In this document: positions 1 to 64,000 of the stretch, piece after piece
Layout: each line of letters starts with the position of its first letter
Numbering within the stretch: the first letter of the stretch is position 1
DNA from: a virus
Length of the DNA: 64,000 nucleotides
Strand: one strand, 5' to 3'
Virus record (IMG/VR): IMGVR_UViG_3300017934_000005
Coordinates: 1 to 64,000 of that record
Translations under genes and position numbers: made by a program
Notes under the pieces: generated by a model
Databases searched by the model: none
What the model saw: the letters and a program-made list of their open reading frames with translations, nothing else
Told to the model about the DNA's origin: nothing

Positions 1-144
1 ATTGCAACTTTTGTGTTTAGTACCGGGGCGGCATCTGGCATGACTTTTGGAACAGCACTGTCGGCGGCTTGCTTGACTACCGGAGGAACGGCTGGTTCTA
101 CAAGTCCGGTTAGTTCAGTTGTTGTTACCGTTGCGTATGTGTGA
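1..144 (+). CDS. 3' end of an unidentified, probably structural gene (partial)
   Basis: The reading frame is open from the first base and ends at TGA 142-144, giving 47 residues of a protein whose start lies outside the window. The visible tail is rich in Gly, Ala, Ser, Thr and Val with no charged residues, the composition of a virion beta-sheet protein. It lies just upstream of a spike-like gene. No family is recognised. Confidence 0.5.
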   Translation: MATFVFSTGAASGMTFGTALSAACLTTGGTAGSTSPVSSVVVTVAYV

Positions 145-150
145 AATTTA

Positions 151-300
151 ATGCCGCTCATTGGTTTGTTAATTCTTGTTGGTCTGAACTTTGTAGTTTA
201 TTTCGGACTGAAGATTTGGCGGTCTTGGGAACGAGCAGAAACGTTATATCAAATCAGAACTACTTACCGAGAAGGTAGGAAGAAGATTTTGGGCGTGTAG
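151..300 (+). CDS. Small single-pass membrane protein, 49 aa
   Basis: ATG 151 follows the previous stop by six bases. The N-terminal half is one hydrophobic segment (MPLIGLLILVGLNFVVYFGL) followed by a basic, polar tail, an N-in/C-out or signal-anchor layout as in small phage spanin- or holin-accessory proteins. The stop codon TAG 298-300 lies inside the acceptor/D region of the tRNA-Ala gene that begins at 291, so the mRNA end and the tRNA 5' end compete. Function is not recognised. Confidence 0.5.
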   Translation: MPLIGLLILVGLNFVVYFGLKIWRSWERAETLYQIRTTYREGRKKILGV

Positions 301-366
301 CGCAATTGGAAGAGCGTCTCGTTTGCACCGAGAAGGTCGCAGGTTCGAAGCCTGTCACGTCCACCA
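291..366 (+). tRNA. tRNA-Ala (anticodon TGC)
   Basis: Seven-base acceptor pairing GGGCGTG/CACGTCC, anticodon stem TCTCG/CGAGA with loop TTTGCAC, T-loop TTCGAAG, and encoded CCA at 364-366. The first ten bases overlap the end of the upstream 49-aa reading frame. Confidence 0.9.
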
Positions 367-368
367 TA

Positions 369-443
369 TCCCTGCTTAGCACAATGGTAGTGCCCTTGTT
401 TGAAGCACAAGTGATGGCCGTTCGATTCGACCGGTAGGGACCA
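369..443 (+). tRNA. tRNA-Phe (anticodon GAA)
   Basis: Acceptor TCCCTGC/GTAGGGA, anticodon stem CTTGT/ACAAG with loop TTGAAGC, T-loop TTCGATT, encoded CCA. It sits two bases after tRNA-Ala, so both are probably cut from one transcript. Confidence 0.9.
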
Positions 444-455
444 AGTGAGAATCAA

Positions 456-632
456 ATGGAAAAGAAATTTCCGTCAGTGAAAATTCATCCATATGATGTG
501 GCTACCGCACTGCTGTCGGGTAGACAGGTTCAGTTCTGTCTCTATGGTTGTGTGGCGGTAGACGGCAAGGTTTATCAAATAAGCGAAGTAGTTCCTGCTG
601 AAACTAAGAATTCCGGGGTCAAAGCCCCATAA
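456..632 (+). CDS. Hypothetical protein, 58 aa
   Basis: ATG 456 to TAA 630-632, preceded by GTGAG about six bases upstream. The protein is mixed alpha/beta in composition, with a Cys pair (QFCLYGC) in mid-sequence. It fills the gap between tRNA-Phe and the spike-like gene. No family is recognised. A short GGGG/CCCC hairpin overlaps its stop codon. Confidence 0.55.
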   Translation: MEKKFPSVKIHPYDVATALLSGRQVQFCLYGCVAVDGKVYQISEVVPAETKNSGVKAP

Positions 633-702
633 TTTGTAGTTCTTTTTAGGTGGCAACTGAATCACCTGACCCCAAACTAGGATTTTTAAGGAGATAGATT
701 TT

Positions 703-1758
703 ATGGCAAGTTTAACGGCTCAGCAGGTATGGCAGACTGTTGCTGGAGTTGATTTTCAGCACTTCATTTCTGCAAATGGTGGACAGGTTGTGGCTTATGT
801 CGATAGTTCCGGCATATTTCATAGTTCTAATTCACTGATTTCCCCTCCAGGAAATTTGTATGTTGTTGGGAATGCCAACGATACTAATTTGGCTTTTCTC
901 CAGAATAAATTTGGCGGCATCACTTATGCAGATGGTAGCACTATGTTTCAATCGACTCTCCAAGGCGCGATTAATGCCTGCGTTGATCTGCGTGGAGACG
1001 TGATTCTCGTCGGCCCTCGAACGTATGTAGTTACCACACCTGTTCTTTTCAATAAGAAAGGTATAACTGTATCGGCTCTCTATAATTTTGGCGGAGGCCA
1101 GGACAACGGTGAACGATTCACAATTAATGCTGACGCAACACCGGGCATCCCTGCTGCAATTATTTCTGAGCCTTGCACGATTAGCGGATTAGGCTTTGAT
1201 AGCGCGAATACTCCTTCGGCTCCTTATCTTGGTGGAACAATTCAAATCGGCCCTGGCAGTGGTTTTGACGGTGGCAACTACGTTACCATCTCCAACTGCC
1301 GATTTGATAATTTCGGACACGCGGTCTATGGCATCGAATCTACCACTAATGACTATCTGAAAATTTTGAATTGTGATTTTGATGGGACTATTAATGGCTT
1401 TGGCAACAGCGCTAACGTCTTCGCTGGCGGAATCGCGCTCACTCAAGGTCATTATGTGACTGTTCAGGGCAACACCTTCCGTGGTTGCACTTATGCCATT
1501 GTGCATGGGACACCAAGTCCAGCAAACGCAGCACATAGTAACACAAATTTCATCTATGACAGCAATTATGTCATTTCTGATACGGCTGCTGCCGTGAAGT
1601 TTCTAAACGCCAACAACTTGGCTACCTACACCACGCAAAATGGTTTGGTATCCAATAATTGGTTCATGACAGCGACAGACACGGGTACGTTCAGTGCTAC
1701 GGTTGCCGCTCTATTGGCTGTTGGAATTGCTTGCTCGGGCAATCACTATCACGAATAA
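703..1758 (+). CDS. Beta-helix type tail spike or fibre-like virion protein, 351 aa
   Basis: ATG 703 follows GGAG at 690-693. The protein is rich in Gly, Asn, Ser and Thr, and its middle shows the irregular N/G-rich rungs of right-handed parallel beta-helix proteins (for example VTISNCRFDNFGHAVYGIES and YVTVQGNTFRGCTYAIVHG). That is the pattern of pectate-lyase-like phage spikes that bind or cut surface glycans. No catalytic residues can be assigned by eye. It ends just before a clear terminator, so it is the last gene of its transcript. It is far from the main tail block, as accessory receptor-binding genes can be. Confidence 0.6.
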   Translation: MASLTAQQVWQTVAGVDFQHFISANGGQVVAYVDSSGIFHSSNSLISPPGNLYVVGNANDTNLAFLQNKFGGITYADGSTMFQSTLQGAINACVDLRGDVILVGPRTYVVTTPVLFNKKGITVSALYNFGGGQDNGERFTINADATPGIPAAIISEPCTISGLGFDSANTPSAPYLGGTIQIGPGSGFDGGNYVTISNCRFDNFGHAVYGIESTTNDYLKILNCDFDGTINGFGNSANVFAGGIALTQGHYVTVQGNTFRGCTYAIVHGTPSPANAAHSNTNFIYDSNYVISDTAAAVKFLNANNLATYTTQNGLVSNNWFMTATDTGTFSATVAALLAVGIACSGNHYHE

Positions 1759-1775
1759 AGTAATTAACCGCTTCA

Positions 1776-1805
1776 GGGGATGAGCGGAAATCATCCCCAT
1801 TTTTC
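1776..1805 (+). terminator. Rho-independent terminator after the spike-like gene
   Basis: Perfect eight-base stem GGGGATGA (1776-1783) / TCATCCCC (1791-1798), loop of seven bases, followed by ATTTTTCT. It separates the spike-like gene from the tRNA promoter that starts four bases later. Confidence 0.85.
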
Positions 1806-1808
1806 TAC

Positions 1809-1837
1809 TTGACAAGTTTCGTTTTGTCTGGTATAGT
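1809..1837 (+). promoter_or_regulatory. Strong sigma70-type promoter for the tRNA array
   Basis: TTGACA (1809-1814), a 17-base spacer, and TATAGT (1832-1837) preceded by TCTGG. The start point is expected near 1844. It has the same architecture (TTGACA, 17 bases, TGG before the -10) as three promoters on the other strand. It directs transcription into the structured leader and the tRNAs. Confidence 0.85.
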
Positions 1838-1844
1838 AGGTCTT

Positions 1845-2009
1845 ATACGTCACTTCCTGCCGGCGAGACGCCAAAGCTCGGCCGGGCTAAGTTGGTGGGG
1901 AGTTTCGACCGTTGTCGGCACCTTTTTGGTGTCGGCTATCACAGGTTGGTCACCCGTTCACGCGAAGGCGTCCGGTCTAGAACGTTTGCGTGGATGAATA
2001 CATTTCGAT
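1845..2009 (+). ncRNA. Structured leader RNA before the tRNA array
   Basis: These 165 bases have no convincing gene, although a 62-codon frame is open. They lie between the promoter and the first array tRNA. Visible hairpins are: 1860-1885, an eight-base stem with one bulged G; 1913-1935, GTCGGCACC and GGTGTCGGC closing a five-T loop; and 1954-1983, CGTTC/GAACG enclosing ACGC-GAAG-GCGT. It may be a processed small RNA or a protective 5' leader. No known family is recognised. Confidence 0.5.
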
Positions 2010-2084
2010 TGCGGGATAGACTTCGGGGAAGTCAGAAGCCTCATAAACTTCTTTAGCCGTGTTCAACTCACGGTCCCGCTACCA
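2010..2084 (+). tRNA. tRNA-Met (CAT), initiator-like
   Basis: With discriminator A and CCA at the 3' end, positions 2-7 pair (GCGGGA/TCCCGC) but 1 and 72 are T and T and cannot pair, the hallmark of bacterial initiator tRNAs. The anticodon loop is CTCATAA and the T-loop TTCAACT. Unlike textbook initiators, the anticodon stem (GAAGC/ACTTC) lacks three consecutive G:C pairs and has a C31-A39 mismatch. It could instead be a degenerate elongator tRNA. Confidence 0.65.
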
Positions 2085-2161
2085 TCGCTGGATAGCCAAG
2101 TGGTAAGGCGCGGGCCTCATAAACCCGTTATTCGTAGGTTTGATTCCTGCTCCAGCGACCA
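2085..2161 (+). tRNA. tRNA with anticodon CAT (elongator Met or lysidine-type Ile)
   Basis: Acceptor TCGCTGG/CCAGCGA, anticodon loop CTCATAA on stem CGGGC/ACCCG (C31-A39 mismatch), T-loop TTTGATT, encoded ACCA. It directly abuts the preceding tRNA. Met and Ile2 cannot be separated by eye. Confidence 0.85.
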
Positions 2162-2165
2162 TTTT

Positions 2166-2239
2166 GCGATGCTGGCGTAATGGCAGCGTCCTAGCCTTCC
2201 AAGCCAGGGGTAAGGGTTCGAATCCCTTGCATCGCTCCA
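2166..2239 (+). tRNA. tRNA-Gly (anticodon TCC)
   Basis: Acceptor GCGATGC/GCATCGC, discriminator T, encoded CCA. The anticodon loop CTTCCAA reads GGA. T-loop TTCGAAT. Confidence 0.9.
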
Positions 2240-2241
2240 AC

Positions 2242-2307
2242 ATGTAACGGCTGGCGATCTTGATATCGTCCATTGATCAGGAAGGAACGCCTGAGAAGTC
2301 GTTACAT
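2242..2307 (+). ncRNA. Inter-tRNA stem-closed RNA element 1
   Basis: A perfect eight-base stem ATGTAACG (2242-2249) / CGTTACAT (2300-2307) encloses two further hairpins: GGCGAT/ATCGTC around 2252-2270, and TCAGG/CCTGA around 2278-2294. There is no T-loop or CCA, so it is not a tRNA. It lies between tRNA-Gly(TCC) and tRNA-Gly(GCC). Role unknown; one of several such elements in this genome. Confidence 0.45.
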
Positions 2308-2314
2308 AAATTTT

Positions 2315-2388
2315 GCGGATATAGTTTAGTGGCAGAACTCGATCTTGCCAAGATTGAGGCACGGTTTCGATTACCGTTATCCGCTCCA
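2315..2388 (+). tRNA. tRNA-Gly (anticodon GCC)
   Basis: Acceptor GCGGATA/TATCCGC, anticodon stem CGATC/GATTG with loop TTGCCAA, T-loop TTCGATT, discriminator T and encoded CCA. Confidence 0.9.
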
Positions 2389-2399
2389 GTCGAGAGAAC

Positions 2400-2444
2400 A
2401 GCGCGGCAAACGCTGGAAGCAGTGGGTTCGATTCCCACACCACG
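2400..2444 (+). pseudogene. tRNA remnant (T-arm and anticodon-like arm only)
   Basis: A perfect T-arm GTGGG-TTCGATT-CCCAC is followed at once by ACCA. It is preceded by a hairpin CAGCG-CGGCAAA-CGCTG that resembles an anticodon arm with GCA but has G at position 33. No acceptor or D-arm can be formed. It is probably the relic of a tRNA gene. The following 65 bases up to tRNA-Asn hold no recognisable gene. Confidence 0.45.
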
Positions 2445-2509
2445 AAAGTTGATCCCTTTGCCGGGGGCTTCGAGTAGCTAGGTAAATGGCAGCTTCATCT
2501 CTCACATAT

Positions 2510-2586
2510 TGTGGTGTCGCATAATCTGGTATTGCGCTCGGCTGTTAACCGAGAGTTTGTTGGTTCGAATCCAACCGCCACAGCCA
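2510..2586 (+). tRNA. tRNA-Asn (anticodon GTT)
   Basis: Acceptor TGTGGTG/CGCCACA, anticodon stem CTCGG/CCGAG with loop CTGTTAA, T-loop TTCGAAT, discriminator G and encoded CCA. Confidence 0.9.
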
Positions 2587-2593
2587 CATGAGT

Positions 2594-2624
2594 ACCGGGT
2601 GCTCGCTCACCCGGTTGGTTTTCT
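2594..2624 (+). terminator. Hairpin between tRNA-Asn and tRNA-Arg, possible weak terminator
   Basis: Perfect eight-base stem ACCGGGTG (2594-2601) / CACCCGGT (2608-2615), then TGGTTTTCTT. The U-tract is interrupted, so it may act as a processing or stabilising hairpin, or terminate only part of the transcripts. Confidence 0.5.
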
Positions 2625-2625
2625 T

Positions 2626-2700
2626 GACCCTATAGCTCAATGCACAGAGCACCTGTCTTCGAAACAGGCTGTCCCGGTTGGAGTCCGGGTAGGGTCTCCA
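2626..2700 (+). tRNA. tRNA-Arg (anticodon TCG)
   Basis: Acceptor GACCCTA/TAGGGTC, anticodon stem CCTGT/ACAGG with loop CTTCGAA, encoded CCA. The T-loop is TTGGAGT (G56 instead of the near-universal C56) and the D-loop AATGCACA reads G18-C19 instead of G18-G19. The conserved G19:C56 contact is therefore replaced by C19:G56. Confidence 0.88.
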
Positions 2701-2705
2701 GTTTT

Positions 2706-2783
2706 GGTTTGTTGGAGGAGTCTGGAGTCCTCGCGGTCCTGTCACGACTGAGAACACGGGTTCAAATCCCGTACAAACCGCCA
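2706..2783 (+). tRNA. tRNA-Asp (anticodon GTC)
   Basis: Acceptor GGTTTGT/ACAAACC, anticodon stem CGGTC/GACTG with loop CTGTCAC, T-arm ACGGG-TTCAAAT-CCCGT, discriminator G and encoded CCA. Confidence 0.9.
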
Positions 2784-2790
2784 CAAGCGG

Positions 2791-2876
2791 TGTCATTCGA
2801 AATTTCTCCGTAAAGGGTGCTCAAGTTGCGCCTGGAGATAAGCCTGATCCTTGACGGATAGGTGGGATGACATCCA
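2791..2876 (+). ncRNA. Inter-tRNA element 2, tRNA-sized, with acceptor-like stem and encoded CCA
   Basis: TGTCATT (2791-2797) pairs with GATGACA (2866-2872) and is followed by T-CCA, like an acceptor end. The inside is not tRNA: it holds TCTCC/GGAGA enclosing GGTGC-TCAAGTT-GCGCC, then a long hairpin near 2843-2862 with a TTGAC loop. There is no T-loop consensus. It could be a heavily diverged tRNA or a tRNA-mimic RNA. Confidence 0.45.
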
Positions 2877-2885
2877 ACTTCTTAT

Positions 2886-2961
2886 GGTCCCGTGGTCCAA
2901 TGAACAGGGCACCGCACTTCTAAGGCGGTTGATGTCAGTTTGAGTCTGACCGGGACTACCA
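2886..2961 (+). tRNA. tRNA-Arg (anticodon TCT)
   Basis: Acceptor GGTCCCG/CGGGACT (G1-T72 wobble), anticodon loop CTTCTAA on stem CCGCA/GGCGG, T-loop TTTGAGT, discriminator A and encoded CCA. Confidence 0.85.
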
Positions 2962-2967
2962 GTTTAT

Positions 2968-3042
2968 GCGGCTTGCATCTTAGGAGATTACTCAATAGGC
3001 CAATTGAGCAAGCGGTTCGAATCCGCCACGAGGCCGCTCCAT
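2968..3042 (+). tRNA. Aberrant tRNA-like gene, identity uncertain
   Basis: Acceptor GCGGCTT/AGGCCGC with T-CCA and a clear T-loop TTCGAAT are present. However, the D-arm is ATCT-TAGG-AGAT, the anticodon stem CTCAA/TTGAG closes an eight-base loop TAGGCCAA, and three extra bases separate T-arm and acceptor. No anticodon follows a T33 in the normal register. It is either a decaying tRNA gene or a tRNA with an unusual loop. Confidence 0.45.
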
Positions 3043-3044
3043 TT

Positions 3045-3091
3045 TGTATCGTCCGAAGGCTCATCTACCTATCGGCTGGTAACGATACAAT
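3045..3091 (+). ncRNA. Inter-tRNA stem-closed RNA element 3
   Basis: A perfect eight-base stem TTGTATCG (3045-3052) / CGATACAA (3084-3091) encloses 31 bases containing CCGAAGG...CTATCGG, which can pair further. It starts three bases after the aberrant tRNA and ends six before the next tRNA. It resembles elements 1 and 2 in design, with an 8-bp closing stem between tRNA genes. Confidence 0.45.
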
Positions 3092-3096
3092 TTATA

Positions 3097-3187
3097 GTCG
3101 GGTAGCTTAATGGTAAAGCAGCGGCTTTATACACCGCAAGCGCTAGATTGGCGCGTGATGAGAGTTCAAGTCTCTCCCCGACCACCA
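3097..3187 (+). tRNA. Class II tRNA with anticodon TAT (Ile codon), odd
   Basis: T-arm GAGAG-TTCAAGT-CTCTC, D-arm with TGG, encoded A-CCA, and a long variable arm (GCGC...GCGC). Long variable arms belong to Leu, Ser and Tyr tRNAs, yet the seven-base loop TTTATAC reads TAT. Positions 31 and 39 are C and A, and 1 and 72 are A and C, so neither pairs. It may be a diverged tRNA-Tyr or an Ile(AUA) decoder on a class II frame. Confidence 0.7.
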
Positions 3188-3190
3188 GAA

Positions 3191-3265
3191 CGGTCTATAG
3201 CTCAACGGTAGAGTACCTGGCTCTTACCCAGCGGGATGAAGGTTCAAATCCTTCTAGACCGACCA
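3191..3265 (+). tRNA. tRNA-Lys (anticodon CTT)
   Basis: Acceptor CGGTCTA/TAGACCG, anticodon loop CTCTTAC on a four-pair stem CTGG/CCAG, T-arm GAAGG-TTCAAAT-CCTTC, encoded ACCA. Confidence 0.88.
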
Positions 3266-3268
3266 CAT

Positions 3269-3344
3269 GGCCGCATCGTCTAAGGAAAAGGACACGTCAT
3301 TCTCAGTGACGAGACTATGGGTTAGAGTCCCATTGCGGCTACCA
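3269..3344 (+). tRNA. tRNA-Glu (anticodon CTC)
   Basis: Acceptor GGCCGCA/TGCGGCT (G1-T72), anticodon stem CGTCA/TGACG with loop TTCTCAG, encoded ACCA. The T-loop is TTAGAGT, with A at the normally invariant C56. Confidence 0.85.
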
Positions 3345-3348
3345 TCGT

Positions 3349-3424
3349 GGCATTGTCTTCTAGCGGCCCAGGATGCCAGCCTTTCAAGCTGGCGACGAGC
3401 GTTCAAATCGCTCCAGTGCTACCA
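3349..3424 (+). tRNA. tRNA-Glu (anticodon TTC)
   Basis: Acceptor GGCATTG/CAGTGCT, anticodon stem CCAGC/GCTGG with loop CTTTCAA, T-arm GAGCG-TTCAAAT-CGCTC, encoded ACCA. Confidence 0.9.
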
Positions 3425-3431
3425 TTTTTAT

Positions 3432-3506
3432 AGAGGATTAACTCAGCGGAAGAGTGCCACTCCTACAAAGTGGAAGCCCAGAGTTCGAATCTCTGATCCT
3501 CTACCA
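3432..3506 (+). tRNA. tRNA-Val (anticodon TAC)
   Basis: Acceptor AGAGGAT/ATCCTCT, anticodon stem CCACT/AGTGG with loop CCTACAA, T-loop TTCGAAT, encoded ACCA. Position 33 is C rather than the nearly universal T. Confidence 0.87.
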
Positions 3507-3509
3507 AAT

Positions 3510-3585
3510 GCACTCAATGCCGAAGCGAACGAGGCAATCGTCTGCAAAACGATAAAACTTGGTTTGAGTCCAAGTGGGTGCTCCA
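3510..3585 (+). tRNA. tRNA-Cys (anticodon GCA)
   Basis: Acceptor GCACTCA/TGGGTGC, anticodon stem ATCGT/ACGAT with loop CTGCAAA, T-loop TTTGAGT, discriminator T and encoded CCA. Confidence 0.9.
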
Positions 3586-3589
3586 GCAT

Positions 3590-3665
3590 AGGTCGGTAAG
3601 CTTAACGGTTAAACTGCTCGCCTCCAAACCGAGACTTGGGAGTTCGAATCTCCCCCGGCCTGCCA
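3590..3665 (+). tRNA. tRNA-Trp (anticodon CCA)
   Basis: Acceptor AGGTCGG/CCGGCCT, anticodon loop CTCCAAA on stem CTCGC/CCGAG, T-arm GGGAG-TTCGAAT-CTCCC, discriminator G and encoded CCA. Confidence 0.9.
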
Positions 3666-3707
3666 ATTTTGAAAATCATTAGTCAACGACTTTAAGGAGT
3701 CACGACG

Positions 3708-4205
3708 GTGAATAAAACAGTAGATGTAAGGAGTGCTCGAATTGCACAGCAACTTGGGATGTCTCACGGGGCCGCTGCAACTCGACTTAGAAAGTTAGTT
3801 CTTTTTCGACAACTTGAGAAACATCAAGAGAATGTTTGTGTTAAATGCAGTGGGCGTATTCTCACGGCCGATGATTTGAGCCTTGAACATATTAAACCTT
3901 GGGAAGGAAGAGACGCCTCGTTATTTTGGGATTTAGAAAATGTTGCTTTTTCGCATGTAGTTTGTAATCTTCCGCACGTTCGTCACGGAGGAACGTTTCG
4001 AAGAATACAAGCTCCAGATGGAATGGCTTGGTGTTACGAACATAAAGCATTTCTTCCTATTGAGAAGTTTAACAAAAAACCAGATCGTTGGAATGGGCTT
4101 CGGTTTGCTTGTTCTGATTGTGAAATAGCATATAAAGAGCGTATGAGAAACAAACGTCAATCTTCATCATCGTCTAGTAGCTGCGATGATAGTATAGAAG
4201 GTTGA
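3708..4205 (+). CDS. HNH endonuclease inserted in the tRNA array, 165 aa
   Basis: GTG 3708 follows AAGGAG at about 3693. The N-terminus is a short HTH-like segment (IAQQLGMSHGAAATRLRKL). A zinc-knuckle HNH nuclease follows: CVKCSGRI, then LSLEHIKPW holding the catalytic His, then ENVAFSHVVCN. A CSDC-type pair sits near residue 145. HNH enzymes nick or cut DNA with one metal ion and are common mobile genes in phage tRNA clusters. The stop codon (4203-4205) lies inside the following tRNA-Ser, so the gene is fitted tightly into the array. The last 20 residues are Ser/Asp-rich and probably disordered. Confidence 0.85.
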   Translation: MNKTVDVRSARIAQQLGMSHGAAATRLRKLVLFRQLEKHQENVCVKCSGRILTADDLSLEHIKPWEGRDASLFWDLENVAFSHVVCNLPHVRHGGTFRRIQAPDGMAWCYEHKAFLPIEKFNKKPDRWNGLRFACSDCEIAYKERMRNKRQSSSSSSSCDDSIEG

Positions 4206-4287
4206 CGGAGCCCGGTAACGTACTCGATTGCTAATCGAGAGTCTGGTTGTGAAACCAGCGTGAGTTCAAATCTCACACCTTCTGCCA
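4196..4287 (+). tRNA. tRNA-Ser (anticodon GCT)
   Basis: Class II tRNA: acceptor AGAAGGT/ACCTTCT, anticodon stem CTCGA/TCGAG with loop TTGCTAA, long variable arm CTGGTTGTGAAACCAG, T-arm GTGAG-TTCAAAT-CTCAC, discriminator G, CCA. The first ten bases overlap the 3' end of the HNH gene. Confidence 0.92.
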
Positions 4288-4295
4288 TTTTCTGT

Positions 4296-4381
4296 GGAAG
4301 GTAGTGGGAGACGGTTCCCAACTGGTCCCGAACACCAGACCATCTGAAAGGATGACAGTTCAACTCTGTTGCCTTCCTCCA
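4296..4381 (+). tRNA. tRNA-Ser (anticodon CGA)
   Basis: Class II: acceptor GGAAGGT/GCCTTCC, anticodon stem CTGGT/ACCAG with loop CCCGAAC (C at position 33), variable arm CATC...GATG, T-loop TTCAACT, discriminator T and CCA. Confidence 0.87.
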
Positions 4382-4382
4382 A

Positions 4383-4459
4383 GGGTTCGTAGCTTAATAG
4401 CGCAAAGTACCGGTCTTTTAAACCGAGGGATATCAGTTCGAGTCTGATCGGACCCACCA
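4383..4459 (+). tRNA. tRNA-Lys (anticodon TTT)
   Basis: Acceptor GGGTTCG/CGGACCC, anticodon loop CTTTTAA on stem CGGT/ACCG, T-arm ATCAG-TTCGAGT-CTGAT, encoded ACCA. Confidence 0.9.
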
Positions 4460-4467
4460 AATTTTGA

Positions 4468-4540
4468 GTTTCGCCGTGACCATGGATCGGCGATAGCGCC
4501 CGCACGGAGGCAGTCGCCGTGTTGCCCGAGGCGTAAAAAG
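4468..4540 (+). ncRNA. Inter-tRNA structured element 4
   Basis: Two hairpins occupy the gap between tRNA-Lys and tRNA-Gln: TCGCCG (4471-4476) / CGGCGA (4488-4493), and CACGG (4503-4507) / CCGTG (4517-4521). CGCC near 4472 can alternatively pair with GGCG near 4530, closing the whole unit. There is no tRNA consensus. Role unknown. Confidence 0.4.
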
Positions 4541-4551
4541 TATCGGCTTAT

Positions 4552-4626
4552 TGCCTTGTGATCCAATTGGTAGGATGCGTGGCTTTGAACCACGTCATGA
4601 AGGTTCGAGTCCTTCCGAGGCAACCA
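4552..4626 (+). tRNA. tRNA-Gln (anticodon TTG)
   Basis: Acceptor TGCCTTG/CGAGGCA, anticodon stem CGTGG/CCACG with loop CTTTGAA, T-arm GAAGG-TTCGAGT-CCTTC, encoded ACCA. It is similar to the following tRNA-Gln; the anticodon stems are identical, suggesting duplication. Confidence 0.92.
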
Positions 4627-4630
4627 ATAT

Positions 4631-4705
4631 TGCTCGATGATGCAACTGGTAGCATACGTGGCTCTGAACCACGGAATCTAGGTTCGAATCCTGGTCGAGC
4701 AGCCA
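4631..4705 (+). tRNA. tRNA-Gln (anticodon CTG)
   Basis: Acceptor TGCTCGA/TCGAGCA, anticodon stem CGTGG/CCACG with loop CTCTGAA, T-loop TTCGAAT, discriminator G and CCA. Last tRNA of the plus-strand array. Confidence 0.92.
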
Positions 4706-4731
4706 ACTTCCCCTAACAATTCAGGTGCTCC

Positions 4732-4830
4732 ATGTGGCAGAGAAGATGTCCGCGATGTGGACGTGTGCTCTACAAGCCGCGAAATGGTAATGGCATCGTT
4801 AGATGTGTGTGCGGATGGATATGGCGATGA
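4732..4830 (+). CDS. Tiny zinc-ribbon protein, 32 aa
   Basis: ATG 4732 follows AGGTG five bases upstream. CPRCG near the start and CVCGW near the end form a CxxC...CxC zinc-ribbon pair around a short basic loop. Such mini zinc ribbons are common in phage genomes and usually bind nucleic acid or a protein partner. No further function can be given. Confidence 0.5.
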   Translation: MWQRRCPRCGRVLYKPRNGNGIVRCVCGWIWR

Positions 4831-4915
4831 TACGCCGAGCTATTCGGGCAGTTGTATTCGCGTGTTTGTACGTTTTGATTTTTGTTTTCGGTAAGATTTA
4901 TTCGTGGAGACGAAG

Positions 4916-5311
4916 ATGAAGAAACTTCTGCCGTTAGCTTTATTTGTTGCGGCTCTAGTTTTTGCCGCCGCTCCTCAGTTCTTTGTTTCTGGCTCGACAT
5001 CGTTTGAACAGAATCGAATCGTGCGCTTGGAGCGTTCTTTGAACTTTACCAAGGAACCGATGGTTTCTACGTGGTATGTAACCATTGATCCAGGTGAAGT
5101 TTTTGACGAGAATGTGAAGAAATTGGATTTGGATACCGAATCTGGTTATACTTATCTTGGTTTGAATCAGACTCACATCAACGAAGATTATTTGGTGTGG
5201 CATGATGACAAGGATGTTCGTCATCTTTTGGCTCACGAGGCTGGCCATTTGATTTGTGAATGCAAGTCTGAAGAGAAAGCCAACGATATTGCTTACCAGC
5301 TAGAGAAGTAA
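4916..5311 (+). CDS. Secreted HExxH-motif putative metallopeptidase, 131 aa
   Basis: ATG 4916 is preferred over the in-frame GTG 4904, because GTGGAG at 4904 forms the Shine-Dalgarno site. A signal peptide (MKKLLPLALFVAALVFAAA) comes first. Residues near the C-terminus show HLLAHEAGHLICE, a zinc-protease HExxH motif. The protein is short, so it may be a minimal peptidase or a zinc-binding secreted factor; a third zinc ligand is not obvious. Two hairpins follow its stop. Export suggests action in the host periplasm or on the cell surface. Confidence 0.6.
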   Translation: MKKLLPLALFVAALVFAAAPQFFVSGSTSFEQNRIVRLERSLNFTKEPMVSTWYVTIDPGEVFDENVKKLDLDTESGYTYLGLNQTHINEDYLVWHDDKDVRHLLAHEAGHLICECKSEEKANDIAYQLEK

Positions 5312-5320
5312 AAGAGTAAG

Positions 5321-5372
5321 CTTTCAGGTAGCTCCTGAAAGTTAGGTTTGGGGTAGCCACTAACTACCCCAA
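5321..5372 (+). terminator. Tandem hairpins after the peptidase-like gene
   Basis: CTTTCAGG (5321-5328) pairs with CCTGAAAG (5334-5341), and TTGGGGTAG (5348-5356) pairs with CTACCCCAA (5364-5372). Both stems are perfect. No long T-tract follows, so they may be mRNA-stabilising or attenuating structures rather than full terminators. Confidence 0.5.
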
Positions 5373-5395
5373 GCCGTCCTTTAGTGGAGGAGATG

Positions 5396-5815
5396 ATGAA
5401 ACGATGTTCTAAGTGTAAGGACTGGAAGCCGCGTTCTGAGTTTGGTAAGAATAGACGAGAATCTGACGGTTGTCAGGCTTATTGTAAGCCGTGCTCAAGT
5501 GCTCGCGTTTGTGAATGGCAACGTCAGCGCAGAGGCGAGTTGAGAGAAAAGATTTTCGATTTGTTAGGTCGAGTTTGTTGTAAATGTGGTTTTGCTGATA
5601 TCCGAGCACTTCAGTTTGACCATAGAAATGGCGATGGGTATCTCGATAGAGATTTCTCTCGTCATTGCGGGACCATATTGTATTTCAAAAAGATTCTAGC
5701 GAACATTGAGTCGTTTCAAGTTCTCTGTGCCAATTGTAATTGGATTAAGAGAATTGAGAACGACGAAGGTTACGCCAGAAAATCCAAACAGGCTTTAAGC
5801 CCTAGCGCATCTTAG
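5396..5815 (+). CDS. HNH endonuclease with N-terminal zinc domain, about 139 aa
   Basis: ATG 5396 is chosen because GGAGG at 5386-5390 gives it good spacing; ATG 5393 and GTG 5384 are alternatives. An N-terminal treble-cleft-like domain (CSKCKDWKPRSEFGKN...CKPC) precedes a second Cys-containing HNH core: CCKCGFADIRALQFDHRNGDG with the conserved Asp-His, then LCANCNWIK. The two-zinc layout is typical of free-standing phage HNH nucleases, which may act as homing enzymes. No intron is apparent nearby. Confidence 0.85.
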   Translation: MKRCSKCKDWKPRSEFGKNRRESDGCQAYCKPCSSARVCEWQRQRRGELREKIFDLLGRVCCKCGFADIRALQFDHRNGDGYLDRDFSRHCGTILYFKKILANIESFQVLCANCNWIKRIENDEGYARKSKQALSPSAS

Positions 5816-5839
5816 CCTGTGATGCGGTCAAAGGTGAAT

Positions 5840-6700
5840 ATGACGTACAAGCGTAATTTTGTTGCTGCCATCAAAGTGGGTGGTCAGGTTCTTCGTGAGA
5901 ACGGAGACCAGGTCGAGTTACCATTTGGTTCCGAATTCTCGATTCTTTTGAAGAATCTCAACTCGGTTCGAGCCGAGGCGCAGATAACCATTGATGGTAA
6001 GGTTGCCGGCCCCTGGTACATTCTTGGACCAAATGAGAGCGTGGAAATTGAACGCTTTAATGTTAGTGGTAACTCTGATCGCGGCAATCATTTTAAGTTT
6101 ATTGAACGAACTGCCGCTGTTGAGAAAGGACGAGGAGTTCAACTCGAAGACGGACTGGTCCGAGTCGAGTTCAAGAAAGAAAAAGTGTATGAGGCTCCGA
6201 AAGTAACAGAGCATCATACCTATACCTATCATCATCACTACGATTATTACTGGCCGTATTATCCAAAACCGTATGTTCCGAAGGTTTGGCCCCCATATGA
6301 GCCCTACATCACCTGGAGTGGAACGGCTTTTCAGAGTTCACAGTCCGGTAGTAATCATCAGTTAATGGCGATGAACAATGTCAGTTTGGCATCGAGTTCG
6401 CCGATTCTCAGAAGTTGTAATTTGATGAAGTCGGCCGATATCCCAATGCCGGCGTTTAATGATGCCGGTATCACGGTGCCAGGTAGTGAGAGTAATCAAA
6501 AATTTGTTTCGGTCCAAGGTTTTGAGACTGAATCGCTTTCTGAAGTCATCACAGTGAAGCTTGTTGGTTCGCGTGGTAAGGTTCGAGTCGTGAAAGCTAA
6601 GACAGTAGATCAAAAGCCCCGATGCTCGACATGTCAGAAAGTCAATAAGCCGAACGCCAAATTCTGTATCGAGTGTGGTACAAGCCTTGAATTGATTTAA
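5840..6700 (+). CDS. Zinc-ribbon-tailed protein of unknown function, 286 aa
   Basis: ATG 5840 follows AAAGGTG; an upstream in-frame GTG exists at 5819. Residues 1-100 are beta-rich (VGGQVLRENGDQVELPFGSE), resembling small beta-barrel domains. The middle is a Tyr/His/Pro-rich linker (HHTYTYHHHYDYYWPYYPKP). The C-terminus is a zinc ribbon, CSTCQKVNKPNAKFCIECGT. It lies among structural genes and may be a minor virion or assembly factor. The family is not recognised. Confidence 0.65.
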   Translation: MTYKRNFVAAIKVGGQVLRENGDQVELPFGSEFSILLKNLNSVRAEAQITIDGKVAGPWYILGPNESVEIERFNVSGNSDRGNHFKFIERTAAVEKGRGVQLEDGLVRVEFKKEKVYEAPKVTEHHTYTYHHHYDYYWPYYPKPYVPKVWPPYEPYITWSGTAFQSSQSGSNHQLMAMNNVSLASSSPILRSCNLMKSADIPMPAFNDAGITVPGSESNQKFVSVQGFETESLSEVITVKLVGSRGKVRVVKAKTVDQKPRCSTCQKVNKPNAKFCIECGTSLELI

Positions 6701-6710
6701 AAGAGATTAG

Positions 6711-6742
6711 AGTGAGTCTCCGTCTTCCGCTCACTCTGTGTC
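6711..6742 (+). promoter_or_regulatory. Hairpin between genes, possible attenuator
   Basis: AGAGTGAG and CTCACTCT form a perfect eight-base stem about ten bases after the preceding stop. There is no T-run immediately after it, but AGAG-ATTTTT-CTCT follows some 25 bases on. It could limit read-through into, or protect the 5' end of, the next virion gene. Confidence 0.4.
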
Positions 6743-6827
6743 AGCCTAGACCCACTAGAGATTTTTCTCTGGTTCAAGGTTGCGGATACTGGCAGATGTA
6801 GTTCGGGAGACAAAAGGAGATTTATTT

Positions 6828-7520
6828 ATGATTCTAGCAGATTGGGGCGCAAACGGCGTCAATCCTTCGAAGATTGCAACGTCCGGTACAAGCGCAGTTT
6901 ATTTTCCTCGCTTGATTTTTCAGGCTCTTCAGAATGGTCAAGCAGGCGGCCCTACTGGATTCCCTGGATTGCAGGCTCCAGTTACACCGACTTCGGCGAA
7001 TGCTTCCGGTCAGTTGCTTTTGACCGGTTCTCAGTACTTCAATGCTGTGAATGGCCAGGGTTTGCGAATGATTGCGTCCGGTTCTGTTTACACGGCTGCA
7101 TCTCAGACCGTGACTGTATTAGTCCAGATTAACACAGGCAGCGCCGGAACGCCTTCGTATACCACTTTTGCGACCACTGGTGCCCAGACTGTAAACGGTC
7201 GAGCATCTTGGATTCTCAAGGCGGATTTCACCGTTGCTGGTAATCCGTCAAACACGGGTGATGTGGCAACAGCCGGCTATCAGCTTAACTCTGGTTCCCC
7301 TGCTCCAGTTATTCAGGGTCAGTTGAGCGGTTGGTATGGTGCTGCTATCAATGGTACAACTCTAGCTGCAGCCTTGACAGTAATTCCGGCTACGACAAAC
7401 CCTGTTGTTCTAGGTCCCGCACCACTGAACACGAGTGGTTTGGTGGTTAGCGTTGCGTTCGGCACCGGTACAGCCGGTAACGTTGCGACATTGAACCAGT
7501 TTGCAATACTTGGCGACTAA
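6828..7520 (+). CDS. Putative virion decoration or structural protein, 230 aa
   Basis: ATG 6828 follows AAAGGAGA at 6812-6819; the TTG further upstream is rejected. The protein is rich in Gly, Ala, Thr, Ser and Val and lacks Cys, with beta-strand-like repeats (FTVAGNPSNTGDVATAGYQL). This composition is usual for capsid decoration or head-fibre proteins. It has its own terminator, which suits a highly expressed virion protein. No named family is recognised. Confidence 0.6.
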   Translation: MILADWGANGVNPSKIATSGTSAVYFPRLIFQALQNGQAGGPTGFPGLQAPVTPTSANASGQLLLTGSQYFNAVNGQGLRMIASGSVYTAASQTVTVLVQINTGSAGTPSYTTFATTGAQTVNGRASWILKADFTVAGNPSNTGDVATAGYQLNSGSPAPVIQGQLSGWYGAAINGTTLAAALTVIPATTNPVVLGPAPLNTSGLVVSVAFGTGTAGNVATLNQFAILGD

Positions 7521-7538
7521 TCTCGCCTAAAGAGTTTT

Positions 7539-7572
7539 GGGGCGGTCTCTGAAAATCGCCCCTTTTACTTTT
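7539..7572 (+). terminator. Rho-independent terminator
   Basis: GGGGCG (7539-7544) pairs with CGCCCC (7557-7562) and is followed by TTTTACTTTT. Confidence 0.8.
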
Positions 7573-7586
7573 CAAAAGGTCGTCCC

Positions 7587-7889
7587 ATGAGCGCGAGTTT
7601 GAGTTTCATTCCTGAAACCCCTGAACAGTTCCAGTTATGGATGGTTCAGCAAGTGGGGGAAATTCATACGTCTAATGCAGCAATTCTTGGAAAGATAGAC
7701 ACTGCGTTAGCGAATCACGATGCTTTGGAAAAGCGTGTTGGTAATATTGAAGATGATGCTAAGGATGCTCGTAAGTGGGAGAACATCAAATTTGCTGGTG
7801 CAGGTTTTGTTCAGGCCGCAGTGATCTGGTTCAAGCATAGCGCTACGATTAAGGCTCCAGCAATAGCGGCTATGTTCCGGTGGATTTAA
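7587..7889 (+). CDS. Coiled-coil plus hydrophobic segment protein, 100 aa
   Basis: ATG 7587 follows AAAAGGT. Residues about 25-65 are a predicted coiled coil (LGKIDTALANHDALEKRVGN), and a hydrophobic stretch (FAGAGFVQAAVIWF) lies at about 70-83. This order resembles XhlA-type holin-accessory proteins, in which a cytosolic coiled coil precedes a membrane anchor, but the C-terminus here is longer. A lysis or membrane role is an inference only. Confidence 0.6.
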   Translation: MSASLSFIPETPEQFQLWMVQQVGEIHTSNAAILGKIDTALANHDALEKRVGNIEDDAKDARKWENIKFAGAGFVQAAVIWFKHSATIKAPAIAAMFRWI

Positions 7890-7890
7890 A

Positions 7891-8115
7891 ATGGCAGAGT
7901 GGAATGCACCCGGTCTTCCGCCTTATTCTCGCTATGGAGAGAAGGTGCCGAAAGGCGGTTCCAATTGTAAAAATTGCGAGTACCTAGCGGATAACAAGAA
8001 GGATTGTACTAACAAAGATTTTATCGCTTGGAATCACGGACCTGAGATTCCAGGTAAGATAGACGAATATTGCAGTATCTGGTGGGAAAATGGCGAAGGA
8101 CGAAAAGAAAGATAA
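7891..8115 (+). CDS. Small four-cysteine phage protein, 74 aa
   Basis: It starts one base after the previous stop. It has four Cys: CKNC near residue 26, then C39 and C61 (DEYCSIWW), a spacing seen in small phage proteins resembling high-potential iron-sulfur or zinc folds. Its end overlaps the next gene by 26 bases. The function of such proteins is unknown; they often sit near packaging and structural genes. Confidence 0.65.
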   Translation: MAEWNAPGLPPYSRYGEKVPKGGSNCKNCEYLADNKKDCTNKDFIAWNHGPEIPGKIDEYCSIWWENGEGRKER

Positions 8116-8401
8116 GAAAGAGAAGAAGGAATTGAAACATTCCAAAACCAATGGCTATCATCGCACTGAGATAGAGCATCATGAGGATGGCAGCCATAGC
8201 ATAGCCCATCATCACGAAGACGGTTCAGTGAAGAAATATGCTCGCCCAGACCATGATGCGGCTATGGATGGGTTAATGGAAAATCTTTCGGGACCCGGTC
8301 CCGAGGAGCTAGACGCTCAAGCTGGTAAGCATGGTGTGCCGGCCGACCTTGCCAAGAAAGCTGGATTGCCGGAAGACTCCGGTTCATCTCAGATGGAGTA
8401 A
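8090..8401 (+). CDS. Lys- and His-rich small protein, 103 aa
   Basis: ATG 8090 lies within the end of the preceding gene. The N-terminus is a run of Lys/Glu/Asp and is followed by two similar His-rich beta-hairpin-like repeats (EHHEDGSHSIAHHHEDGSVKKY). The C-terminal half is acidic and Gly/Pro-rich. Similar 'HxEDGS' repeats occur in small phage proteins of unknown role. Likely a small virion-associated or scaffolding helper. Confidence 0.6.
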   Translation: MAKDEKKDKKEKKELKHSKTNGYHRTEIEHHEDGSHSIAHHHEDGSVKKYARPDHDAAMDGLMENLSGPGPEELDAQAGKHGVPADLAKKAGLPEDSGSSQME

Positions 8402-8403
8402 TT

Positions 8404-8580
8404 ATGGCGTCCAAATATCGAGCCCTGTACGGTCTTCGTAAGGGCCAGTTGCATCAGGCAACCGGAAATAGTGGTGAGATTCCTCAGAAACACATTGATG
8501 CAGCCATGAAGTCTTTGAATGAACATGTCAAGGCCATGGCTGAGCTTGCTAACGAGCATCGAAAGTCACAGACCAAATGA
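8404..8580 (+). CDS. Small helical protein, 58 aa
   Basis: ATG 8404 to TGA 8578-8580, overlapping the next start by four bases (ATGA), which ties both into one translational unit. It is basic, with a likely helix at the end (IDAAMKSLNEHVKAMAELAN). No family is recognised. Confidence 0.65.
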   Translation: MASKYRALYGLRKGQLHQATGNSGEIPQKHIDAAMKSLNEHVKAMAELANEHRKSQTK

Positions 8581-8789
8581 GCATAAATTTCCAATCAATT
8601 CTTGATACCTTGATCAACAAGTTTCACATCGTTCTTGGTACAGGCGCTCAGGCAGCAATCTTCATTTACCATTTCAAGACTGGTCACGATATTGGCACAG
8701 GTGTTCAGAACACGGTTTACGCCTACTATGCTTTTCTAGCCGGCCATGCCTACACTTATCAAAAGTGGCCGGATAACCCAACAAGTTAA
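8577..8789 (+). CDS. Small hydrophobic, possibly membrane protein, 70 aa
   Basis: It is coupled to the previous gene by ATGA. Two moderately hydrophobic segments occur (IVLGTGAQAAIFIYHF and VYAYYAFLAGHAY) separated by a polar turn, as in small class II holins, but the segments are short and His-rich. The assignment as a holin is only a possibility. Confidence 0.6.
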   Translation: MSINFQSILDTLINKFHIVLGTGAQAAIFIYHFKTGHDIGTGVQNTVYAYYAFLAGHAYTYQKWPDNPTS

Positions 8790-8796
8790 AAAGATT

Positions 8797-8858
8797 GACG
8801 CTCATAAGGGAGAGAACATCGCAGAAGGCCGATGTCCCGAAACCCCGTGGGTAGCGTC
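8797..8858 (+). ncRNA. Three-stem structured 5' leader of the histidine phosphatase gene
   Basis: P1 is GACGCT (8797-8802) / AGCGTC (8853-8858). It encloses P2, ACATCG (8816-8821) / CGATGT (8830-8835), and P3, ACCC (8842-8845) / GGGT (8849-8852). The junction carries purine-rich single strands (AAGGGAGAGA and CCCGAAA). The element ends 26 bases before the start at 8884. The compact three-way junction is riboswitch-like but matches no class recognised here. Confidence 0.45.
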
Positions 8859-8883
8859 CTAGCCTTCACCCTTCCGAGGAGTT

Positions 8884-9525
8884 ATGAAACACATCGGTAT
8901 GCCTGTCGCATATTTTATTCGTCACGGAGAGACAGAAGGAAACGTAGAGGATGTTTTCCGAGGCGATATAGATTACCCTCTTAATAAAGAAGGTCAGGAA
9001 CAGGCGCAGAAGTTGGTTAAGTTTTTTCGTCGAGACCGATTTAGTAAGATTTATAGCAGTGATCGAAAGCGAGTATTGCAGACTCTTGAGCCCTTGGCCA
9101 AGAGTAAGAGAATGAAGATCACTAAGGTCAATAATCTTGAATCACTGAATACTGGTGATTTTTCAGGTTTGCCTAAATCGGATGAAAATCTAAAACGGAT
9201 AAAGTGGTACAACAAACATCCAGACATTCAAATCCCCGGTGGTGAAAGCGTTCAGGCGTTTCGGGATCGAGTTGATCCTATGCTTGAATCGATTTGTAAA
9301 CAGGGTGAGGAAGCTGGTATTCCGGTCGCTGTTGGTTGTCACGGCTCAATTCTGAAAGAACTTTTTCGTTGGGTGTACGGCAAGATTGAGGCCAAAGCCC
9401 GAGTCGAACCAGGCGGAGTTGTGGCCGTACTGAAGGGTTCTCAGGGATACGAGTGCATTCCGATTCTCGGGGCAAAGGATAAGGAAGATTATCAAGAGAT
9501 GAATTCTGATGAGAACGGGAGCTAA
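8884..9525 (+). CDS. Histidine phosphatase superfamily (phosphoglycerate-mutase-like) protein, 213 aa
   Basis: ATG 8884 follows GAGGAG. The catalytic signature FIRHGETEGN places the phospho-accepting His at residue 14. E86 (LESLNTGDFSG) and the second His at residue 153 (GCHGS) complete the active site of the family. These enzymes remove phosphate through a phosphohistidine; substrates range from sugars to nucleotides and cannot be chosen here. It is unusual to find one directly upstream of the packaging genes. The preceding structured leader may control it. Confidence 0.88.
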   Translation: MKHIGMPVAYFIRHGETEGNVEDVFRGDIDYPLNKEGQEQAQKLVKFFRRDRFSKIYSSDRKRVLQTLEPLAKSKRMKITKVNNLESLNTGDFSGLPKSDENLKRIKWYNKHPDIQIPGGESVQAFRDRVDPMLESICKQGEEAGIPVAVGCHGSILKELFRWVYGKIEAKARVEPGGVVAVLKGSQGYECIPILGAKDKEDYQEMNSDENGS

Positions 9526-9527
9526 TA

Positions 9528-9746
9528 ATGGCAGATGATATCACAGAAGCAAAACGAGAGGCGGAAGTAGCGCTTCGTCCCGGTAAGACAGCGCCTATTC
9601 CGGTACCTGCTCCGCTTCAGCATGAGTTTTCAAAAGCAAGTTATTCTCTGGCAGCATCGAAGAAAGAGAAAGAAAAGCCGAAGTCAGAGATGGAAAAGTC
9701 TTTGGAATGGACCGCACAGCAGCGAAAGGTTGCTGAGCAACAATAA
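9528..9746 (+). CDS. Small charged protein, 72 aa
   Basis: ATG 9528 begins within three bases of the previous stop. The protein is Lys/Glu/Ala-rich with a Pro-rich middle (KTAPIPVPAPLQ) and a helical, charged C-terminus. Its place just before terminase recalls a small terminase subunit, but it is shorter than usual and no HTH is visible. Function open. Confidence 0.6.
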   Translation: MADDITEAKREAEVALRPGKTAPIPVPAPLQHEFSKASYSLAASKKEKEKPKSEMEKSLEWTAQQRKVAEQQ

Positions 9747-9764
9747 ATAGTCGTGGAGTCCATA

Positions 9765-12224
9765 ATGGTGGACCAGGAAAAGGAATATCCGATAATCAAG
9801 TGCGCGGGCTACGATGAGGAAGATGGCCATCATGACTGCGCTACGATGATTGAGAAGAAAGCCTGGAACACCGAGCGTTGTTCGGATTGCGCTGTTAAAA
9901 ACAAGCGGTTTGAGTCTCGGGAATCCGGGAAAAGAAGACACCAGAGAAAGGCTGAGCAGAGTGTTGATACGTCTGGTCTAAGTAAGAAAAAAGCTTATAG
10001 AGCAATGGAAGACCTTGGTATCAAGACTGAAGTCATCCAGGGTATTCTTTGGAATCAGGCCAATGTTATCGCTTCGCTTTTTAAGTTGGATGAGCCGACA
10101 ATTGCATTTTTTGAGCACGGTCCTCATCTTCTGATGGAGATGCGGCACCGGCTGGAAACCGATGCTAAGACCGCTACAGTTCAAGCGATTAAGTTAAATG
10201 GCATTCGGTCTATAGAAGATTTCTCTCGAAATCATGTTGTGCCTAGAGGAGAGTTGATAACTCTGGTTGAGCTTTACGCGCTCTGGGCATTTTTCACTGG
10301 TTTTTACCAGGTCTACGAAAAGAACATTGTACCAACTATGCAATCGTTTAAGGGCTTTCTTCGACTTCGGCACGATTGCAAAACGGATGTATTAGCGTTA
10401 GGCACTGTTCTAGGCAAAAACTTCCAGCCAACTCCGCATGGAGATTGGGCTAATTTTCTTCCTCATTTCGATCCAGATTCACTTCAGCCAGGATACACAG
10501 AAAAAGATGTTGAGTCCTGGCTCGCTCAGCAAAGTTCCAAAGATAACGGCTTGATTCGTGATTACTTGTTGATGTGTGCAAGAAATCACTACAAGACAAC
10601 TTTTTCTATTGCGTGGTCTCTTACTGCCGTTTTGTGTTGTCCAGACATTCGTATTCTTTTGTGCTCTGTCACGAAAGACATGTCGAAGAAATTCATGACT
10701 CTGTTTCAGTCATATTGGAAGTGGAGTCCAGACCCCGCTCTTGAAAAGTTTCAGCATCTGTTCCCAGAGTACATGATTAAGCCGGGAGACGGACAAGCGG
10801 CTATTTTTATATCGCCTATGAGTCATATGACTCGTGTTGATAAGACTGCTCAGATCACCAGTTTGGAAACCGGTGATACGGGGTCTCGTTTTGACCTGAT
10901 GTTGGGTGATGACGCTATTGATGAGGATGGTTCTAGGAATCCAGATCAGCGCGAAAAGGCGATGGCAAGTTACGATGAAAAATGCCGGTTTCGAGAAGCT
11001 GGTGTTGGATTCGTAATCACTATTGGTACACCTAAACATCCCGACGATTTGTACGCTGAGTTAGTAAAGCGTGCTCAGTTAGGTGATAAGATCGCGGTAC
11101 ACATTTCTCCTGCCTGGACTGTTAAAAGCCCCTGGCGAGAATTGATGGCTCTTCCAAAGAATAGTCCGCATCGTTTGGATATCCATGATTTGAAAGAAGA
11201 GATGGTTGATGTACTTTTTCCTGGTCGGTCTAAAGCCGAGTCAACTTTCTCATGGTTGATGAGTGAATTAGGAAGCACTCCGCGTAAGGAGCGGACATTT
11301 CGGTCTGAGTACTTGATCGAGTGGATTTCCAGTGATGTTGATGAAGTTTTAAACTTCAATGAAAACCGTCTCCGGGAAGCAGTCATACCATTGTCTGCTT
11401 TGCCGGAGATGAGTACTGACACAATCCTTTGTGTTGATACCGCTAGATCGCAATCTCGTTATGCTGATAATTCGGCGATAACAGCTTTGCGATTGGTGAG
11501 AATGAGTGGTTGCTGGGTTCTGATTGTTCTGCACCAGGAAGCAGGCAAGTGGAATGCCGAGGATAAGGCTGGAGTTATTGCCCGATTCTTTTGTGCCTAC
11601 AATCCTCGAATAATTTTGATTGAGGCTCCTGCTGATTTGGATTTCTTGAAGCAGAAGATCGAGCTTCAATTCCTGAAGCAGAATCTTGGTTATCCTCCTG
11701 TTTATTGGTTACCGGTTGATAATACCAAAGACGCCAAGTTTAATCGAGTTAAGGCGTGTGCAGACCTACTTCCCGATCAGTTGAGATTTGTCATTGGTCC
11801 ATATATCGAAGACTTGTTTTCTGAAGCTGCGAAGCTGGATGGCAAGGGAACCAAGATGACTTCCCGAAATGATCGTTGGGACAGCATCAGTTTGGGAGTT
11901 CGTTTCTGGAAAGACTTTCTGATTCAGGTTTCTAAAACTGAGGAACAGATCGAGGCTGAGCGTCAGGCAGAGGAAACCGCTCCTGGACGATCACATTGGT
12001 ATGATCATTTGTTTCGGCGTAACAGTCTTTTTGATTCTGACCAACCCGATAAAAGCAATTGGGAAGGTCGATCCATGCATCAGGAATATTCTCAGACCGG
12101 GCAGATAGTGCGTCCTGGTCCTGAAGCAGAGCCGGAACCTGTTGGGCCGGCTAACCCTCGCGGGGCGGTTATGCAAGAAGCAGTGCGGAAGATATTTGGG
12201 AGTGGTTCTCCATATCGAGTCTAA
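9765..12224 (+). CDS. terL: Terminase large subunit (ATPase and nuclease), 819 aa
   Basis: ATG 9765 is preferred to GTG 9753, whose GTGGAG serves as ribosome site. TerL packages DNA into the procapsid and cuts it. The Walker A-like loop is ARNHYKTT at residues 272-279. Walker B is LMLGDDAID around 380-386, and coupling motif ITIGTP follows. The RNaseH-like nuclease shows acidic residues D558 (LCVDTARS) and D706 (RNDRWDSIS). About 250 residues precede the ATPase and include a Cys/His cluster (CAGYDEEDGHHDC...CSDC), which makes the protein longer than usual TerL (450-650 aa). It is followed three bases later by the portal gene. Confidence 0.93.
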   Translation: MVDQEKEYPIIKCAGYDEEDGHHDCATMIEKKAWNTERCSDCAVKNKRFESRESGKRRHQRKAEQSVDTSGLSKKKAYRAMEDLGIKTEVIQGILWNQANVIASLFKLDEPTIAFFEHGPHLLMEMRHRLETDAKTATVQAIKLNGIRSIEDFSRNHVVPRGELITLVELYALWAFFTGFYQVYEKNIVPTMQSFKGFLRLRHDCKTDVLALGTVLGKNFQPTPHGDWANFLPHFDPDSLQPGYTEKDVESWLAQQSSKDNGLIRDYLLMCARNHYKTTFSIAWSLTAVLCCPDIRILLCSVTKDMSKKFMTLFQSYWKWSPDPALEKFQHLFPEYMIKPGDGQAAIFISPMSHMTRVDKTAQITSLETGDTGSRFDLMLGDDAIDEDGSRNPDQREKAMASYDEKCRFREAGVGFVITIGTPKHPDDLYAELVKRAQLGDKIAVHISPAWTVKSPWRELMALPKNSPHRLDIHDLKEEMVDVLFPGRSKAESTFSWLMSELGSTPRKERTFRSEYLIEWISSDVDEVLNFNENRLREAVIPLSALPEMSTDTILCVDTARSQSRYADNSAITALRLVRMSGCWVLIVLHQEAGKWNAEDKAGVIARFFCAYNPRIILIEAPADLDFLKQKIELQFLKQNLGYPPVYWLPVDNTKDAKFNRVKACADLLPDQLRFVIGPYIEDLFSEAAKLDGKGTKMTSRNDRWDSISLGVRFWKDFLIQVSKTEEQIEAERQAEETAPGRSHWYDHLFRRNSLFDSDQPDKSNWEGRSMHQEYSQTGQIVRPGPEAEPEPVGPANPRGAVMQEAVRKIFGSGSPYRV

Positions 12225-12227
12225 TTT

Positions 12228-14381
12228 ATGGCGGTAAATGAGAGAGCAGTTATAGAGTCAAGTGAGAGCGCAGCCGCCCTTCAAACTGCGATAGCAGACC
12301 TTCACGTAGAGCCAATCGGAACAATTACTCAAGAAAATATACATGAAGATTCTGAGACCGGAACGATTCAGTTTGATGAACGAGCAGCCGTAAAGCTTGT
12401 TCTTGATGATGCATCTCAGGCCGATAATTTCATTAATATCATGCAGTGGGCTTCTGGCTGGACCCTTGCAGATACGCTTTATCAGTCTCCGGCTTCGACT
12501 TCGGCCTTTGATGGTGGTCAAGTAGCTCAGGCCAATGTTCCGAAGTTCATGATTTCGAATCATATTAATTCCATCATACCAAAGATGATGGAAGGTATCT
12601 TTTACGAGAAACCGCCATTTGAACTTCGTCCTCGTCCCGGTACTGACGCTGATATCATCAACGCTAAGAAGGCGTTGTTTACAACCCAGATGGATATCGC
12701 TAATTTCGAAGTTGAGATTGAGCGAATGATGCTTAGTATGTGTTTGTTTGGTACCGGCATCATGAAATGGGGTTATACCGAGAAGATTGTGAAGGAGAAG
12801 CATTATCAGCGTTTGGCTGAGAGACTTCGAATCACCGGTCCTAACGGTGAAGTCAATTACAAAGATACTCCAGAATCAGACAAGTTTAAAGTGATTCATG
12901 AAGATAAGTTAGTTTCTTATCCATGGATCAAGTTCTGCGATCATCGAACTATTTTGATTGATCCAGGATGCCGAACCGGTGATATCCGAGATGCGAAGTG
13001 GATCATTCACCGCGACTATACTGATTATGACGGTTTGGATGAGCTTCGCGGCGTTCCTGGTTACGATATTCCTTCGAAAGAGCAGTTGAAGTTAATCTTT
13101 ATTAGTAACCCCACATCGGTTGGAACCGATAACATCCCGATGACTATTCCCGAAGGGATGTATGGTTATATCCAACATGCTCTGCCTCGAAACTACAAGA
13201 CAAGCGCAGACCCGATGCAGGTTCCGCTTGAGGTTCTTGAGCGGTGGGACGATGATAAGGTCATTACGATTTTGAGTTGTAATGGTCATAACATTCTGCT
13301 TCGAAACGTGCCAAATCCATATCGTAAGAAGCCGTTTTTGTCCGCAAATTGGCGAGACATACCGGATTGCTTCTACGGTCAGGGTTTGGGGATTTTGTTG
13401 GGCTCCGAGCAATTGGTTGAGCAGGGTGTAACAAATCTTGCTCTCGATCTTTTGGCTTACGGTTTGCAGCCAACTGCGGTTCGAAAGAAGGGTTTCAACA
13501 CACTTACTCAAAATATTCGTTGGCGTCAGGGCGGTATCATTGACGTTGATGAAGACGTTGATAAGGCTTTCAAGTTTTTGACAATGCCGCCCGTTCCATC
13601 AGAGGCTTGGGCTGCGATATCTCAGTCTCAAGCTGCAGGAGCGGCAAATTCCGGCGCTAACGATCAGGTTATTCAGGGTATCGGTTCGGCCGGTGTGAAG
13701 ACAACTGGTATGCGATCTGGTACCGGTGCTGCAGCCGTGGTTCAAGCTAACGCATCGAGACTTGATGGTCCGACAAGCAGAATCATCCGTCAGATATTTG
13801 AGCCTTGGCTTGCGATCATGGATGATCTAGATAATGACTTGCTTCCTACACAAGTTTTGCGAGATGTCCTTGGTGATAAACTCGGCCAGGATGTGAAGAA
13901 CAGTATTGACCACATCCAATTCCGAGAAGCGAGAATGGAATATGAAGTCTTGGCCGGCGCAAAGCTCGGTGCCAAGAAGGAAATGGCTCAGTTCTTGCCA
14001 GTCATGATCCAGTTGATGACGGCTCCAGCATTTAACCAAGGTATTTCAGAAGCTGGTTACATGTGGGACCCAGTAGCAATCTTCAACCAGTTCGCAGCAG
14101 CAGCCGGATGGCGTTATGCCCAGAAGTTCCTGCGAAAGATGACGAGGGAGGAGATTGCACGTCGAGATGCTAATTCGCCGGCAGCGATGGCGGGTAGACA
14201 GCAACAGGCGCAACAGCAACAGAACGATCAGAAGTTTAATCAAGATATGGCTAAGATGCAGGCTGAGCAGTTATATCGCGGTAGTAATGAAATTTTGCGG
14301 TCAGCCACTGAAAAATCTCTTGAAGATGAAGTAAGCGGTCAACCCACTACTGAAGGCTTCGGGGCGACCACGGCCCTCTAG
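12228..14381 (+). CDS. Portal protein, 717 aa
   Basis: Position right after terminase, length, and alpha/beta make-up with long helices identify the dodecameric head-tail connector through which DNA enters and leaves. Segments such as GTGIMKWGYTEK, PLEVLERWDDDKVI and FYGQGLGILLGSEQ resemble the core of podovirus-type portals. The last about 70 residues are Gln-rich (GRQQQAQQQQNDQKFNQDMA) and probably form a crown or barrel helix. The assignment rests on context and pattern. Confidence 0.82.
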   Translation: MAVNERAVIESSESAAALQTAIADLHVEPIGTITQENIHEDSETGTIQFDERAAVKLVLDDASQADNFINIMQWASGWTLADTLYQSPASTSAFDGGQVAQANVPKFMISNHINSIIPKMMEGIFYEKPPFELRPRPGTDADIINAKKALFTTQMDIANFEVEIERMMLSMCLFGTGIMKWGYTEKIVKEKHYQRLAERLRITGPNGEVNYKDTPESDKFKVIHEDKLVSYPWIKFCDHRTILIDPGCRTGDIRDAKWIIHRDYTDYDGLDELRGVPGYDIPSKEQLKLIFISNPTSVGTDNIPMTIPEGMYGYIQHALPRNYKTSADPMQVPLEVLERWDDDKVITILSCNGHNILLRNVPNPYRKKPFLSANWRDIPDCFYGQGLGILLGSEQLVEQGVTNLALDLLAYGLQPTAVRKKGFNTLTQNIRWRQGGIIDVDEDVDKAFKFLTMPPVPSEAWAAISQSQAAGAANSGANDQVIQGIGSAGVKTTGMRSGTGAAAVVQANASRLDGPTSRIIRQIFEPWLAIMDDLDNDLLPTQVLRDVLGDKLGQDVKNSIDHIQFREARMEYEVLAGAKLGAKKEMAQFLPVMIQLMTAPAFNQGISEAGYMWDPVAIFNQFAAAAGWRYAQKFLRKMTREEIARRDANSPAAMAGRQQQAQQQQNDQKFNQDMAKMQAEQLYRGSNEILRSATEKSLEDEVSGQPTTEGFGATTAL

Positions 14382-14409
14382 TATTTAATCTAATATCAAG
14401 GAGTACCCA

Positions 14410-14778
14410 ATGGCATCACCTTTACTGCCGGAGTTGTCTCCGCAGAAGCAAGAACTTTTGAGATTGCTTGCCCATCAACCAGGGTTTCAAGTCTTGGTTG
14501 AGTTGTTTGATGCGGCATGTGCATCGTTGAATCAAAGGTTAGTTAAGCTCAATCCAGAAGATAGGGACTATGAACGAAAACTTCGAGACCATCATCTCGA
14601 ATGTAGAGTAGTTAATGAGTTTTGTTCTGCTGTTCTTAAGGCTATTGATTATCACAGTGCTGCCGTGAATGTACGGGAGACTGAAGATAAAGAGTCTGAA
14701 GATCGTTTGATCGAGGCAGCGACACAACTTCTACGGCCAGGGAACCCATTTGGCCAGAAAGTAATCAAATCGGAGTAA
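14410..14778 (+). CDS. Hypothetical head-gene protein, 122 aa
   Basis: ATG 14410 follows AAGGAG. Mainly alpha-helical, acidic, no Cys pair motif. Lies between portal and scaffold-like genes, so a role in head assembly is inferred. Family not recognised. Confidence 0.6.
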   Translation: MASPLLPELSPQKQELLRLLAHQPGFQVLVELFDAACASLNQRLVKLNPEDRDYERKLRDHHLECRVVNEFCSAVLKAIDYHSAAVNVRETEDKESEDRLIEAATQLLRPGNPFGQKVIKSE

Positions 14779-14784
14779 AATAAA

Positions 14785-16191
14785 ATGGATTTCAATCCAG
14801 CAATTGTTAAAGGAATTCAGAATCTAGTGCAAGACCCTCGACCTTTTAAGGTTGTGGATGGAGTTATTAAAGTTCGTTTTGGTCTAGATCAGAGCGATCC
14901 GTTTGTGCCTATTCGTACTAAAGAAGATGCTTTGAAACTGAACACACAGACTTTGCGTCGTTTGGTTCAAGACCCCGAAACTCGGGAAATTTTGAATAAA
15001 GCGATGCTGGTTGAGAATGCAGAGGCATTAGTTGCAGCCGAGAAAGCTCAGGCCGATGCAGAAGCTGCTCGTATAGCTGAAGATCAGGCTGCAGCCTTGG
15101 CAGCACAGCAAGCGAGTGTAGATCAGGCAACCGCAGCGTTACAGGCTGAAGAAGAGGCGAAGCAGGCTTTGCTTAGAGCAGCAACAGAGCAGCCGGCAGC
15201 CCCGGTGGTTTCAACCTGGCAAGCTGAAGATGATGCACTTCGGGGTATGGGTGTTACAGCCGTTCGAGACCCTCAAGGTATTATCACTCGACTTGTTACC
15301 GATTATCAAGTCACAGATGAGAACGGCAGTGCTGTTGGTCGGCCTACTCATCTTGAGGCACGAAATTGGCCTGAATTATTGGTGAAGCAGCGTGAGGCTC
15401 ATATTCAGGCAACCCGAGCTTTCCAGAGATTGAAGGCTCAAAAACTGAGTTTCAAGACTCAGCCGCAACAGTCAAAAGTTCCTACAGACAAGGAAATGCT
15501 GGAGTCAATTCTAAAGTCTTCCGATCCAACAATGGCTATTGCGGAAGTCAAGAAAGCAACCGAGATAACGCCAGAGAAAGCTGCTAACAGAGCGATAGAA
15601 GACGCTGAAGCAGCTAAGGTGACTTATCTATTCTTGACTAAGCATATGAACGATTTTAATAACTGTGAGGCAAACACTAAGTTGTTAGGTGAATACTTCC
15701 AGGAAAATAACCTGGTTTGGACTCTAGACAACCTAGAGCTTGCTTTCGAGTTTCTGAGAGATACAAACCAATTGGCCCCAGTGCCAGCACGAGTGGTACC
15801 GTCCGTGGAAAATACGGCTCCGGCACCAGCAGCGGCGTCAGCCGCAACTGCTGCCCCAGCAGCAGCAACAGCCGCTCCAGCGGCAGCAGTACCGGCAGCG
15901 TCCGCTCCTCCTGCGGCGTCTGCAACGCCGGCAACTCCAGCGCAACCCGAGAATAAGACCCCAGTTCGGGTTGAACCGAGACCGGGAGTTAACAGTGGCA
16001 TAGTGCCAGGTTCCTCGAATGCTAACCGCATTGTGGATGTCTTGACACAGACTGCAACTGGTCAACTCACAAAACGAGATGTAGCTCAGTGGGATGCAAA
16101 GACCTTGAGAGAACGAATGAAAGACCCGGCATGGCAATCAAAATTAGAAGCTGCCGGCATCAAGGTAATTAAGCGTTTCGGTCAGGGCTAA
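14785..16191 (+). CDS. Putative scaffolding protein, 468 aa
   Basis: The gene lies immediately before the major capsid gene, the usual place of scaffold. Residues about 85-130 form a long Ala/Glu/Gln coiled coil (AEKAQADAEAARIAEDQAAA). The region around residues 340-385 is an Ala/Pro low-complexity linker. The C-terminus ends in a basic helix-turn segment that could bind capsid protein. Scaffolds guide procapsid assembly and leave the head. An alternative is an internal capsid-associated protein; no protease gene is seen nearby. Confidence 0.62.
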   Translation: MDFNPAIVKGIQNLVQDPRPFKVVDGVIKVRFGLDQSDPFVPIRTKEDALKLNTQTLRRLVQDPETREILNKAMLVENAEALVAAEKAQADAEAARIAEDQAAALAAQQASVDQATAALQAEEEAKQALLRAATEQPAAPVVSTWQAEDDALRGMGVTAVRDPQGIITRLVTDYQVTDENGSAVGRPTHLEARNWPELLVKQREAHIQATRAFQRLKAQKLSFKTQPQQSKVPTDKEMLESILKSSDPTMAIAEVKKATEITPEKAANRAIEDAEAAKVTYLFLTKHMNDFNNCEANTKLLGEYFQENNLVWTLDNLELAFEFLRDTNQLAPVPARVVPSVENTAPAPAAASAATAAPAAATAAPAAAVPAASAPPAASATPATPAQPENKTPVRVEPRPGVNSGIVPGSSNANRIVDVLTQTATGQLTKRDVAQWDAKTLRERMKDPAWQSKLEAAGIKVIKRFGQG

Positions 16192-16242
16192 TCTCCTCAC
16201 AGCCTCAAGCTGTGCGAACTTTCAGAGGACTAAGAGGATTCT

Positions 16243-17274
16243 ATGAGTAGCGGTGGACCATCTCCATCGGCCATGAATGTGGGCAACATTCTGACCGCAC
16301 AGGCGATCTTGTTCGATAAGGAACTGATCCCTAACCTAAAGGGAGAAACGGATGCCTTTGTTGCCGTAGCTGAGCGTCGAGTTCAGCCATTGCACATGGG
16401 TATTAACCGAACATTCTTCCAGTACAATACGCTAACTGCTGACACAACGCAGCGAGCGGACGGTGTAATCGGTGCCCCAGAAATGATCACCCAGTTGAGC
16501 AGCCCGGCTCAAATCGGTGAGTGGAACAATTATGCAAACTTCTCCAGTTTCGTAATTGCATCGGCAATCGATGAATTGGTCGGAAACTCGGCTGTTGAAC
16601 TTGGCTATCAGGCCGGTCAGTCGATTTCTGAGTTGTACAGCGCTGTAGCTGACAGCGCAAGCACAGTTGACGGTAACGTCAGCCAGAGTGCGTTACTATC
16701 TGCTCCTTACACTATCGACTTGGGAACAATTCGAACACTTAAGCAGCAGTTGGTGAGCCACAACGTTCTGCCTTGCAAGAAGGGCAAGTTCATGGGAGTC
16801 GCATCCCCGAACGTTATGGGAGACATTTTCAACGGCACACAGGTTAACAACTCAATTGTTGATTTGTGGAAGCTAGGCAATATCGATAAGTTTGACAAGA
16901 TGGCTGGTGCCGACCAGACCCAGGATATTGAACTTCCTGGCACAAACATCGTGTTCAGACAGACACCGTTTGTCACAACAACTGCCAACTACCAGAGTAC
17001 CGGTAAGGTTGGATATCGAACATACGTGTTCGGTAACTACGCTCTAATCGGCGTGTGGTTGGAAGTGCCAGGCGATACGGACATGCAGGAAGGCGATTGG
17101 CGCACTATAGACTGCAAAGTAGTCGATAACGCGCCGGCATCCAGCTTTGACCCAACCGCTACAATCGGGGGATGGGCCAGCTATCGGTTTCACCAGACCG
17201 TGACGTTGCCTCCAGCAACTGGTTTGAATACACAGAGAGAACGTTACATCGACAGCGTTCCTGCTGTGCAATAA
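16243..17274 (+). CDS. Major capsid protein, N4-gp56 type, 343 aa
   Basis: ATG 16243 follows GAGG. The N-terminal pattern (ILTAQAILFDKELIPNLKG), the segment ADGVIGAPEMITQLSSPAQI, and the ending with a glycine-rich loop and SFDPTATIGGWASYRF resemble the N4-gp56 family of HK97-fold capsid proteins. Position between scaffold and downstream tail genes agrees. A strong hairpin after the stop (GGGGAGGG/CCCTCCCC) suits a highly expressed gene. Confidence 0.78.
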   Translation: MSSGGPSPSAMNVGNILTAQAILFDKELIPNLKGETDAFVAVAERRVQPLHMGINRTFFQYNTLTADTTQRADGVIGAPEMITQLSSPAQIGEWNNYANFSSFVIASAIDELVGNSAVELGYQAGQSISELYSAVADSASTVDGNVSQSALLSAPYTIDLGTIRTLKQQLVSHNVLPCKKGKFMGVASPNVMGDIFNGTQVNNSIVDLWKLGNIDKFDKMAGADQTQDIELPGTNIVFRQTPFVTTTANYQSTGKVGYRTYVFGNYALIGVWLEVPGDTDMQEGDWRTIDCKVVDNAPASSFDPTATIGGWASYRFHQTVTLPPATGLNTQRERYIDSVPAVQ

Positions 17275-17295
17275 AGATTCGATGGACAACTGTTT

Positions 17296-17327
17296 GGGGA
17301 GGGTGTCGATCCCTCCCCGAACAAAAT
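17296..17327 (+). terminator. Strong hairpin after the capsid gene, attenuator-like
   Basis: GGGGAGGG and CCCTCCCC form an eight-base G:C-rich stem with loop TGTCGAT, about 25 bases after the capsid stop. GAACAAAATATG follows rather than a T-run, so it more likely stabilises the capsid mRNA 3' end or dampens read-through. Confidence 0.5.
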
Positions 17328-17344
17328 ATGACGGAGAATATATA

Positions 17345-18022
17345 ATGGAAACGGTAAAAATAGATACGCATAACCCAGTAACAGGTGGTGTTGAATCTAC
17401 TCATGAATATGAGAGATGGACAGTACCGGTTCAAGAAAATCCAATTCGTGGAAGTCACGATTTCAAAGTGACACGTAATACGATCCAGAAGCTTTTGGCA
17501 AACGGAACCCCTAATTGGGTAAAGTGGCCGGAAGACTATAAGGCGTTTGCCAAAGAAGAGATGGCAAGAGAGAAAGAAGTATCTGACATGATGGCCTCGT
17601 CATATAAAATGCCTGACCAGGAAATCCTGACAGATAAGAAAGCTCGACTCGTAAACATTATGCACGGTCGAGATTTTATTCAAAAACTTCGTGATAACGG
17701 CGTGAAGTGTTTCACATTTGACAATGGAATGCCTAGTACTGTCGGATTGTGGGCAGCGAAGCCGGGAACTGACGAAGTTGTGTATATATGCTTTATGCAG
17801 GTTCCGTACATGCCCGAGTGGTCTGTGCTCCGAGTGGACCGCCATGGGGTTCCGTGGGGAGAAGAGTATCGAGGATGGCGAACGGTTTTATGTCAGTTAA
17901 TCTTGAAAGAGATTTTGACTGAGGAACAAGCTCACAAAATCTTTGGCAAGCCAGCATTGAACAGAATATCTCGGGTTTATAGACGTACTTTATGGCAGTT
18001 CAGAAATCAAAACAAGAAGTAA
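17345..18022 (+). CDS. Hypothetical protein downstream of capsid gene, 225 aa
   Basis: ATG 17345 follows ACGGAGAA; the longer frame from 17282 runs through the hairpin and is rejected. Mixed alpha/beta, with several aromatic residues (MPEWSVLRVDRHGVPWGEEY). No domain is recognised. Position suggests a head-completion or neck function. Confidence 0.65.
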   Translation: METVKIDTHNPVTGGVESTHEYERWTVPVQENPIRGSHDFKVTRNTIQKLLANGTPNWVKWPEDYKAFAKEEMAREKEVSDMMASSYKMPDQEILTDKKARLVNIMHGRDFIQKLRDNGVKCFTFDNGMPSTVGLWAAKPGTDEVVYICFMQVPYMPEWSVLRVDRHGVPWGEEYRGWRTVLCQLILKEILTEEQAHKIFGKPALNRISRVYRRTLWQFRNQNKK

Positions 18023-18062
18023 CCGACCGGAAGAAGTAGGTGCCAGGTCGAGGAGAGAAGTT

Positions 18063-18749
18063 ATGGACGCAGCAGAAGTGAGAGCGCAGTTATCAGGTTT
18101 TGCTGGACCTGTAGAAGATCAGGTTGTAGAACCGATCACATCAGCAAAGCAAGTTCCAACAACAGACCCGAATCAGATGATGACTGGCCTGTTTAAATTG
18201 TTGGAGATTTTGACCCAGCGTGAAGCCCGTCTTGAACAGCAGGAACGTGCTGTTATCGAGGCTGCGGCAAAACGAGACGAGCAGATTCGTCGGTCCAATA
18301 AGGACTGGGATCGAAATAGACTTGCGACTCAAGCACGCTGTAATCACCGTAAGGGATACACGAAGACTTTCAAGTCGCCGGCTCCGCTTACCGTTGATTA
18401 CGCCGTGTACATGCACACCTTCATTAACTTGAAGCGTGAAATCAAGTGTCGTATCTGTAAGATGACATGGCGACCTGAGGATACCAAGGAATTCTTGCAT
18501 ATCCAAGGGATGAAGATTCCGAACCATACTGGTATCGGTTGGAACGATTCTGTAACCGGAAAAGTCTCGGCTGTTGCCATGACCGAGCAGTCAACCGATA
18601 AGCCTTCAGCGTCGGAAGCGCCGCTGGTAGGTCAGTTGCCAGAAGAAGTAACAACGTTGCTTCAAGGACGAGAGCCTGAGTGGATTGCGAAGTTGCTGCA
18701 GTCTCCAGAAGCTAAGTCGTTCTTGGAGAGAACGGCAGCAGGTAAGTAA
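18063..18749 (+). CDS. Hypothetical protein with putative zinc knuckle, 228 aa
   Basis: ATG 18063 follows GAGGAGA. A coiled-coil segment (REARLEQQERAVIEAAAKRD) precedes a Cys/His group (ARCNHRKGY...IKCRICKMTW) that could bind zinc. The C-terminus is acidic. It ends just before a terminator. Function unknown; virion or assembly role inferred from the neighbourhood. Confidence 0.65.
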   Translation: MDAAEVRAQLSGFAGPVEDQVVEPITSAKQVPTTDPNQMMTGLFKLLEILTQREARLEQQERAVIEAAAKRDEQIRRSNKDWDRNRLATQARCNHRKGYTKTFKSPAPLTVDYAVYMHTFINLKREIKCRICKMTWRPEDTKEFLHIQGMKIPNHTGIGWNDSVTGKVSAVAMTEQSTDKPSASEAPLVGQLPEEVTTLLQGREPEWIAKLLQSPEAKSFLERTAAGK

Positions 18750-18761
18750 AGTTCACCCGGT

Positions 18762-18792
18762 GGGGGCAGCGGCTGAAATCTGCCCCCTTTTA
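18762..18792 (+). terminator. Rho-independent terminator
   Basis: GGGGGCAG (18762-18769) pairs perfectly with CTGCCCCC (18780-18787), then TTTT. It ends the capsid-region transcript immediately before the tail genes; the next start is only a few bases on. Confidence 0.8.
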
Positions 18793-18794
18793 AG

Positions 18795-19958
18795 ATGCCA
18801 AATCTACCGTTCCCAAGTGCTCAACAGCCTCAATCAGTAGCTGTTCCTTCAAGTTTATCTACGATAAAACTTCAGGATATCGTAAACATCGCCTATTCTT
18901 TTGGCGACATTGCTCCGGCCCTGAACGTCCCTCAATCTAGCGCTCAACCAGCCCTTACAATTGCGAATGATGTCATGAACGCGATCTGCGCTACTCCTTT
19001 TCCTTGGAAGTGGAATGAGATTGAGTTGCCGTTTTTCTACACGAATTCCTGGCAGCAGGATTATGCTTTAGTGAATCCAGATAATTCCTCGGTCATGAAC
19101 GTGGCCTGGTTAGAACGCGGAATGTGCCTGGATGTGAATAACACATCGATTCCAAAGCCTTGGAGATTCGTTGAAGTTGGTCGGCAGTTGCCTAAGCAGA
19201 CTGGTACTTTCTTTGCCTCCACAACGGCTATCACATTGTTCCTAGCTAACTGGTTTCCAAATTACAAACTTTACTATGGCACCTGGGGTGTTGGTATCCA
19301 GGGTCCTTCGGCTACGCCATTGCCTCAGAGTCCAGCAAATTATGGGAACAATCCAGTAGCTGGTTCTGTTTACACGAATCCTATTGGTGTTGGCTCGATG
19401 CCGGCGAATCCGATAACTCAGATTCGTGATTCGAACAACAATCTTTTGGTTCTGACAACTTACGGTACAGAGGGTACAAATCCTCCCGTAGCTCCGGTCG
19501 GTTCTCTTCCTGGATTTCAGGTAACCAGTGCTGTTCGTCAGGATAACTCCACAACGGTGTGGACAGTGGTGGACCCGAATGGTGCTGGTATGCGTATCAT
19601 TCCTGCGCCGTCTCAGACAGGTGTGGTATGGCAGTTCCAGATTTGCGGTCAGATGAGACCTGTTCGATTCACATCGTTAAAACAAACCTTAGCTCCTCTT
19701 CCAGATGAAATGGAGCCTCATTTCCGTCAGGGTTTCATCACACAATGTTATCGATACTCGCCTGAGGCCAAGATTAGAGCCAAGTTCACTCAAGAGTGGC
19801 CTCTCTGGTTGAAGGCTTTGAATGATCTTCGAGCCAAGGATGCCCGAGAGCTAGAAGAAAATACCTTCACCCCTGATCGTGGTATTACTGGTTCGGTTCC
19901 AAGTCAGACGAACTTTTTCTACGGTCCGTTTTGGCCATTTCGCTATCCGACTCGTTAA
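18795..19958 (+). CDS. Putative tail or head-tail connector protein A, 387 aa
   Basis: Starts at 18795 within the terminator's tail. The N-terminal third (IVNIAYSFGDIAPALNVPQS, then PFPWKWNEIELPFFYTNSWQ) and the C-terminal part (LPDEMEPHFRQGF...KFTQEWPLWLKALNDLRA) match in order the gene product at 20734, so the two are likely paralogues flanking two small genes. The middle carries a Gly/Pro-rich insertion. A neck or tubular-tail role is inferred from position after the capsid genes. Confidence 0.6.
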   Translation: MPNLPFPSAQQPQSVAVPSSLSTIKLQDIVNIAYSFGDIAPALNVPQSSAQPALTIANDVMNAICATPFPWKWNEIELPFFYTNSWQQDYALVNPDNSSVMNVAWLERGMCLDVNNTSIPKPWRFVEVGRQLPKQTGTFFASTTAITLFLANWFPNYKLYYGTWGVGIQGPSATPLPQSPANYGNNPVAGSVYTNPIGVGSMPANPITQIRDSNNNLLVLTTYGTEGTNPPVAPVGSLPGFQVTSAVRQDNSTTVWTVVDPNGAGMRIIPAPSQTGVVWQFQICGQMRPVRFTSLKQTLAPLPDEMEPHFRQGFITQCYRYSPEAKIRAKFTQEWPLWLKALNDLRAKDARELEENTFTPDRGITGSVPSQTNFFYGPFWPFRYPTR

Positions 19959-19967
19959 AGGTGATCC

Positions 19968-20207
19968 ATGAAAGCAGGAGTAAGCGGTCCAGGAGGATTA
20001 GCAACAGGTTCGTCCGCGTCTGGGTGGTCTTCGGCTAGCGCTGGAACAACGGATCGCGGTAAATCTAATGTTTCTGCCCACTCATATCCTGGGCGACGAA
20101 TCAAGCGTTCTCCTGTCGTTAATGCTGTTTCTAATCATTCGATTCTGAAGTCAGCTAGAAATATTCAGTTAATGGATTCTGGTTTAGAGCATTTTATGGA
20201 GCCTTGA
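19968..20207 (+). CDS. Small Ser/Gly-rich protein, 79 aa
   Basis: ATG 19968 is preceded by AAAGGTGA. Ser, Gly and Ala dominate the first half (GSSASGWSSASAGTT), the second half is basic. The stop overlaps the next start by one base (TGATG). No family recognised. Confidence 0.55.
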   Translation: MKAGVSGPGGLATGSSASGWSSASAGTTDRGKSNVSAHSYPGRRIKRSPVVNAVSNHSILKSARNIQLMDSGLEHFMEP

Positions 20208-20734
20208 TGTCAATCGTACCTGTGGTTACTATAAGTTCACAACCATTGGATCAGTCTGTTTCCGTGGGCAGTACGGCGACGTTCAGTGTTGTTTCGACGG
20301 TATCAAGCGATGGTGTTGTTTATTATCAGTGGGTGACGAACAACTCTCGCATCATCGGTTCTGTAACCCCTAATATTCCTGGTTTGAACGGTATTTCCTC
20401 GGGAGTTACATCTGGTCCAGCTAGTGCGTTTCAGGTTGGAGCCCAATATGAATCAGCGTACCCTCTTTCGTTCTTTTTGTTGCAAAGCGGGTATGCTCAA
20501 CCCGGAGCGCTGATTTCTGGTGCTACAAACTCCAGTTATACGACTCCGACTCTTGTAGCTGCTGATAACGGAAGTCGGTTTAGTTGTTATATTGTTCAGA
20601 TCAGAACGATAGCACAGTCTGTTGGTAATCTTCCGAATTTCCAGTTTGGTTCTCCGAACCCAGCCCCTTTCACTAAGCCTATGCAGTTGTTTAGTACTAC
20701 GATTTCTCGGGCTGCTATTTTGACGGTACACTAA
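20207..20734 (+). CDS. Ig-like domain virion protein, 175 aa
   Basis: ATG 20207 is chosen over TTG 20204. Residues 10-60 show ISSQPLDQSVSVGSTATFSV and YYQWVTNN; later ADNGSRFSCYI appears. Together they give the Q-P...G-x-T-A-x-F...Y-Q-W...G-x-Y/F-x-C pattern of an Ig-like fold, with a long insertion between strands. Ig-like domains on phage particles often bind glycans or surfaces. Translationally linked to the next gene by TAATG. Confidence 0.72.
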   Translation: MSIVPVVTISSQPLDQSVSVGSTATFSVVSTVSSDGVVYYQWVTNNSRIIGSVTPNIPGLNGISSGVTSGPASAFQVGAQYESAYPLSFFLLQSGYAQPGALISGATNSSYTTPTLVAADNGSRFSCYIVQIRTIAQSVGNLPNFQFGSPNPAPFTKPMQLFSTTISRAAILTVH

Positions 20735-21681
20735 TGGCTATTAATACACTTCAGGATTCTGTAAACTGGGCTCAGCCCTTCATAGAGTATGCTCCTCTTA
20801 CTGCGGGTATCAATTTGGAGCCGGCTGTAAGCATAGCCTCGATAGTTCGAAATGTTTTCTTGGCCCCTCCTTTGACGTGGAGTTGGAATCGAAACGAGGA
20901 TAGCTCACAGTTTACTACGGCTGGAACTCAAGATTACATCTATACGAATCTTCCCGATTTTGGGTTTTTGGAAAAAGTTTCTTTGGTTGATTCTCGGGGA
21001 AACATTATTGAAATGAAGGATGTCTTCAATAATGCTGCTCTTGCTGTGGCTAGTCAGCAAGATACTCCTCATGCGGTTTCTGTGATTACAAACACCCCTG
21101 GTGTTAAGTTTAAGATTCGGTTCATGGGTGTTCCCGATGATAAGTATAACATTGTTTTGACTTATCAGAAAATTCCTACCCAGTTTCATGCTTTCTCGAT
21201 TTCGTCTGTGCAAGCAGCATCTGGTGGTCAGACAACTTATATTGGAAATTTCAATCCAGTAAACTTTCCTACAACTCCGGTTGTAGCTGAGGCTCTAGTG
21301 GCAAATCTCACCAATGCTGGGAACAACGGATTGTTTCCTGTGGTTTCTTGCACGCCTACTGCACTGGTTTTGAGTAATGCGGTAGGGGTGATTGAGACTG
21401 CTCCAGCATCGGCTGTGGCGATAAACGTAAACTGGGACCCTATCCCTGATGACTATTCGGATATTTACAACAACCTTTTCTTAGGTGAGTCTTTCACTGC
21501 TTTTGATGATGCTCGTTCTCAGGTTTATCGTCAGCGCGGTATTCTCATGCTTTTGGCTAAGCAAGAAGGTTTGACTGATATGCAGAAGAATATTTTTGCC
21601 CAACAATATCTAGCACAGGGCAAAGAAGATTTGGTATTCGTAATGAAAGGGCAGCAATCAGTGCAGGCACGAGCCGTTTAA
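20734..21681 (+). CDS. Putative tail or head-tail connector protein B, 315 aa
   Basis: Paralogue of the product at 18795: LTWSWNRNEDSSQF near residue 50 corresponds to PFPWKWNEIELPFF there, and PIPDDYSDIYNNLFLGESF to PLPDEMEPHFRQGF. Both end in a helical segment. An additional beta-rich domain lies in the middle (GGQTTYIGNFNPVNF). Probably a second ring or adaptor component of a short tail. Confidence 0.6.
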   Translation: MAINTLQDSVNWAQPFIEYAPLTAGINLEPAVSIASIVRNVFLAPPLTWSWNRNEDSSQFTTAGTQDYIYTNLPDFGFLEKVSLVDSRGNIIEMKDVFNNAALAVASQQDTPHAVSVITNTPGVKFKIRFMGVPDDKYNIVLTYQKIPTQFHAFSISSVQAASGGQTTYIGNFNPVNFPTTPVVAEALVANLTNAGNNGLFPVVSCTPTALVLSNAVGVIETAPASAVAINVNWDPIPDDYSDIYNNLFLGESFTAFDDARSQVYRQRGILMLLAKQEGLTDMQKNIFAQQYLAQGKEDLVFVMKGQQSVQARAV

Positions 21682-21693
21682 AGGAGAACTACA

Positions 21694-24600
21694 ATTAATC
21701 TGCTTCAACAGCACAGTGCTCAGCCGCAGAAACAGCCTAAGTACGTACCGATCTTCATTGATCGTACTTTTACTGGCTTGTATACACAACGAGCCGTGCT
21801 GCACGATCCTTCCGATATTTATACGGCCAGATATTATGGCGGGCGTCCAGATGCTCTCTGGATGGGACAAAATATTGAATTAACCAACCGGTTGACACTT
21901 CAGCGTCGGCCCGGTCTTACTGCGTTCTCTACCTTCACATATCCTACGGTTCCTCTCCGGGAATTCTCTTTCCAACTTACAGACGGAACAATTCGAGTCA
22001 TTATTGATACCGGCTCTTCGGGAAATTTGTCTGTTGCTTCGGCGGCTAATGCGTCGGGTGGAAACACTGTTTATACCGGCACGTTTCCAAGCGGTGCGGG
22101 AAACGGACTTGTTGGTCTGATCTTTACTATTGTTGGCTTCGTGACAAATGTTGTCAATAACGGTTCTTACACATGTGTGGCTTCCACGGCTACAACTATC
22201 ACTCTAGCTAATCCGAATGGCGTATCTGAGACAATAGCGGCTACGGCCACGACTGCTGGAGGCGTTTATTGGGATCAACAGAATGGTTCGGCAGTTCTGT
22301 TGTTCGGAAAATCTGCAGGGGCCGGCCAAACTTATTTCACTGCTGTTTCTGGCGTTCTGTACATGGGTGATGGCGTCGATATCAGAAAGTATACGCCGCT
22401 TAACTCGAATGCCACTGTAACTGTGAAGACTCCTCCGCAGCCATCCACAACTACGAACACGATTTGGAATTGGAGTGGCGCGGCTCCAACTGTAGCTCCG
22501 GCTGTAACTTTAAAATCGGCTGGTTCCGCTGGCGGAAGCTGGCAAGCAAGTACTTGGTTTTCCACGATGGGCTTGATCGTGGATGCCAATGGAAATATTT
22601 GGCAATTACATGCGATCAAGAATCCATTGGTGACTGTTGGTACCGTTGGTCTCGTGGGTACGTCCAGCGCTGGAGGACCTAGTTGGAATCTGACTCCGGG
22701 TCTGACAACATCTGACAACACTGTGACGTGGAGATGCTTGAGCGCGATTAACGCTCGCGTACCCGGTTCTCAACTGGAGACCGAAACCCAGGCTTATACT
22801 TCGAATCCGGTTCCGTGTGCGTACTACGATCAGATTTCGGGAAACATCTACGTCTGCATCCACGCAACCTCTGGAGGAAATCTATTTAATGGTCCTATTC
22901 AAGGCTTGTCTCTAGCTCCGGGACAATCGTTCCCAGATGGAAATGATGTGATGATGTCCATAGGAAATTCAAACAATATTCCTAATGGTTACTGTCAAGG
23001 TCAATGGAAGCCAAGCCAAGTTATTCCGTCTCAGGCAAATCCACCTACTAGATTGATTATTCCTTTTCAGATTCCTCGCCCTGGGTCTCCGTTAACTCAG
23101 ACTTTGTATTTGTTCGAGCAAACTGTTAGCGGAACAACAAGTGCGAGCGGAGTTATTTTCTCCTCGAATCCTACTCCTGGCGTTACAACAGTGACTGAGC
23201 CGGCATCGGGTGATGCCACGGGCAGCCAGCTTCAATGGGTTAATGTTTACGCAGCGAACAACTCGACTGGCAAGTGGGTAGCCGGGGCATCGTATCCTGT
23301 GTGGCAGTCGCCAACCAGTGTGAATTTCGGTGTGATGGTTGATAATAACGGAAGTTTTTGGGTTGCGGTTCAGCAGCCGCCAAACGGAGCTTTAGTCGGA
23401 GTCTCAGGTTTAACCGATCCGGTTTCTGTTGCTGGATACTATTGGCTCCCTGGTCACGTCTATGCTGGTGGAACTATTGTTATTGACAGCAATAGTAATC
23501 GTCAGCAGGCTCAGGGTACTGGCGGTACGTCTCAGAATCCAGGTCCTCCATCTTGGAATAGAAACCAGGGTGGAACCACAACAGATAACGGTGTAACTTG
23601 GAGAAATCTTGGTTCTGCTTATGGAACCACAATTCCTGATGGTTTGGGTGCGACCGCATTCCAATGGGTTAACGTTGGACGTGATTCGACCTGGACAGCT
23701 AATCAGAAGTTTTATCTTCCTACACAAGGATTTTATACACCAACTAATGGCGCTCTTGGTAGCGTAAATATTAGTGACGGAACTAACTCCGAGTTCGTGG
23801 TCCAAACCGGTTTGTCGGGAAATTCGGCTCCTACATGGAACACAAATACTCAGGTAGGATCAAATGAAACTTACGATCCGTCGCCGGCTGCGGCAGGCGG
23901 AGTCGTATGGTACAACAACGGTCCTTTTTCTCAGGGCTTCATAACTCCGTTTACGAAGTCTCACACTTGGGCGTATTCTTATAAGAATCGAACTCTAGGT
24001 GATTTTTATTCTGCGGTAGTAGCGCCGGCCGTAACTCCTCCAACTCCTCCGGGCTTGGTGTCGCCGCTACCCCCTCCTACTGGAGCGCAGAATAATACGA
24101 TCACAACGGCTTCTCCAGCCACGACCATATCCGGTGCTCAGGCGAGCGCGGTTGCAACAATCTATGGGAATTATTCTAGTGATCCGCAATTCGACACGAT
24201 TGTGATTTGGAGAGACCCGGATGGTGTTGTTACTTCGGCTCAAAATCCTGTTGGAATGTTAGAACTTACTGAGATTCCAAATATACCAAGTCGAGCCGGT
24301 GTTGGAAAGTATAATGTTAACGGTATTTTATACGATTGGGCGTTTCAAGATTTCTTGCCTGATACACCGACAGCAACGTTCCCAGGTTTGAATCCACTTA
24401 TACCTGCGCCGATCAATCATCAGAATGATCCGCCTCCGACAAGTTTCAGACCGATGGTTTACAACTTCACGAGAATCTGGGGATCATATCTACTCCAGGT
24501 TAATTTTAGTGGTGGTCCAGACGTAATAACCGGAAATCCAAATGAGGCATTTTTGGTTCAGTCTGATGAGCTTCCATTTCTAGCTCCGGTACAGAGATTG

Positions 24601-25524
24601 GTTCAGACTCCGCAAGGCTTGGTTGCTTTAACAACTAATTCTGTGGAGTTAGTTGCTGGTGGTCCGCAAACACTTTCGTTCTATAGCGTCAAGTTGTCAG
24701 CAAATATGGGGCTGTTGAGTTTCAACGCTTTGGATGTCTTTGCTGGAGAAATTTTCTTCTTCAGCGCGGATAATCAGTTCTTTGTTTTGAGCCCATCCTT
24801 GAGTGTTTCGAACTTCGGGTTTCCTCTCGGTGATCAGTTCGCTAATCAGCCTTCGTCTGGTATCTCGGATACAACCTGGAATCCGGCTAATGTCTACGTT
24901 GCTGTTCACCAAAGTGGAGTAGATAATTGCATCTTTGTCTCTGATGGTTCCACGGGTTGGTACCGTTTAAATCCTCGTCAGATTCCTGGTGCGGCTCAAG
25001 GTCCTGAACCTATTTGGAGTCCATTTGCGAAGATTACGGGCGGAGCCCAGATGGTTCAGAGTATCGAGTTTGCTCCGGGCAAGAAAATTTTGCTCGTCGG
25101 TGCGGCAGGGCTAGGCACTCTTTCCAAGAGAACATTGGGTGTATATACAGATAACGGAACCCAATATGATGCATTTTTCGTGATGGGTTCCATAGTTTTG
25201 GCTCACCCAGGTCAACTTGGTTTGTTGAAGTTTTTGGAGTGTGATTTTAGCGGCCAAGGTTTCCGACCAACTGTTTCATACCTTCTGAATGAATTTTTTG
25301 GAACCTTTACGCCATTCAAGGCAGCACCAACTTTTGATCCTCCGTCAATTTATGGACAGAGATTTACTCCAGTTTCGTACAGTCCAAATCGCTATTATTT
25401 TGCAAGCAATGCGGTCCTTGCTCGATGCCGTCACCTTCAAATTCGAGTAGATTACGGTCAGACTCCGAACGGCGATGAAATTTATGACATGACGATCTAC
25501 GGTCGCATCGTGGTTGAGCTATAA
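21694..25524 (+). CDS. Large tail protein with apparent ATT start, 1276 aa
   Basis: The longest canonical-start frame begins at TTG 21778, without a ribosome site. The frame is open back to 21682, and an ideal AGGAG (21682-21686) sits seven bases before ATT 21694, giving MNLLQQHSAQ... The extra residues (YVPIFIDRTFTGLYTQRAVL) continue smoothly into the body, supporting this start. The protein is very rich in Asn, Gly, Ser, Thr, with repeated WxxxxGGTT/NPGPPSW-like modules around residues 250-650. A tail-tube, ring or spike-base role is likely. It overlaps the next gene by one base. Confidence 0.65.
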   Translation: MNLLQQHSAQPQKQPKYVPIFIDRTFTGLYTQRAVLHDPSDIYTARYYGGRPDALWMGQNIELTNRLTLQRRPGLTAFSTFTYPTVPLREFSFQLTDGTIRVIIDTGSSGNLSVASAANASGGNTVYTGTFPSGAGNGLVGLIFTIVGFVTNVVNNGSYTCVASTATTITLANPNGVSETIAATATTAGGVYWDQQNGSAVLLFGKSAGAGQTYFTAVSGVLYMGDGVDIRKYTPLNSNATVTVKTPPQPSTTTNTIWNWSGAAPTVAPAVTLKSAGSAGGSWQASTWFSTMGLIVDANGNIWQLHAIKNPLVTVGTVGLVGTSSAGGPSWNLTPGLTTSDNTVTWRCLSAINARVPGSQLETETQAYTSNPVPCAYYDQISGNIYVCIHATSGGNLFNGPIQGLSLAPGQSFPDGNDVMMSIGNSNNIPNGYCQGQWKPSQVIPSQANPPTRLIIPFQIPRPGSPLTQTLYLFEQTVSGTTSASGVIFSSNPTPGVTTVTEPASGDATGSQLQWVNVYAANNSTGKWVAGASYPVWQSPTSVNFGVMVDNNGSFWVAVQQPPNGALVGVSGLTDPVSVAGYYWLPGHVYAGGTIVIDSNSNRQQAQGTGGTSQNPGPPSWNRNQGGTTTDNGVTWRNLGSAYGTTIPDGLGATAFQWVNVGRDSTWTANQKFYLPTQGFYTPTNGALGSVNISDGTNSEFVVQTGLSGNSAPTWNTNTQVGSNETYDPSPAAAGGVVWYNNGPFSQGFITPFTKSHTWAYSYKNRTLGDFYSAVVAPAVTPPTPPGLVSPLPPPTGAQNNTITTASPATTISGAQASAVATIYGNYSSDPQFDTIVIWRDPDGVVTSAQNPVGMLELTEIPNIPSRAGVGKYNVNGILYDWAFQDFLPDTPTATFPGLNPLIPAPINHQNDPPPTSFRPMVYNFTRIWGSYLLQVNFSGGPDVITGNPNEAFLVQSDELPFLAPVQRLVQTPQGLVALTTNSVELVAGGPQTLSFYSVKLSANMGLLSFNALDVFAGEIFFFSADNQFFVLSPSLSVSNFGFPLGDQFANQPSSGISDTTWNPANVYVAVHQSGVDNCIFVSDGSTGWYRLNPRQIPGAAQGPEPIWSPFAKITGGAQMVQSIEFAPGKKILLVGAAGLGTLSKRTLGVYTDNGTQYDAFFVMGSIVLAHPGQLGLLKFLECDFSGQGFRPTVSYLLNEFFGTFTPFKAAPTFDPPSIYGQRFTPVSYSPNRYYFASNAVLARCRHLQIRVDYGQTPNGDEIYDMTIYGRIVVEL

Positions 25525-27794
25525 TGGCAAAGAAGAAAAAGAGCGGAAAAAATCAGGAACAGCCAGAACAAGATATTCTCCAGGAAGCAGGTTTGCCTGC
25601 AAACTGGGGAATTGCTGATGTTCCTGTGTTGAATCCAACGGAGCCTCGTCCGGGTGCTGCGCCTCCTTCGCCCAATGACATGCCTCCGCATTTCGTGGGT
25701 GTTTTAAACCCGGATATGCAGCATGACAAGGTGTTCGTAGGCACTCAAATTTATCCTCCGCAGATTGCCTCGACTCCTTTGATGCCGTCTGCCCCTTCGG
25801 GTAACCCACAAACGAACGCGGCTATTCGAAGTATGATTAAGATAAACCAAGTCGCTGCATCGGCTGCAGTTTCGGGAATGGTCTTTCGCGGTACGTGGCA
25901 ATCTTTTATAAGCTACAACATTAACGATGTAGTCTTATTTAATTCATCGGCTTATGTTGCCATCACAGGTAGTGTGAATCTTCAACCAGATTTGAATTCG
26001 ACAAATTGGACTCTGTTGTCAGAAAATTTTGTTTTCAATGCCACGATCACCCCATTTGAAGTAGGGGGTTTCGGTCCGTTTGATACTTCCACTTCAGCAA
26101 CCGGTAATTCCTTAACGGTCATGATAAGTGGGACTGCGTCGGCAACAAATGAAATCGCGTTGTTGACCGTTTGTGCGTCTAATGGTGCGACAGTTTCGAC
26201 TCCTCCGGGTTGGAGTGTTTTTTACCAGACTTCCGCCAGCGAAGTAATTTTTTATAAAATATTGTCTAGTGCCCAGAATATAAACGTCAATGCGTCGTTA
26301 TCAGTTTCGGCTCCGTGGGCTGCAACGCTAGCCTTTTTTAAGTTCGGCGGATTCGCAACTGCAACAATTACATCGATAGCTATAGACGGTTCAGACCATG
26401 TTACAGTCACATGTGCGAATACACTCAAGGCTGGAAATTTAGTTGATTTGGCTGGTCTTACGAATGCCACTTTTCTGAATGGTGCTCAACTAACCGTAGC
26501 AACTGCTTCTCCTACACAATTTACGGCATCATTCACTCATGTTAGTTATGGACCTACGGCAGATACAGGAACGGCTACACGATTGATAATGCAAATAACG
26601 GCCACAAGTTCCGGTGCTGGTGCTTCACCGGAATCTAAAACGTTATCTTCGGCTACAACTGCAGAGAGTATTTTAGCTTTTATATTTTACGCAAATCAGA
26701 CATCGGGTTCAACATTTCCTTTCACGAGTGTCAGCGATACAGATTTAGATTCCTATTCCTTGGTTACTGCATCGATAGGTTCTCCTGGCGGTATAGTCGA
26801 TGGAGCAACAGCCAACGCTGCATTTTCTAATCAAGTTGTTGGTGGTACGACTCCTACATTAACTGAGCACCATACTGGGACCCCAAATAATGCGGCGTGG
26901 TTTGCTATGGAGTTACCGGGTTCGGCATCGCAAAGTTCTCCATATCTCCCTTACGATGTTGAGGAATTCAGAGGGAGTTTCTTTGTTTGTTTAAAGGAGA
27001 CAACTAAGGATGCATTCATTGATCCTACAAGTTGGGGTCAAATAGCTCAAGGAACCGGAAGCCTAGTTTTTTTGTCTGCAGATTATTTAACCGCTGCTAA
27101 CGATTACGGCAGATTGATTATCAATACGGATACTGTTTCTCACACAGTTACTCTTCCGTTGGTTCCTCCGAGCAATAGTTGGTGGGTAGCTATTCAAGGT
27201 TTGAATGCCTCAGTAACGATTAATCCCAATGGCAACCTTTTGAATGGATCAACTTCAAATGAAAGTTTAGGAACAAACCAAGGAGTTATTGTTTGGACTG
27301 ATGGAGCAAGCTATTACACTCTTCACGGAGTAAATAGCTTGACTGTGCCAAATATTTTTACGATTACAGGACCGGATAGTTCAGGTAACGTCATAATTGA
27401 TCTTGCAACCGAGGCTGCTAATACTGGATTCTATGGCCCGACATCGGGATCGCCCGCTAAGCCGACATTTCGTTCTGCGGTTCCTGCTGATCTTCCGCCT
27501 TTGGGTATTGTAGCTGTTTCCTCAATTGGAAACACAACAACTCAAAGCGGGAATTTAAGACCTAACGGGGCGGTTCCTGTAGCTGGTCTTTATAGAGTTT
27601 CCATCTATGCGGTTTTGATAGCGAATCCGTCAGCGGGAAGTTTGACGCCGTCAGTTACTTGGGACGACGGGACTGCTTCCAGAACTACGACAGGAACAGC
27701 GATAGACACATCGGCAACGAATTTCGGAACAGATGAACAGATAATTGAAACAGACGGAATACACGATATTTCGTATGCACTGACCCTTGTATAG
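25524..27794 (+). CDS. Tail fibre-like protein with carbohydrate-binding modules, 756 aa
   Basis: ATG 25524 overlaps the previous stop. After a basic, Pro-rich N-terminus, residues about 115-170 (VFRGTWQSFISYNINDVVLF) form a WxxxxYxxxDVV module like the ChiC/CBM5-12-type repeats of phage fibres; a second copy (YLPYDVEEFRGSFFVCLKET) lies near residue 475. The remainder is beta-rich, Ser/Thr-rich. Such proteins recognise surface glycans on the host. It is followed by three further adhesion-type genes. Confidence 0.72.
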   Translation: MAKKKKSGKNQEQPEQDILQEAGLPANWGIADVPVLNPTEPRPGAAPPSPNDMPPHFVGVLNPDMQHDKVFVGTQIYPPQIASTPLMPSAPSGNPQTNAAIRSMIKINQVAASAAVSGMVFRGTWQSFISYNINDVVLFNSSAYVAITGSVNLQPDLNSTNWTLLSENFVFNATITPFEVGGFGPFDTSTSATGNSLTVMISGTASATNEIALLTVCASNGATVSTPPGWSVFYQTSASEVIFYKILSSAQNINVNASLSVSAPWAATLAFFKFGGFATATITSIAIDGSDHVTVTCANTLKAGNLVDLAGLTNATFLNGAQLTVATASPTQFTASFTHVSYGPTADTGTATRLIMQITATSSGAGASPESKTLSSATTAESILAFIFYANQTSGSTFPFTSVSDTDLDSYSLVTASIGSPGGIVDGATANAAFSNQVVGGTTPTLTEHHTGTPNNAAWFAMELPGSASQSSPYLPYDVEEFRGSFFVCLKETTKDAFIDPTSWGQIAQGTGSLVFLSADYLTAANDYGRLIINTDTVSHTVTLPLVPPSNSWWVAIQGLNASVTINPNGNLLNGSTSNESLGTNQGVIVWTDGASYYTLHGVNSLTVPNIFTITGPDSSGNVIIDLATEAANTGFYGPTSGSPAKPTFRSAVPADLPPLGIVAVSSIGNTTTQSGNLRPNGAVPVAGLYRVSIYAVLIANPSAGSLTPSVTWDDGTASRTTTGTAIDTSATNFGTDEQIIETDGIHDISYALTLV

Positions 27795-27802
27795 GAGACA
27801 TA

Positions 27803-28285
27803 ATGGCAACAACATTTGAAATGAAGTACGGAACAGAGAAACAAGCTATCACGTGTACGATTACTTCTCTGACAAATACTAGTGCTCGTCAATCCACAGT
27901 AGTGGATAATACTTCCAACCTGTTCCTTGACGCTCTTGTTCAGATACAGACGAAGAGTGCCGCCGCCGCTACTTCAAGCACAGGCTATGTGAACATTTAT
28001 GGTTATGGTACCGTTGATGCTGCCGATAGCTTATATCCAGAAGGCATTACGGGATCGGACGGTGCTGTTACGTTGACGGTTCCTACCAACTTGAAGTTGA
28101 TTGGCACTATCAATGTTGTGGCTAACTCAACGACATACGTCAGCGAGCCATTTTCTGTAGCCGCAGCTTTTGGTGGAGTGCTTCCTGAAAAGTGGGGTAT
28201 CGTGGTTGAAAACCAATCTGGCGCTACACTAGATGCAGCAGTTGGCGCTTGTTATTACCAAGGTATTCTTGCTCAGGGCGTATAA
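27803..28285 (+). CDS. Beta-rich virion protein, 160 aa
   Basis: ATG 27803 follows AGGAGAC. Thr/Ser/Ala/Val-rich with an all-beta pattern (NIYGYGTVDAADSLYPEGI) and no Cys clusters. Adjoins the lectin-like gene with no gap. Likely a fibre-associated or decoration protein; family not recognised. Confidence 0.6.
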   Translation: MATTFEMKYGTEKQAITCTITSLTNTSARQSTVVDNTSNLFLDALVQIQTKSAAAATSSTGYVNIYGYGTVDAADSLYPEGITGSDGAVTLTVPTNLKLIGTINVVANSTTYVSEPFSVAAAFGGVLPEKWGIVVENQSGATLDAAVGACYYQGILAQGV

Positions 28286-29155
28286 ATGTCAATCTTCATC
28301 AACCCCAAGAAATGGACAGATCAACCGCCTGCGGGGGCTCAAATTAATTTTGGGCATCCACTGGCCCGTGGTTTGACTTTTTATATCTTGTTTAATACTG
28401 GGGCAGGATTGCAGCATCCGATGTTGCCTACTAACTTGGTTCCGACAATCGTAACTGGTGGTACGGAGCCAGCAGCTAGTTGGATTTCTAAACAAGGCGG
28501 AAAATCCCACACGTGGGATGGAAACTGGGGTCTTTGGTACGAGAGAGGAGCCTGGGTTGAGCCTAATTGGGTTACAGGTGTGTGTCGGGCACAGAGAACT
28601 TCAGGTTCTGAAACTGGAGATGCTTCTCTGTATAGAAAAGCATATCAAAATGCCGGTGCTCCTCCATTCGTTAGTCACGGGTTAGACTGGAACCCTGGTG
28701 GAGCCGGTCAGGATGTTCTCGGTGCTTATATTGCCGATCAAGGCGGAACACTACATGCTCCGACTTTTTCTTCGCCGGCTGGCACCCTTGCGAATGTGCA
28801 TACGGCAGGCATTACAGCAGGCCCATCTGGTGGTAATGGCCTTTTGAATTTGTATCTAAATGGGCATCAGGTAGCTACCCAAACAGTCGTCGGAATGACT
28901 GGCATACAGTACGACACAACATCTACCGGTCGCTTGATCGTCAGCGGAGCCGAATCGGGAGCTAATGTGGTTCCGATTATTGGAAATATTTACTATCTTG
29001 GGATTTGGAATCGTCCACTTCAGGCTTCTGAAATGGAGTGGTTGCATGTCGAGCCGTATGCGATGCTTGTCCCTATGAGAAAAAGAACATACTTTTTTAC
29101 CCCTCCTCCTGTTAGAACATATTCGTATTTTATCACTTTGGAGCGCTTAAGTTAA
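28286..29155 (+). CDS. LamG/concanavalin A-like lectin domain protein, 289 aa
   Basis: Residues 20-45 (NFGHPLARGLTFYILFNTGA) and 180-250 (LLNLYLNGHQVATQTVVG, IIGNIYYLGIWNRPLQASEM) show the jelly-roll lectin pattern, including the typical 'G.I.yLgIWNR.Ls..E' ending. These domains bind sugars and occur in phage tail fibres. It lies inside the fibre cluster, which supports a receptor-binding role. Confidence 0.78.
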   Translation: MSIFINPKKWTDQPPAGAQINFGHPLARGLTFYILFNTGAGLQHPMLPTNLVPTIVTGGTEPAASWISKQGGKSHTWDGNWGLWYERGAWVEPNWVTGVCRAQRTSGSETGDASLYRKAYQNAGAPPFVSHGLDWNPGGAGQDVLGAYIADQGGTLHAPTFSSPAGTLANVHTAGITAGPSGGNGLLNLYLNGHQVATQTVVGMTGIQYDTTSTGRLIVSGAESGANVVPIIGNIYYLGIWNRPLQASEMEWLHVEPYAMLVPMRKRTYFFTPPPVRTYSYFITLERLS

Positions 29156-29159
29156 ACCA

Positions 29160-29576
29160 ATGCTCAAATTAGAATTGACTACTCAAGAAGACCTTTCACA
29201 GATTTCAGAGTGGACTCAAGCCGATGAATATCACCGAGAAAACAATCTGCCTGAGTGGTGGTTAACTGGACAAGGTAATTTGTCTTTCCGTCTTGATGAC
29301 GATGGGGGTCCTGTTATCTATATCCGTTTAGACGAAGGTGAATTCTATCGCCTCCATTGTCAATTCGCCTCTTATGAAATTGTATCTAAGAGACGATTGG
29401 TTGCGGGAATTTTTGGCGTTTTTCCCTGGCTCGTATATTATGCCAAGAGCAAAGGTGCCAAGGGTTTGATTTTTAGTTCAGTTAGTCCATCCCTGGTAAA
29501 GTTTATGAAAAAGTTGGGCTTCGAACCATCGTGGGAACACTTTGGCGAGCACGTCCTGAAATTTGAGGAGAAATAA
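29160..29576 (+). CDS. GNAT-fold acetyltransferase-like protein, 138 aa
   Basis: The order beta-strand (VIYIRLDEGEFYRLHCQF), helix (PWLVYYAKSKGAKGLIFSS), then LVKFMKKLGFEPSW matches the C-terminal half of GNAT proteins, where 'a..f..klGF' closes the acetyl-CoA fold. The R/Q-x-x-G-x-G/A loop is not obvious, so catalysis is uncertain. Phage structural regions often hold such GNAT-like genes of unknown target. Confidence 0.6.
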   Translation: MLKLELTTQEDLSQISEWTQADEYHRENNLPEWWLTGQGNLSFRLDDDGGPVIYIRLDEGEFYRLHCQFASYEIVSKRRLVAGIFGVFPWLVYYAKSKGAKGLIFSSVSPSLVKFMKKLGFEPSWEHFGEHVLKFEEK

Positions 29577-29577
29577 T

Positions 29578-30390
29578 ATGGCTGCATTCATTGCTCCCGC
29601 TATAGGCGGTATCGTAAGTGCATTCACAGGCGGCTGCGGCCCCAGTGCGGAAGAGAAACAGCAGATGACAATGCAGACCGGCATGGAATCTGATCTGATG
29701 TCTGCTTTTAACCAGCGTCTAGGCGAACAGAAGGATACGATCAATCAGTTAAGCACAGCGCTGTCGAACGCGGCTGCAGGCAAGTTCCCTCCTGGGATGG
29801 ACCCCACAACTTTGGCTTCGTTCACGTCGAAAGCTATGGTCACAACATCGCGGGCCTATCAGAACGCAGCGCAAGCTGCTGGTAATGCGATTGCCGCACG
29901 CGGAGACGGTACTGCAGACCCATCAGGTGTGTTAAGCGGACCCGAGGCTCAAATCTTCGGTGATATTGCAGCTAAGGGTGCGGCTCAAGAATCTGATCTT
30001 CTAATGCAGGTTCAATACGAAGACTGGCAAGCCGGCCGTGAAGATTACATGGGTTATATCAAGGGATTGGAAACCATGGCTGAACTTCAGGACCCGGCAA
30101 AAATGGCTGGAGCCATGATTGAGTCTACAAAGTCTCCAACTCAGTTGAGTGAAGAGATGACGAAGCAACAATCTCAGGCTGCTTCTGATATTGGTGTTGC
30201 GGCCACAAATGTTGCGGCTGGATTAGGTGCCATGATTAGTCAGCAACAGGCGAAAGGCCAGATGCAGAAACAGATTACCGGTGTTTTGGATTGGAGTCAG
30301 CAGCAGACCAACAAGTTGATGACTACGCCGTTGATGACTATGCCGATACCTCCGGTTCCTCCATCAGATGAATATGCAAGTATTGGATAA
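29578..30390 (+). CDS. Internal virion-type protein, 270 aa
   Basis: ATG 29578 follows GAGGAG at 29565-29570; the longer frame is rejected. Short hydrophobic Gly/Ala start (MAAFIAPAIGGIVSAFTGG), then Gln/Ala/Met-rich helices. Composition and place before two similar large proteins suggest the first of three ejection (internal core) proteins, as in T7-like phages. Inference from context. Confidence 0.58.
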   Translation: MAAFIAPAIGGIVSAFTGGCGPSAEEKQQMTMQTGMESDLMSAFNQRLGEQKDTINQLSTALSNAAAGKFPPGMDPTTLASFTSKAMVTTSRAYQNAAQAAGNAIAARGDGTADPSGVLSGPEAQIFGDIAAKGAAQESDLLMQVQYEDWQAGREDYMGYIKGLETMAELQDPAKMAGAMIESTKSPTQLSEEMTKQQSQAASDIGVAATNVAAGLGAMISQQQAKGQMQKQITGVLDWSQQQTNKLMTTPLMTMPIPPVPPSDEYASIG

Positions 30391-30405
30391 TTTAGGAGAA
30401 CGAAG

Positions 30406-32454
30406 ATGCCAAATGGCGTTCAGGCAGGATTAGCAGCATTTCAACCTCAAGGGGCAGATGTTGCCACACTTCAGACGATGCAACAGCCACAAGGACCGGC
30501 TGCGGCTGGTGTCTCGGCTATGGCTACTGCGGCAGCACCGCTGCCTGAAGCTCCTAGTGCGGCGGCTGCGCCGGCTCCGGGAAGTTTTGGTTGGAAACTT
30601 GCCAGAGTTCTTGGCGGCACGATGCAGGCTCTTTCAGGTCTTGGTGGACCAGCAGTGGCGGCACCAGTACCGGCTCCGGCCGGCGCGGGCGGTTTATTTG
30701 GCGCTCAGACTGCTGCGGCTGAGATGCAGAAAGAGAATGCGGCCCGAGATGTTCAGCGTCGAGAGCAAGCTCGTCTTGATGAGAACCAACAGATTGAGGC
30801 TCAGAAAGCCAAGGCTTATATCGCACACGAGAACATTGCTACTTACCATGATCAGATGCTGGTTTGGCAGCAAGGCGACGAGGCCACAGTTAAATCGGCT
30901 GATAGTGGCAATATGCTCATGAAGGCTTATACTGAACCACCTTCAGGTGTCAAGGGTGCTGAGAAGTTCAAGGATAATGTGGACGGTACTGAGTTGCAGA
31001 CTATGCTTCAGCAAGCGAATCAGGATCAGTTCAAGAGAACAGGTAAGTATCTGGACCCAACTCAACAGCATATTTTCCCGACAGGCGCGAAGGATGTCGT
31101 TGTGGGTTATGATGCTCAGGGCCAGGCAATGCTTCGAAAGCGACAGACCTATACTGTTGTGGAAGACATGCCGGAAGTTCAGATTAACGCTGCTCAGGCC
31201 GCTTACATTTCTAGATTTACTGATCAGAAGGCCACTGAAGGTCAGAAGCTTCCAGGATATCTATACGGTACCTTGGCTCAGCAAGCCAAGTCAGCCGAGA
31301 CTGCTCAGATCGCGGTAGATGATATGCGGGCTCAGCTTGGTATTAAGGCACTCTCGACAGAAGATAAGTTGAAGATGATTAAGAATTATCCGGCTATCGG
31401 CAAGGCATTAGCTCAAGGTGGTGGCGATCCTTTCAAGACCATGGCTACTCTTGAGAACGCTCAGTCCGGTCTGGGACAATCGTTCATTAGATTCGCGTTC
31501 GGCGATGAGAAGGACCCAACCGGATATTTGAATGCGTTTAAGCTCGAAGCCGAGTTTAGAAAAGAATCCTTCGATATGTGGGCTAAGACTCTTAACCTGC
31601 AGCAGAAGCTCCCGTGGGGTAATCCCGAATTAGCCGACAATCCTAAGGCGTTCTACGGTTCCCTGAGCAAAGAGCAGAAGATTGAAGTCGATTCTTTGTA
31701 CGATGGTTCGGCTGGTATCGAGAAGATGTCGTACTTCTTGACTCGACGTTTGCAGGGTGATACAGACGTGTTCACGGCAGTCAAGGCTTCTCATCCAGAT
31801 TTTAATGCGGAAGCCGTGGAGAACTTTGTGCCGCTTGCCAAGGGATACAAAACAGTTCAACCGGGTAAGGAAGGATTTGCTTTGAATGCTATGGACACAA
31901 CCATGAAGCATTTGCACTCCTTCTACGATAACACCAAGGCAAGTATTCTTCAGCCTACGAGCGCTGCGGCTGCTAAGCGTAATGCGGACCTAGCATTCAT
32001 CCCTGGTGAGTTGGATAAGTCGGTAAACGCAAGTTCAACTATTGAAGGTCGAAGAGCAATTCAAGATGCTCTAACTCCTGCTACACCGTGGTTGAGAGCT
32101 ACAGCCGTGGAGGAAGCCGCAAAGAAAGTTATGGATAAGTACGATAGTTACAAGAATACTTGGCAGAGCGTGGCTCCGAATACAAGATGGGCAAACCAGA
32201 TGCCGAATCCATTTAGTCCAGAGTCGTTGCTCAGCTACGTCTATATCACAAATAAGGGTAAAATTCCGGTAGCTCCTACAATCACACCAGCCGGCGTCGT
32301 TGGTCCTGGTATTGATGGACGTGGTGTTGCAGCCGTAGGTGCGAATGAAGAAGAGATTGGAACCAAGAGAAATCCTAAGGACGGAAAGCTCCACTGGGTT
32401 TGGTCTAAGGATGGCGGTAAGACTGTTTTGAGAGATTTAGGATACGCGGAGTAA
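30406..32454 (+). CDS. Putative internal core/ejection protein, 682 aa
   Basis: ATG 30406 follows AGGAG. Ala/Pro-rich N-terminus to about residue 110, then a coiled coil (RREQARLDENQQIEAQKAKA), then long alpha-helical regions without enzyme motifs. This is the composition of podovirus internal proteins that leave the head before DNA. Four bases separate it from the next gene. Confidence 0.6.
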   Translation: MPNGVQAGLAAFQPQGADVATLQTMQQPQGPAAAGVSAMATAAAPLPEAPSAAAAPAPGSFGWKLARVLGGTMQALSGLGGPAVAAPVPAPAGAGGLFGAQTAAAEMQKENAARDVQRREQARLDENQQIEAQKAKAYIAHENIATYHDQMLVWQQGDEATVKSADSGNMLMKAYTEPPSGVKGAEKFKDNVDGTELQTMLQQANQDQFKRTGKYLDPTQQHIFPTGAKDVVVGYDAQGQAMLRKRQTYTVVEDMPEVQINAAQAAYISRFTDQKATEGQKLPGYLYGTLAQQAKSAETAQIAVDDMRAQLGIKALSTEDKLKMIKNYPAIGKALAQGGGDPFKTMATLENAQSGLGQSFIRFAFGDEKDPTGYLNAFKLEAEFRKESFDMWAKTLNLQQKLPWGNPELADNPKAFYGSLSKEQKIEVDSLYDGSAGIEKMSYFLTRRLQGDTDVFTAVKASHPDFNAEAVENFVPLAKGYKTVQPGKEGFALNAMDTTMKHLHSFYDNTKASILQPTSAAAAKRNADLAFIPGELDKSVNASSTIEGRRAIQDALTPATPWLRATAVEEAAKKVMDKYDSYKNTWQSVAPNTRWANQMPNPFSPESLLSYVYITNKGKIPVAPTITPAGVVGPGIDGRGVAAVGANEEEIGTKRNPKDGKLHWVWSKDGGKTVLRDLGYAE

Positions 32455-32457
32455 ATC

Positions 32458-34569
32458 ATGGCAGATAATCAGCAACAAGGACAGCCACAACCCGAGAATT
32501 GGGGCGATACAGGTTTTACGCCTTTAAAGCCCAGCACTGTTCCTGTGTCCGGTACTACTCCTGCGCCGGAACGACCTGAACAGGCTGCTCAACAAGCTAC
32601 AACTGCTAAGATGCCTACCATGGTTCCAGGAGGCGAATCCTGGGGTGATACTCCTTTCACACCGATTACAACGGCCGGCCAAGCCGATTTTTTACAGCGT
32701 AAGGAGCAAGAACAGAGAGCCAATATTCCTGTTGAACCTAGTGCGGCGAAACGATATATGAGCGGTTTGTACGCAACCACACTCGGCCCAATGGCAGGTA
32801 TTGGTCGAGAACTGATGGAAAAGAATGGTGATCTAATTGCTCAGGCTGCGTCTGATTATCGAGCCGGCAATCATTTGCGGGCCTTCACTAAGCTCGCTTC
32901 TCTTGCGGCACCTATTTCGCCGGAAAATCCAGAAATTCAGACTGCTTCAGGTGTCGTTCAGGGCGCGATAAAGTCTATGAACGATGAGTGGGGTAGAGGC
33001 ATTGCACTTGGTCACCAGGGACGATATTCAGAAGCCGCTGGTCATTTGCTTGCCAGCGTGATCCCGTTTATGGGTCCTGCTGCGGCTCATGCCGGCGAGA
33101 GAATGGGCGAAGGTGATATTGCTGGTGGTTTGGGAGAGGCAACTGGATTGGTTTCAACCGCAGTGAGCCCGGAAGCAGCAGCTAGGGTTGTGCCAACTGT
33201 GGCTCGGGCTGCAGCTAGAGTTACGCCTGGGGCCGTTTCTGAGGCTTTAGAGCGTTCGGCTGAAGCACGCGAGGCTGCTCGGGCTGCAGAGGCTGTGGAG
33301 GAGAAACCCGCTGTTGCAGGCAAGATTATCCAGGAAACCGATCCGAAGAGACTTACGGCCACAACGCGAGCCTTGGGTGCTGTGGATACAACCGGTGTTA
33401 AGACTTACTCAGATTTGGCAGATACATTGGATGCCAAGATCAAGGAGAATGTGGCTAAGGTTGACGCGGCTCTTGAGCCTAAAACTGGTGCGCCGCTTCC
33501 TGTCTTCAAGGGCACCGATCTAGATCGTACAATTCCAGTGGAAGGAGCCACGCCGCGAGTTGTAAATCCAGTCCGAGATGCTTTGACTCAGATGCGGGAT
33601 TTTTATGAAAAGACCAATGATGACGCTGAAGCCGCTCGCGTTGAAGGTTTGCAGAATAAGTTTGAGAGAACCGGACTTTCACTCAAGGAAATTAACGATG
33701 TCGCCAGAGAGCATGGTTCGGAGCTTAGTGCTTTTAGTCCTGTGACCGGAGAATTAGCATCCGGCTTAGGCAGACAGGCTGCAGAGAACACTCGCGCTGG
33801 TGTCAAGGATGTTATCCATAGATTTACTGATGATAAGACACGAGCCCTGGATGCTCAGACAAGTGATTTGATCACAGCTAAAGACTTGACTCGGGATATG
33901 GAGCAACAGGTTCTTAAGTTGGAACAGAAAATTCAAGAAGCCGGCTGGGGTCAAAGATTAGCTAAATTTGTAAAGAGAACCGGTCCCGGTATGGCGGGTG
34001 GTCTACTTGCCGGTCCAATTTTAGGTATGGGCCATGTGGCTGGAGCGCTTACAGGCGGTATCTTGAATATGGTTATCGAAGGTATGCTGGATAAGACTGG
34101 TAATCTGAATGCGGTTAAGTTACAAGCTAGATTACCAAAACTCTTGGGAGAGTTTCGGCGATTGAATGCATTGTCGCCTGAAAAGGCTCTGAGAGAATTA
34201 CCGAAGGTTATTCAGGGTCCTAGTCCAGAGCCTCCTAAGGGTCCTACTCCAACCCCAACACCCGGAGGCGGCGCTGCTCCTGCCGCTCCTGCGGCCGAAG
34301 AAGAACCTGAAATTGAAATAGTTGAACCGGGAAGAGTAACGCTTGGTGGTAGTGGCGAGAGTGCTGCGTCTCAAGAAGCTATCAGTAGGCTCCGGGCTGA
34401 AGCAGGCAGGGGTATTAAGCGTTTCCGAGTCGATACGCGGTCGGGAAATCGGGTTCCACTGATTGGTGTGGATGCTATCGACGCTAAGCCCGGACCCTAC
34501 GATAGAATCATAATGCGTGATGCCGAAGGACGCGAAGTCACTTTGGATCGTGGTCAGAAAGCTGCTTAA
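32458..34569 (+). CDS. Putative internal core/ejection protein, 703 aa
   Basis: N-terminus has two near-identical short motifs, WGDTGFTPL and WGDTPFTPI, about 50 residues apart, followed by Ala-rich amphipathic helices. A Gly-rich hydrophobic segment near residue 510-540 (GMAGGLLAGPILGMGHVAGA) could insert into a membrane during ejection. Pro/Thr/Glu linker and a small charged C-terminal domain end it. Last gene of the plus-strand structural operon; seven bases on, the minus-strand genes converge. Confidence 0.6.
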   Translation: MADNQQQGQPQPENWGDTGFTPLKPSTVPVSGTTPAPERPEQAAQQATTAKMPTMVPGGESWGDTPFTPITTAGQADFLQRKEQEQRANIPVEPSAAKRYMSGLYATTLGPMAGIGRELMEKNGDLIAQAASDYRAGNHLRAFTKLASLAAPISPENPEIQTASGVVQGAIKSMNDEWGRGIALGHQGRYSEAAGHLLASVIPFMGPAAAHAGERMGEGDIAGGLGEATGLVSTAVSPEAAARVVPTVARAAARVTPGAVSEALERSAEAREAARAAEAVEEKPAVAGKIIQETDPKRLTATTRALGAVDTTGVKTYSDLADTLDAKIKENVAKVDAALEPKTGAPLPVFKGTDLDRTIPVEGATPRVVNPVRDALTQMRDFYEKTNDDAEAARVEGLQNKFERTGLSLKEINDVAREHGSELSAFSPVTGELASGLGRQAAENTRAGVKDVIHRFTDDKTRALDAQTSDLITAKDLTRDMEQQVLKLEQKIQEAGWGQRLAKFVKRTGPGMAGGLLAGPILGMGHVAGALTGGILNMVIEGMLDKTGNLNAVKLQARLPKLLGEFRRLNALSPEKALRELPKVIQGPSPEPPKGPTPTPTPGGGAAPAAPAAEEEPEIEIVEPGRVTLGGSGESAASQEAISRLRAEAGRGIKRFRVDTRSGNRVPLIGVDAIDAKPGPYDRIIMRDAEGREVTLDRGQKAA

Positions 34570-34575
34570 TGATTG

Positions 34576-34785
34576 TCATAAGTTGTGTGCAGCGGCGGTT
34601 CCTAGACCAAGAATTTTTCCTGCTACACACATCTTGTTAAATAATTCTTTGCACTCTTTTTCGGCGAGTGAAAAAATCGCACCGGAGGAGAGATAGATTG
34701 TATGGTCAGTGTCATTGATGGCTACAAGATTTTCCAAGTTAAAATAGAAGAGTTGGCCATCCGAGTTTCGTGTTTGGATAAACAT
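34576..34785 (-). CDS. Hypothetical protein, 69 aa
   Basis: Last gene of the long minus-strand operon. Its ATG overlaps the stop of the upstream gene by one base (TAATG). Predicted beta strands (LFYFNLENLVAINDTDHTIYL), then a helix with one Cys pair. It may be LytTR-like or a small beta barrel, but no family can be fixed. No terminator is visible in the six bases to the converging structural gene. Confidence 0.6.
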   Translation of the reverse strand: MFIQTRNSDGQLFYFNLENLVAINDTDHTIYLSSGAIFSLAEKECKELFNKMCVAGKILGLGTAAAHNL

Positions 34786-34985
34786 TAGCGAGTGACACCG
34801 ACAGTGACGGTTTCTTTTTCTCCGGTCCCGCCTTCGACAGGTTTGTTCTCTTTGGAGGCTTCGGGATTATATCCTTCCCACATCGCGTCCCATTTTTCTT
34901 GACTCACGGCTTCGCCCATCGGCCTGAACTGAGCCCGACTCGCACCAGACGCTAATCGATCACCGCCGCCGTTCTGTAATTGCAT
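34785..34985 (-). CDS. Hypothetical polar protein, 66 aa
   Basis: ATG 34985 follows AGGGAGG. Polar, Gly/Glu/Lys-rich and probably disordered apart from EKWDAMWEGY. Overlaps the next gene by one base. Function unknown. Confidence 0.55.
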   Translation of the reverse strand: MQLQNGGGDRLASGASRAQFRPMGEAVSQEKWDAMWEGYNPEASKENKPVEGGTGEKETVTVGVTR

Positions 34986-34986
34986 T

Positions 34987-35430
34987 TTAATCCTCCCTTA
35001 TTGTGTCAAGACTTACTTCTGCGATCTGATCCCCATCAAACCAGGTCAAGTATCCACAATCCACAGCCCAGAATCCGTTTCTTTTCATAGCTGCGATATC
35101 ACTAGTTGCGTGATCCACGCTTACCTGCGTTCTTACCAGGCGAGGCATACAACCAGGTGGACACTTGAGCATCACATAGGCTCGAATTGGAAGTTCGTGT
35201 AACCCCAATTGTCTGCGAAGTCGAGCCTCCATCATCATCGGAGACTGAAGGAACCTATCGAAGTTTTTACGGTAAATTTCTTCGCAGGCTATGCACTGCT
35301 CCTGAAGGATGTTATGTGGACATAGGGTCCGCTGGCGTTCCTCTTCCAGCAGACGATCTAGTAGCTTCTCCTCGTGTTCCTTCCTGATTTTCTGCTGCAG
35401 CAACTTGCGTCTGTGTCTTGCGGCGTTCAT
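34987..35430 (-). CDS. Hypothetical zinc-binding-like protein, 147 aa
   Basis: A basic coiled N-terminus (RKLLQQKIRKEHEEKLLDRL) precedes CPHNILQEQCIACEEIY, a C-x2-H-x5-C-x2-C cluster seen in small phage zinc proteins. A second domain has ALRR-like helices and 'YVMLKCPPGCMPRLV'. No enzymatic motif is evident. Confidence 0.6.
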   Translation of the reverse strand: MNAARHRRKLLQQKIRKEHEEKLLDRLLEEERQRTLCPHNILQEQCIACEEIYRKNFDRFLQSPMMMEARLRRQLGLHELPIRAYVMLKCPPGCMPRLVRTQVSVDHATSDIAAMKRNGFWAVDCGYLTWFDGDQIAEVSLDTIRED

Positions 35431-35454
35431 GGGCCTCTTTTGCGATTCGAAGTG

Positions 35455-35700
35455 TCATGTTTTCGGTCCTACTTTCAAAGCTTCCAAATCAAAATGTGAG
35501 ACATATTCCTCGATGAATTTTTCTGCGCCTCCGCCTCGCCTTTCCGGGATGACCCACTCGTAAGCAACGAATTCTTTGTTATCGAGAGTGATTACTTCCG
35601 CCTTAGTAATAAGTACACATTCACCAGCAAATTGGTTCCAAGGCCACTCTGTAATTCGAACCATATCACCGGGTTTGTACAATGGTGTCAATTGGTCCAC
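35455..35700 (-). CDS. Small beta-barrel-like protein, 81 aa
   Basis: GTG 35700 (or TTG 35703) starts inside the end of the cupin gene. Residues 8-30 (YKPGDMVRITEWPWNQFAGE) look like a KOW/SH3-type barrel. Short ORF in an operon of overlapping genes. Function not recognised. Confidence 0.55.
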   Translation of the reverse strand: MDQLTPLYKPGDMVRITEWPWNQFAGECVLITKAEVITLDNKEFVAYEWVIPERRGGGAEKFIEEYVSHFDLEALKVGPKT

Positions 35701-36389
35701 CAACTCAGTGCTTTCTGTGTTGCGAGTTTGATTTCAGCCGGCGTAGCTGTTCGAGGAGCAGCATCAACCCAGTCTCCGTCGCCGCGCCAGAAAATGCGGG
35801 CATGTTCGCGGTCGGGAGTGAAAGTACGGGTCACGATTGTGATGGTGCCGTCGAGCGGAAAACTTTCGTGAATTTCATCCTTGTACTGCATGTAATTGCT
35901 TCCGGCTCTGTATTCTTCTTCAACGGCGCATTCTACACAAACTTTTTTAGAGTCCTCTGTTTTGAAAGCGCCTTCTCCGCATTTAATTGTGGCGGTATTG
36001 AATAATTCGATCAGGCCAGCATCTCGGCCGGCTCGAAAGGTTGAATTATCTTCCGTAATTGGTTGACCGAAGAAATCCTTATCCAAGATTGTATAGCGTC
36101 TTTGCCTGTAGACGCCGGCAATGACTTGGGAATAGAGATGCCAGGGATGATCATGGATTGGCGATACACCAGGAATCTTGAAATCGGAAATCCAGATGTG
36201 GAGTCGAACTGCGTCATTTAGATAGGTTCGAATCATGCCGAGTCCCTGTACGGACCACTTCAGATCGTAAGGGCTCTTGAGAACGGTTTCGACCAAGAGT
36301 CGAATCAGGTCAAACTCTTTGGTGAAGTTAGGTCTACTGACATTTGTGATGATTCGAGGACAACTTAACTCTAGGGGTTCTGTACTCAC
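35688..36389 (-). CDS. Cupin-fold protein, 233 aa
   Basis: Residues 60-100 include RLHIWISDFKIPGVSPIHDHPW and SQVIAGVYRQRRY, the metal-binding cupin pattern (HxHP) seen in cysteine-dioxygenase-like proteins; the second motif, SNYMQYKDEIHESFPLDGT, supplies a later His. It may be a small-molecule dioxygenase or a non-enzymatic cupin. Its ATG overlaps the preceding stop (ATGA), so it is co-translated with the 111-aa gene upstream. Confidence 0.72.
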   Translation of the reverse strand: MSTEPLELSCPRIITNVSRPNFTKEFDLIRLLVETVLKSPYDLKWSVQGLGMIRTYLNDAVRLHIWISDFKIPGVSPIHDHPWHLYSQVIAGVYRQRRYTILDKDFFGQPITEDNSTFRAGRDAGLIELFNTATIKCGEGAFKTEDSKKVCVECAVEEEYRAGSNYMQYKDEIHESFPLDGTITIVTRTFTPDREHARIFWRGDGDWVDAAPRTATPAEIKLATQKALSWWTN

Positions 36390-36721
36390 TCTTCCTCCGA
36401 GATGTAAGACTCTACCGAAACGGTCTCCGGCACTTGCCCGAGTTGTTCTTTCTTCCTGGCATTGATATGTTGTAACTTCTCCTTGGCTTCGGTCGAGATT
36501 GCCTTGCCAGGAATGACGGCAATCCGGTAATACTTCTCGATGAGTCGTCCTTTGTCAATCCAGTCCGTGATCAACTTGATGGCTTCGTGCTTGTTGTATT
36601 CTCCGAACGGGGCTTCATTGTTAGCCTGTATGCGAGCCCCATGACGATACGCCGGCCAGTTATCTAGAGTCTTGACCCAACCTTCGGGCTTACGTTCCCA
36701 GACTATTCCCTCTGTGATCAT
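36386..36721 (-). CDS. Hypothetical protein, 111 aa
   Basis: Mixed, basic. Contains a helix-rich middle (NKHEAIKLITDWIDKGRLIE). Overlaps both neighbours by four bases. No family recognised. Confidence 0.6.
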   Translation of the reverse strand: MITEGIVWERKPEGWVKTLDNWPAYRHGARIQANNEAPFGEYNKHEAIKLITDWIDKGRLIEKYYRIAVIPGKAISTEAKEKLQHINARKKEQLGQVPETVSVESYISEEE

Positions 36722-36870
36722 TTAACTAGTGGCAAGGGAATCAGAGTCCCGACTAAACTGCCGCCTGCAAATGCGATAACGAATCCTATATAAGAATGAA
36801 ATGACGAGGCTGTGGTTAGGAATAATATCGCCGCAAATGCAGCGGATAGTCGAATAAGTTTGTTTTTCAT
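36718..36870 (-). CDS. Small two-segment membrane protein, 50 aa
   Basis: ATG 36870 overlaps the upstream stop (ATGA) and is preferred to the longer frame. Two hydrophobic segments (LIRLSAAFAAILFLTTA and YIGFVIAFAGGSLVGTLI) with a basic N-terminus. Function unknown. Confidence 0.6.
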   Translation of the reverse strand: MKNKLIRLSAAFAAILFLTTASSFHSYIGFVIAFAGGSLVGTLIPLPLVK

Positions 36871-37037
36871 TGCTTTTCTAACTCCTCTTTCCCCTTCACA
36901 GCCCATTGAGTGGGCGCAAAGGTGACTTTGCGGTTCTGGGTATCCTTCGTGGCTCTATCCACAGCATCTGCGGCGCTATCGGCCGGCACCGTGATTTTCT
37001 CTTTGTGAACGAGTGTGACTTCGTATAGATTCGGCAT
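36867..37037 (-). CDS. Small protein, 56 aa
   Basis: ATG 37037 follows AAAGGAGAA. Reads MPNLYEVTLVHKEKITVPAD... and ends in AATGA, overlapping the next start. The beginning resembles small beta-alpha-beta 'YEVTL...V.A.s..dAvd.A' phage proteins. Function unknown. Confidence 0.65.
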   Translation of the reverse strand: MPNLYEVTLVHKEKITVPADSAADAVDRATKDTQNRKVTFAPTQWAVKGKEELEKQ

Positions 37038-37049
37038 GGTTCTCCTTTT

Positions 37050-37190
37050 TTAGACTAACATTCCAACCAAAATACCGCCTATCACAGCTAAAACGGTTGC
37101 TGCTACCTTATCGTGAGTTATCCCCGCCACAGTTAAACAGGGTATTGATGTAAGAGCTACAAATATCCTTATGGTTTTAGAACGGATCAT
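37050..37190 (-). CDS. Small membrane protein, 46 aa
   Basis: ATG 37190 overlaps the preceding stop (ATGA). Two hydrophobic stretches (IRIFVALTSIPCLTVAGI, VAATVLAVIGGILVGML). Typical of the tiny membrane proteins scattered in this operon. Function unknown. Confidence 0.6.
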   Translation of the reverse strand: MIRSKTIRIFVALTSIPCLTVAGITHDKVAATVLAVIGGILVGMLV

Positions 37191-37354
37191 TTGATCACCT
37201 TGATGGCGGTGATTTCGAATTCGAACAAACGGCTTTTAATGTCTTCTGTTAGGGGCTGAACTTTGCCCATGATATCGTTAATCAAAGCTTCTGGTGTCGG
37301 TCTAGCGCCGTTGTTTGGATGGAAATCTCGTTCGAGTTCGATTGTGACCTTCAT
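37187..37354 (-). CDS. Small protein, 55 aa
   Basis: ATG 37354 follows GGAGG. Beta strand, loop, helix, strand order (KVTIELERDF...LFEFEITAIKVIK). Overlaps neighbours on both sides, so co-translated. No family recognised. Confidence 0.62.
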   Translation of the reverse strand: MKVTIELERDFHPNNGARPTPEALINDIMGKVQPLTEDIKSRLFEFEITAIKVIK

Positions 37355-37560
37355 TTTTTCCTCCCGAGTGCGTTTGCGATCTGAATTGCTTTAGCGTAAA
37401 CTTGTACAGCGTAGCGTGCATCCGATATACCGGGTTGTCGGTATATCATGATCGGAGGAGTCATTAGTACGTTAAAAATTTTCCGGGTTTTTGCCATGTG
37501 TTTGTTGACACGTTTTTCTATTTCAGACCCGCTTCCGATGCCTCCGCGTTCTCTGCTCAC
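37351..37560 (-). CDS. Hypothetical basic protein, 69 aa
   Basis: GTG 37560 overlaps the upstream stop (GTGA). Basic with a C-terminal helix (DARYAVQVYAKAIQIANAL). Could start later at ATG (MAKTRK). Function unknown. Confidence 0.55.
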   Translation of the reverse strand: MSRERGGIGSGSEIEKRVNKHMAKTRKIFNVLMTPPIMIYRQPGISDARYAVQVYAKAIQIANALGRKK

Positions 37561-37754
37561 GTTCCTACCCCATTCAGCCAGGCGATGGCGGTTTCAGTTT
37601 CGTATTCCCAATCCTTGTAACGCTCTAGGGCATCTCGGGTGTCGTGATCGAACGGCATCCGGCGAAGTTGTTGCTCCGCCCTAGCGATAGCGTCTCTGGC
37701 ATTACTCAAGCTGGTATCCAAGAGCTTGCGGATTACGTCTCGTGGATTTTTCAT
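37557..37754 (-). CDS. Small helical protein after the integrase, 65 aa
   Basis: ATG 37754 overlaps the integrase stop (ATGA), and is favoured over the longer frame. Helical, charged (NARDAIARAEQQLRRM). Tight coupling to the integrase suggests joint expression; a directionality or accessory role is possible but unproven. Confidence 0.6.
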   Translation of the reverse strand: MKNPRDVIRKLLDTSLSNARDAIARAEQQLRRMPFDHDTRDALERYKDWEYETETAIAWLNGVGT

Positions 37755-38647
37755 ACTGGTAACTCGAATCCCAGGCCGGCTTTCTCGGCCCATTGTTTAC
37801 GAGCGATCAGGTTGTTTTCAAACTTCACATATCGGCCGGCGACTCCGGGGATCGAGTGGCCGAGCCAATAAGAGCTTAGACCCTGGGGTACATTCTGGGA
37901 CTCCAGGTGCGTGCGGCGAAAGCGACGGAATGCATGGAACCCGGTATTAAGCCCGGCACGATCCTGGAGATGGTTGTAGGCAGTGCGTTCGTCTACCGGG
38001 AAGAGTCGCCCTTCGCGCCAGATCACTTCTTTGTTCAGGTAGGCGTTCAGAACCGGGTCTAGGTCCACTTGCCGGTAGCCGGCTTCAGTCTTGGGGCTAT
38101 CCTGAATCTTGCCGTCCACCAGGGTAGAATTTACACGGATAATAGCCTGGTCTCGATCCCAGTCCTGGGCTTGGAGCGCCAAGGCTTCTCCGACGCGGAG
38201 CCCGGAGCCGGCCAGGAGTGCCAGGAAGCCGTGGATATAGCTCCCGAAGTGCTGAGCCCGGCTAATAGCCTCTTGGAGCCCTTCCCGGCCTATTGTAGGG
38301 GCGTTGACATCCTCATCCCGGACCACAGGAAGGTCGATAAATTCATTGTTCCAGGTCCGGGGATATAGTTGGTTCCCGTTGGGGTCTACGGCCGAGGCCA
38401 CAATCTTCTTCACGAGTCCCACCACAGCCGTGACCGTGGTGGGTGCCAGGCGCGGATGAATCTGGGCCACGAATGCTTTCAAGGTGCCGTTTTCGACATC
38501 CTTGAGATTCGCTTTACCCAGGTACGGCAGAACCCAGTTGTCCAGATAGCTCCGATAGGCTTTGATCGTCTTGGCCTTGGCGGGCTCACGGCGACGGGTC
38601 TGAATCTGGTCCATGAAGACCTGAGCTTGTTCACTCATCCGTATCAT
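37751..38647 (-). CDS. int: Tyrosine recombinase (integrase), 298 aa
   Basis: SAM-like N-terminal core-binding domain, then the catalytic domain with R151 (GLRVGEAL), K186 (SPKTEAGY), H238 and R241 (HAFRRF), H264 (WLGHS) and nucleophile Y273 (GRYVKF). The full catalytic set is present, so it is probably active in site-specific integration or resolution. The region looks more GC-rich than the neighbouring genes, hinting at transfer. A promoter lies so close that the transcript start coincides with ATG 38647; an internal ATG at 38638 is an alternative. Confidence 0.95.
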   Translation of the reverse strand: MIRMSEQAQVFMDQIQTRRREPAKAKTIKAYRSYLDNWVLPYLGKANLKDVENGTLKAFVAQIHPRLAPTTVTAVVGLVKKIVASAVDPNGNQLYPRTWNNEFIDLPVVRDEDVNAPTIGREGLQEAISRAQHFGSYIHGFLALLAGSGLRVGEALALQAQDWDRDQAIIRVNSTLVDGKIQDSPKTEAGYRQVDLDPVLNAYLNKEVIWREGRLFPVDERTAYNHLQDRAGLNTGFHAFRRFRRTHLESQNVPQGLSSYWLGHSIPGVAGRYVKFENNLIARKQWAEKAGLGFELPV

Positions 38648-38653
38648 GGCTAT

Positions 38654-38682
38654 AAATTACCAGATTCGCTGGACGTTGTCAA
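38654..38682 (-). promoter_or_regulatory. Sigma70-type promoter of the integrase gene
   Basis: On the minus strand: TTGACA (38682-38677), 17-base spacer ending in CTGG, TAATTT (38659-38654). The expected start is 38647, the first base of the integrase ATG, implying a leaderless mRNA. Confidence 0.75.
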
Positions 38683-39029
38683 GAACTTTTTTTCCAAGTC
38701 AGCGTTGTTGGACAGGGAACGAATAGATACTGTGCAAGCATTGTTCGCGCTCGGCTTCGAGGCTTCGGCCAGTAGGATTTAACTTGAACGACAGCGAGAA
38801 CGTATTTTTTCTTTGCAGTACGTTGAAATTTTTCCGCATCCGGCCGTGTAGAGAAGAATTGAAATCCAGCACGATATCGTCGCTGATTTGAGGCTCCTGG
38901 ATTATGAACCCAGCGCATCTTTGCTTTGAGCCAAGTATTTCGTGGCACAAGTGTACTACCTTCGTGGGCATGATAGAGAAATTGAAGAGAGCCCCTTTGA
39001 TGAATGCGAAAAAGTTTATAAGCAGTCAC
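38679..39029 (-). CDS. Hypothetical basic protein, 116 aa
   Basis: GTG 39029 lies two bases past the preceding stop. Reads like a compact basic alpha/beta domain (RAGFQFFSTRPDAEKFQRTA, KYVLAVVQVKSY). Its 3' end overlaps the -35 box of the integrase promoter. No family name can be given. Confidence 0.6.
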   Translation of the reverse strand: MTAYKLFRIHQRGSLQFLYHAHEGSTLVPRNTWLKAKMRWVHNPGASNQRRYRAGFQFFSTRPDAEKFQRTAKKKYVLAVVQVKSYWPKPRSRARTMLAQYLFVPCPTTLTWKKSS

Positions 39030-39031
39030 GT

Positions 39032-39424
39032 TTAATTTCCGGTCGCATCCGGCTCGGGCTCAATAAAGTAGGTGTCATGAATCTTGAGTCCAATCGGCCG
39101 ATTGATGTTCTCGACTTGGCCGAGTCTTTGGGAACGATCCAGGTATTTTGCCATCTTGCGCCGTTTCGCGTTCTTGGCCTCCAGAAGTTCCCAGGGACTG
39201 ATTTCAGGAAGTTCACCAATGTCTGTGAGAACGTCTAGGACTCCGAGCAAGTCATTGACTTCGGCTCGAAGTTTTTCTGCGTTACTCGGAGCTTCGAAGT
39301 TTTCTCCTGCGCCTTTTAGCCAGCGGCAGTCCTTGCCAAACTGCATCTGTTTCGAAATTACCTGAGAAATTTCAGCGCATTCTTCCGCGAGCTTGTTCAA
39401 GTAATACTGACGAATTGTCATCAT
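39032..39424 (-). CDS. MazG-like nucleotide pyrophosphohydrolase, 130 aa
   Basis: KLAEECAEISQVISKQ near residue 11 and AEVNDLLGVLDVL near 53 form the ExxE...ExxD metal-binding helix pair of the all-alpha NTP pyrophosphatase (MazG/dUTPase-like) superfamily. These enzymes hydrolyse NTPs to NMPs and may lower (p)ppGpp signals or cleanse nucleotide pools during infection. Its ATG overlaps the PP2C stop. Confidence 0.8.
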   Translation of the reverse strand: MMTIRQYYLNKLAEECAEISQVISKQMQFGKDCRWLKGAGENFEAPSNAEKLRAEVNDLLGVLDVLTDIGELPEISPWELLEAKNAKRRKMAKYLDRSQRLGQVENINRPIGLKIHDTYFIEPEPDATGN

Positions 39425-40173
39425 GATACTCTCACCAGGATCGCGGTCGCGTTGTCGTTAGTAGGAGTTCGTGTGGCACGAGTCACGAGTTCAGGAGCTT
39501 CGGCTCCGGCATCGATGAGGCCGGCGATTACGTCTCCCTCGCTAATGTTGTGATGGCTCGGATCAAGGACTCCATCCGAGGCCACTAGCGCCCAATCTCC
39601 GTACTCACCGAACGGAAGGGAACGAATCTCAGGCTCGTGGCTGAGAAATTTTAGGTTAGTGTCGCCTAAGGCTCTAGTCATTTGCAGACCAGGACTATAG
39701 TCATCGGGATACATGCCAGTATGGAGGGGTTGACAAACGTAGCCGCCTTGATAGATTGCACCACGCATGACCGCATCTTCGCGTTCCTCCGGGTTAGAAC
39801 GTGCGTTATGATCGGGTCCGATGAAAATCTCGTTGCCCGACTTCACGATCACAGGACTGTCGCCCAAGACCGCGACGAAGATCAATGGCGCAGATTTGGG
39901 CAAATAGATCAGGGAGAGAGTGGTTCCGGCCTCCATCTCACAGGTCTGCAGATCGAGGCTGTGGTAGAGTTCTCTGATCTGGGTCTCCGGGTTCGGGTTG
40001 TCATGGAGAATCCATTTTTGGTGAATCCAGTTCTTAATCTCTTTACTGGCAGCGTCACCGCCGTGGCCGTCTGCAACCCACACAAGCGTGCCGGTATAGA
40101 ATTCTTCGATCCCAAATGTGTCTTCTTGATATTCCCGATGACCCTGGGCTTGAGCTTGACTATAGATTTTCAC
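39421..40173 (-). CDS. PP2C-family protein phosphatase, 250 aa
   Basis: Motifs in order: GHREYQEDTF (residues 11-20), VADGHGG (33-39) with metal-binding D35, GTTLSL, LGDSP, LQMTRALGDTNLK, LVASDGVLD, NDNATAILV. All metal-binding aspartates of the Mn/Mg-dependent Ser/Thr phosphatases (PPM) are visible, so it is probably active. Rare in phages; it could remove host Ser/Thr phosphorylation or act against kinase-based defence. Overlaps both neighbours, hence co-translated. Confidence 0.9.
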   Translation of the reverse strand: MKIYSQAQAQGHREYQEDTFGIEEFYTGTLVWVADGHGGDAASKEIKNWIHQKWILHDNPNPETQIRELYHSLDLQTCEMEAGTTLSLIYLPKSAPLIFVAVLGDSPVIVKSGNEIFIGPDHNARSNPEEREDAVMRGAIYQGGYVCQPLHTGMYPDDYSPGLQMTRALGDTNLKFLSHEPEIRSLPFGEYGDWALVASDGVLDPSHHNISEGDVIAGLIDAGAEAPELVTRATRTPTNDNATAILVRVS

Positions 40174-40663
40174 GGGGTTCTGCCTTGTCTAGGTTAAAAC
40201 GGTCATTATCGATTTCGACTATTTGTCCGATTCGTGCCATGTATTTTCCAGTAGGAAGCAGGGCTCCGTTCATTTTTCGAAACATTATTTTGTAGATGGG
40301 TCCTCGCTTCCTCAGAATCATTTTGATGTCAATCACTTCGGGGTTCTTCTTGTCCTTCTCTTCTTGGTAACGATTCGCGCAAGGTTTGCCCTCGTTGCGG
40401 CCGAAGAAACCATCGCCACATCCGCAATAGATACACAGATCATACATGCCTCCGAAGGCGTGGGGATACTTTTTGCGTTCCTCGGCCTCGCAGTTAGCAG
40501 CCAGGATCGCTTCTCTGGTAGCTACCCAAGTCTTGAATTCCTTATATTCATTGTGATCCAGGTTCATGATAACCTTGGCGAAGAAACCGAATTCTGTTGC
40601 TATACTTCCGTCATAGTGATAGGTGTGAAAATTTGTAATTCCATCATGTTGTTGCGATGCCAT
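40160..40663 (-). CDS. Hypothetical protein with Cys-rich motif, 167 aa
   Basis: ATG 40663 follows AAGGAG. A central CIYCGCGDGFFGRNEGKPC cluster could bind zinc. The C-terminal third is basic and beta-rich. The first base pairs overlap the upstream gene by 20. Function unknown. Confidence 0.6.
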   Translation of the reverse strand: MASQQHDGITNFHTYHYDGSIATEFGFFAKVIMNLDHNEYKEFKTWVATREAILAANCEAEERKKYPHAFGGMYDLCIYCGCGDGFFGRNEGKPCANRYQEEKDKKNPEVIDIKMILRKRGPIYKIMFRKMNGALLPTGKYMARIGQIVEIDNDRFNLDKAEPRENL

Positions 40664-40904
40664 AACTCTCCTTTACTTTCTTCATGATTTCGATAGAGAC
40701 GTACTCAGGAAGCAAGGCTTCCTCGTTAATCTCATGCTCCTCAAATTTGCCAAAGTCGCCAGCAACCTTGAGTTGATTCTTGACTTCCTGGACGAAGTCA
40801 TCGAGCCACTCATTCACGACTCGAACTTGAGCTTCCAGGCTTCCGTTTGTGACGTGACCGTCATACTTAATGCCGGCTCTATGAAGTTCTTCGCTCAGGT
40901 TCAT
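40644..40904 (-). CDS. Hypothetical helical protein, 86 aa
   Basis: Acidic and alpha-helical (VVNEWLDDFVQEVKNQL). Starts within the end of the preceding gene. No motif identified. Confidence 0.58.
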   Translation of the reverse strand: MNLSEELHRAGIKYDGHVTNGSLEAQVRVVNEWLDDFVQEVKNQLKVAGDFGKFEEHEINEEALLPEYVSIEIMKKVKESYGIATT

Positions 40905-41085
40905 TTTTCATACCCAGTAGTTCTCGGGCAATCCCACACCAACAATTACAGTATGGATCGTTGGTTCCAAAATAGCCTTCTGCCATCGGACATGAATAGA
41001 ATCCGTCTTCGCAGTCACTGTGATGTTCTGCAATTCGTTGGACGAAAGCAACTAAGTTGTCAAAATTCTCTCGGGTGAATTCCAT
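40879..41085 (-). CDS. Small Cys/His-rich protein, 68 aa
   Basis: The pattern HHSDCEDGFYSCP...DPYCNCWCG suggests one or two zinc sites. Its ATG overlaps the previous stop (TAATG). A small zinc protein of unknown role. Confidence 0.6.
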   Translation of the reverse strand: MEFTRENFDNLVAFVQRIAEHHSDCEDGFYSCPMAEGYFGTNDPYCNCWCGIARELLGMKNEPERRTS

Positions 41086-41399
41086 TATTTTGTCAAGTTC
41101 TTCAACGGAACGAAGTCCGGGCAGTTCCGAGCACTGGTAAGCATTTTTCCAAATTCTTCCTGACTCGTGTGGTAGGCGCTAAATTCCCAATGATTTTTTG
41201 AACAATCTATGTAGAAGTTTGAACCAGGTGTCCATTCGCTATAGCCTGGCGAGGCTTCTCTATAGTAAAAGTGCTGACAAAACCAGCATAGCTTGTTTTC
41301 AGGTTTGATTTCGACTATTTCATTATTGGTTTTGCAATCTGGACAGATTTTCCCCGGCCACATCCTTCCGCAGTGTGTACATCTTTTGTGTTCGCTCAT
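41085..41399 (-). CDS. Zinc-ribbon protein, 104 aa
   Basis: CTHCGRMWPGKICPDCK at the N-terminus is a classic short zinc ribbon; CWFCQHFYY and two later Cys form a second cluster. No enzymatic motif. Overlaps both neighbours. Confidence 0.65.
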   Translation of the reverse strand: MSEHKRCTHCGRMWPGKICPDCKTNNEIVEIKPENKLCWFCQHFYYREASPGYSEWTPGSNFYIDCSKNHWEFSAYHTSQEEFGKMLTSARNCPDFVPLKNLTK

Positions 41400-41680
41400 T
41401 TTTTGTTTCCCCAGACCACGATCTTTTCTCCGAAGTAGAGCATCATGGCGAAGTAGGCTGCGTTTGCTACCATACGGGGAATCTCACCTACCAGGGATAC
41501 ATTCTGGTTCAAGTGGATGTAGAAATAAATTCGCCACACAGACAGGAAGAGCCAGAAGAAATTCGTGATCAGGGACTCTCCGTAGTAGCCCCGAGCTTTC
41601 CAGAGTACACGGACGTTATACCAGACTGCGAGTCCAGTCAAAGATTCCAGAATGCCATTGGCGATGTCTTGCCAATTCAT
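41396..41680 (-). CDS. Multi-pass membrane protein, 94 aa
   Basis: At least two, perhaps three hydrophobic segments (LESLTGLAVWYNVRVLW; NFFWLFLSVWRIYFYI; MVANAAYFAMMLYFGEKIVV). Function unknown; could be a holin or exclusion protein. Confidence 0.6.
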   Translation of the reverse strand: MNWQDIANGILESLTGLAVWYNVRVLWKARGYYGESLITNFFWLFLSVWRIYFYIHLNQNVSLVGEIPRMVANAAYFAMMLYFGEKIVVWGNKK

Positions 41681-41892
41681 AATTTTTCCAAAAACTCCTG
41701 GACTATCTGGTCGATGCTGTGGGGTCCGTTACCAAAGTCCAAAGCCGCTAGAGTCCGAGCGGAAGCAGCATGGTATTTAGCTTTTTCTTCATCATTGCGA
41801 GCTAATTCATAACCAGCCAACACAACATGGTGAAACACAAAGTGTGGTTGGTCTCGCATTGCTTTTTCCACGAGTGCAACTGGTGTCAGCAT
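41677..41892 (-). CDS. Hypothetical helical protein, 71 aa
   Basis: Helical, His-rich near residues 15-25 (PHFVFHHVVLAGYEL), Ala-rich later. Could be a TPR-like half repeat. Coupled by four-base overlap to the membrane gene. Confidence 0.55.
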   Translation of the reverse strand: MLTPVALVEKAMRDQPHFVFHHVVLAGYELARNDEEKAKYHAASARTLAALDFGNGPHSIDQIVQEFLEKL

Positions 41893-42389
41893 TTCAAATC
41901 ACGAATGTCACTTGCAATCTCTTCGATTTCACAACCCAGTTTAATATTAAGTAGAGAACCGCAACGTCTGGAATGCAGTCCTTTTTTCTCAACAATCAGT
42001 GCTGCCGTTTCTAATTTTTGGTTGGAGGAGCAGGACTGCGGGAACCCGCTTCCTCCAACCCCCGCAGGTGGTTCCGGCCGGAGTTGAGAGACCCACTTTT
42101 GTCCGGGTAGGACGTAAAGCGGCGTGCTCCAGTGAAGAGACAGCGCCAGAATTACGTAATCAGGATGCAGAACGTGCTGTAATGCGTGGTCAATTTCGCC
42201 GAGTATGTAGGTTATCCTAGCATACTGGAACCGGCCGGAATATTGTTCTGTCTGCGGATCATACTCACGCAAGAACAGGAAGTCGCCGAGCTTGAAGTCG
42301 CGGTCATTCACGCGAAGCTCGAAGGTCTTTTCACCACTGATGACTCGGGTGAAGAACTGAGGCCAGCTTTTAAGTTCGTGTATTTTCAT
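41886..42389 (-). CDS. ASCH/DUF3850-like protein with C-terminal extension, 167 aa
   Basis: The first 85 residues match the DUF3850 (ASCH-related) pattern: HELKSWPQFFTRVISGEKTF, ELRVNDRDFKLGDFLFLREY, then ITYIL...PDYVILAL. Such domains bind RNA or modified nucleotides and are frequent in phages. About 80 further residues with six Cys/His are not part of that domain. It starts by TAAATG, one base from the upstream stop. Confidence 0.8.
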   Translation of the reverse strand: MKIHELKSWPQFFTRVISGEKTFELRVNDRDFKLGDFLFLREYDPQTEQYSGRFQYARITYILGEIDHALQHVLHPDYVILALSLHWSTPLYVLPGQKWVSQLRPEPPAGVGGSGFPQSCSSNQKLETAALIVEKKGLHSRRCGSLLNIKLGCEIEEIASDIRDLKC

Positions 42390-42530
42390 TTAGATGTCCT
42401 CAGCAATGCGTTCTTCGCATTCGTCACAGACAAAGATTTCAATTTCTTCTCCATCTACATCTTGAGCGTAAGGGTCTAATCTCCAACGAGTGCTGTCTTT
42501 TTCTTCGTGACAGTAATCACAAACGCTCAT
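42390..42530 (-). CDS. Small zinc-ribbon protein, 46 aa
   Basis: ATG 42530 overlaps the upstream stop (ATGA region). CDYC near residue 4 and CDEC near residue 36 form a complete CxxC/CxxC zinc ribbon with an acidic middle. One of many tiny zinc proteins in this operon. Confidence 0.68.
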   Translation of the reverse strand: MSVCDYCHEEKDSTRWRLDPYAQDVDGEEIEIFVCDECEERIAEDI

Positions 42531-42991
42531 TGAGGCGGCTCCGGTACCGTCCTGTTCAGAGTGGCGAGACTGATACTGTCTTGTCTTGCTCTATACTCTT
42601 CATGGTCTTTCCGAATCTTTTGGTCTTGTAACTCCATCCTGGCATCTCTTAACCCGAGTTCGAAGTAGTAGTCCAACCAAGCCAGATAGGATTTTCTCAC
42701 GACTCGATCCGGTAGTGTCTTAGCCCAGGCTCGAATTGTGTCTATTTTTGCCTGCTCCGCATCCAGAATTGGATTCCAGTGGTCTGGGTTGTAGTTATGA
42801 CTGAGCCAAATCTCCAGATCGTTGATATGCCGTAGTCGGGACTGCAGGGCGTGCAGCACTTTCCGGTCTAGGGCTTCGTACTCGATGCTGCCCTCTTTGA
42901 GTTCTTTAACTTCTTTCTCAAGACGAGCCGCTACCTTCTCCATTCGAACTGGTTTCTTCCACCAATTCTTGAAACGTTTGATGAATGTCAT
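42527..42991 (-). CDS. Hypothetical coiled-coil protein, 154 aa
   Basis: Mostly helical: ARLEKEVKELKEGSIEYEAL, then AWAKTLPDRVVRKSYLAWLD. No catalytic motif. Ends with Pro-rich tail. Unknown function. Confidence 0.62.
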   Translation of the reverse strand: MTFIKRFKNWWKKPVRMEKVAARLEKEVKELKEGSIEYEALDRKVLHALQSRLRHINDLEIWLSHNYNPDHWNPILDAEQAKIDTIRAWAKTLPDRVVRKSYLAWLDYYFELGLRDARMELQDQKIRKDHEEYRARQDSISLATLNRTVPEPPQ

Positions 42992-43134
42992 TACTTTATA
43001 TCCATTTTACAAACAGCGGCCCATCCTAGCAATCCAAGAAAGAAACAAATGAGTTCGATGTAGGACTTCTGGGTTCCAACCGCGAGCCCCCAGCCGGCTC
43101 CGATGAAGATTGCGTATCCATAAACAACCTTCAT
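42991..43134 (-). CDS. Small two-segment membrane protein, 47 aa
   Basis: ATG 43134 to TAA, overlapping the next start (TAATG). Hydrophobic segments YAIFIGAGWGLAVGT and LICFFLGLLGWAAVC. Holin-like in size but not assignable. Confidence 0.6.
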   Translation of the reverse strand: MKVVYGYAIFIGAGWGLAVGTQKSYIELICFFLGLLGWAAVCKMDIK

Positions 43135-43217
43135 ATTACAAATCTCCAGTAGAGATAGGCGTCAAAGACAAAAAGCGCCAGATCAAGAAGAACCATGCCT
43201 GTGATCGTGACTCTCAT
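43131..43217 (-). CDS. Tiny membrane protein, 28 aa
   Basis: ATG 43217 overlaps the upstream stop (GGATGA). Almost entirely one membrane helix (ITGMVLLDLALFVFDAYLYW). Preferred over a longer overlapping frame because of the coupled start. Confidence 0.5.
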   Translation of the reverse strand: MRVTITGMVLLDLALFVFDAYLYWRFVI

Positions 43218-43456
43218 CCTCGTAATGATGCTCTCCATGCATTTGTCTCTTGCGTTAGGAAAGCTTGAATGAGTTGTAAACAAGACGAATCCCACAGTGT
43301 TGTGTCGGCCGGGAAGAACACATATTTTCTCCATCCCGGCCAAAAACGTATTTCGCCGAGACGTTCTTGACTCTCTCGATGCCGTATAGTCCAGGTCCTG
43401 GTTTTACGCGACGGATCGTGTGACTCCACGAATTCAATATAGGTCTTAGTGTCCAC
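43214..43456 (-). CDS. Small phage protein of beta-alpha type, 80 aa
   Basis: Segment ESQERLGEIRFWPGWRKYVFFP followed by a helix LQLIQAFLTQ is a pattern I have seen in small phage proteins of unknown function that share a 'LGeIrW.p.WRqY.F.P' core. Likely a genuine conserved gene. Starts within the end of the secreted protein upstream. Confidence 0.65.
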   Translation of the reverse strand: MDTKTYIEFVESHDPSRKTRTWTIRHRESQERLGEIRFWPGWRKYVFFPADTTLWDSSCLQLIQAFLTQETNAWRASLRG

Positions 43457-43673
43457 GTCTCCCCCAAGTGAATGTGATTCCCATGGCGATGTTTTTATTC
43501 TTGGCCCCAGCCGTTGGAATCAAGTTTAGCCAGATCGCCTCTGGTGCGATCCTGGGCACGTCGAGTTGATGACCACCCCGATCTGGCAACCTGAGGGTTG
43601 CAACCTGGGGAGGAAACACGGCTCCCAACGGAGTCGCAAAACTGAAAGACAGCACGAGTGAGGCTAAGATCAT
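43446..43673 (-). CDS. Putative secreted protein, 75 aa
   Basis: An N-terminal hydrophobic segment (MILASLVLSFSFATPLGAVF) looks like a signal peptide; the mature part is short, with GAKNKNIAMGITFTWGRRGH at the end. ATG overlaps the receiver gene's stop. Function unknown. Confidence 0.55.
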   Translation of the reverse strand: MILASLVLSFSFATPLGAVFPPQVATLRLPDRGGHQLDVPRIAPEAIWLNLIPTAGAKNKNIAMGITFTWGRRGH

Positions 43674-44050
43674 TCGCTCACCTTAATATCAAAGGTTCCG
43701 AACGGCAACCAGATCGCTCCGGGCATGATGTCTTGCAAATTCTTGGCTCCGCTTGGATTCAGAGAGTGGATTACGACTCGTTTCCCCACATTCGGGTCTC
43801 GTTCTACCAGATACTTCGCCACGTCCGTGCTGAAAGGCGGCATATAAGGTGCGCCTCCCAGATCGTGATCGAAGAAAAACAGATCGAAATAACCAGTACC
43901 AAGAGATTTGAAAGTCTGAATCGCCTGTTCTGGCGAATCGGTGTGACCCAACAGCCTGATTCCAAGTCGATCCTGAAACCACCTGATCCGTTCCGGGTTA
44001 TCCTCAATCAGGAAAACAGTCGCGTTCTTAGGGACAGTAATAAGTGCCAA
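43670..44050 (-). CDS. Receiver-like domain protein, cREC type, 126 aa
   Basis: TTG 44050 lies six bases after GAGG. VFLIEDNPERIRWFQDRLG, FDLFFFDHDLGG and VVIHSLNPSGAKNLQDIMPG follow the CheY-like order, but the third motif (IHS.N..GA.N) is that of the 'cyclic-phosphate processing receiver' (cREC) family rather than two-component regulators. From memory that family is predicted to act in RNA-repair or nucleotide-signal systems. No output domain is attached. Other RNA-repair-type genes lie within 10 kb. Confidence 0.72.
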   Translation of the reverse strand: MALITVPKNATVFLIEDNPERIRWFQDRLGIRLLGHTDSPEQAIQTFKSLGTGYFDLFFFDHDLGGAPYMPPFSTDVAKYLVERDPNVGKRVVIHSLNPSGAKNLQDIMPGAIWLPFGTFDIKVSE

Positions 44051-44163
44051 GTTTGCCTCATATAGATCGGGCCGGCCTGGATCACTGCCAGGAGCGGAGC
44101 CCAGTTATCCGGCCGCAGGATGCCATGTTGCGGGCAGAGAAAAAATTCATAGAGAGAGTTCAT
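44008..44163 (-). CDS. Small phage protein with FLCPxHG motif, 51 aa
   Basis: ATG 44163; reads LYEFFLCPQHGILRPDNWAP near the start, a pattern found in short phage proteins of unknown role. The end overlaps the receiver gene by 43 bases. Confidence 0.55.
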   Translation of the reverse strand: MNSLYEFFLCPQHGILRPDNWAPLLAVIQAGPIYMRQTWHLLLSLRTRLFS

Positions 44164-44501
44164 CCCACAAACTCAACCTGGATGTCGTGTCGAGCAAAAA
44201 TTTCCGAGATTTTCTGTTCTCGATCCAGATCAGAAATATTCTCGTCATCATTGGTCCGATATGCCAAATCAACGTCTGCAGTTGCACAGCCTGGTTCGAG
44301 AAGCCAACCTGGGAGAGTAACATCGTTTTCTAGATGAAGTTCGTCCGCATCCTTGGCACCTGTAAGATAGTTTTCAGGTACTGGCAAGGCACTGCAGAGA
44401 ATTCCTATACAACACTGTTTTCCATCGGCTTTGCGACGGAGATAAGAAACTTCGCTGCCTTCGCCCCGAAGCCAAATTTTTCGATCAATTATGAGCTTCA
44501 T
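44160..44501 (-). CDS. Hypothetical phage protein, 113 aa
   Basis: ATG 44501 is preferred because AAGGAGG lies six bases upstream; an in-frame ATG at 44546 would add a Cys-rich leader (CTCGKCAWC). The start KLIIDRKIWLRGEG and the segment QCCIGILCSAL recur in small phage proteins I recognise as conserved hypotheticals. Function unknown. Confidence 0.65.
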   Translation of the reverse strand: MKLIIDRKIWLRGEGSEVSYLRRKADGKQCCIGILCSALPVPENYLTGAKDADELHLENDVTLPGWLLEPGCATADVDLAYRTNDDENISDLDREQKISEIFARHDIQVEFVG

Positions 44502-44545
44502 CTTTCCTCCTTGACACCAAGCACATTTGCCGCAAGTACATTTCA

Positions 44546-44833
44546 TCAGATGCTTTCATTCACAGTTTCTGGGTTATACTCGACTTCAAACTCGATGGGG
44601 TTAACCGGATCGTCGTGATCATAATCTCGAATAAAATTGGATGCCACAGTTGGTAACGGCTGTCGTGCCCAGAAAGGTGAGTTGCTTCTATCAAGGTGTG
44701 TAGTCCAATCTAAACTAAACACCCAGGTAACCGGGATGCCGGCATCTCGCATCGCCAAAAAGACCGGGCAGTTTCCGCCATTCGCTCGGCATCCCTGGCG
44801 AATGTGCTCTTCTGTAACTTGAATTCTGATCAT
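44546..44833 (-). CDS. Hypothetical phage protein, 95 aa
   Basis: ATG 44833 follows AGGT and overlaps the upstream stop (ATGA). Begins IRIQVTEEHIRQGCRANGGN followed by CPVFLAM, a pattern shared by small conserved phage proteins that bind no known ligand. Function unknown. Confidence 0.65.
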   Translation of the reverse strand: MIRIQVTEEHIRQGCRANGGNCPVFLAMRDAGIPVTWVFSLDWTTHLDRSNSPFWARQPLPTVASNFIRDYDHDDPVNPIEFEVEYNPETVNESI

Positions 44834-44997
44834 TGTTTGTACCTGTAAATATATTGATTCAATCCAACCCTGAGCGTGAACAAGCCTCTCCAATCCTCGG
44901 TCTGGTCCTCATCAACCTTGAGCATCTCGATCTGGACATCAGAGATGAGCCCATATGCTTTCTCCAGTTGTTTGATCTGCTCAGGTGTCGGTTTCAT
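44830..44997 (-). CDS. Small protein, 55 aa
   Basis: ATG 44997, N-terminal helix (PEQIKQLEKAYGLISDVQIE), ends in CAATGA overlapping the next start. No motif recognised. Confidence 0.62.
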   Translation of the reverse strand: MKPTPEQIKQLEKAYGLISDVQIEMLKVDEDQTEDWRGLFTLRVGLNQYIYRYKQ

Positions 44998-45374
44998 CTC
45001 TTGGGCTCGTCTATTCGAATTGAGTTTCCACTCACCGGCTGAAATCTCAAAGACCCGAAGCCGGCGCTCACGTCCAAGTAATAGAGTCCAAGTTCTTCGT
45101 GGAGCGTCACGTAGACTTCGCGCTCCTGGTTAGGCTTACCGACCAGGAAAGTTATACTTCTGGCCGGTACGTAGCGCCTCTTCGTGACCGGACAATTAGT
45201 TCCGGCCACTTCTCCCGTACAGGCGCGCTCTTCGTAGAACACCTTGGAAGGCGTCTGGGAGTCCTGGAATTCATTCAGGATCGTGACCGCGTTCTCACGT
45301 TCGCGGATCAAATCCTTGATGTAGTCCTGAGCCCACTTAGGAAGTTTTTCGACGTTGCCGTGTAGCTTTGCCAC
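44994..45374 (-). CDS. Hypothetical phage protein, 126 aa
   Basis: Begins with a helical 'LPKWAQDYIKDLIRERENAV' segment commonly seen at the start of small phage proteins, then a beta-rich half (VYVTLHEELGLYYLDVSAGF). ATG lies inside the end of the previous gene. Function unknown. Confidence 0.65.
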   Translation of the reverse strand: MAKLHGNVEKLPKWAQDYIKDLIRERENAVTILNEFQDSQTPSKVFYEERACTGEVAGTNCPVTKRRYVPARSITFLVGKPNQEREVYVTLHEELGLYYLDVSAGFGSLRFQPVSGNSIRIDEPKR

Positions 45375-45693
45375 TGTCGGCCTTTCTGGGCTGGAGAGCC
45401 CACCGCTTCAGGATCGCGGCTGCTTTGGGTTCGAAGTAGACGCAACCAATCAGAAGACCTGGTTTGCTATAAATTGGCAGTGAGTCCGCAAGACCCCACA
45501 TAGTTTTTTCCCAAGACTCACCAGGATAATGGCCGTCAAGAGTTATGTATTTTTCTCCTCGGAAATACCTGGCAATTTGGGTCCGTTTCACGCTACGCCG
45601 AATCTTTTCGCCCGCGCCCACGAGTTGATGCAGGTAGAGAGACGTGAGACGGAAAAAATTATTGCCTGAACTAAAGTTTCTCGGAAGTTTCAT
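45337..45693 (-). CDS. Hypothetical basic protein, 118 aa
   Basis: ATG 45693 follows AAAGGAG. Basic with aromatic residues; C-terminal tail is Lys/Arg-rich. Overlaps the next gene by 38 bases, more than is usual here, so its true end or the next start may differ. Confidence 0.5.
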   Translation of the reverse strand: MKLPRNFSSGNNFFRLTSLYLHQLVGAGEKIRRSVKRTQIARYFRGEKYITLDGHYPGESWEKTMWGLADSLPIYSKPGLLIGCVYFEPKAAAILKRWALQPRKADSGKATRQRRKTS

Positions 45694-45705
45694 TTTTTCT
45701 CCTTT

Positions 45706-45894
45706 TTATTCCTTGCCATCTCGTATGGCTTGAAGGTGCTCCCATTCGTACTTGGCATCTTCGAGCCATGAAACTGCCAGGTCCAGTAATTCTCTCTGGA
45801 GAGCACTGTCTACCTGCTTCATCGCTTTGATAAAGTATTTCCAGTGCGGGCTGAGCAGGTACCGAACATGACGAATTACAGGCCAGAATTTCAT
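45706..45894 (-). CDS. Small helical protein, 62 aa
   Basis: ATG 45894 overlaps the stop of the transglycosylase gene (AAATGA). Helical, Trp-rich (LLDLAVSWLEDAKYEWEHLQ). Its coupling suggests a lysis-related or regulatory partner, unproven. Confidence 0.58.
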   Translation of the reverse strand: MKFWPVIRHVRYLLSPHWKYFIKAMKQVDSALQRELLDLAVSWLEDAKYEWEHLQAIRDGKE

Positions 45895-46442
45895 TTGCCC
45901 GCCAATACCTGAACCTTGAGAGCGTAAGCATCCGCATCAGGACCTATGCCATCGTAGTGACTGACCCAAGATCGACCGTAAGTCTTAATCATAGACGCCA
46001 TGATCTTAGTCCCAGTGTCCATGTTCTGCTCAGGATTGAAAAGATTAACCTGGGCGAAATCATACGCGGAAGCCTGAACCTTGACATTGATCTGTGTGAG
46101 TCCAACGGCACCCTTGCCGGAAATCGCCAGTGGATTGCAACTAGATTCCACGGAAACGATGGCCGCTATCATATTGGCCGGAACCTGATTGCGAATCGAG
46201 TTCTCAGCGGTCATCTCTGCAAGTTTCATATCGCCACAGCCAGATTTGCCATAGATTCGAGCCGCGTCAAAGAATGCCTTGCGAAATGTGACATTCTGAT
46301 ACGGGTCTATTACTGGAGTAACAGCAGCTTTCACACTTGATTGTGTCGTAAACGGAAACACCATCGTCTCCGCTTTTGGCTGAATTGGTGCCAAAGTTGC
46401 CGCCAGCAAAACCAAGGCTTGGAAAGTGTTGATAAGCTTCAC
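45891..46442 (-). CDS. Exported lytic transglycosylase (SLT-type), 183 aa
   Basis: GTG 46442 is chosen because AAAGGAGG lies five bases upstream and the protein then begins with a signal peptide (KLINTFQALVLLAATLAPI). The SLT motif follows: IVSVESSCNP with the catalytic Glu, then GKGAVGLTQIN, and NPEQNMDTGTKIMASMI. These enzymes cut the glycan backbone to anhydromuropeptides. Export implies action from the periplasm. A muramidase gene lies 2 kb upstream, giving two glycan-cutting enzymes in the region. Confidence 0.85.
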   Translation of the reverse strand: MKLINTFQALVLLAATLAPIQPKAETMVFPFTTQSSVKAAVTPVIDPYQNVTFRKAFFDAARIYGKSGCGDMKLAEMTAENSIRNQVPANMIAAIVSVESSCNPLAISGKGAVGLTQINVKVQASAYDFAQVNLFNPEQNMDTGTKIMASMIKTYGRSWVSHYDGIGPDADAYALKVQVLAGK

Positions 46443-46570
46443 GCTATCCTCCTTTGAAAAGTTAGAGCCGGTACTCCCATTAGCTTCTTCCACTTATACG
46501 GGTGCTTATGGTGGATGTCGGCCGCTTCGTCGGGTCTTCCCCTCCACGGTCACGCTTCCCGGCTCCAGAT

Positions 46571-46586
46571 GGGCTCACGTGAGCCC
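46571..46586. repeat. Perfect 16-bp palindrome
   Basis: GGGCTCACGTGAGCCC is its own reverse complement. It lies 130 bases upstream of the transglycosylase start at the 3' side of the structured region and could be an operator or a stable RNA stem. Confidence 0.6.
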
Positions 46587-46837
46587 AGGTGCACCACATC
46601 TATTTATACAGCGACTCATCAGGAGTCAACTGTGTTCGGCACCATTCTGGCCGGCCTGATGCCCGGCTAGATGCCGCCTTTTGCCGACTATTGACCCCAC
46701 GTCTGGTCCATTCGGTCGGCATAGATTTTAGAGCCGAATCATCGTTCGGCTCAACTCAAGAATGGCGGCGAGGGGCGTCTCCGTTGGACCCCTACTTTAA
46801 TCCGTGACGAACAATAACGAACACAGAACCACGTTAA

Positions 46838-46916
46838 TAGCGCCGATGCTGGGAGTCGAACCCAGATTCCCGCTTTACAGGAGCGGTGTCTTTCCAGAGA
46901 GCCTTTTATAAGCGCC
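46838..46916 (-). pseudogene. tRNA-Thr-like module (TGT) without a proper acceptor
   Basis: A perfect T-arm CTGGG-TTCGACT-CCCAG and anticodon arm CCGCT-CCTGTAA-AGCGG (reading TGT, with C33) are separated normally, with a D-arm-like segment before them. GGCGCT at the 5' end can pair only imperfectly with GGCGCTA at the 3' end, leaving three or more extra bases after the T-arm. No CCA follows. Either a decayed tRNA, an attachment-site remnant, or a tRNA-like domain of the surrounding RNA. Confidence 0.5.
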
Positions 46917-46936
46917 GTCTACACGGCTTACCCTTC
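46914..46936 (-). repeat. Covarying 23-nt hairpin motif, copy 2
   Basis: Minus strand: GAAGGGTAA followed by GCCGT-GTAG-ACGGC. Same loop and 5' strand as copy 1 but with one C:G pair inverted. Confidence 0.7.
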
Positions 46937-47124
46937 GCTTTGCGCAGGCTCTACTTAGACCACATCGATTACCGGTAGGAGCCGAGGCACATTATGTGTC
47001 CTCTTTGGCGACGATCCCAGGTGCCAAGGCCGGCAGCACCGACTCTTCACGTCACCCGGACGATTATTCCTCAGCTTGGTCGGCTTCGGCTTATCGTCCC
47101 ATCCTATATAGCTCCTAAATCGCG

Positions 47125-47196
47125 TCCTGGTCGGGGGTTCAACCCGCATCTCCGGTACTAGTATGCTGATTTAGAAGTTCAGCGTCTATGACCAGA
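47125..47196 (-). ncRNA. tRNA-like unit lacking a D-arm
   Basis: TCTGGTC (47196-47190) pairs over seven bases with GACCAGG (47132-47126), followed by A in the discriminator position. Inside are GCTGA...TCAGC with CTTCTAA in the loop (anticodon-like TCT) and CGGG-TTGAACC-CCCG as a T-arm. No D-arm can be drawn and no CCA follows. Confidence 0.45.
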
Positions 47197-47224
47197 ATCT
47201 TTTTGTTGAGATGAATTGTTCGCG

Positions 47225-47247
47225 GCCCTCTACAGGGCTTACCCTTC
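47225..47247 (-). repeat. Covarying 23-nt hairpin motif, copy 1
   Basis: Minus strand: GAAGGGTAA followed by GCCCT-GTAG-AGGGC. Differs from copy 2 only at the two bases that pair with each other. Confidence 0.7.
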
Positions 47248-47298
47248 CGCTTTTCATCTCTCAAGAGCGCAAGGCTCTTTAGACGACAGGAATATCGT

Positions 47299-47547
47299 TT
47301 ACAGCGTAAACTTTGGCGTAGCCTTGGCTTGCTGCGGCTTCAGAGCCATCTCAAGAGCATCGATTTCCTCGCGCAGACGAGCCACGATCTTTTCCACGTG
47401 TTCTGAAAGCGGTTTGTGATGCGCAAGCTTGCCAATAAGTTGAATACTGGCAATAGCACGAGACGTGCGAGCCTGAGCCAACTGAATGAATTTTTGTTGT
47501 TTTTCGCTGATAGCGATTTCAGTAGGTGATGCGTTTCCTGGTTTCAT
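47299..47547 (-). CDS. Small helical protein ahead of the structured RNA region, 82 aa
   Basis: ATG 47547 follows GGAGGATAG. Helical with a long Ala/Glu/Lys/Arg segment (LSEHVEKIVARLREEIDALE). It is directly served by a strong promoter and is the only gene between that promoter and the structured 856-nt region; it may be a dedicated partner of that RNA, or merely share its transcript. Confidence 0.7.
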   Translation of the reverse strand: MKPGNASPTEIAISEKQQKFIQLAQARTSRAIASIQLIGKLAHHKPLSEHVEKIVARLREEIDALEMALKPQQAKATPKFTL

Positions 47548-47564
47548 CTATCCTCCACATAAAC

Positions 47565-47593
47565 AAAATACCAAATCTCTCGCAGGTTGTCAA
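47565..47593 (-). promoter_or_regulatory. Strong sigma70-type promoter upstream of the 82-aa gene and structured RNA
   Basis: Minus strand TTGACA (47593-47588), 17-base spacer ending TTTGG, TATTTT (47570-47565). The start is expected near 47558, eleven bases before the ATG. Upstream, at the same distance as in the 59678 promoter, lies the ATAATTCCCGAAAA box. Confidence 0.82.
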
Positions 47594-47599
47594 CACTTA

Positions 47600-47624
47600 T
47601 TTTCGGGAATTATAGAGTTAACTC
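47600..47624 (-). promoter_or_regulatory. Putative operator/UP box with palindrome GAGTTAACTC
   Basis: On the minus strand ATAATTCCCGAAAA (47613-47600) ends six bases before TTGACA. Just upstream is the palindrome GAGTTAACTC (47615-47624). The 14-base box and the six-base spacing recur at the 59678 promoter. Confidence 0.6.
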
Positions 47625-47834
47625 CCCTGAAATTTCCTCAGTTGTTAAAGATCGCAGTCCAGCCTCTGTCCAATAAGATCGATCAGTTGGACAGGGTGAT
47701 TGAAGAACCAGATATTGCCATTCTCCTTCCTCAAAATCTAACACTTCCATGATTCGTCCGTAAAAACCAAGATCATCGATGAACACAACTTGGTTCTTCT
47801 TAAACTTTGGTTTCGGCTGTTTTATTTTTGGCAT
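47610..47834 (-). CDS. KOW/SH3-like small protein, 74 aa
   Basis: ATG 47834 follows AAGGGA. KFKKNQVVFIDDLGFYGRIM looks like the first strand pair of a KOW or SH3-like barrel. Its 3' end reaches into the operator of the following promoter. Function unknown. Confidence 0.62.
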   Translation of the reverse strand: MPKIKQPKPKFKKNQVVFIDDLGFYGRIMEVLDFEEGEWQYLVLQSPCPTDRSYWTEAGLRSLTTEEISGELTL

Positions 47835-47900
47835 TGCAATCCCTTTCTTTTCTTGTGGGAGTCATCTATATAATTCCCTTATTTTCAACTATTTTTGGGG

Positions 47901-48275
47901 TTACCAGAGTTTACGGAAGGCTCCACGGAGGGCGAGCCGACGCATACCGGCCTCGAAGACCTTGCTAGTCTTGCATTTCTTGACTCGCGGGTGTTCCATA
48001 TGAACCATTTCGTGGAGTAGAGTCGGGAGTGCAACGCGAAGATCGCGTTTATAACGAGCATTGATGATAATCTTGGCCTCTACATTGGCTTTTACCGTGC
48101 GGCCCTTGGGGTCCACAAGATCGAAAGTAAAAGTGCGGCCCATGATATCATGCATGAGCTTGTGGTGATTGGGAACAAATCGAATACTATGGAGATGAAG
48201 TTTTCCTCCAAAGTATTTTCGATTGTATTTGTTGAAGTAAATCTTAAGACTTCTATCCGTGAGTGTTCGGATCAC
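47901..48275 (-). CDS. SprT-like zinc metalloprotease domain protein, 124 aa
   Basis: GTG 48275 follows AGGAGG with five-base spacing. LKIYFNKYNRKYFGGKL at the start and TLLHEMVHMEHPRV (HExxH) at residues 86-99 match the SprT/WSS1-like metallopeptidase fold; a further zinc ligand may be the following His. Related proteins digest protein-DNA crosslinks or act as small peptidases. A second SprT-like gene is found at 56250. Confidence 0.83.
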   Translation of the reverse strand: MIRTLTDRSLKIYFNKYNRKYFGGKLHLHSIRFVPNHHKLMHDIMGRTFTFDLVDPKGRTVKANVEAKIIINARYKRDLRVALPTLLHEMVHMEHPRVKKCKTSKVFEAGMRRLALRGAFRKLW

Positions 48276-48410
48276 GCCGTCCTCCTAATTATTTGCGGTA
48301 GAAGCGTACTGAAAAAAGTAGCGAAACTTTCCCACATGGAAAGGAAGCACTGGTTTCTCAAATCCATCGATGTGGAGTATGCGCCAGATCGAACGGTATC
48401 CGATCAAGAC

Positions 48411-48527
48411 TCAGAGCAAGGATAGTTCCTGTTTAATCTGATCTAAAATCTCTTTGTCAAAATAGACCGAATCAGAACCACAAATGTAGGTTCGATAGGG
48501 TTTCAACTGTTGATCCTTGTGATCCAT
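48411..48527 (-). CDS. Possible small protein, 38 aa
   Basis: ATG 48527 starts inside the end of the muramidase gene in another frame and reads MDHKDQQLKPYRTYICGSDS... No clear ribosome site. Between its stop and the SprT-like gene there are about 135 bases with only a doubtful 31-codon frame (48272-48367). Confidence 0.35.
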   Translation of the reverse strand: MDHKDQQLKPYRTYICGSDSVYFDKEILDQIKQELSLL

Positions 48528-49027
48528 CCTGCCAAATCCTTTCGCTCCGCTGGCCTCGCGTTGGCGATCCCGATAGCATGGCTAACCAGGACAGCCTTGA
48601 ACGCGGACAAGAACGTGTAGACATCGGCGTCGTTAAGAGCCGCGAGTGTATGAGGACCGAAGACGCCATCCTCGGCAAGCTTGAGTAAACCCTGAGCGTA
48701 TTTGATCACGGTACCGGGTCCGAACAAGAAACCTAGATCGAAAATCTTATTGGCTTCGACCTGGTTTACAATTTGCGAATATAGCGGATGCCAATACGGA
48801 GGAACTTGCGGAGGCCGGCCATGAATATAGGCTTGGATAGCCTGGTCCTCGGTCAGGTTCTTGATATCCAGGTCGGGAAATTCATGCGCACTGATACCGA
48901 ACTTCGTGCCTTTTAATTCACCGGAACCCTTGACACCACCCGTCCAGTTTCCGGGATCGTCAACGTCGTCTTGGAAACCCCCTTCATGCTGTAGGGTTAT
49001 TGCTATTGCTATCTTCGGATCGGCCAT
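48503..49027 (-). CDS. Endolysin: glycoside hydrolase 108 muramidase with PG-binding tail, 174 aa
   Basis: Starts ADPKIAIAITLQHEGGFQDD: the Glu at residue 15 in HEGGF is the catalytic acid of the GH108 (secretion-activator/N-acetylmuramidase) family. GNWTGG and GTKFGISAHEFP follow, then the C-terminal part (KLAEDGVFGPHTLAALND) has the peptidoglycan-binding repeat. Cytosolic start without signal peptide, hence needs a holin for release. Partner of the exported transglycosylase. Confidence 0.9.
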   Translation of the reverse strand: MADPKIAIAITLQHEGGFQDDVDDPGNWTGGVKGSGELKGTKFGISAHEFPDLDIKNLTEDQAIQAYIHGRPPQVPPYWHPLYSQIVNQVEANKIFDLGFLFGPGTVIKYAQGLLKLAEDGVFGPHTLAALNDADVYTFLSAFKAVLVSHAIGIANARPAERKDLAGWITRINS

Positions 49028-49319
49028 ACAATCTTCGCTGAATCTCCTTCAGCGCCTCCTCGTGTGGATAGTTCTGAAAACAATAAGTTCGAAGCTCGGC
49101 CTCGGCGCGAGTTAAATTATTGACTTTACAAAATTTCTTGAGGCTGGTGCAGACATCGCAGAAATCGCTACCATCTTGATCTTCTTGGTTTGAAGGAATA
49201 TAGACGCCATGAATGCATTTGCCTCCAGGTTCCGTGACGCTAAAATTGTTAAGTCCCACTGGGACGAAGTCGATGCCGGCTGCTGGTACCACCACATCTG
49301 AACGTAGACTTGGAAACAT
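48984..49319 (-). CDS. Zinc-cluster protein, 111 aa
   Basis: Central CIHGVYIPSNQEDQDGSDFC followed by DVC is a pattern of small phage zinc proteins ('C.HGVYiP.....C..C'). Downstream end overlaps the endolysin start by 44 bases. Function unknown. Confidence 0.62.
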   Translation of the reverse strand: MFPSLRSDVVVPAAGIDFVPVGLNNFSVTEPGGKCIHGVYIPSNQEDQDGSDFCDVCTSLKKFCKVNNLTRAEAELRTYCFQNYPHEEALKEIQRRLYGRSEDSNSNNPTA

Positions 49320-49411
49320 TAGAGATTAGCCTCGGGTTGGAATTTACGCCACACTTCTATTTCTGACTTCACGAACTCGGCGATGCGTTCCCGCAACATT
49401 TCACGGATCAC
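49319..49411 (-). CDS. Possible small helical protein, 30 aa
   Basis: GTG 49411 (or ATG 49399) to TAA overlapping the next ATG (TAATG). Reads as a single amphipathic helix (LRERIAEFVKSEIEVWRKF). Supported by the coupled junction, but no strong ribosome site. Confidence 0.4.
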   Translation of the reverse strand: MIREMLRERIAEFVKSEIEVWRKFQPEANL

Positions 49412-49458
49412 ACGAACAACTGCTGAAACTTAGAAAAAATTTTATAGGTTCTTTCATT

Positions 49459-49659
49459 TTATTCACCGTGGCAGATGCATTGACATCCTCGACGCCGGCT
49501 CTTATTTAACAAACATCCACAGGTTGGACAAACCTGATTTGCTAAGGCTACGGATGTGCTCGACTTCTGCACTGGTTTCTCTCGGAAAACGTAAGGACAC
49601 TCACACTCGTCCAGTGGCTTTTCACACTGAGAGCAAAGCTGTTCAAAGTCGTGTAATCT
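49459..49659 (-). CDS. Double zinc-ribbon protein, 66 aa
   Basis: ATG 49659 starts inside the previous gene's end. Two Cys clusters: CSQCEKPLDECECPY and CPTCGCLLNKSRRRGCQCICH. Probably binds two zinc ions. Function unknown. Confidence 0.6.
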   Translation of the reverse strand, partial: RLHDFEQLCSQCEKPLDECECPYVFREKPVQKSSTSVALANQVCPTCGCLLNKSRRRGCQCICHGE

Positions 49660-49873
49660 CATTTTTTGGGATAAATCCCCCCATTTTGGTATAATCAACG
49701 TTCGGGTGAGTACCCTTAGATGCAACCATAGCATCAATGAAAAGATTTAACTCATCACCGTCAGCTTGGAAAGTTACAACTCGGTCAAGTTCAGGGAAAG
49801 CTTCTCCAATGTGCCACTGATACCAATAGTCGTGTCCGGGCATGGACCTACTCTTCATTTTTATTGCAAGCAT
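49643..49873 (-). CDS. Hypothetical protein, 76 aa
   Basis: ATG 49873 follows AGGAG by seven bases. Alpha/beta, acidic. Middle FPELDRVVTFQADGDELNLF. No family recognised. Confidence 0.58.
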   Translation of the reverse strand: MLAIKMKSRSMPGHDYWYQWHIGEAFPELDRVVTFQADGDELNLFIDAMVASKGTHPNVDYTKMGGFIPKNEITRL

Positions 49874-50150
49874 CTATAAGCTCCTGTCGTTTCACTCGGG
49901 CTCGAACCCGGTGACCGTGAATGTCCTTGGGATAAGCTAGATAAAAAACCGAAGCATAGACCCTTCGACCTTTCTCGTCTAGTAAAGGCATCGTGGTGCC
50001 AGATACAAACAGGGGTTTGACATCAGACCATTTTACAACCTGACGTTCATTCGGAAAATTAAAACTAGAGTTTCGTAAGTTTCGTAGGTTGTAAAAGCTT
50101 TCATCGCGTTTGTATTTATTCGTGAAAGATATGATTTCAAATCCTTCCAT
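49848..50150 (-). CDS. Hypothetical protein, 100 aa
   Basis: ATG 50150 follows GGAGGG. Basic with RRVYASVFYLAYPKDI. Overlaps next gene by 26 bases. No motif. Confidence 0.58.
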   Translation of the reverse strand: MEGFEIISFTNKYKRDESFYNLRNLRNSSFNFPNERQVVKWSDVKPLFVSGTTMPLLDEKGRRVYASVFYLAYPKDIHGHRVRARVKRQELIDACNKNEE

Positions 50151-50162
50151 TAGCCCTCCCTA

Positions 50163-50765
50163 TCATTCACCTTTTCCTTCCGCATCTTTCTCGAAAGTCT
50201 TCTTGAACAGAGTTTTCGTAGCTTGGTGATAAACTACAATTCCTTCGGGCTGCATAAACCCTGGAGCAGTCACACTCCCTCCCAGGCGTAATCCATTCAT
50301 CGCGGCTTCAATAGCCGAGGTTTCGAATAAACCTTCATAAAGAATGGGCACGACTCCACAGTAGGCTGGTCGTTGGTCTCGACCATCCCGCCAGCGATTC
50401 ACGTTGAAGAGACTGAATCTCTTTTCGCTGAGACCATACCGACGCTGAATTCCGAGACCCCACCACTCCCCGAAATGATGCCCAGGTCCGAGTTGGAGAA
50501 GTTCGTCTCGATGTTCGTGAGCCCACTTGGAAAAACCATAGTTGTCATCGGAAGGAGTAATCCAGCGGGTCCGTGAGCCTGTGAGAAAGAGACCTGCATC
50601 CCCGTTTTCCTCGCTGCCAATATAGATGCTCGCATTGGTTCCATCGATCTTCTTCGTGATCGTACAGCCGCGACTTAGCCTCCCGATCTTCGGCATTGGC
50701 TTAAACTCCGGTAGTGGCGGAGTACCAGAATTACACTCTGGAGTACCACAAAAATATGTCGTCAT
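50163..50765 (-). CDS. RNA ligase family protein (Rnl-type nucleotidyltransferase), 200 aa
   Basis: Motif I TKKIDGTNA places the adenylated Lys at residue 39. Motif III-like residues, GEWWGLGI, motif IV EGIVVYH and motif V LFKKTFE follow in the order of the ATP-dependent ligase superfamily. The size (200 aa, core only) suits small RNA ligases of the Rnl2/T4-like or RNA-ligase-domain group that seal 3'-OH/5'-P nicks in tRNA. RtcB is encoded 3 kb away, so the phage would have two complementary sealing chemistries. Confidence 0.85.
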   Translation of the reverse strand: MTTYFCGTPECNSGTPPLPEFKPMPKIGRLSRGCTITKKIDGTNASIYIGSEENGDAGLFLTGSRTRWITPSDDNYGFSKWAHEHRDELLQLGPGHHFGEWWGLGIQRRYGLSEKRFSLFNVNRWRDGRDQRPAYCGVVPILYEGLFETSAIEAAMNGLRLGGSVTAPGFMQPEGIVVYHQATKTLFKKTFEKDAEGKGE

Positions 50766-50766
50766 G

Positions 50767-51492
50767 TTAGTCTAAGCTCCCGTCTGCAGTTCCTAGCTGC
50801 TTGTAAGACTCGATTCCCAACGCTTTCGGACAACGACAATTTGGCCCACAAATGTGATTTAACAACCGGAGCCGACGACGTTCAGCTTTTTCGACTTCTA
50901 AAGCAAGTTCTTCTTGGAACGCAAGTCTCGCCGCGACTGGACCGCGTGCCTGGTACTTATCTGGATCGGCAATGAACTCCTCCAATTCGACCGGCTTGTA
51001 ATCGGTGTACTCCACAGCAAACAAACGTTGCCACGGATTATAAAGCTTGCCGGTTCGAGTAAACCGCTCGGTTTCTGGTTCGTTCTTATGGAAACCGTGC
51101 CAGATGTTGTGAAGGTGACCGTGAATATTCAGATCACATCCGCCTGGTAGTGACTTCGCCGGCTTGTGCGTGAACCAAATGTGCCGGAAGATCATGGCAT
51201 CGCAAGCGAAGTCAAATCCGTTCTGCATCCACCAGGTACAGTTATGGTGCCAATCATGGTTGCCACGAATCAACATCTTCCGGCCTGGAAGCGAAGGATA
51301 GATCGCCTTCCATCCCGCTGGCGGGCCAATAAAAACGTCGCCGGCACAGATAACTAAGTCTTGAGGCTGAACCACGGTCTGCCAATTGTGAACGATCAGG
51401 TCCGTAAAATTCCGGGGCCGATCACAATAGGTCTCGATCTTGCTGTGATTCAGGTGTGGATCGCTAATTATCCAAGTTTTCGGTGCGCTCAT
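50767..51492 (-). CDS. Calcineurin-like metallophosphoesterase, 241 aa
   Basis: Signature blocks: ISDPHLNH (D11, H13), CAGDVF, LIRGNHDWHH, and NIHGHLHN near residue 123. The two-metal phosphoesterase site is complete. Family members cleave phosphodiesters or phosphomonoesters, including 2',3'-cyclic phosphates. Adjoining the RNA ligase gene (one base gap), it may trim RNA ends before ligation. The C-terminal part has a Cys cluster (CGPNCRCPKAL). Confidence 0.88.
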   Translation of the reverse strand: MSAPKTWIISDPHLNHSKIETYCDRPRNFTDLIVHNWQTVVQPQDLVICAGDVFIGPPAGWKAIYPSLPGRKMLIRGNHDWHHNCTWWMQNGFDFACDAMIFRHIWFTHKPAKSLPGGCDLNIHGHLHNIWHGFHKNEPETERFTRTGKLYNPWQRLFAVEYTDYKPVELEEFIADPDKYQARGPVAARLAFQEELALEVEKAERRRLRLLNHICGPNCRCPKALGIESYKQLGTADGSLD

Positions 51493-51800
51493 TAGTATCC
51501 TATCGGTGACCGGTCTCCATACTCCAAATTCTCGCTTAGGTATCCTCTCCAGACCGTAAGTTTGTCGCCGGGTTGTGGGGTTGCAGATGCCAGAAACCAG
51601 GTCTTAGCAGCTTCCACGACATCTTTCTGAGACAAAAATCGCGTGGTCTCATAACCCCAATCTGAGTTGAAGTAAGTAAGTTCAACGAAATCTGATTGAC
51701 CGGGACCCACGCGCTCAGGAGGAATTTTAATCGTAGCGTAGTAATGTTCGGCAATATAAATGCCAACATAGGTTGTGATGCGAAGTTGAAATTTGCTCAT
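51492..51800 (-). CDS. Hypothetical protein, 102 aa
   Basis: ATG 51800 overlaps the upstream stop (ATGA) and is preferred to the longer frame. Beta-rich (RITTYVGIYIAEHYYATI). No family recognised. Confidence 0.62.
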   Translation of the reverse strand: MSKFQLRITTYVGIYIAEHYYATIKIPPERVGPGQSDFVELTYFNSDWGYETTRFLSQKDVVEAAKTWFLASATPQPGDKLTVWRGYLSENLEYGDRSPIGY

Positions 51801-52000
51801 GCATTTCGCTTCTTCAATGTAACTTGAACGATTGAGTGCCAGGGAAATCCTGCTTTGTCTTCTTCGTGCCAATACATGCCCTGTGACTGAACGTCCCGGA
51901 GCCAATCCATCACGATAGTTGCATCTGGTCGAGTATCGTGTTCACCGATTTCAACTTCAAAATTGTAAGCGCCCTCTGTTTCAACGTAGAGATGTCTCAC
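51797..52000 (-). CDS. Small phage protein, 67 aa
   Basis: GTG 52000 overlaps the upstream stop (GTGA). Begins RHLYVETEGAYNFEVEIGEH, a pattern seen in conserved small phage proteins. Mixed alpha/beta. Function unknown. Confidence 0.6.
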   Translation of the reverse strand: MRHLYVETEGAYNFEVEIGEHDTRPDATIVMDWLRDVQSQGMYWHEEDKAGFPWHSIVQVTLKKRNA

Positions 52001-52227
52001 CAGGATATTCCCTCTCGATACCACTTCCAGAAATTACGTCCTTGGACCACAAATAAAACCGATCCTATGACAATAATAGACCAAGTCTTGTGTTGAATCC
52101 CAACTATCGTGGTGAAAAATTCAGCCAGGAAAGCCAGGAACGGACCAAGCAATCGCTTGTTACCCATGAGCCAGAGGCCGGCAAGCAGTAAAACTGTCGC
52201 CGAAAGTTGAACGACAAAATCAATCAT
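51997..52227 (-). CDS. Multi-pass membrane protein, 76 aa
   Basis: Three hydrophobic segments: VVQLSATVLLLAGLWLM, FLAFLAEFFTTIVGI, and WSIIVIGSVLFVVQG. The overall look is like small phage membrane proteins of unknown function. Coupled by overlaps on both sides. Confidence 0.65.
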   Translation of the reverse strand: MIDFVVQLSATVLLLAGLWLMGNKRLLGPFLAFLAEFFTTIVGIQHKTWSIIVIGSVLFVVQGRNFWKWYREGISW

Positions 52228-52337
52228 GCGCCCTTCTTCAAAACTTTGACTACATCGATAAGAATACCACCAATGATAAGAAGTAATATGACCGTAAGAA
52301 TCGGATGATTTGATGCGAAATTAAGTATAGTGCTCAT
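52224..52337 (-). CDS. Single-pass membrane protein, 37 aa
   Basis: ATG 52337 overlaps the upstream stop (GCATGA on both ends). One membrane helix (ILTVILLLIIGGILIDVV) and a basic tail. Function unknown. Confidence 0.6.
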   Translation of the reverse strand: MSTILNFASNHPILTVILLLIIGGILIDVVKVLKKGA

Positions 52338-52774
52338 GCGCCCTCCGCGACCGAATGTGTGTTGTGGTGACCGAAATCAACCAGGTGATGTGAGTCCTCC
52401 TCCCGGGCCGGAATCTCGGCCATGACTACGCCTGGACAAAGTGGTTCAATCATTTGTTCAATGATTGTACCTGGTGTAGTTTTTTCCATTAAAGCGTTGT
52501 ATGCCTGTTGCCCATAGTCAAGAGTATCTTCAAGATTTTTGATTTTTAACTCCATTTCCCTCATAGCAATATCGTCTGCTTGTTTAAGAACGCCCAATGC
52601 TTCGATTTGAGCGTCGTAGGCACCCAGAAGAACCCTGATGCGATCCGGCGTCACGTAGAGACCGGCCGCAAGATTGAGACGAAGTTGGCGAATGCTCTCC
52701 TCAGGAGTCTCGACACGGACTTCCTTGACTTCTCTGACCTGACTCGCTCTCGCTGTTTTGCTTAACTCAGCCAT
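52334..52774 (-). CDS. Hypothetical coiled-coil protein, 146 aa
   Basis: ATG 52774 follows AAGGAA. Contains a long helix (IAMREMELKIKNLEDTLDYG) and a His-rich C-terminus. Overlaps the upstream gene by 13 bases. No motif recognised. Confidence 0.6.
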   Translation of the reverse strand: MAELSKTARASQVREVKEVRVETPEESIRQLRLNLAAGLYVTPDRIRVLLGAYDAQIEALGVLKQADDIAMREMELKIKNLEDTLDYGQQAYNALMEKTTPGTIIEQMIEPLCPGVVMAEIPAREEDSHHLVDFGHHNTHSVAEGA

Positions 52775-52926
52775 TGGTTCATGTTCCTTTCCAGGATTTG
52801 AATCCATTCCTCTCGAATCTCGTCTTGAATCACTGGGTCAATACCATCCCACTCATCACCTATACCACCGCGATCACTCAGGTCCGCGATGATTTCATCC
52901 ACTGCAGCTTCATATCGCTCTCTCAT
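52762..52926 (-). CDS. Small acidic protein, 54 aa
   Basis: ATG 52926 to TAA 52762-52764. Reads MRERYEAAVDEIIADLSDRG..., strongly acidic. Coupled by four-base overlap. Function unknown. Confidence 0.6.
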   Translation of the reverse strand: MRERYEAAVDEIIADLSDRGGIGDEWDGIDPVIQDEIREEWIQILERNMNQWLS

Positions 52927-53150
52927 ATCTTTGTCATGTCTTCGGTCTTGGATTTTTCCTCGGCAATCTCAAAGACTTTGTGAGTGAATTCAGCCAGGGA
53001 GTCATCAATTTCTTCCTGATATTGTTGATAGTACACAGTCCACCAGTGTAACCAGATATTCTTCATGATTTTCTCCCAATCAGCTTGAGAGATAGTGTCA
53101 AATTCAGCCGGTTTATCCGGTACATTGATTGCAGCTTCAATCGCTATCTT
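52923..53150 (-). CDS. Hypothetical acidic protein, 75 aa
   Basis: ATG 53150 overlaps the stop of the endonuclease remnant (ATGA). Helical with Trp residues (LHWWTVYYQQYQEEIDDSL). Function unknown. Confidence 0.58.
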   Translation of the reverse strand, partial: KIAIEAAINVPDKPAEFDTISQADWEKIMKNIWLHWWTVYYQQYQEEIDDSLAEFTHKVFEIAEEKSKTEDMTKI

Positions 53151-53490
53151 CATTTGGGACCCCACGTGAAACAACGTTTGTAAACTTCTCTGGCTTTTTG
53201 ACTTCGGCGCTTTCCAAAATAAGGCATTAGCAGAGTTAAAACCTTCACAATGTCAGATTTTTTCTTTGTACGCCAGCGAAGTGACGGGCTGTGTTTACGA
53301 TTCTTGGGTTTCCATAAACGAAGATGCCCGACTTTCACAATCCTTAAAAACCGTCTGACCACATCGCGGTCTTTCATTCCTAATGCGAGCCCGGAGTCTT
53401 GCATTTGCCAGCTATGAAAATACAACCTTCACCCTCGAACAGGCCAGCAGCCCAAGCAATTTCTCTTGTTCTAATCTTTGTACGGATCAT
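53150..53490 (-). pseudogene. LAGLIDADG endonuclease split by a frameshift
   Basis: Frame 1 (53490-53380) begins at an ATG inside the rtcB end and carries REIAWAAGLFEGEGC, the family signature. Frame 2 (53425-53150) continues with LALGMKDRDVVRRFLRIVKV and KPKNRKHSPSLRWRTKKK, the matching C-terminal half of a single-motif LAGLIDADG enzyme. The join needs a -1 shift near 53390-53420 with no obvious slippery run. It is a decayed homing gene, a programmed-shift gene, or a sequencing error. Confidence 0.65.
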
Positions 53491-54658
53491 ACTCCTCACT
53501 ACCGGCCATTGCCACACCTAAGGGTTTCAAGGTATGGAGAATTCTGATCGTGGGTCCCATTTCACGGAGTACATCAGGCAATCGCTTGTAGCAATCTGGG
53601 CTTTCATCCAGACCGGAACCGCGAAGCTCAATACCGGATTGGGTCAGCCAAGAATTCATCATAGCATTCGTTACTCTGCCCGGCCTGGTTATCTCTCCAG
53701 TTTTCCGATTTCGTTTGCCCGCCGCTTCCATTCGACCCATCACCCTCCCTGCACCATGGACGGTAGAGTAAAAAGTGCGTTCGGACTCAAAACCGGCTTC
53801 GGCTCCTTCGATGATAACTGCCGACTCAGCCATAGTGCCTCCAACAAATCCTCTCTGTCCGGGAAACGCAGGAGTCGCACCTTTTCGTACAACATACAGG
53901 TCTTTGCCATTGTGTTTTTCGAGCCAGGAAAAATTGTGATGGTTGTGGACCTGTTCAAGAATCTGTCCTCCTATGATATTAGCCACTTTCTGGCAGACCC
54001 AATCACGGCCAGCGTAGGCGTACCATCCCGCCAACTGCATAGCTTCCTGATACTGCACCCCCAGATCAGAGCAAGCATCCAAAACCAAGGGCTCGACATC
54101 CATACCGTCTTTCGCGCCTCCAGCCTTCAGAAACCAAGTCGCGGTCTTGTGTCCAAGTCCACGGGAACCAAAGTGAACACCTACCCAGATGCGCTCAAGT
54201 TCATCCTCGAAGATGTCAACGTAGTGATTCCCCGAGCCCACGGTACCAAGCTGGTCCTGGGCTAAGTCCTTCAGGTCTTTGTTGGCTTCAAGATGCCAAA
54301 GATTCGCGTCATCGAACATAGGGTGATCAATGACACTAGCATTTTTCCGGCCAATGCCGAAACTGATTTCTTTCCAAACAGAATCCATAAGCCGGCTAAT
54401 ATTTTCACGCACGTACTGAACAGGAACATCGAGACGAACAGCTTTGTTACCGCAGCCGATGTCATACCCGACGCCAGATGGAGAGATAGCATTTTCATAA
54501 GCTAGAACGCCTCCTATTGGAACCGCATAGCCTTTGTGGTGATCGGCCATCAGTGCTGCGCCCACGACTCGAGGATCACGGGCGCATGTTATGATCTGAA
54601 CCAGTGCGCCGTGATCCATAGGCCAACCATAGACCGGGATGTTCTCAACGATGTGCAT
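53471..54658 (-). CDS. rtcB: RtcB-type RNA-splicing/repair ligase, 395 aa
   Basis: Signature blocks are all visible: GYDIGCGNKAVR with metal ligands D66 and C69, GTVGSGNHYVD (139-149), VHFGSRGLGHKT, HNHHNF, RKGATPAFPGQRGFVGG, and STVHGAGRVMGR with the guanylated His H301. RtcB joins 2',3'-cyclic phosphate or 3'-phosphate ends to 5'-OH using GTP and Mn2+, repairing tRNAs cut by anticodon nucleases. A tRNA array and an Rnl-type ligase are encoded too. Its 3' end overlaps the LAGLIDADG fragment. Confidence 0.95.
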   Translation of the reverse strand: MHIVENIPVYGWPMDHGALVQIITCARDPRVVGAALMADHHKGYAVPIGGVLAYENAISPSGVGYDIGCGNKAVRLDVPVQYVRENISRLMDSVWKEISFGIGRKNASVIDHPMFDDANLWHLEANKDLKDLAQDQLGTVGSGNHYVDIFEDELERIWVGVHFGSRGLGHKTATWFLKAGGAKDGMDVEPLVLDACSDLGVQYQEAMQLAGWYAYAGRDWVCQKVANIIGGQILEQVHNHHNFSWLEKHNGKDLYVVRKGATPAFPGQRGFVGGTMAESAVIIEGAEAGFESERTFYSTVHGAGRVMGRMEAAGKRNRKTGEITRPGRVTNAMMNSWLTQSGIELRGSGLDESPDCYKRLPDVLREMGPTIRILHTLKPLGVAMAGSEEYDPYKD

Positions 54659-54821
54659 TTTTCTTTTTCTTTTTCTTTCGTTTTGGTTCTAAATACCCGC
54701 TTGGGATGTTGTTGCAGTCCTTCGGACCCTTCTCACAGAATTCACATCGCTCATAGGATCGAGCGAAGATCGAGGGTTCATTTTCGTAATTCTTTTCCAG
54801 ACACGGATTGCAAATAAACAT
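54645..54821 (-). CDS. Zinc-binding basic protein, 58 aa
   Basis: ATG 54821 follows AGGGGAT. CNPC near residue 4 and CEFC near residue 32 form a zinc ribbon, followed by a Lys-run (KRKKKKKK). Overlaps rtcB by 14 bases and is translated just before it, so it may be an accessory factor. Confidence 0.6.
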   Translation of the reverse strand: MFICNPCLEKNYENEPSIFARSYERCEFCEKGPKDCNNIPSGYLEPKRKKKKKKNAHR

Positions 54822-54822
54822 G

Positions 54823-54924
54823 TTATCCCCTCAAAAGAAGTGCGACAAAGATCAGGAGTCCGACCACGATAGCAATTGCCACGGTACCCGAGTTAACGAA
54901 TCCATCTCCCGCTCTGGACTTCAT
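54823..54924 (-). CDS. Tiny membrane protein, 33 aa
   Basis: ATG 54924; one membrane helix (VAIAIVVGLLIFVALLL) after a polar N-terminus. Ends two bases after the next start region. Function unknown. Confidence 0.52.
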   Translation of the reverse strand: MKSRAGDGFVNSGTVAIAIVVGLLIFVALLLRG

Positions 54925-55102
54925 AAGCCACTACTCCTGTCTCAGGATCGGTCACTGGAACCAAGTTAGGATCAAATATTTGGGGCGGTCGAGCCGCGTT
55001 CCGGGCTCGCTTGCGCTCTACGTAGGCCGCATGGCCTCCCCAACTCTTTTTCTCCCTATGACTCTTCTCTTGCTTTTTGCCTCGACCGTCCTCATTCCTC
55101 AT
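54893..55102 (-). CDS. Hypothetical basic protein, 69 aa
   Basis: Very basic N-terminus (KKQEKSHREKKSWGG), Pro-rich middle. Overlaps neighbours at both ends. Function unknown. Confidence 0.55.
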   Translation of the reverse strand: MRNEDGRGKKQEKSHREKKSWGGHAAYVERKRARNAARPPQIFDPNLVPVTDPETGVVAYEVQSGRWIR

Positions 55103-55371
55103 TTCGACTCCTCAAGCGCATTAGCTTTAGCCAACAATTCCTTCGCTTCAGCTAATTGGTCTGTCAGGCGAACAACATCTTTTGAGTATTCTTCAATGAG
55201 ACTTAGTTTTGCAGTTTGAAAAGTCGGATAATAAGACTCGTGCCAACCACCTACCTTGGCAGTTCGGATTTCACGGTTGTAGAATTTGTCTTTCAAAACC
55301 ACGAAAGCTTTGGTTTCGCGGACAACTTCAACGGTTTCAATTTTTCCGTATTTCACCCGATACCAAGTCAT
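55099..55371 (-). CDS. Hypothetical protein, 90 aa
   Basis: Beta-rich start (YRVKYGKIETVEVVRETKAF), ending in a coiled coil (VRLTDQLAEAKELLAKANAL). No motif recognised. Confidence 0.6.
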   Translation of the reverse strand: MTWYRVKYGKIETVEVVRETKAFVVLKDKFYNREIRTAKVGGWHESYYPTFQTAKLSLIEEYSKDVVRLTDQLAEAKELLAKANALEESK

Positions 55372-55559
55372 ATATTTGTCCTCATGACTTCGGTCTCACC
55401 ACTGAACATCAGGACTACGGAGCCTTGAATTCTAAATGCCTTCATCTGAGCCAGAATAAGTTCGTACCACTTCTCGGCGGTCTCAAGCTCTTTCAGATCG
55501 TAGCCACGAGACCGGGCTCCACTGGGCATCTCGGTTGCGATCAAAATATCGGTCGGCAT
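55368..55559 (-). CDS. Hypothetical protein, 63 aa
   Basis: Alpha/beta small domain; overlaps neighbours by one to four bases. Function unknown. Confidence 0.58.
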   Translation of the reverse strand: MPTDILIATEMPSGARSRGYDLKELETAEKWYELILAQMKAFRIQGSVVLMFSGETEVMRTNI

Positions 55560-55711
55560 TAGTCGCCTTTCGGAAATCCGTTTTTCTGAATGGAAAGCAC
55601 GAAATTAAACTTCGTCACAGTCGTATCTCCTGGAATCTGTGAAAGTACCCGAGCTAGAATCCGACGAACATCACTGACGGTTTTTATTTTCAGGTCCGAC
55701 TTGATCTTCAT
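55559..55711 (-). CDS. Small basic protein, 50 aa
   Basis: ATG 55711 to TAA overlapping the next start (TAATG). Reads MKIKSDLKIKTVSDVRRILA..., basic, with a helix and beta strand. Function unknown. Confidence 0.62.
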   Translation of the reverse strand: MKIKSDLKIKTVSDVRRILARVLSQIPGDTTVTKFNFVLSIQKNGFPKGD

Positions 55712-55950
55712 TCAGTCTCCATACTGAAAACCAATCCCTCTTCATTGGTCTTCAAAGCGTCAAGAATCAGGTCAGCCTCGGTGTAGCCGGCATCCTTGAG
55801 ACCCTGGAAATAAGGAGCCCAGTCTTTGGTGATCAGGACCGGGACTGAAAACTTTTCTTCCGGCCAAAGGCGAGCAACCAGGACCTTGCGAAGATTGTAA
55901 CTGACCGGCACGGATCGAACCTGCGGCCGATAAGCTAATGGCATTGCCAT
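55708..55950 (-). CDS. Hypothetical protein, 80 aa
   Basis: Pro-rich start, a mid domain with KDWAPYFQGLKDAGYTEADL. Overlaps the next gene by four bases. Function unknown. Confidence 0.58.
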   Translation of the reverse strand: MAMPLAYRPQVRSVPVSYNLRKVLVARLWPEEKFSVPVLITKDWAPYFQGLKDAGYTEADLILDALKTNEEGLVFSMETE

Positions 55951-56253
55951 CTATTTCTCCTTGAACCCAATTTGCGTGTAAGCATCACACAATCGTTCAG
56001 CAGCTTTTTCAGAAACCCCAATTGCCACGGTTTGTCTCCAGATGGCAGTCCAATGCTTGGTTTTGGAATTGAACCTATCTTCATGAAATTCTACTCTCCA
56101 ATTACTTTCGTTTTCCGATCCGTCCCAGTGACATGAGGGATATAAATCTGCACTCATGTGTGGGGGCTCATTAACCGGCTTAGGCATCAGAATAAACATG
56201 CTCAACGCTAGAAGCCCCAAACCGGACAAAACGAACAGAAACTTTTTCATCAC
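55951..56253 (-). CDS. Membrane-anchored or secreted protein, 100 aa
   Basis: N-terminal hydrophobic segment (KKFLFVLSGLGLLALSMFIL) serves as signal anchor; a soluble domain with one Cys pair (YPSCHW and RLCDAY) follows outside. It belongs to a block of exported proteins (to 59610). Function unknown. Confidence 0.65.
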   Translation of the reverse strand: MMKKFLFVLSGLGLLALSMFILMPKPVNEPPHMSADLYPSCHWDGSENESNWRVEFHEDRFNSKTKHWTAIWRQTVAIGVSEKAAERLCDAYTQIGFKEK

Positions 56254-56588
56254 CAGATTCCTTTCAATGCGCCAATTTGAGCCAGGCCCAGCATGACGGC
56301 GTTGTGAGCTTTGTTCCTACTACCGCAATTCGGAGTACTGTACATATGAGCCATTTCGTGCAAGAGAAAGAAACAACAGAGTCGGCGAAAATATCTGAAC
56401 TGCTTTCCTATCGTGATCGTATCCTCGCCATCCCACATCGCCATATTGCCGCGAAACGGTTTGTCTGAGAATCTGACCCTAACATCCTCGTTCAACTCGT
56501 TGTTGAAGTAGGCCCGGTTATAGGCTTTGTAAAGCTTTGTAAGCGACCAGGCCGTGCCATCAAGACCAACTGTGATCATTCGAGACAT
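56250..56588 (-). CDS. SprT-like zinc metalloprotease domain protein, 112 aa
   Basis: YKAYNRAYFNNELNEDVRVR at the start and FFLLHEMAHMYSTPNCG with HExxH near residue 80 match the SprT-like fold. Second such gene; the first is at 47901. No signal peptide, so likely cytoplasmic. Confidence 0.82.
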   Translation of the reverse strand: MSRMITVGLDGTAWSLTKLYKAYNRAYFNNELNEDVRVRFSDKPFRGNMAMWDGEDTITIGKQFRYFRRLCCFFLLHEMAHMYSTPNCGSRNKAHNAVMLGLAQIGALKGIW

Positions 56589-58144
56589 TACTGCTGCTCC
56601 GTGTTCTCCCCTCCGTATTGACCAACCGACTCTTTAGGAGTGTTTATGGTTCGACGCTTGTCGTAGATATCGCTACCTTCCGATTTCTCGATCCAGTAGC
56701 GCTTACCTCCCTCTGTAAAAGCCTTTGCATACGGCTTGTCCTCGATGAACTTGTTTTCGCCGGTTGTAATGAACCCAGTTATTTCCGAGCCGTCTGGGAA
56801 GATGAAATCCACTTTCTTGGTGTCATCGTTGTAGAGTACTTGAGCTTTGACGAGACCAGCAAAGTCTCCTTTCGGTCTATAATACTCGGTGACAGCACCC
56901 TGACTAGCATCATAACGTTGGCCGGCAATGGTATACTCTTTTTCGACGTACTCGATCTTCAAGTACTCCATGTTCTGGTGTGCGGCATCGGGATTGGCCG
57001 GATCAATGACCGGCTTCTTGAAATGGATACGCACATTGAAATTGTCGCCGCGAGTGGTCTGATACTTGAACGGCACGATCCAGCCATTTGCGTCCGTACT
57101 CTTCTCCCACAGATCGACGGGTTGACCTACTTTAGCAATCTCAATCTTGAAGAGTTGAGTCGGAGGATATCCGATCCGCTCCTCTTTTGGTTTTGGCTTG
57201 AAGAGAGCATCGAGTAAGGAACCCTGACGAATCACATCCTGGACCGATGTGACGCCCGAAATTTGTTCCAGGATATCCGGGATGCCAAAACCAGGGTCTC
57301 CTTCTTTATCGTTGTCTATGAGAACCAGAGCCATGCCTCCCGAGGGAGGAAAGAAAATTTTCAGCCGTGGCTTAGACTCAAGGGTATTGTCATGGACAAC
57401 AGTTCCCTCGATGTAGTCTCCATTGTTGTTATCCGGTTTCTCCTGGTTGATGATCTTATAATTCACCAATAAGATCGCTTGCTTCGCCGGCTTCCATACA
57501 AACTCGTTGGGATCGTCCATGTGAAGCGGATCGACTTCTTTGCGATCATAGGTACGATTCACGCTGATTTGAGCCGTCTCAATGATTTTTAGAGTCCCGT
57601 CCTTCTTTGCACCCTCGATCTGCTCACTGGTGAACGGAAACGCTTCGGTTACGTCTTGCTCCAAGAAAATCTTTCGTGGATTGTAACCCCCGACAAGCTC
57701 GGCCTCGGGACCGTAACTCGGCACCTGGCCCATCTGTTGTTTAAACTGGGCATCAAGTTCAGCGGCTCGGATACGAGCGTAAGTAGCTTCGGTAACTTCC
57801 TCTTCGTGTTCCAGGTCCGAGCGGAGATTGAAAGTCTCGATATACTTACGATTGTCTTCAGACTTCGGATCAAGAATTTGTTTCAGGTCTTCAAGGACCT
57901 TGTCCAATTGTTCCCGAACCTTGGCAACCGGGACGCGGCCATACACGATCACGAATTGACTCTCGCCTTTTTGCTGAGCCCAGAAGATACGGTCTGCGTA
58001 GGCAAAAGCCGCAAGTTTCTGCTTCTCAGTCCAGCCTTTGGCATTGCCCTCGTCCCAAAAACGTTGTCTGTATGGAGGCGCACAGCCGGCCATTGCAAAA
58101 AGTGAAGCTAAGACTGCGAATTTTACGATCTTGTTCAATTTCAT
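56588..58144 (-). CDS. Large lipoprotein of unknown function, 518 aa
   Basis: Signal peptide with lipobox (FAVLASLFAMAGC) places a lipid-anchored Cys at about residue 21. The rest is soluble, charged, with repeated beta segments and no Cys pair. Unusual in size for a phage lipoprotein. Overlaps the secreted protease gene (stop/start ATGA) and shares its promoter, so the two probably work together at the cell envelope, for example to alter the surface or block superinfection (inference). Confidence 0.75.
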   Translation of the reverse strand: MKLNKIVKFAVLASLFAMAGCAPPYRQRFWDEGNAKGWTEKQKLAAFAYADRIFWAQQKGESQFVIVYGRVPVAKVREQLDKVLEDLKQILDPKSEDNRKYIETFNLRSDLEHEEEVTEATYARIRAAELDAQFKQQMGQVPSYGPEAELVGGYNPRKIFLEQDVTEAFPFTSEQIEGAKKDGTLKIIETAQISVNRTYDRKEVDPLHMDDPNEFVWKPAKQAILLVNYKIINQEKPDNNNGDYIEGTVVHDNTLESKPRLKIFFPPSGGMALVLIDNDKEGDPGFGIPDILEQISGVTSVQDVIRQGSLLDALFKPKPKEERIGYPPTQLFKIEIAKVGQPVDLWEKSTDANGWIVPFKYQTTRGDNFNVRIHFKKPVIDPANPDAAHQNMEYLKIEYVEKEYTIAGQRYDASQGAVTEYYRPKGDFAGLVKAQVLYNDDTKKVDFIFPDGSEITGFITTGENKFIEDKPYAKAFTEGGKRYWIEKSEGSDIYDKRRTINTPKESVGQYGGENTEQQ

Positions 58145-59610
58145 TGGACACTAACTCCTGTTATAATTTTGTTCAGATACTCCAACGTTTGAGCTGGCTC
58201 CATCTTGCGAAGATTTTGTAATTCTTTTGGATGTGCTCGAAAATAAGACTCCAGAGTTGCTCGATCCTTAGCACTAAACATTCGCTGGTACATCTCGATC
58301 AGATAATGCGGGACTCGGTCAGATTCCATACTTACGTTATCTTGACCGCCGAGGCCGGCCCGGAAAGCTTCTTTAGCGATATCCACAATTTCATCATGAT
58401 GTGATTCCAACCACTCCATCGTTTTCTGGCGACCGCCCAGGAGTGTAGGATCGTAATGAAGAGCCATGACCATGCGGAAAACCGAATTATTGTCTCCGCG
58501 AATGTTGTTGACAGCACCCCACCAGAGTGGATCGGAATAAAATTCCGGGATTACCACGCTCTGGAAAAAGTCTAGGTTCTCTTTCTGAACCAGTTGCAAC
58601 TGATCGTAGTAATATTTGTATCTGGCTTCATCATACACGATGTTGCCGGCTAGATCGAATTTGAACACGTCTTTTTCCATCTGTTTGAAATCAAAACTGA
58701 AGTAGATTTCATCGATTTCTCGCAGATCGCTGAAGTAACCGTGTTCAGCCAAATCCATGCGATTCTCAGCCCAGAGACCTTCCGGGATTGAGGCTTCCAT
58801 CTCAACATCAAAAGCCTCCTCCATCGGGAATTTCTGAAAGTTGATATTGCCGTGAACCATTTCGTGAGCCATCACCTTAGGCTTGCCGGTGATGTAATCC
58901 AACATGCGGGCTTCAGGATTGTAATAGATCAAACCCGTGTTGATCCAGGTCACGCCCAGGATTCCGTTTGGAATCTCGGTAGGATAGCCGAGATGCAGTT
59001 CTCGCGGCACAAAATCGGATACCCTGGATGGCTTCGGAAGATGATGAAGCTCACGGAAGGTAATGTTGTAACCGGGAACTTTTTCGTCAAGTTGTGCGCT
59101 TAAGTCCTTGACACTGATGCCCAGCTTTTCGGCCCGAGCCTTAATTGCAAGATCGTAAATGACCTTGTAATAATCAAAATCCAGTTTGGCTGCTTCCTGA
59201 ACGACCGATTTCAGATCATCAACATCTGCGAAAGCTTGTTCTTTGGTGATGATCTTCTGACCACAAAGGCTTGTGACCTGGACATTGCCATCCGGTCGAA
59301 TGACATAGTTATCCAGGACAATCTTCATACTGGCTGGATTCGCGGTCACGGAATCCGTCGAGACCACATCGGTCTGGACTGAAATGCTTTGACTCTGAGA
59401 AAAATGTAGTCGTTGCGTGTCCGTGGAAGTCTGGTTACATTGCCAATTCCCCATTAGGGTACGCATGACTTCTTCGCGTTGATGCAGAGCATCCGTGGTC
59501 TGAGCGATGCCGGGCGGAAAATACGAGGGAAGCGACTTCGCTGTCTGGGCTGAAGCCATGACTGAGGACAAAAGCAAGAACACAACTGCGAATAAATTTC
59601 GAACCTTCAT
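58141..59610 (-). CDS. Secreted HExxH putative metalloprotease, 489 aa
   Basis: ATG 59610 with GGAGG upstream. Signal peptide (NLFAVVFLLLSSVMASA). KVMAHEMVHGNINFQ near residue 260 is HExxH; further acidic residues (EEAFDVEMEASIPEGLW) follow about 20 residues on and could give the third ligand. First gene after the promoter at 59678. Not like a virion protein; more like a secreted enzyme carried as a moron. Confidence 0.75.
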   Translation of the reverse strand: MKVRNLFAVVFLLLSSVMASAQTAKSLPSYFPPGIAQTTDALHQREEVMRTLMGNWQCNQTSTDTQRLHFSQSQSISVQTDVVSTDSVTANPASMKIVLDNYVIRPDGNVQVTSLCGQKIITKEQAFADVDDLKSVVQEAAKLDFDYYKVIYDLAIKARAEKLGISVKDLSAQLDEKVPGYNITFRELHHLPKPSRVSDFVPRELHLGYPTEIPNGILGVTWINTGLIYYNPEARMLDYITGKPKVMAHEMVHGNINFQKFPMEEAFDVEMEASIPEGLWAENRMDLAEHGYFSDLREIDEIYFSFDFKQMEKDVFKFDLAGNIVYDEARYKYYYDQLQLVQKENLDFFQSVVIPEFYSDPLWWGAVNNIRGDNNSVFRMVMALHYDPTLLGGRQKTMEWLESHHDEIVDIAKEAFRAGLGGQDNVSMESDRVPHYLIEMYQRMFSAKDRATLESYFRAHPKELQNLRKMEPAQTLEYLNKIITGVSVQ

Positions 59611-59677
59611 TCTTCCTCCAACGGGTTTTTACTACGAATTACCTAAGAAAACTACGAATGTTCTGACCCACAATTAC

Positions 59678-59706
59678 AAAATACCAGAATCACTCCGCAT
59701 TGTCAA
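59678..59706 (-). promoter_or_regulatory. Strong sigma70-type promoter of the exported-protein operon
   Basis: Minus strand TTGACA (59706-59701), 17-base spacer ending TTCTGG, TATTTT (59683-59678). Start expected near 59671; leader of about 60 bases to the protease ATG. Confidence 0.82.
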
Positions 59707-59712
59707 GAGAAT

Positions 59713-59736
59713 TTTTCGGGAATTATCCCTTTAACT
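59713..59736 (-). promoter_or_regulatory. Putative operator: ATAATTCCCGAAAA box and 19-bp inverted repeat copy 1
   Basis: The box ATAATTCCCGAAAA ends six bases before TTGACA, as at the 47565 promoter. On the plus strand, GGGAATTATCCCTTTAACT (59718-59736) recurs in inverted orientation at 59925-59943. Confidence 0.6.
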
Positions 59737-59739
59737 CTC

Positions 59740-59901
59740 TCAAAGTTTGATATTATTGATCCATTCGGCGTCATAAAACATTGATGACGCGGGCGTTATT
59801 TTAGACCGTTTTTCAACATACTTTTCATGCAGCCAAAACATAAGCCAAATTAAAGGCACTCCTATATCCCAAATTAACAAACACATTCGAGTTATTGTCA
59901 T
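59740..59901 (-). CDS. Small membrane protein, 53 aa
   Basis: ATG 59901 follows AAGGAG. One to two hydrophobic stretches (MCLLIWDIGVPLIWLMFWL) then a basic tail. Bracketed by the inverted 19-bp repeats. Function unknown. Confidence 0.6.
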   Translation of the reverse strand: MTITRMCLLIWDIGVPLIWLMFWLHEKYVEKRSKITPASSMFYDAEWINNIKL

Positions 59902-59924
59902 TTTCTTTCTCCTTCAGTTAAGGT

Positions 59925-59943
59925 AGTTAAAGGGATAATTCCC
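59925..59943. repeat. 19-bp inverted repeat copy 2
   Basis: Reads AGTTAAAGGGATAATTCCC on the plus strand, the exact reverse complement of 59718-59736, with 188 bases between. GGGATAATTCCC inside it is itself near-palindromic. Confidence 0.72.
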
Positions 59944-59948
59944 ATTTT

Positions 59949-60077
59949 TCAATCCAAATCGTGTTGTTTGGAAAGACAGGTTGCACACCATTCTTCGCAC
60001 ATAGCAAACCGATGACGCCAGTACATAATTCTTGCACGAAGCAGAGACCAGACTGCGGATAAGATTTGCTTGATCAT
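59949..60077 (-). CDS. Small Cys-containing protein, 42 aa
   Basis: ATG 60077 overlaps the stop of the DHH gene (AAATGA). Basic helix, then CEEWCATC. An alternative frame on the same strand gives 69 aa but lacks a coupled start. Confidence 0.5.
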   Translation of the reverse strand: MIKQILSAVWSLLRARIMYWRHRFAMCEEWCATCLSKQHDLD

Positions 60078-61000
60078 TTGGGAAAGAGTTTATAAAATTT
60101 CGGGAAAGACTCTCCGCGACCAAGGATGGAATCCACTAGATTTCGACCGTCGAAAACACTCACTTGGAATCCAGCGGCATTCTTGTGACCACCCCCGCCG
60201 AGTTCTTTGGCAATTGCGGAGACATCCACATCATTTCGAGACCGCAAGCTGAATTGCATGACGCCGTCACCACGTTCAAAATAACCGATACCAATTCCAT
60301 CACAAAGTTTAGCGAGTTCGCCGGCAACTTCGGAGATGTTCATGTAAAGAGCGTTGATGATCAGGACCGGATACCCACTCAGAGTTCCTTTCTGACCGTG
60401 GGGAAGGGCTTCGCGCACGTAATGCTTAATGTGAGCTAGGGCTCCCTGACCTTTGAAAGCAGCCTCTTCGTGGGTCTTCATGGACGTCAGTCCTTCCCAG
60501 GCTTGAATCTCGTAGGGTAGCGTCATAATGTAGGCGTTGACTTCATCAGTCTGTGGAAGTTGTTTACGCCACAGATCACGATCCTCAACGTAATCCACGT
60601 ACCACGGTCGAGGCAAATTAATTGGTTTCGGGAGAACCCAAGTAGTGGGATTCTGCGGCATTTGATAGGCATCTTTGCCAAAAAGATAGTCCCAGGTCAG
60701 ACCGGCACCGCTTCGTCCCATATCAAATGTGGCAAAATCCAATCCCTGTAATGTTTCTTGCGCCGTTTTGTGGTGGTCCAGGATTCGAAATGATCTAGTA
60801 CACGACGCCATTTCAATATTCTGTTCTCGGGTTCGCCAACTAAAGTCAACGACTAGGACATCTTTGCTCTTCACTTCGGCATAGGGCGGCTCTAGACCAT
60901 AGTCACGGGCAAGAAGTTTTGCTTCAGGATAGCGTTGGTGCGCGATGAACGCAGCGCAGAAACCATCGGGGCAATTGTTATGATAGATTATCAGGTCCAT
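60074..61000 (-). CDS. DHH family phosphoesterase, 308 aa
   Basis: YHNNCPDGFCA gives the metal-binding Asp at residue 12; VVDFSW, ILDHHKT (D75-H76-H77) and the DHHA1 tail GGGGHKNAAGF complete the NrnA/RecJ-like core. Members degrade nanoRNA, cyclic dinucleotides or pAp. In this phage it might recycle short RNA or remove a defence signal. Overlaps neighbours on both sides. Confidence 0.88.
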   Translation of the reverse strand: MDLIIYHNNCPDGFCAAFIAHQRYPEAKLLARDYGLEPPYAEVKSKDVLVVDFSWRTREQNIEMASCTRSFRILDHHKTAQETLQGLDFATFDMGRSGAGLTWDYLFGKDAYQMPQNPTTWVLPKPINLPRPWYVDYVEDRDLWRKQLPQTDEVNAYIMTLPYEIQAWEGLTSMKTHEEAAFKGQGALAHIKHYVREALPHGQKGTLSGYPVLIINALYMNISEVAGELAKLCDGIGIGYFERGDGVMQFSLRSRNDVDVSAIAKELGGGGHKNAAGFQVSVFDGRNLVDSILGRGESFPKFYKLFPK

Positions 61001-61547
61001 TTTTTATTTGACTCCAAGTTGGATTGTCGCCTGGTTGATAGTCTTCGTCAGTGGGATTAACAGGCGGGTAAATCATTGGCTCTTCAATCTTCTTTCCGAT
61101 GTACTCTAGTGCATCGAGGGGTTTTAGGCAGGCAGGAATATTTATGGTCTGAGTATGGTGCTCTGGATAGCAGGCTTCACCATGTCGAATGTAGTCACGG
61201 TAGATACGAACCTTACGCTCAAGTTCGATGACTTTGTTATGGAGAGCATCAATGACCTGATTCTCGGCCTGACTCGTGATACTCGTCATTATCTTGGACA
61301 CACTGAGTTGAGTCTTCAGAATGCGATTTTCATGCTGAAGTTGAGAGTAAGCCACAGCATTATTCTTTTTCTCTTCAAGATAAAGTGCTGCGTCATTCTC
61401 AGCCACGTTATGCGCTTTGGCTAATTCAACCTTGAGCTTTTCAACTTCTTTCTTTCGATTCTGGTAGGATTTAACAGATGGCACGGTTTGTTGTCCTCGA
61501 TTGTTTCTGTGTATCACGATAGATTTTGGCTTGGTTCTTCCATCCAC
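60978..61547 (-). CDS. Hypothetical coiled-coil protein, 189 aa
   Basis: Long helices (KKEVEKLKVELAKAHNVAEN, ALHNKVIELERKVRIYRDYI). ATG 61547 would overlap the upstream gene by 77 bases; a GTG near 61484 is a possible later start. Function unknown. Confidence 0.6.
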   Translation of the reverse strand: MDGRTKPKSIVIHRNNRGQQTVPSVKSYQNRKKEVEKLKVELAKAHNVAENDAALYLEEKKNNAVAYSQLQHENRILKTQLSVSKIMTSITSQAENQVIDALHNKVIELERKVRIYRDYIRHGEACYPEHHTQTINIPACLKPLDALEYIGKKIEEPMIYPPVNPTDEDYQPGDNPTWSQIKNGPDNLS

Positions 61548-62106
61548 GTTTTAAAGTTTGAAACATCAGGGCTCGAACTTCGGTAGCAAAGGCTTCGGCT
61601 TCGGGCATGGCCTCAATGAATTCTTTCACACGTTGAACCAGGATAAGCCGGCGCTTACTGAAGTGAGGCTTGATTCGCTTCTTGGGGCCGATACCCAGGC
61701 GAGGCTTTGGATTCACAGGCTCAGTCTGACGAAACTGATCTGGGATGATCAGGTTGTATTTCTTCGCCAGTTCTCGTATTTCTTTGTGACCGATTCGAAC
61801 CTTGGCGAAACGTTGTTCACAGACCACGGAGCTACGATGACGCCAGCCACAAACACCACAATTAATCATCTTTCCCAGGTCAGGGTTGCGGCCGGAAAAA
61901 CTCCGTTCCCTAAAACTTTGTTGGAAGGACTCGACGGCTTTTAACAAGTCCGCAGAAGCAGCATTTGCTTGTTCTGACACGACATCATCTGCTTGCGCTG
62001 GCACGGTCTGAGAAAAAGTGTTTACGTCGATTGGAGGATACTTCTCGTTAGTGTCCACCTTTAGTCCTTTCATGTGGGCAAATTCCGCCATTGCGATATC
62101 TTCCAC
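61471..62106 (-). CDS. Hypothetical protein with zinc motif, 211 aa
   Basis: Helical N-terminal region, then INCGVCGWRHRSSVVC as a Cys cluster, then a basic segment (KPRLGIGPKKRIKPHFSKRR), as in DNA- or RNA-binding proteins. Could start at a later ATG (MAEFAH). Function unknown. Confidence 0.6.
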   Translation of the reverse strand: MEDIAMAEFAHMKGLKVDTNEKYPPIDVNTFSQTVPAQADDVVSEQANAASADLLKAVESFQQSFRERSFSGRNPDLGKMINCGVCGWRHRSSVVCEQRFAKVRIGHKEIRELAKKYNLIIPDQFRQTEPVNPKPRLGIGPKKRIKPHFSKRRLILVQRVKEFIEAMPEAEAFATEVRALMFQTLKRGWKNQAKIYRDTQKQSRTTNRAIC

Positions 62107-62470
62107 AATTGCAGTTATAGCAAAGTAGTCTTAAACTTTTTGGATATCGGTGTTTGACAACCCAAAGATAAAAAGCCCATGATTTTCCTACTCTTCGCTT
62201 GTGAGCAGCGCCGTCATTTTTAACATGATCCAGAGTTAGGAATAAAGATTCTAGTTCACCACAACATGAACATTTATTGCCATAATAGGCATAAATTTTA
62301 AACAGAAGAGCAGCATATTTTTGTTGTCTACGCTCTTTGCTTCTCAAGTAATACTGATGGTGCCAACGACTATACAGCGCCTTGTTTTCAAGATAATGTT
62401 GCCGCTGATACTGTCTCAGGTGCTCTCTATTTCTTCTTCTCCATTTTTGTTGAGGGGTTTCTTTTCTCAT
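62048..62470 (-). CDS. HNH-like endonuclease, 140 aa
   Basis: Basic N-terminal helices, then CSCCGELESLFLTLDHVKNDG with the Asp-His pair, FYLWVVKHRYPKSLRLLCYN and CNCGRYRNGGICPH. This is a recognisable phage/plasmid HNH subtype with a zinc site. Likely a mobile nuclease gene. Overlaps the next gene by 59 bases. Confidence 0.82.
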   Translation of the reverse strand: MRKETPQQKWRRRNREHLRQYQRQHYLENKALYSRWHHQYYLRSKERRQQKYAALLFKIYAYYGNKCSCCGELESLFLTLDHVKNDGAAHKRRVGKSWAFYLWVVKHRYPKSLRLLCYNCNCGRYRNGGICPHERTKGGH

Positions 62471-63082
62471 TTAATGACCACCCGGAGTTCGATCATCGGG
62501 TGGAAAGGGGAATAACAGTCTTCCTTCTGTCGGATCGTCCCGGAAAGGCACGATGAGTTTTGCTCGATTTCCCATAAAAAGTTTGTGACACTCTTCAATA
62601 TAACGTATAAAAGTAGGATTCAGATCAATGTAAGCCCGCTCGATGTCGGCTTGAGAAACCAGATCAATTCTGGGCACTTTGGTCTGCTGGGCTCGCCATA
62701 TGTGTGTCTCGATGACGGTTGCGCCTGTTGGATTGCCATCTCGATCTTTGATAGACTTTTCTCGTTGGTACAACTCCATTCGTTCATGTTTTTTGTTTAG
62801 CTCCCATATAGCTTTAGCGTTGCCATTCTGGAGCAAATCCATGGCTTCTGCGTAGCCAATTAGTTGTCTGCAACTGCAGCGCTGGATATCGCCGTGTTTG
62901 GTTGATTTGAGTTTGAGGGCAAAGTATTGATGACCCTCGGTGATTTGGAGAGGCCGAAATAGGTCTTCAGGATCGGGACCGTCTAAAACGTACCTGAAGC
63001 CGTCCACCAGAGTACCCTTTAGACTTACAACGGGTTCTGTTGGACATGAATGGACGAGGACTGAATAAATTAGGTTTCGCAT
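62471..63082 (-). CDS. Hypothetical protein, 203 aa
   Basis: Alpha/beta with a mid Cys pair (RCSCRQLIGYAEAMDL). Follows the HNH gene with no overlap at 62471. The 5' end overlaps the upstream gene by 116 bases, so one of the two starts or ends may be wrong. Function unknown. Confidence 0.58.
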   Translation of the reverse strand: MRNLIYSVLVHSCPTEPVVSLKGTLVDGFRYVLDGPDPEDLFRPLQITEGHQYFALKLKSTKHGDIQRCSCRQLIGYAEAMDLLQNGNAKAIWELNKKHERMELYQREKSIKDRDGNPTGATVIETHIWRAQQTKVPRIDLVSQADIERAYIDLNPTFIRYIEECHKLFMGNRAKLIVPFRDDPTEGRLLFPFPPDDRTPGGH

Positions 63083-63515
63083 CTTCCGCTAATATAGGTT
63101 CCGATAGGAACGCGATTTTCTTCGGCCGTCCTCGGGGCCGCTTATGCCCATTCTTATGATGAACAGTTTCTCCTCGTCCTACTTGCAGCAAGCCCTGAAC
63201 TATCCCCTTGATAACGATAGGAGATACACTCAATTCAGCAGCAACCTGACCCCTGGTCATGCCCATCCGAAAGTAAAGATGAATGACTCGAATCCAGCGG
63301 GCTGCGCCTTTGCGTTGACGAGCGTCGGTACTAAATTTCGGGAAGGACCGGAGAATGATTTCCCTTACTTTTTTATCGTCCAGGACCCATTCGGGCACAC
63401 TTTTCTTATCATCAGATCGAGGCTTGATGATCTGATGCCCGTGTGTCATGAACGGGTCCTTGGCGTCGATTTTTCGGCTAAGCTGCTTATTTATGTACCG
63501 AAGGTCTTCCATCAA
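62967..63515 (-). CDS. HTH/DNA-binding protein with AT-hook-like tail, 182 aa
   Basis: An HTH appears around residues 70-105 (RVIHLYFRMGMTRGQVAAEL then SVSPIVIKGIV), followed by KRPRGRPKK, an AT-hook-like element. Likely a phage transcription regulator or DNA-binding accessory. Its last 40 residues overlap the next gene in another frame. Confidence 0.65.
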   Translation of the reverse strand: MMEDLRYINKQLSRKIDAKDPFMTHGHQIIKPRSDDKKSVPEWVLDDKKVREIILRSFPKFSTDARQRKGAARWIRVIHLYFRMGMTRGQVAAELSVSPIVIKGIVQGLLQVGRGETVHHKNGHKRPRGRPKKIAFLSEPILAEDAKPNLFSPRPFMSNRTRCKSKGYSGGRLQVRFRRSRS

Positions 63516-63742
63516 CGACTCTTTTCAGGGTCTGGGTTGCCTCCTTTAGCCATGCTCTTGTCGAACTGCTTGCCCGCGAAAGTGTTCGGCGGAGGCGGGG
63601 CTACTGGGGAGCAGCGCCTACAAAGATATCTAAAATTCAGTGAAGGATTCTCTACTTCAATGAATTCTCTACAATCTTCCGTAGAACGTCCCTTGCTTGA
63701 ATTAGGGTGTTTCTTGCCGCTACACTGAACCTTTACACTCAT
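63512..63742 (-). CDS. Small Cys-rich protein, 76 aa
   Basis: Cys at residues 7, 24 and a CRRC pair near 41 could bind zinc; Pro-rich tail (VAPPPPNTF). Overlaps neighbours by four bases. Function unknown. Confidence 0.58.
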   Translation of the reverse strand: MSVKVQCSGKKHPNSSKGRSTEDCREFIEVENPSLNFRYLCRRCSPVAPPPPNTFAGKQFDKSMAKGGNPDPEKSR

Positions 63743-64000
63743 TCTTCTTCCTCGTCATCGTCCAATAGATCATTGAACGATTCCTCTTGGGTTTTTTCAA
63801 AATGCTGTTGCTTGAAGGTTTCGTCGCCTAGGATAAACGCGCGGAAATACGGATCATTCCTATCATCTCGGGGATATCTTATACCGAAAGTGTTAGGCCA
63901 GGACTTGGTCTTCCAGGAGTTGACGATCTGGACTATCTGCCGGCCGGCCTCGACGCCAGCTTCAGCCCCTGATTCCAAACTAACATATCCTGAGATAAAT
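63739..64000 (-). CDS. Acidic protein, 5' end outside window (partial)
   Basis: The frame is open to the right edge without a convincing start (TTG 63978 lacks a ribosome site), so the gene continues outside. Ends in an acidic run (LLDDDEEEE). Function unknown. Confidence 0.6.
   Translation of the reverse strand, partial: FISGYVSLESGAEAGVEAGRQIVQIVNSWKTKSWPNTFGIRYPRDDRNDPYFRAFILGDETFKQQHFEKTQEESFNDLLDDDEEEE

Follow-up and report, generated by a model that had tools for sequence, protein, structure and literature searches.

Separately recurring structured RNA modules, among them a conserved covarying hairpin, in an 856-nt gene-free gap of a soil phage genome

The window, the whole stretch of DNA analysed here, comprises bases 1-64,000 of a linear 96,675-base IMG/VR virus record. 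It belongs to a tailed phage with terminase, portal and head proteins; judged by the head protein, Tunturiibacter phage Tunturi_3 (37%; 33% for its portal) is the sole relative that has a name. Tunturi_3 is a podovirus of Acidobacteriota (PMC11924767), and the host of this soil phage therefore probably also belongs to the Acidobacteriota. The phage has an array of 20 tRNAs at 0.3-4.7 kb. Reading of the sequence suggests three more tRNA-like genes on the plus strand, none of them called by ARAGORN: a T-arm lacking CCA (2390-2440), a D-arm-poor tRNA with CCA (2966-3042) and a plausible tRNA-Cys(GCA) with CCA (3507-3583). The window also encodes an RNA ligase (PF09414) and, by reading, an RtcB-like ORF (50163-50765 and 53471-54658, minus strand); the phage could therefore repair or splice RNA.

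Between two minus-strand genes of the window lies a gap of exactly 856 nt (46443-47298). Its setting, in the direction of transcription, is as follows:

47565-47593, minus strand: sigma-70-like promoter, TTGACA-17-TATTTT with TG before the -10 (extended -10); 10 of 12 consensus matches
47299-47547, minus strand: upstream gene of 82 aa; homologue in the related phage G019 (34%)
45891-46442, minus strand: downstream gene for a secreted SLT (lytic) transglycosylase, GTG start at 46442; Pfam PF01464, 60 bits; homologue in G019 (59%)

The promoter, already proposed in the first-pass annotation, stands as a consensus match with an extended -10, and the minus strand shows no terminator-like site downstream to 45500. 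With a promoter upstream and no such site, the gap should share one mRNA with both genes. A search of IMG/VR for homologues with an adjacent transglycosylase gave one match, which was unrelated. The same annotation had placed the gap in a tightly packed region with a tRNA neighbourhood, and neither description is borne out. Of the 29 gaps that a crude gene caller leaves in 38-62 kb, just 10 do not exceed 10 nt (the median of 226 nt is an overestimate, because the caller misses genes), Tunturi_3 has several gaps of more than 600 nt, and the tRNA array lies about 42 kb away on the opposite strand.

The gap itself is gene-free, as first described. Its ORFs of at least 35 aa have negative or near-zero codon-usage scores, and none of the seven that were tested matches PHROGs or Pfam at E≤0.1, on which grounds a protein-coding gap was rejected. 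Among annotated phages there is no match to the 856-nt stretch. Rfam gives none at gathering score, whether to GOLLD, ROOL, tmRNA, RNase P or any other class; the best match below it is a tRNA fragment of 18 bits, and the GOLLD and ROOL models find nothing at E≤10 in 46200-47700. The minus strand was said to be rich in RNA structure, and its fold beats 20 of 20 dinucleotide shuffles (z -3.2). The plus strand folds equally well (z -5.4), so that folding energy does not settle the strand; since, moreover, steps of 150 nt reveal one striking window only (46601-46750, z -4.5), folding energy alone is weak evidence. Individual modules have z-scores of -1.5 to -3.5, biased because their borders were picked from the fold; coding controls range from +0.9 to -1.85, with a mean of about -0.3. 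The modules, again in the direction of transcription, are:

47263-47279, minus strand: small hairpin AAGAGC...GCTCTT after the stop codon (sequence reading; minimum-energy fold)
47208-47260, minus strand: hairpin holding copy a of the motif R1 (core 47220-47252); z -3.15, covariation across phages
47124-47198, minus strand: tRNA-like module 1, with acceptor ATTCTGG/CCAGGAC, an anticodon-type arm and a T arm, no clear D arm and no CCA (sequence reading; ARAGORN at lowered threshold only; z -1.5)
46977-47116, minus strand: closed multi-branched domain AGGAGC...GCTCCT; z -3.0, no homologue found
46842-46969, minus strand: tRNA-like module 2, a cloverleaf of tRNA-Thr(UGU) shape whose D-loop carries a 55-nt hairpin (ARAGORN without the insert; four arms in the minimum-energy fold; the 18-bit Rfam tRNA fragment)
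46898-46952, minus strand: the insert in that D-loop, AGAGCC...GGCTCT, with copy b of R1 inside it (core 46909-46941; R1 covariance model, insert-removal test with ARAGORN)
46771-46830, minus strand: module B, two hairpins joined by GATTAAAG; 87% identity over 46 nt to positions 1460-1504 of the related phage G017
46640-46767, minus strand: closed multi-branched domain CGCCATTC...GAATGGTG; z -3.5, no homologue found
46608-46633, minus strand: hairpin ACAG...CTGT (minimum-energy fold)
46465-46565, minus strand: module C, GAGCCGG-GAA...GAGTA-CCGGCTC just before the Shine-Dalgarno sequence; same frame, changed flanking pairs and syntenic place in G019

A hammerhead reading of CTGATGA near 46616-46625 was rejected, as the motif lies in a hairpin loop and no second core strand is seen.

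R1 consists of an outer stem, a 9-nt bulge AAGGGUAAG, a 3-bp stem and the loop UGUAGA. A 22-base pattern built from both window copies served for the first search and matched six IMG/VR contigs, representing three other phages, all between genes; a pattern with the inner stem left free, together with one further pattern, added the lineages L066 and L129. R1 is thus known in six phage lineages, this phage and five further ones from IMG/VR, always outside genes:

L002: upstream of terminase
L003: in a terminator-like hairpin, followed by a T-run
L004: about 85 nt before a gene
L066: directly before a ribosome-binding site
L129: directly after three tRNA-Thr genes

The outer flanks of R1 were in none of the search patterns. 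They pair in 7 of 7 instances, with eight of the nine pairs changed on both sides; two-sided cells number 19, against 6.1 in shuffles, pairing amounts to 88.9% versus 24-48% when the flanks are slid, and matching the flanks with their own partners is the best assignment among 5040 permutations. The invariance of the unpaired bases is partly by construction, because the searches fixed those bases. A covariance model gives the seven instances 47-52 bits and everything else 18 or fewer. Both window copies (46.6 and 51.8 bits) have the bulge, the loop and paired inner and outer stems, and they retain every conserved base while their stems are compensated. The claim that a hairpin repeated on the minus strand (47220-47252 and 46909-46941) covaries is thereby upheld and extended across phages. 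R1 is a genuine conserved, covarying hairpin motif, previously uncatalogued: it corresponds to no family in Rfam, open-access papers yielded no description of it, and among the ten papers listed of 229 for the bulge string none was relevant. The strict pattern is absent from 84,980 GTDB species genomes; 14 matches of a loosened pattern in bacterial genome contigs have no outer stem and were taken as chance. No convincing copy was found in portal-related phages or in any of the five Tunturi phages, and G019 has no significant one. R1 is predicted to be a binding site, because 15 fixed unpaired bases sit on freely varying stems.

The two tRNA-like modules noted at first sight both persist, 46842-46969 strongly and 47124-47198 weakly. 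Module 1, the weaker, directly follows R1 copy a. In module 2, at full length, the acceptor, D, anticodon and T arms are all present in the lowest-energy structure. ARAGORN at default settings calls no tRNA in the module as it stands; with bases 46952-46898 left out, it calls a complete tRNA-Thr(tgt) with a 7-5-7-5-arm cloverleaf. The 55-nt insert occupies the D-loop ahead of the conserved GG, so that a natural tRNA-shaped domain carries the R1 hairpin; a group I intron was rejected by inspection, the insert being just 55 nt long. Module 2 departs from other features of tRNAs in having C33 for U33, an A.C first acceptor pair and a GCTA end in place of CCA, which the array tRNAs of this phage encode; for these reasons it is probably no working tRNA. 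In a custom scan of relatives, no further tRNA with an arm of this kind in its D-loop was convincing; the few long-D calls resembled a chance match or artefacts due to adjacent tRNAs.

Relatives were collected as 80 related IMG/VR loci by portal alignment, and 50 of these records were searched by BLAST with the 856 nt. The one clear match is to module B in G017, directly after tRNA-Pro(CGG) within an array of 18 tRNAs. Both copies have the same two-hairpin fold, and by eye two pairs of the second stem are changed on both sides (AGGGG/CCCCU versus CGUGG/CCACG). In the same phage, long spacers without obvious genes separate tRNA genes (2185-2280, 2355-2699 and 3038-3205, plus strand); they fold just mildly better than shuffles on either strand. 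G019 has the same neighbour genes, with a hairpin element of about 80 nt and a gene of 122 aa between them. This hairpin and module C have in common a CCGG/CCGG stem, flanked by two pairs that differ on both sides, as well as the internal GAA/GAGTA and, after it all, TAA, a T-rich stretch and AAGGAG. The conservation of modules B and C stands on one homologue each, and their comparison on reading and folding, because MAFFT alignments were poor. That the gap is a remnant of the 122-aa gene was rejected, as nothing in the 856 nt matches this gene. In Tunturi_3 a gap of 710 nt, similarly placed, contains a permuted tmRNA along with two tRNA-like genes; the 80-aa protein beside it shows no similarity to the 82-aa protein of this phage. 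The 856-nt region as a whole is in no relative found, while its parts recur alone, an absence that is weak evidence because most relatives are fragments.

GOLLD RNA often lies near tRNA islands and forms a homo-oligomeric cage. The first-pass annotation had likened the gap to GOLLD and ROOL; on that view a new class of large structured RNA would fill it as a single molecule, working as a scaffold or stable particle whose domains are the modules. Like GOLLD and ROOL, two RNAs of unknown function, it is phage-borne, non-coding, hundreds of nucleotides long and highly structured (PMC12286853); its size agrees with such a class, as do its tRNA-like parts, its several closed domains, the z of -3.2 for the whole region and the want of an Rfam match, and GOLLD linkers, too, sometimes hold tRNAs (PMC12286853). 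The same want of an Rfam match also sets the gap apart from GOLLD and ROOL themselves, as does the lack of an adjoining tRNA island and of any homologue of the whole. The parts, moreover, are separate in other phages: R1 occurs alone in five lineages, module B in G017 and module C in G019, each without the others, and the corresponding gap of G019 holds just the short RNA and a gene. A single large RNA therefore appears unlikely to us. What stands of the original proposal is a structured non-coding RNA with a covarying hairpin, tRNA-like modules and no Rfam family; what finds no support, since the parts recur separately, is its unity as one GOLLD- or ROOL-like molecule.

The occurrence of module B beside a tRNA in G017 and the long spacers in the arrays of relatives raise the question of whether the gap is debris from a translocated segment of a tRNA array, in which tRNAs and spacers that no longer function are decaying. 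In favour of this, neither tRNA-like module has a CCA, and there are defects in them (the A.C first pair, C33). Against it stand the two R1 copies, which preserve all conserved bases on compensated stems, the four intact arms of module 2 and a module C kept at its syntenic place, and we regard the debris explanation as quite unlikely. The position of module C, which abuts the Shine-Dalgarno sequence both here and in G019, would suit a cis-acting 5' leader, riboswitch-like or autoregulated by a protein, with R1 as the binding core and control of the transglycosylase as its sole job; R1 likewise precedes a ribosome-binding site in L066 and lies upstream of the start of the next gene in L004, L002 and L129. 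The genes that R1 precedes differ from phage to phage, however, and here the transglycosylase gene is some 470-800 nt away from it. R1 is followed by a terminator-like T-run in L003, and G019 has the transglycosylase and module C with no significant R1. A leader of this kind is highly improbable.

Because R1, B and C recur separately and no relative found keeps the 856-nt unit, we read the gap as a patchwork. On this reading, to which we give slightly less than an even chance, the 856 nt are a non-coding intercistronic assembly of independently inherited structured RNA modules, with R1 as a protein-binding hairpin and with predicted roles in processing and regulation. The same reading, just as tentatively, takes such modules to be placed in tRNA arrays and between genes by this phage group and by other soil phages. 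The RNA structure is real and probably functional. Promoter, 82-aa gene, RNA modules and lytic transglycosylase gene would be cotranscribed in that order. Host tRNA-processing enzymes may recognise the tRNA-shaped domains and cut the mRNA into stable pieces. R1 would bind one protein, its fixed unpaired bases on variable stems being what a docking site should look like, and module C, folded beside the Shine-Dalgarno sequence, may tune translation of the transglycosylase. A bolder proposal is somewhat unlikely: that R1 is a portable docking hairpin with which unrelated soil phages tag RNAs, or recruit them, by way of a protein of the phage or the host, and which is presented here on a natural tRNA scaffold by its placement in the D-loop.

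Together with its tRNAs, phage T4 makes small structured RNAs that are unexplained, the stable RNAs C and D of its tRNA cluster. The gap resembles them in kind, and here modules also lie between protein genes. The permuted tmRNAs (RF04321) of Tunturi_3, _4 and _5 resemble it in joining a tRNA-like piece to further structured RNA in an intergenic gap of a phage, but the gap has no RF04321 match and no tag-like element is seen. A tmRNA or permuted tmRNA was rejected here, as the best RF04321 score in the genome is 14 bits and lies outside the gap. In engineered aptamer-tagged tRNAs a hairpin is displayed on a tRNA scaffold as in module 2; those constructs are man-made and built around the variable arm, whereas module 2 is natural and carries its hairpin in the D-loop (PMC7590224). 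As with the put antiterminator RNA of HK022 (PMC9378689), small structured RNA elements of a phage lie here in untranslated sequence. Identity with put RNA was rejected, since there is no sequence match and the putL and putR sequences, read directly, differ.

Other structured RNAs were observed in this and other phages. Module D, likewise conserved, is a GCCCG..GGAAGTCG-type hairpin followed by GGCGTAAAAAGTANCGG and occurs in the tRNA arrays of three phages (window 4470-4556, plus strand; L129 7250-7330, minus strand; G019, locus L275, 10880-10981, plus strand). Its stem varies (ACGG/CCGT, AGGA/TCCT, ACGA/TCGT), it directly follows R1 in L129, and it has no Rfam match. Permuted tmRNA genes above the Rfam cut-off are present in three of the five cultured Acidobacteriota phages, all on the minus strand (PP885686, Tunturi_3, 88172-88396; PP885687, Tunturi_4, 43532-43941; PP885688, Tunturi_5, 157899-158195), and in three IMG/VR relatives (G050, G051, G052); ARAGORN agrees for Tunturi_4, G050 and G052. 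Two-piece tmRNA is known from marine phages (PMC9004378), and the paper on the Tunturi phages makes no mention of tmRNA (PMC11924767). Tunturi_3 has an unannotated gap of 1.66 kb (78677-80336; L161 31069-32728) that contains, among other short repeats, direct repeats of ATTGAGTACGTTT, and G000 has 2.8 kb (90380-93172) without a confident gene by a crude codon-based caller and with no tRNA or Rfam match.

Structured phage RNAs are already known as a kind; R1 itself has no Rfam match. Although the search of sequenced genomes of bacterial species did not reveal it, six phage lineages share it, and it comes with a binding-site prediction. If the docking reading of R1 is true, it would represent a new way of building functional phage RNA. 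In phages related to the Acidobacteriota isolates, both gaps and tRNA arrays hold unannotated structured RNAs, module D and the permuted tmRNAs too, and because cultured representatives exist in Tunturi_3, _4 and _5, these phages are good ground for new RNA biology.
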